From contig JAUWTR010000022.1 in assembly GCA_030614645.1 (NCBI GenBank), positions 1 to 10,051 of the forward strand: a stretch of 10,051 nucleotides of DNA, given 5' to 3'. The DNA is from Candidatus Aminicenantota bacterium. GTDB lineage: Bacteria; Acidobacteriota; Aminicenantia; Aminicenantales; Aminicenantaceae. A model generated the notes under the pieces. It had not been told where the DNA came from. It searched no databases and saw only the letters and a list, made by a program, of their open reading frames with translations. A program made the translations under genes and the position numbers. Shown here piece after piece: positions 1-10,051 of this stretch. The first letter of the stretch is position 1. Every line of letters begins with the position of its first letter.

Positions 1-870
1 CAAGACTTCTAGGTCTTTCCTGGGATAATCATCCGGAAGCTTTGGAAAAGGTGAAATATTAACTGCTTTAAGGGCAGCTTTCTCAAGCAAAGGCGCGGCA
101 GATGAAGTCATGATCTTTACAGAAGAAATATTTCCATTTTTCTCGATCAATACTGATATCCTGACACGTCCGGCAAATATTTTTTTTTGCCGGGGGGAAA
201 TAAACCAGTTCTTCTGGATTTCCGACAATACCTGTACAGCCCAGGAAGATAAGTCATAACTCCATCCCTGTACAGATATGTTGCCCTGTTGAACTTCCCC
301 TTTGCCCCTTTTTACAACCGGCAGATAAGCTGTCGATGAGGCATAACCGGCCCTGGCTGAATAAAGGTATTTTGAAATATCAATATTCTTTAAGGCCTTA
401 TCCTCCCTCTTGATGGGAAAAATTTGTTTCTTGACTCCTATTGACAAATCAAGCTTATATTCTTGAGGTAAATCCAGTTTTTCAAACTCAGGCAACTGTA
501 ATTTAAACTGGGGAAGAAATTCAAGGGAAAATGACGATTCATCTGAGGAACCGGTATAGACCTTAGAATCACTCCCTGGACTTTTAAGGTCAGTGCTGCT
601 GCTGGATGACATCTTTTCCTTAGCCTGCACCGGCTCATTTAAAAGATCACTTGACACCAGCCGATCTATATGTGCTTCAGGAATAAATATTTTTTCTGAT
701 GAAACAATGATAACATCCGCTACTTTCCGGTAATAAATATTAACTCTCAGGGGCAAAATAAAAATAAAACATAGCAGAATAAATATCGCGTGGACTAAAA
801 CAGAAAGAAGAAAACAGAATACCCTTCTTTTCAATTCAGAATCGTGACCTGCATTCTTAAATTCAAGCAT
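1..870 (-). CDS. TonB-family energy transducer, 3' end outside window
   Basis: This frame runs without a stop from the ATG at 868-870 to the window edge (290 codons); the missing part is probably only the last few residues and the stop. The protein has a short basic cytoplasmic N-terminus and one hydrophobic anchor at about residues 17-41. A low-complexity periplasmic linker follows, with a serine run near 88-92. The C-terminal domain at about 205-290 has the TonB_C pattern: W210, NW at 221-222, GRVRISVLIEKNG at 234-246, V251, the paired serines 256-257, AAL at 265-267, and FPKLP at 275-279. TonB proteins sit in the inner membrane with ExbB/ExbD and pass proton-motive energy to outer-membrane receptors. 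The linker is not proline-rich as in E. coli TonB, so it could also be a TonB-like domain protein with another partner. The start is the only in-frame ATG before the upstream stop near 946; its ribosome site is weak. Confidence 0.85.
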   Translation of the reverse strand, partial: MLEFKNAGHDSELKRRVFCFLLSVLVHAIFILLCFIFILPLRVNIYYRKVADVIIVSSEKIFIPEAHIDRLVSSDLLNEPVQAKEKMSSSSSTDLKSPGSDSKVYTGSSDESSFSLEFLPQFKLQLPEFEKLDLPQEYKLDLSIGVKKQIFPIKREDKALKNIDISKYLYSARAGYASSTAYLPVVKRGKGEVQQGNISVQGWSYDLSSWAVQVLSEIQKNWFISPRQKKIFAGRVRISVLIEKNGNISSVKIMTSSAAPLLEKAALKAVNISPFPKLPDDYPRKDLEVL

Positions 871-883
871 ATGATCTCTGAAT

Positions 884-892
884 ATTATAACA
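884..892 (-). promoter_or_regulatory. Candidate extended -10 promoter for the TonB-family gene
   Basis: Read on the minus strand, this is TGTTATAAT, an exact extended -10 (TGnTATAAT). No good -35 lies 16-18 bp upstream, which extended -10 promoters tolerate. The -10 ends only 13 bp before the ATG, so a transcript from it would have a leader of about 7 nt. Start-site mapping would settle it. Confidence 0.4.
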
Positions 893-923
893 GATATGGA
901 AAATATATTTTTATAGGATATTT

Positions 924-952
924 TTGACTTTGGCTTCTCTCTATGCTATTTT
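924..952 (+). promoter_or_regulatory. Candidate sigma-70 promoter for the GT9 gene
   Basis: TTGACT (924-929) is followed after 17 bp by TATTTT (947-952). The predicted start site near 959 leaves almost no leader before the ATG at 964. No Shine-Dalgarno sequence is visible there, so the message may be nearly leaderless. The match is moderate and untested. Confidence 0.35.
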
Positions 953-963
953 TTTTCTAACTC

Positions 964-2238
964 ATGATTTCGCTCGAACACGCAATAAGATTAATATTAA
1001 ATATTTCCCCTAAACTTGTAGACGTATCAATAAAAAAAACAGCCAGAAGTAAAAATATTCATTCTTTTCTCCAGACAGTAGAGAGAAGGCGCCTTAATAA
1101 AATTAACAAACTTGAAAATGTACTTGTAATTCCAGATATTAATATCGGGGATGCAATCATATTGCAGTCTTTTTTATCAAACTTAAAAAAATATTTTCCC
1201 GCTATAAAAATCAACTATGCTTACCAAGCCAAGTCTTTTCCTTTGATAAAAGCTAACCCTGAAATAGAAAACCATTATCCGATTTTTAAAAGCATAGGCT
1301 TTCCATCCGAGGAAGACTTAGAAAACCTGAAAAATATAATAAAAAGTAACGATTATGACCTGATCTTTAATTTTTGCCCCTATTTTTCCAGAAATATTTT
1401 TCGATCGGCTAAGGCTCCGGTGATCTATCCGATTAGATTGATTGCAGAGATCATAAGAGCCTATTCCTCAAATAATCAAAAGGCTCAGATCACATTTCGG
1501 CTTAACAAATTCTCTGCAGGTCTGTTAAAAAAGATAGATTCAGATAAGGAACTGGAAAACAGATCCGAAAAGGACCTGTCAAAAGGGCAGCTTATTCTAA
1601 CCGAACAGGTCTATCTTAAAACCATAAAAGCCATGGATAAATTAGGTATTGACTCTGATAAGACAAACATCTTATATAACCCAGATTCCTCTTCCAGCTA
1701 CACTATAGTACCTCATTCTATTCAAGTCAGGTTATTAAAAGGTATTCTATCAATTAATAAACTCGATAATTTACTTATGAACTGCGGTTTCATCTTTAAA
1801 GGAATTGAAAAAAAGCTTCTCGCTGAAATCCCATCCCATTTAAGAAAAAAAATAACCATAATCCCAAGTGATACTGACATTGACATATATACTGGTCTCA
1901 TCGACAATGTGCGTATATTAATAAGCGGGGATACAGCCCCGATACATATTGCAGCTGCAAAAAAATATATATTAGATTCAAATAATAGTTTTAATAATTC
2001 TACTGCAATAATCAGTATATTCGGCGCTACTAGTGCAAAAATCTATGGATATGATTCATATTTGCCTGACTATGCTGCTTCAGCTCAGAGTGCTCCATCA
2101 AAGATATTCGAGGGGGCTCCTCCATGTAAAAACCTCACCTGCATTAATAAAATATTCAAAAGATGCCCAAAAGTAAGGTGTTTTGAAGGTGTGGACCCAG
2201 ATGAGATTGTTGACTATGTCCGGGATTACTTAACTTGA
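964..2238 (+). CDS. Glycosyltransferase family 9 (heptosyltransferase-like)
   Basis: This 424-residue protein has the two-lobed plan of ADP-heptose:LPS heptosyltransferases. The N-terminal lobe starts with VLVIPDINIGDAI (53-65), the family's 'R-x-x-x-GD' strand-loop-helix, then a long helix and KINYAYQAKSFPLIKANPEIE (82-102), which fits the GT9 'NPYID' segment. The nucleotide-sugar lobe carries ILISGDTAPIHIAAA (318-332), equivalent to the GT9 'SNDSGPMHLA' motif, and SIFGAT (351-356). The C-terminus has four cysteines at 388, 393, 401 and 406, then the terminal helix DPDEIVDYV, as in many family members. GT9 enzymes add heptose or a related sugar to lipopolysaccharide core at the inner face of the cytoplasmic membrane; the actual sugar cannot be read from sequence. 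An extra N-terminal stretch of about 50 residues precedes the first strand. A stop at 958-960 makes ATG 964 the earliest start. The 3' end overlaps the convergent gene by 9 bp. Confidence 0.85.
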   Translation: MISLEHAIRLILNISPKLVDVSIKKTARSKNIHSFLQTVERRRLNKINKLENVLVIPDINIGDAIILQSFLSNLKKYFPAIKINYAYQAKSFPLIKANPEIENHYPIFKSIGFPSEEDLENLKNIIKSNDYDLIFNFCPYFSRNIFRSAKAPVIYPIRLIAEIIRAYSSNNQKAQITFRLNKFSAGLLKKIDSDKELENRSEKDLSKGQLILTEQVYLKTIKAMDKLGIDSDKTNILYNPDSSSSYTIVPHSIQVRLLKGILSINKLDNLLMNCGFIFKGIEKKLLAEIPSHLRKKITIIPSDTDIDIYTGLIDNVRILISGDTAPIHIAAAKKYILDSNNSFNNSTAIISIFGATSAKIYGYDSYLPDYAASAQSAPSKIFEGAPPCKNLTCINKIFKRCPKVRCFEGVDPDEIVDYVRDYLT

Positions 2239-2877
2239 CCTTCTATCCCTTGCCTTTTTTATAATATCGGTTAAATAGAACAATATCGGAACCATCACAA
2301 GAAAAAGAGTGAGGAAAATCGTTTTATCCTTTCCAAAACGCTCGACAAAATCATAAAGCTCATCAAACCATAGGGTCCATGAGATTATTCCGACCCACAT
2401 GGAAGGGAGGATGATAAACAACGTTTCCCTGGCGTTATATCCTTCCAGATGGGCAATATAAGAGCCAATAACTGCCCCAGTCCAGGGTAAAGGTATCCAC
2501 ACAAAAAAAGAAATTCCAAACCAGTTCCATTTTTTTAAAAATTTCTTTTTCTTTTCTGCCTTCTTCTTCAAAGATTCAATCTGCCCCTTAAAGATCTTAA
2601 ATCTTTTCATCCGCTCAGAAAAAAGCACAACCAAAGAATACATCAATAAAAGATAAGTGGTATTATAAAAGAGTATTATCAAAATCAGGAGATAAGCAGA
2701 GAGGCCGTTTTCCAATCCTACTGCAATAAATGCCAGCCTTCCCCCCAGGTGATTTGCTCCCACCATAGATGATATAATCGCAGCAAAAGAGGAATTCGCA
2801 AAAACAAAAAAAACAAAAAACGCAAGTTCTATCACAAGCAAAACAACACCGACTGCAAGTGTCGCGCTTTTCTTCAT
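2230..2877 (-). CDS. COG2426 / Sm_multidrug_ex-type small membrane protein
   Basis: This 215-residue polytopic membrane protein has hydrophobic segments at about 5-27, 48-54, 61-85, 121-142, 152-170 and 186-203. A strongly basic cytoplasmic loop (about 89-117, many Lys) separates the halves. The segment WIPLPWTGAVIGSYIAHLEG (127-146) is the family signature; its proline-glycine re-entrant look is shared by COG2426 proteins. The family is annotated as 'small multidrug export', but I know of no solid functional proof, so transport of drugs should not be assumed. The ATG lies 1 bp after the stop of the upstream sulfatase-like gene, implying translational coupling; no clear separate Shine-Dalgarno is seen. 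The stop lies inside the tail of the convergent GT9 gene. The neighbours suggest an envelope role, but this is inference. Confidence 0.75.
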   Translation of the reverse strand: MKKSATLAVGVVLLVIELAFFVFFVFANSSFAAIISSMVGANHLGGRLAFIAVGLENGLSAYLLILIILFYNTTYLLLMYSLVVLFSERMKRFKIFKGQIESLKKKAEKKKKFLKKWNWFGISFFVWIPLPWTGAVIGSYIAHLEGYNARETLFIILPSMWVGIISWTLWFDELYDFVERFGKDKTIFLTLFLVMVPILFYLTDIIKKARDRRSS

Positions 2878-2878
2878 A

Positions 2879-4357
2879 TCAATCCATATATCCCAGGCCC
2901 CGAAGCTTCTTGCGGATCTTCTTTTCTTCCTTGAAATTTATATTATCCTCGGAAATATCTCCTCTCCTGTATCCCTGCTTCATCTTGCTATTTCTTTTTT
3001 TATCTAATTTTTTCATGAAACCGTCGAGTCTCTGTCTCATTTCAGCAGCTTTTTCTTTATTTTCGTCTGCAATGTTGTTTTTTTCACCAGGATCTTTTTC
3101 CAGTTCATACAACTCCTCAACTCCGGCATGGACTTTTTGACAATAATTACACATCCCCACGCCATCCGGAGCATAAATATATTTAAAATTGCTTGTCCTC
3201 AATCCGACCTTTCTTTGGACATAAGACTCCTCAGTAAAAACAAAATCCCTGATTTCATCTTTCTCTCCTTTAACCAATGGAAATAGGCTTAAACCATCAA
3301 AAGCAAAATTTTTATAATCAATATTTAACATCTCGCAGATAGTCGGCGCTAAATCAATATGCTGGACAAGCCCTGGCACCTCCTTTGCCTGGGAAAAAGT
3401 TTTAGAACAAAACAAAATCAGGGGGACATGAGTCGTCACCTCATAGAGACCGTGGTGGTCAAAAAATATATCATGTTCAGTCAAGCTTTCACCATGGTCA
3501 GAGGTGATAATCACCAAAGTATCATCCAGAAGTCCTTCTTTTTTTAAAATATCGAATAACCTTCCCATCTGCTGATCAACATAACTTACAGCACCACAGT
3601 ATTTAGATTCTAAAATATCCTTTTGAGAAACACGTTGCTTTTTCTTTTTATAATATTTCCTGGGACAATTATAAGGAGTATGTGTATCCCAGTAATGGAG
3701 AAAAAGAAAAAAAATTTCATTTTTCGCTTTATGAATCATATCTTCAGCCAACCCGGTAACATATCCCGCATCCTGAACTCTTGCCAGTTCAAAGGTAAAA
3801 CGAAATGTCCGCAGCACATCTCTAAAACCCTTCCACTTTGAACGTACTGAAGATTCCCTTTTTTTTGAATAAATTTTAAGCAGGCTAAAATTAGCAAGTA
3901 TATATTTTAAATGGACATATGGTAGGGTGAAAAAATAATAAAAAAACTTTCTAAAAAAATTACCTCCGGGCTTATAGCCATAATAATCAAATCCCCTATT
4001 GAACCATCTATCCATCCAGTCAATGGCAAAAGTTTTATAACCATTTTGCTTCAGAATCTGGGAAAGCAATTTTATATCCAGATTTTTATATGTATTAATA
4101 TCCTCCAGTTTGATTTTGTCCCCATGATGAATGATCCCATGGGTTCTGGGATATCTTCCAGAAAGAATAGAGGTCAGACTTTGATCGGTTGTATTCCAAC
4201 AAGAGTAAACATTTTTAAACAGGATACTTTTTTCTGCAATTTTATCAATATTAGGGCTTGCCCCTGGATCTCCTCCATAGCAACCTAAATTTCTGGCCCG
4301 TAAGGCATCAATTACAATTAGGATGACATTAGGCTTGCCCAGTTTTTTACCCTGCAT
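2879..4357 (-). CDS. Sulfatase-superfamily (alkaline phosphatase fold) enzyme with Thr nucleophile
   Basis: This 492-residue enzyme has no signal peptide. The N-terminus NVILIVIDALRARNLGCYG (10-28) is the sulfatase-family opening with metal ligand D17. The active-site segment TDQSLTSILSGRYPRTHG (57-74) aligns with the family motif C/S-x-P-x-R-...-TG-x-YP-x-HG, but the nucleophile position is Thr57, Pro is Gln59 and Arg is Leu61. Other family landmarks are present: H221/H226 in HYWDTHTPY, the metal-binding SDHGE (286-290), HHG at 301-303, ELYELEKDPGEKNN (415-428), and the terminal LRGLGY (485-490). A true type I sulfatase needs Cys or Ser for formylglycine, so this is more likely a phosphotransferase, phosphodiesterase or phosphonate/phosphate-ester hydrolase of the same fold. 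A small CxxC plus His cluster (C403, C406, H410) lies near the C-terminus. A Shine-Dalgarno AGGAG (4366-4370) sits 8 nt before the ATG, 15 bp after the rpoD stop, so it is probably in the rpoD transcript. The substrate is unknown. Confidence 0.85.
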   Translation of the reverse strand: MQGKKLGKPNVILIVIDALRARNLGCYGGDPGASPNIDKIAEKSILFKNVYSCWNTTDQSLTSILSGRYPRTHGIIHHGDKIKLEDINTYKNLDIKLLSQILKQNGYKTFAIDWMDRWFNRGFDYYGYKPGGNFFRKFFYYFFTLPYVHLKYILANFSLLKIYSKKRESSVRSKWKGFRDVLRTFRFTFELARVQDAGYVTGLAEDMIHKAKNEIFFLFLHYWDTHTPYNCPRKYYKKKKQRVSQKDILESKYCGAVSYVDQQMGRLFDILKKEGLLDDTLVIITSDHGESLTEHDIFFDHHGLYEVTTHVPLILFCSKTFSQAKEVPGLVQHIDLAPTICEMLNIDYKNFAFDGLSLFPLVKGEKDEIRDFVFTEESYVQRKVGLRTSNFKYIYAPDGVGMCNYCQKVHAGVEELYELEKDPGEKNNIADENKEKAAEMRQRLDGFMKKLDKKRNSKMKQGYRRGDISEDNINFKEEKKIRKKLRGLGYMD

Positions 4358-4372
4358 CTTCCTGGCTCCTGC

Positions 4373-6022
4373 TCAACTCTTATCAATAAATGATATAAGC
4401 TTCTGTCTGCGGCTGGGACGTCTTAGTTTTCGCATAGCTTTAGCTTCGATCTGCCTTATCCTCTCTCGTGTAACCTTAAACTGCTGCCCTACTTCTTCCA
4501 GTGTATGTTCATTGCCGTCACCTAACCCGAATCTCATTTTTAAAACTTTAGCTTCTCGCTCAGAAAGGCCTTTTAATGCTTCTTCAATATTTTCCCTTAG
4601 ATTTATATTGACAACAGTATCCGAAGGAGAAGGAATATTTTTATCTTCAATAAAATCTCCTAACTGACTGTCCTCCTCTTCTCCAATAGGAGTCTCGAGG
4701 GAAATGGGCTGACGCGAGATTTTAATGATTTTTCTGACTTTATACACCGGGAGGCCCATCTTGCTTGATATTTCTATATGGGTCGGCTCCCTGCCTTTCT
4801 CCTGAACAAGAGCCCGGCAGACCCGGTTCAGTTTATTTATGGTTTCTATCATATGCACTGGAATCCTAATCGTTCTTGCTTGGTCAGCAACAGCTCTTGT
4901 TATAGCCTGCCTTATCCACCAGGTCGCATAGGTAGAGAATTTATACCCTCTTCTATATTCAAATTTATCTACCGCTTTCATCAAACCTGTATTTCCTTCC
5001 TGGATCAAATCAAGAAAGGGAAGTCCCCGGTTAGTATGTTTTTTGGCAATCGAGACTACAAGTCTAAGATTTGCTTCAACAAGCTCTTTCTTTGCCTGAT
5101 TGCCGATCTTCTTCTCTGTAATAATAATTCGAAATATTGTTGTAAGCCCTTGAAAATCAACTCCGACCTCTTTTTTATGCTTTCTTATCTGTTTGTTTTT
5201 TCGTCTGATTTTCAGCCTTATTTCTCTTTTTGTCTTTTCCTTGCGGGCGCGCTTAAGTGATAACTTCAGTTCATCTTTTTCATCTTCAAGCTCCTCCATA
5301 ATCATTCTTCTTCTACTTAAAGCTTTAATGATTTCTTCTGCAAACTCCGGGCGGATGTTCAGGCTATCTAAAAGATACCCGATCTTTACAACCAGACGTC
5401 CCCGACGAAATCTATTCTTTCGATTTGCTGGAATATCCTCCAGCTGGGAATTCAGTTCTTCTGTCTTTTTTATCTTTTTTAAAATCCGTTTTCTGATCCT
5501 CTCCTGTTCTTTCTCCGTAACATCGCTTTCTTTAATATCAAAATAGTTGTCTAGCTTTACATTTCCTTCCTTTAGTCTTTCTGCCAAATAGAATAATTCA
5601 TTAACAATCAGTTTTGTTTTTGCTAGGGTTTTAAAAGTATTTTTATTGCTTTTTTCTATCTGTTTGGCAATGGTGATTTCCCCCTCTCGTGTAAGAAGCG
5701 GGATGCTTCCCATTTCCCTCATATAGAGCTTTAATGGGTCTGATGTGCGTTCCAGTCCCTCAACCGGTAGAGTAGCGTCCTTCTTCCTTTTTGCGACAGC
5801 CTTGCTTTTCGTATGATAAATATTTATTCCATATTCTGGCAGGGAATCAACAAATTTATTACATTTTTCTATTGATCCGATACTTTCTTTAAAAACTCCA
5901 ACAATATCATCCAGGAAAAGATATCCCTGCCTTTTTCCCTTAGTAATAAGCTTACGAACCTCTTCTTTTTCATTTTGCTGAGGTTTTTGACTTTTTCTAT
6001 TTCTTATTGTTTTGCTCATCAT
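4373..6022 (-). CDS. rpoD: Primary RNA polymerase sigma factor (sigma-70, RpoD)
   Basis: This 549-residue protein directs core RNA polymerase to housekeeping promoters. A region 1.1-like N-terminus (about 20-80) is followed by region 1.2, [20 protein letters not shown] (94-113), which is diagnostic of group 1 sigma factors. A variable section (about 126-310) is rich in Lys/Glu and likely coiled-coil at 240-285; it is shorter than E. coli's insertion. Region 2 (312-392) holds [27 protein letters not shown], the -10 reading helix with [10 protein letters not shown], and RTIRIPVHM. Region 3 covers about 393-470. Region 4 (478-540) ends with the helix-turn-helix [20 protein letters not shown] that reads the -35. 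All core motifs are intact. ATG 6020-6022 is the first start after an in-frame stop, and the next codon is also ATG; no strong Shine-Dalgarno precedes it. The usual upstream partner dnaG is absent: a TRAP binding-protein gene lies there instead. It probably leads an operon with the sulfatase-like and COG2426 genes. Confidence 0.95.
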
Positions 6023-6057
6023 TCGGACATATTCATCAAGTTGGCAACAAATTCTAC

Positions 6058-6087
6058 TTTATAATTCCTCAGGGGAATTTATGGAAA
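6058..6087 (-). promoter_or_regulatory. Candidate rpoD promoter containing a palindrome
   Basis: On the minus strand, TTTCCA (6082-6087) and TATAAA (6058-6063) lie 18 bp apart, 35 bp before the rpoD ATG. Each matches four or five of six consensus bases. An imperfect palindrome at 6061-6082 (AATTCC, 5-nt loop, GGAATT, with AT/AT flanks and one bulged base) fills the spacer and touches the -10, where a repressor could act. No T-run follows it on either strand, so it is not a terminator. This is a visual match only. Confidence 0.3.
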
Positions 6088-6106
6088 ATCAAAAGAATTA
6101 AAACTT

Positions 6107-6134
6107 CATTACTTATTTATTTTTACATATTTCT
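6107..6134. repeat. Weak degenerate 7-bp-period tract after dctP
   Basis: The plus strand can be cut into four heptads, CATTACT, TATTTAT, TTTTACA and TATTTCT, resembling the clearer heptad tracts at 7166-7193 and 9004-9038. The match is loose and could be chance in an AT-rich spacer. A run of seven T on the minus strand just after the dctP stop (about 6133-6139) has only a weak AT stem before it, so no confident terminator is called here. Confidence 0.25.
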
Positions 6135-6143
6135 CTAAAAAAA

Positions 6144-7151
6144 TCAATTTTCAGGAGATCTTAAGCTCCCCTGTTTATAGTCAAAATGAATTATCTGCTC
6201 AATAAGGTCCAGTCCTCCCACTCTGTCCGCCCAATTTTCATATACCTTAATAGAAGCTTCTGAAAATTCCTTCCGGTCTGGATAAGTAATACTCACGCCG
6301 GCATCTTTTAATTTTTCCAGCACAAGCTGGTCATTTTCCTGATACCAGCGGCGTTCTTTGTCAATTATCACTGCAGCCGCATCATCGATTATGAGCTTAT
6401 ATTCCTGAGGTAGCCGTTCATAAAAATAACGGCTCATAGTGACATATTCTATCAAATGGATCCAACCTACCATAGTCCAATAAGGCGCAGGTTCATAGAA
6501 TTTCTTGGAATAATAATTGGTATTAGCCGCTTCCGCCCCATCAATAACATGCTGTTCAAGTGCAGTATATAATTCCCCATAAGCCATAGGCAAAGGATTG
6601 GCACCAAAAGCTTTGAACGCATCTAGATGAAGCGGATTCTCCATAGTCCTTATCTTCAAACCTTTAAGGTCATTTATGGAATCTATCGATTTATCCACAG
6701 TCATTATATGCCGAACTCCAGCATCAAAAAATCCCAGCAGATGGAATCCGCGTCGTGCGAAGGCTGGGCGCAGATCCTTTCCAATTTCAGAATCCAGGAC
6801 CGCATAAAAGTGTTTTCTATTCTCAAAGAGAAAAGGCAGTTCAAAGATGTTCACTTCTTTAACAAAACTTGCCATTACACTGGCAACATTACTCATTTGA
6901 ATAGTACCAAGTTGAATTCCCTCCACTACATCCCGCTGGTTTCCCAGCTGATTGTTAGGATAGATCTCTACTACAAGCTTTCCGGCTGACTTTTCTTCAA
7001 CAAGTTTTTTAAACAGTTTTAGAGCTCTTACCTGAGGCTCTCCCGGACTCTGACTAAGACTGGCCTTTATTACTAAGTGCCTTTCTCCGCTCCGGCAGAC
7101 AATCCCCAAAATAATGATTCCAAAGATAATTACGATCTTTAATTTACGCAT
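6144..7151 (-). CDS. dctP: TRAP transporter periplasmic solute-binding protein (DctP family)
   Basis: This 335-residue protein is the extracytoplasmic binding component of a tripartite ATP-independent periplasmic (TRAP) transporter; it delivers a solute, often an organic acid, to the DctQ/DctM membrane unit. Residues 1-19 form a basic-hydrophobic signal sequence (MRKLK, then a long I/V/L stretch). The mature part shows DctP features: KLFKKLVEEKSAGKLVVEIY (45-64), QLGNQRDVVEGIQLGTIQM (68-86), IFELPFLFEN (102-111), GLKIRTMENP (164-173) with R168 at the position of the conserved carboxylate-binding arginine, and YTALEQHVIDGAEAANTNY (195-213). Length is normal for the family (about 320-340). The start is set by AAAGG (7158-7162) with 6-nt spacing to the ATG. 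It is the last gene of the dctQ-dctM-dctP run, 51 bp after dctM. The ligand cannot be named from sequence. Confidence 0.93.
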   Translation of the reverse strand: MRKLKIVIIFGIIILGIVCRSGERHLVIKASLSQSPGEPQVRALKLFKKLVEEKSAGKLVVEIYPNNQLGNQRDVVEGIQLGTIQMSNVASVMASFVKEVNIFELPFLFENRKHFYAVLDSEIGKDLRPAFARRGFHLLGFFDAGVRHIMTVDKSIDSINDLKGLKIRTMENPLHLDAFKAFGANPLPMAYGELYTALEQHVIDGAEAANTNYYSKKFYEPAPYWTMVGWIHLIEYVTMSRYFYERLPQEYKLIIDDAAAVIIDKERRWYQENDQLVLEKLKDAGVSITYPDRKEFSEASIKVYENWADRVGGLDLIEQIIHFDYKQGSLRSPEN

Positions 7152-7199
7152 TTTCCGCCTTTATCCATTTGCCATTTTCTATTTACTATTTTCCGCCTT
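7150..7199 (-). repeat. Duplicated ribosome-binding segment and heptads between dctM and dctP
   Basis: The 12-base message segment AAGGCGGAAAAT occurs twice, at 7150-7161 and 7188-7199. The first copy is the real dctP initiation region, overlapping its ATG. The second lies just after the dctM stop and reads AATAG where the real one reads AATGC, so it looks like a ribosome site without a start. Between them the plus strand falls into heptads CATTTGC, CATTTTC, TATTTAC and TATTTTC (7166-7193). Confidence 0.6.
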
Positions 7200-7202
7200 C
7201 TA

Positions 7203-8483
7203 TTATTTCCCAAGCTGATTTGGAATCCACATAAACGTCTCTGGCAAATAAGTTACAATCAACAGGATTATCAGCATAGCCACGATTATAGGAATTACTT
7301 TAGGAGTGACCTCCCTAATACTTTTCCCTGAAAGGCCGCAGGAAACATAGAGAGTAGCTCCGTATGGCGGGGTGATATATCCGATTGCCAGATTAACAGT
7401 AGCAATGATCCCAAAGTGGACAGGATCTATGCCAAAGCTTGCGGCAACCGGAAACAGAATAGGCATAAAAACTATAATGGCTGAAAAACTTTCCATAAAC
7501 ATACCGATCAGCAGAAGGATAAAATTAAGAAAAATTAAAAATAACGTCTTGCTCCCAACGTTTGCCTGGAGAAAGTCTCCCAGTAACATAGGCAAGTGTT
7601 TTACTGTCACCAGCCACGCAAAAAGCATTGCAGTTGCAGCAATAAACATGACCTTACATGAAGTCTCTGCAGACTTTAGAAATATCTCCGGCAGATCTTT
7701 GATGGATATTTCTTTATAGATAAAAAGCCCTACTACTAATCCATAGACTACTGCTACCACAGCAGCTTCTGTAGCAGTGAAAACACCGCTTAAGATGCCA
7801 ATTATAATAATAAAGGGCAGCCCCAGACCTGGAAGGGCTATTTTCCCAGTCTTAAAAACCCGTCGTAAACGAAATTTTGTTACTGCCAGATATGCCCTGC
7901 CTCCTTTTAATGCATGCAGATAAGATACCACCATCAAGCCTGCTCCTATCAGGACTCCGGGGATAATCCCCGCTAAAAAAAGACGCGCGACTGATGTATT
8001 CGTTACATATCCTATCAGGATCATCATAATACTCGGAGGTATTATCGGTCCTATTGCACCGGCTGCGGCCTGGAGTGCTGTTGCAAAACGCATATCATAG
8101 CCTTTTTCTTTCATGGCAGGCAGCATTATTGCCCCCACTGCAGCTGTGTCTGCAGTGGAAGAACCGGAGATCCCGGCAAACACCATGGAAGCAAGAACTG
8201 TTACCATTCCCAGACTGCCTCGAATAAATCCAAAGCAGGCTCCGGCAAAATCAACAACCCGTTGCGAAATGCCTCCCCTGTCCATTAAGGCTCCAGCCAG
8301 CATAAAAAGTGGTAAGGCCATAAGCGGCCAGGAGTCAAGGGCAGTGAACATCCTCTGTGGCACTAAAACCAGAGGAAGGGAATTGTCCCCAATAAGAGCA
8401 AACAGAGAGCCTATCCCTAAAGCAAAAGCCACCGGCATCCCGATAAGGAAAAAAACTAGCAAAGAAATAAATAGAACTAACAC
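7203..8483 (-). CDS. dctM: TRAP transporter large permease subunit (DctM)
   Basis: This 426-residue, very hydrophobic protein (about 12 membrane segments) is the ion-coupled translocation subunit of a TRAP transporter in the inner membrane. Signatures include GMPVAFALGIGSLFAL (15-30), the ALPLFMLAGALMDRGGISQRVVDFA stretch (56-80), SGSSTADTAAVGAIMLPAMK (106-125), the re-entrant loop GPIIPPSIMMILIGY (145-159), LFLAGIIPGVLIG (168-180), and NLAIGYITPPYGATLYV near the C-terminus. The length is typical of the family. The start is GTG at 8481-8483, overlapping the dctQ stop region by 7 bp; a weak AAGAG site (8492-8496) lies 8 nt upstream, so translational coupling to dctQ is likely. No frameshift or missing motif is seen. 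Confidence 0.96.
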   Translation of the reverse strand: MLVLFISLLVFFLIGMPVAFALGIGSLFALIGDNSLPLVLVPQRMFTALDSWPLMALPLFMLAGALMDRGGISQRVVDFAGACFGFIRGSLGMVTVLASMVFAGISGSSTADTAAVGAIMLPAMKEKGYDMRFATALQAAAGAIGPIIPPSIMMILIGYVTNTSVARLFLAGIIPGVLIGAGLMVVSYLHALKGGRAYLAVTKFRLRRVFKTGKIALPGLGLPFIIIIGILSGVFTATEAAVVAVVYGLVVGLFIYKEISIKDLPEIFLKSAETSCKVMFIAATAMLFAWLVTVKHLPMLLGDFLQANVGSKTLFLIFLNFILLLIGMFMESFSAIIVFMPILFPVAASFGIDPVHFGIIATVNLAIGYITPPYGATLYVSCGLSGKSIREVTPKVIPIIVAMLIILLIVTYLPETFMWIPNQLGK

Positions 8484-8959
8484 GTCTTATACTCTTTATC
8501 TTTCCGGAAAATTTTTTTAAAAGACTCTACGGTTATTAAGACTGCCTCAATCAACATCAGCAGCCCCCCCAGGGGAAACACCAAATAAACTAAAGACATT
8601 TTAATCTGTACAGCAGCAGAGACCTGATACTGACCGGCTAGCATAAGCCTCACACCGAATATGGCCACAACTGCAACATAAAAGATCACTAACACATTTG
8701 TAAAAATTTCTATTGCCCGGTTTATTTTCCAGGTTAATCTATGGCTGATATAATCGACTGCCAAGTGACTGCCCTTACGGATACAGATGGAGGAAGCCAG
8801 GATTATGATCCAGACCTGGCAGTAACGCGCTACCTCTTCGCTCCAGGATGGGGGGCTGTTGAAAATATAACGGGCAACTACCTGCAGAAAAACAACAGCC
8901 ACCATAGTAAAAAACAGGAATATGATCACAATTTCAGTAGCTTTCCGGATAAACTTCAT
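8477..8959 (-). CDS. dctQ: TRAP transporter small permease subunit (DctQ)
   Basis: This 160-residue protein has four predicted membrane helices (about 9-30, 47-62, 84-104 and 122-145), the normal DctQ plan. The diagnostic SPPSWSEEVARYCQVWIIILASSICIRKGSHLAVDYI stretch falls at residues 35-71, with the conserved W39, E41/E42 and basic turn before H65. DctQ pairs with DctM and is required for TRAP transport. The ATG is preceded by CAGG with about 8-nt spacing. It is the first gene of the run (order Q-M-P). A possible promoter reads TTGTAA (9015-9020), 17 bp, TAAAAG (8992-8997) on the minus strand, inside the heptad tract, but the match is only four of six bases in each box. Confidence 0.93.
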   Translation of the reverse strand: MKFIRKATEIVIIFLFFTMVAVVFLQVVARYIFNSPPSWSEEVARYCQVWIIILASSICIRKGSHLAVDYISHRLTWKINRAIEIFTNVLVIFYVAVVAIFGVRLMLAGQYQVSAAVQIKMSLVYLVFPLGGLLMLIEAVLITVESFKKIFRKDKEYKTC

Positions 8960-9003
8960 ATTTTAACCTGGACTATTCATATATTTAAAATCTTTTACCA
9001 TAA

Positions 9004-9038
9004 CATTTCACATTTTACAATTCACGTTTCACGGTTTT
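9004..9038. repeat. Degenerate 7-bp tandem repeat upstream of dctQ
   Basis: The plus strand reads as five consecutive heptads: CATTTCA, CATTTTA, CAATTCA, CGTTTCA, CGGTTTT. The first four differ from CATTTCA by at most one base each. Similar heptads lie in the dctM-dctP spacer. Heptanucleotide tandem repeats (STRR) are known in cyanobacterial spacers; this is not one of those sequences. A role is unknown; the tract overlaps the possible dctQ promoter. Confidence 0.5.
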
Positions 9039-9062
9039 CCTCATCTGCGGCAACCTAAACTC

Positions 9063-9266
9063 ATGAATAATTCAGGATTGAACTGGCATGCACCCTGGTA
9101 AATCCTGGAGAAAGCCATCCGGAACAACGCGGGCATGGTTTCCCGAGAGAATCTCGAGGAGAGCGTTGTGAGGACAGGAAGGGATTTCCCCGCTGGGGGA
9201 AATCCCTGTCTTTCGTAAGGACTTACCAGGGTGCATGCCAGCTCGTAACTAACCTGAATAATTCAT
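9063..9266. repeat. 204-bp element of nested perfect inverted repeats
   Basis: The outer arms are perfect 14-bp inverted repeats, ATGAATAATTCAGG (9063-9076) and its reverse complement (9253-9266). The inner arms are perfect over 19 bp (9083-9101 with 9223-9241), built on TGGCATGCACCCTGGTAA, and extend by TCCT/AGGA (9102-9105 with 9218-9221) past one bulged base. Inside lie two more hairpins: ACAACGC/GCGTTGT (9124-9130 with 9163-9169), which encloses TCC-CGAGA/TCTCG-GGA (9141-9160), and a long one at 9173-9210. The whole can fold as a stem with a three-way junction on either strand. No open reading frame of note lies within it. It is either a non-autonomous mobile or repetitive element (MITE-like) or a structured RNA or regulatory locus. 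It sits between divergent transcription units, 97 bp from the dctQ end of the spacer's other features. Confidence 0.85.
9173..9210. repeat. Strong hairpin inside the nested-repeat element
   Basis: GGGATTTCCCC (9181-9191) pairs perfectly with GGGGAAATCCC (9196-9206) across the loop GCTG. GACA (9173-9176) pairs with TGTC (9207-9210) after a 4-base bulge. Only TTT follows within a few bases on the plus strand and no T-run on the minus strand, so it does not look like a classic intrinsic terminator. Confidence 0.85.
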
Positions 9267-9268
9267 AT

Positions 9269-9297
9269 GGAATAAAAAGGCAAGACTGCATGTCTAA
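9269..9297 (+). promoter_or_regulatory. Candidate ECF-type promoter for the ECF sigma gene
   Basis: GGAATAA (9269-9275), 16 bp, then GTCTAA (9292-9297) resembles ECF sigma promoters (GGAACTT-like -35, TCTGA/GTCTAA-like -10). A transcript would start near 9304, about 30 nt before the coding start. ECF genes often drive themselves, so autoregulation is likely. The -35 begins 2 bp beyond the right outer arm of the nested-repeat element. This is a visual match only. Confidence 0.45.
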
Positions 9298-9323
9298 TCT
9301 ATGATACAAGTATACGCCTAAAC

Positions 9324-9338
9324 AAGAGGCTTAAACTG
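9324..9338 (+). promoter_or_regulatory. Ribosome binding site and probable CUG start of the ECF sigma gene
   Basis: AAGAGG (9324-9329) lies 6 nt before CTG (9336-9338). In the sigma frame, which is open from 9276, no ATG, GTG or TTG occurs before GTG 9420. That GTG would cut off the conserved start of region 2. The CTG gives an N-terminus, MKEKQLLIDARNGDHDAFKK, of exactly ECF type. Confidence 0.6.
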
Positions 9339-9908
9339 AAAGAAAAACAATTACTAATAGATGCCCGTAACGGCGATCACGATGCTTTTAAAAAGCTTAT
9401 TAACAAATATGAAAACCAGGTGGCAGCTACAGTGATCAGTATGTTAGGATACGGTCCTGAAGCAGAAGATGTGGGACAGGAAACCTTTATCCGTTTCTAT
9501 AAAGCGCTGGATAAATTCCGGGGGGAATCAAGCCCCGGCACATATCTGACCCGGATCGCGGTCAACCTGAGTTTGAATGAACTTAAACGCCGCCAACGCC
9601 ACAGAAAATTCTTTTATTCAAGATCGGAAGAAAAGATATCGAATTTGCCTGATCCAAAAGGATCAAACAACCACAATGAATTAAAAAAATTAGTACGATG
9701 GGGCCTGCAAAAATTGGAGCCTAAGTTTCGCACAGTCCTTGTTTTACGCACGATAAATGGATATACCAGCAGAGAAACTGCTGAGATATTAGACCTTCCC
9801 ATTGGAACAGTACTCTCTCGGCTGGCACGGGGACAGGCAAAGCTTAAAAAAATACTGGCTCCGCTTTTATGGGAAAAGAATGAACAAAAAGGGAATGGAG
9901 ATGAATAA
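9336..9908 (+). CDS. ECF-type (extracytoplasmic function) RNA polymerase sigma factor
   Basis: From the CTG start the protein has 190 residues, the normal ECF size. Region 2 spans about 16-90: DAFKKLINKYENQV, the GYGPEAEDVGQETFIRFYKALDKF stretch (38-61) that binds core polymerase and melts the -10, then GTYLTRIAVNLSLNELKRR (68-86). A linker rich in Asn/Ser/Lys (91-115) has no sigma region 3, as in all ECF factors. Region 4 (about 126-172) holds LEPKFRTVLVLRTINGYTSRETAEILDLPIGTVLSRLARGQAKLKK, including the helix-turn-helix that reads the -35. It presumably answers an envelope or environmental signal through the overlapping downstream gene. A start at GTG 9420 (162 residues) would lose the first helix of region 2 and is less likely. 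If the CTG start were wrong, the gene could be N-terminally damaged, but nothing else looks decayed. Confidence 0.92.
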   Translation: MKEKQLLIDARNGDHDAFKKLINKYENQVAATVISMLGYGPEAEDVGQETFIRFYKALDKFRGESSPGTYLTRIAVNLSLNELKRRQRHRKFFYSRSEEKISNLPDPKGSNNHNELKKLVRWGLQKLEPKFRTVLVLRTINGYTSRETAEILDLPIGTVLSRLARGQAKLKKILAPLLWEKNEQKGNGDE

Positions 9909-10051
9909 AAATATTTTAAAATTGCTTTACCGCTCTTTTGACAGCAAGCTAAATGAAAAAGAACAAAACCAGCTAAACATTGCTCTGAAAAAATCAGCTC
10001 AACTTCGCCGAGAAAAAGAGCTGCTCACAACTCAACGCAAAGCTCTTTCCG
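9901..10051 (+). CDS. Probable anti-sigma factor, 5' part only
   Basis: The first 50 codons are in the window. ATG 9901 overlaps the end of the ECF sigma gene by 8 bp and has GGGA (9891-9894) 6 nt upstream; a second in-frame ATG at 9895 lies too close to that site. The visible part, LLYRSFDSKLNEKEQNQLNIALKKSAQLRREKELL (8-42), has the 'fDgeLs-x-x-E...L..s..lr.e' pattern of the N-terminal domain of anti-sigma proteins that clamp their sigma factor at the membrane. No His/Cys of the HxxxCxxC zinc motif appears in these residues. A membrane segment, if any, lies beyond the window. The call rests mainly on the overlap with the sigma gene and this pattern. Confidence 0.65.
   Translation, partial: MNKNILKLLYRSFDSKLNEKEQNQLNIALKKSAQLRREKELLTTQRKALS

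What the first reader, a model, noticed from the sequence alone, without database searches (positions are those of the whole stretch)
9063..9266. Nested perfect inverted repeats: an undescribed structured element
Two sets of perfect inverted arms (14 and 19 bp) enclose two further stable hairpins within 204 bp. This is far more symmetry than a promoter region needs. The sequence shows the pairing directly. Whether it is a MITE-like mobile element, a REP/BIME-type repeat or a structured RNA is inference. I do not recognise it as 6S RNA, SRP RNA, tmRNA, RNase P or a known riboswitch.
Basis: partly seen in the sequence, partly recalled or inferred. Interest (0 to 1): 0.75.

Follow-up and report, generated by a model that had tools for sequence, protein, structure and literature searches.

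The report
Cross-phylum mobile hairpin DNA element
A short palindromic stretch of DNA between two genes is one of dozens of copies of a small jumping element that carries the same folded head in very distantly related bacteria and is found more often than expected just upstream of gene promoters.

Summary
The nested inverted repeats are real and not chance (RNA fold -111 kcal/mol, z -10.9). They belong to a multi-copy family: 46 covariance-model hits in this 2.1 Mb Aminicenantes-type assembly, in two subfamilies. The 133-bp head (three-way junction, loops GGGCATGGTT/AGA and CGCTGG) matches no Rfam 15 family and shows strong compensatory change: 570 double-changed cells versus 149 +/- 10 shuffled. 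It occurs patchily in Aminicenantes, Actinomycetota, Omnitrophota, Margulisiibacteriota and Patescibacteria (23 of 379 sampled), usually in several copies. Relatives with intact ends (mostly 200-243 or 320 bp) have terminal inverted repeats, and 13 of 30 such elements have an exact 9-bp target-site duplication (control 0.02), a signature of transposition. I read it as a non-autonomous transposon (MITE-like) with an unusually conserved folded head. Promoter patterns are enriched beyond its 3' end (37 of 166 cores, about 3 expected). Y1/RAYT transposases do not track it (12 of 23 positive versus 10 of 23 negative genomes); no autonomous partner was found. The window copy lacks the usual ends and any detected target duplication; a sister species shares it upstream of an ECF sigma gene. 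Whether the head works as DNA or RNA is open.

The parts
9063..9266 (+). Whole palindromic element as seen in this window; copy without the usual terminal repeats of its relatives
   Evidence: in the same genome only C370 (L009) matches the full 204 bp, at 92% (40 of 102 candidates were scored)
9063..9076 (+). Outer arm, left (ATGAATAATTCAGG), a short repeat also seen beside other copies
   Evidence: 13 of 14 pair with 9253-9266; similar short repeats in the flanks of other copies
9253..9266 (+). Outer arm, right
9083..9101 (+). Perfect 19-bp inner stem arm, left
   Evidence: sequence; inside the 38-nt arm. Both arms differ from most other copies
9223..9241 (+). Perfect 19-bp inner stem arm, right
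9096..9228 (+). Conserved folded head, match to covariance model R1 (87.6 bits; the window sequence is one of the 29 the model was built from)
9124..9130 (+). Helix P3, 5' strand (ACAACGC); most relatives have tandem G.A pairs here, this subfamily has A-T and C-G
9163..9169 (+). Helix P3, 3' strand (GCGTTGT)
9129..9140 (+). Most conserved segment GCGGGCATGGTT (P3 end plus internal loop)
   Evidence: the loci were selected for this string, so its invariance is partly by selection
9140..9161 (+). Hairpin P4 (CCCGAGA gaa TCTCGAGG), approximate limits
   Evidence: covariation
9180..9207 (+). Hairpin P5 with conserved CGCTGG loop (9191-9196)
   Evidence: covariation
9333..9908 (+). Downstream gene: ECF-type sigma factor (frame read from 9333; exact start not determined); its side of the spacer and the element are shared with sister genome G001
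   Evidence: Sigma70_r2, Sigma70_r4_2
8477..8959 (-). Upstream gene, divergent: TRAP transporter small subunit DctQ

Best explanation
The sequence is an old copy of a non-autonomous DNA transposon (MITE-like) from a family found across several phyla. SHOWN: relatives with intact ends (mostly 200-243 or 320 bp) have terminal inverted repeats (5'-GGAAGCATCnnnATTTCCGTGAT in several Aminicenantes and Actinomycetota genomes; 5'-C(A/T)GGAGTTCCCC in this genus), many with 9-bp target duplications; the family is patchy and usually multi-copy; and its members share a folded head kept by compensatory change. Copies are rare between convergent genes, and promoter patterns are enriched beyond the 3' end. 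INFERRED: an unidentified transposase supplied in trans cuts at the terminal repeats and inserts with a 9-bp stagger, favouring DNA just upstream of promoters; the head, folding on the top strand as a hairpin or cruciform, is recognised during transposition or its control, which would explain why it outlives changes of the terminal repeats. The window copy lacks those repeats and any detected target duplication and is probably no longer mobile; it has stayed upstream of the ECF sigma gene since before the split from a sister species.
For: Copies: 46 covariance-model hits in the own assembly (150 of 317 candidates scored), 1-63 per genome in 20 genomes reached through loci. Target duplications: exact 9 bp in 13 of 30 bounded elements, 16 of 30 with at most one mismatch, one of 8 bp, none of the other lengths tested, control 0.02 per set; own genus exact 9 bp in L085, L149, L151 (3 of 138 candidate pairs, nine offsets tried each, no shuffled control). 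Terminal repeat pattern in 12 of 12 handles (two of them apparently one genome), reversed-pattern control 0 in each. Fold: 134 double-changed cells vs 34.6 +/- 5.0 shuffled and at most 37 slid on a MAFFT alignment; 570 vs 148.6 +/- 10.1 on a model-fitted alignment. Top-strand preference: G.A cells 69 vs C.T 6, 265 vs 24. Promoters. Element in one of two orthologous spacers: L076 vs L097, L024 vs L148.
Against: No autonomous element or matching transposase was found: 657 + 756 longer repeat pairs in the fetched loci gave no 9-bp duplication. The window copy itself has neither the usual terminal repeats nor a detected target duplication, so its membership rests on the head and stem. 17 of 30 bounded elements have no exact 9-bp duplication. 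The unbiased scan over 180 cores was weaker (25 hits vs a control mean of 11.1, maximum 20). The two absent sites are not clean empty sites. Distances from stem end to -35 box spread widely (0-74 nt). A head conserved this far is unusual for a MITE and hints at a further function.
Confidence: 0.82

Rival explanations
1. The head is a structured RNA: the elements are transcribed, and the RNA (a transposition regulator, a guide or a host-acting small RNA) is what selection preserves; the transposon ends merely spread it.
For: Compensatory changes in all four helices. On the model-fitted alignment G-U cells outnumber A-C cells 88 to 45, and 226 to 181 in the outer stems. Strong top-strand G.A bias. 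Loops conserved across phyla (partly by selection of the loci).
Against: On the MAFFT alignment G-U equals A-C, 19 to 18. A part of the copies lies upstream of the neighbouring promoter and would not be in its transcript. No Rfam match. No transcription data available.
Confidence: 0.28
2. A REP/BIME-type repeat moved by a Y1 (RAYT) transposase through a single-stranded hairpin.
For: Palindromic, intergenic, multi-copy; three Y1 transposase genes in the own genome; one Y1 gene about 0.7 kb from the element in L101.
Against: The own Y1 genes do not carry this element; at least two have other inverted ends. 200-320 bp with 9-bp target duplications rather than a 20-40 bp REP (definition from the abstract of PMC3733652).
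Confidence: 0.05
3. A host regulatory module upstream of promoters (insulator, supercoil sink or upstream activating structure), kept by host selection; the repeat nature is secondary.
For: A sigma-70 pattern pointing away lies 40-119 nt past the core in 10 of 26 own cores and 27 of 140 others, about 0.5 and 2.8 expected (background). All 7 GGGGAACTCC-N(11-18)-TTGAC sites in the own genome (control 0) abut an element (6) or a remnant of one (1). The element upstream of the ECF gene is retained in sister genome G001.
Against: Patchy distribution, different neighbouring genes, mixed orientation. Target duplications show that many copies were inserted. Most cores have no such promoter pattern nearby. 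A target preference for promoter-upstream DNA explains the placing equally well.
Confidence: 0.12
4. A chance palindrome or assembly artefact.
For: Several copies end at contig ends, as repeats do in short-read assemblies.
Against: z -10.9; 46 copies; the same family in many independent assemblies, including a single-contig chromosome (CP070825.1).
Confidence: 0.01

Closest known systems
MITEs (miniature inverted-repeat transposable elements) of bacteria
   Same: Short, terminal inverted repeats, fixed-length target-site duplication, many dispersed copies
   Different: A folded internal head with conserved loops and compensatory stems is shared across several phyla and across different terminal repeats, whereas MITE interiors are usually lineage-specific (recalled). 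No autonomous partner found
REP / BIME repeats and RAYT transposases
   Same: Palindromic, intergenic, strand-specific hairpins, mosaics of repeats (partly recalled)
   Different: Much longer; 9-bp target duplications; no association with Y1 transposases
Enterobacterial RU-type small mobile sequences (PMC2759123 and PMC2229807 seen only in a search listing with the start of the abstract)
   Same: 103-168 bp repeats in multiple intergenic regions, described there as MITE-like
   Different: Described for enterobacteria in that listing; no head of this kind known to me (recalled)
IS66-type insertion sequences (recalled, not tested)
   Same: Terminal GTAAGC-like ends and target duplications of about 8 bp (recalled) resemble some ends here (GTAAGCATC)
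   Different: The duplication here is 9 bp; no IS66 transposase was searched for

Membership tests
MITE (non-autonomous DNA transposon) | Terminal inverted repeats | tested here: met
   Relatives: 30 bounded elements; TIR pattern in 12 of 12 handles with control 0. The window copy lacks these particular ends
MITE (non-autonomous DNA transposon) | Target-site duplication of fixed length | tested here: met
   Exact 9 bp in 13 of 30 (control 0.02); own genus L085, L149, L151. Not found at the window copy
MITE (non-autonomous DNA transposon) | Short, many dispersed copies | tested here: met
   Elements with duplications are 200-398 bp and 320-321 bp; 46 hits in the own genome; 1-63 per genome
MITE (non-autonomous DNA transposon) | Autonomous relative with the same ends | tested here: inconclusive
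   None among 1413 longer repeat pairs in fetched loci; whole genomes not searched for it
REP/BIME with RAYT | 20-40 bp palindrome | tested here: not met
   200-320 bp relatives; definition from the abstract of PMC3733652
REP/BIME with RAYT | Co-occurrence with Y1/RAYT transposase | tested here: not met
   12 of 23 positive vs 10 of 23 negative genomes
REP/BIME with RAYT | GTAG or CGTC tag at one end | not tested
   Ends were compared with TIR patterns only
Known Rfam RNA family | Match at gathering score | tested here: not met
   None in the window; none over the elements of 15 further loci (the only two matches there are tRNAs elsewhere in L073); low-threshold scans gave only weak matches far below gathering
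Structured RNA (new) | Covarying helices | tested here: met
   does not separate RNA from single-stranded DNA
Structured RNA (new) | Transcript | not testable with these tools
   No RNA-seq available

The most novel reading that the evidence does not exclude
A mobile element family spanning several phyla whose conserved cargo is a folded nucleic acid rather than a gene: a structured RNA (or a strand-specific DNA hairpin device) that directs its own spread to the DNA just upstream of promoters and passes between unrelated terminal-repeat sets and phyla, including the reduced genomes of Patescibacteria.
Probability: 0.25. Interest if true: 0.88.

Novelty: new variant of a known kind. Interest (0 to 1): 0.66.

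Why it matters
MITE interiors usually decay and are confined to a lineage (recalled). Here one folded head is kept by compensatory change in bacteria from Aminicenantes to Patescibacteria while the terminal repeats differ between groups, which implies that the fold itself does something. The family gives uncultivated phyla a countable mobile element with defined ends and a 9-bp duplication. Its enrichment next to sigma-70 promoters also makes it possible to ask directly whether a transposon targets, or reshapes, promoters.

Tried and rejected
Rfam at gathering and at low thresholds: nothing credible. Viral contigs: 0 exact pattern matches; plasmid and phage records: no match to one relative's element (L082). 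RAYT as mover: the own RAYT genes do not carry the element, no association in Patescibacteria. Pairs of copies in G158 and of terminal repeats in G360 as autonomous elements: the genes between them are not transposases by my reading of the translations (no Pfam run). Longer repeat pairs with a 9-bp duplication: none of 1413. An HDV-like or other ribozyme resemblance was considered from memory and dropped: no Rfam support. GGGGAACTCC as a stand-alone regulator site: all 7 sites followed by a -35 box abut an element or a remnant, but some end motifs occur without a head, so this stays open.

Rows dropped and biases: A2 (29 sequences) was picked by eye from the loci then held. L055 (5' part unrelated), a partial L022 copy and L059 (masked stretch) were left out of A1. 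L091 and L138 match the pattern inside long reading frames and look like chance. A3 used 100 of about 290 loci held. One search filed some own-genome copies under 'others' (loci L001-L008, held twice); one search recounts with the right labels. In one search, 49 of 190 cores fell 'inside' a reading frame of at least 85 codons under a crude gene caller; many of these frames are short, but I did not exclude real genic insertions, and the remaining 47 cores had no gene within 600 nt on one side in the fetched stretch. G014 and G360, and G008 and G347, gave identical match coordinates and are probably the same genomes under two handles.

Full report
What is there. The window (G000:C137) belongs to a 2.1 Mb assembly in 394 contigs; most records that carry the head in the named genome collection are Candidatus Aminicenantes, and I take the assembly to be one. 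Between a divergent dctQ gene and an ECF sigma gene lies a palindrome with a perfect 19-bp inner arm pair, an imperfect (13 of 14) outer arm pair and two hairpins. It folds far better than shuffles (z -10.9).

Copies. blastn in the own genome listed 45 matches (40 of 102 candidates scored); besides the window itself 21 are at least 113 nt long at 85-96% identity, and only contig C370 matches the full 204 bp (92%). Aligning copies showed that the core is conserved while the flanks change abruptly, with further repeat modules joined on either side. Of 60 genomes searched with the window element, own genome included, 11 match; outside the genus the matches are 70-84% identical and cover only parts of the head.

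The head. Two alignments support one fold: stem P1, helix P3 usually with tandem G.A pairs, hairpin P4, hairpin P5, with loops GGGCATGGTT/AGA and CGCTGG. On a plain MAFFT alignment of 29 sequences, 87.1% of cells pair and 134 cells changed on both sides (shuffled 34.6 +/- 5.0; slid structures at most 37). On the model-fitted alignment of 106 matches the numbers are 88.1% and 570 (148.6 +/- 10.1; slid at most 152); 27 of 30 pairs have a change on both sides, a measure that 3 of 500 shuffles reached. That alignment leans towards the structure. At the tandem position 68 of 106 rows have GA/GA and 16 have AC/GT, the form of this window's subfamily. G.A mismatches far outnumber C.T (69 vs 6; 265 vs 24), so the top strand is the folded one. 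G-U against A-C is even in one set (19 vs 18) and two to one in the other (88 vs 45), so RNA and single-stranded DNA are not separated.

Distribution. No match in viral contigs, plasmids or phages.

Ends and target duplications. A scan of 180 cores for flanking direct repeats gave 25 hits against 11.1 (maximum 20) for mismatched pairs, and the clear ones shared ends. With those ends as the definition, 30 bounded elements were found: 27 with the head by pattern and one more, in L126, with a mutated head. Exact 9-bp duplications flank 13 of 30, 16 of 30 with one mismatch allowed; one element has 8 bp, no other length from 5 to 13 appears, and the control is 0.02. They occur in Aminicenantes and Actinomycetota loci. 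The terminal pattern occurs in 12 of 12 handles searched and never in the reversed control. In the window's own genus the ends are C(A/T)GGAGTTCCCC...GGGGAACTCC(A/T)G; three 320-321 bp elements there have exact 9-bp duplications (L085, L149, L151), L027 has one mismatch, and most of the 138 candidate pairs examined have none. Two of the 30 bounded elements, in L148 and L295, have the same kind of ends but another interior, a second repeat, so interiors and ends are exchanged.

Position. In the own genome the string GGGGAACTCC-N(11-18)-TTGAC occurs 7 times (control 0), with spacings of 13-17 nt; six sites abut an element and the seventh a remnant. A sigma-70 pattern pointing away lies 40-119 nt beyond the core in 10 of 26 own cores and 27 of 140 others, against about 0.5 and 2.8 expected from the background; on the 5' side in 1 of 26 and 12 of 140. 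Measured from the end of the predicted stem, 19 of 172 elements have such a promoter within 40 nt on the 3' side and 5 of 172 on the 5' side; the distances spread from 0 to about 74 nt. They are 9-12 nt in seven elements (L004, L027, L084, L121 of the own genus; L054, L209; and L135 of Margulisiibacteriota), whose ends are unrelated between these groups. The crude gene context of 94 intergenic copies is 32 divergent, 53 co-directional and 9 convergent. A target preference for promoter-upstream DNA, or selection, could cause this; most copies show no such pattern.

The window copy. It lacks the GGAGTTCCCC ends and no target duplication was found. Sister genome G001 carries the same element with the same 3' flank, 97% identical over the sigma gene side, but a different 5' flank; that side was not found in G002. 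It is probably an old copy whose ends were replaced by another repeat.

Mover. Y1/RAYT transposases are unlikely as an obligate partner, and no autonomous element was found in the fetched loci. A 9-bp duplication is typical of cut-and-paste DDE transposases (established knowledge); the family is unknown.

Literature. Searches listed no description of such an element; I read the abstract and section list of PMC3733652 and saw the other papers only as listings. Most subscription papers are not held, so this is weak evidence of novelty.

Verdict. A MITE-like transposon family, new as far as I can tell, with an unusually conserved folded head and a cross-phylum range. The mobility is well supported; the function of the head and the mover are open.

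Noticed in passing
L295 (G360) about 499-790 and 2091-2402; L148 3899-4188; fragments in L031, L033, L062, L235: A second repeated interior (GACATTGAAGATTTAGCCTTC...) lies between the same kind of terminal repeats in L148 and L295, and parts of it occur beside or fused to heads elsewhere: a second cargo sharing the ends.
   Followed up: partly
window 9063-9076 and 9253-9266; own-genome flanks: ATGAATAATTCAGG is a short dispersed repeat of its own that often borders other repeat modules in spacers.
   Followed up: partly
L046 2324-3160, L047 180-1180, L048 149-910: Three Y1 (RAYT) transposase genes, at least two with their own inverted ends by eye (TTCGAGGGACATCATACTTAATT; GGGGACGGGC...); a small palindrome with the first kind of end sits next to an element end in L235.
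   Followed up: partly
L026 988-1100, L234 472-593, L025: Chimeric or truncated copies: halves of the two subfamilies joined, or the head partly deleted between intact outer ends.
   Followed up: no
L128 and L154 against L013 and L015: The outer end modules are swapped relative to the head in some copies, as if the head had flipped inside the palindrome.
   Followed up: no
L178-L196 upstream flanks: A terminator-like hairpin module (AAGTGCCGATG...CATCGGCAATTTTT) repeatedly precedes type D copies.
   Followed up: no
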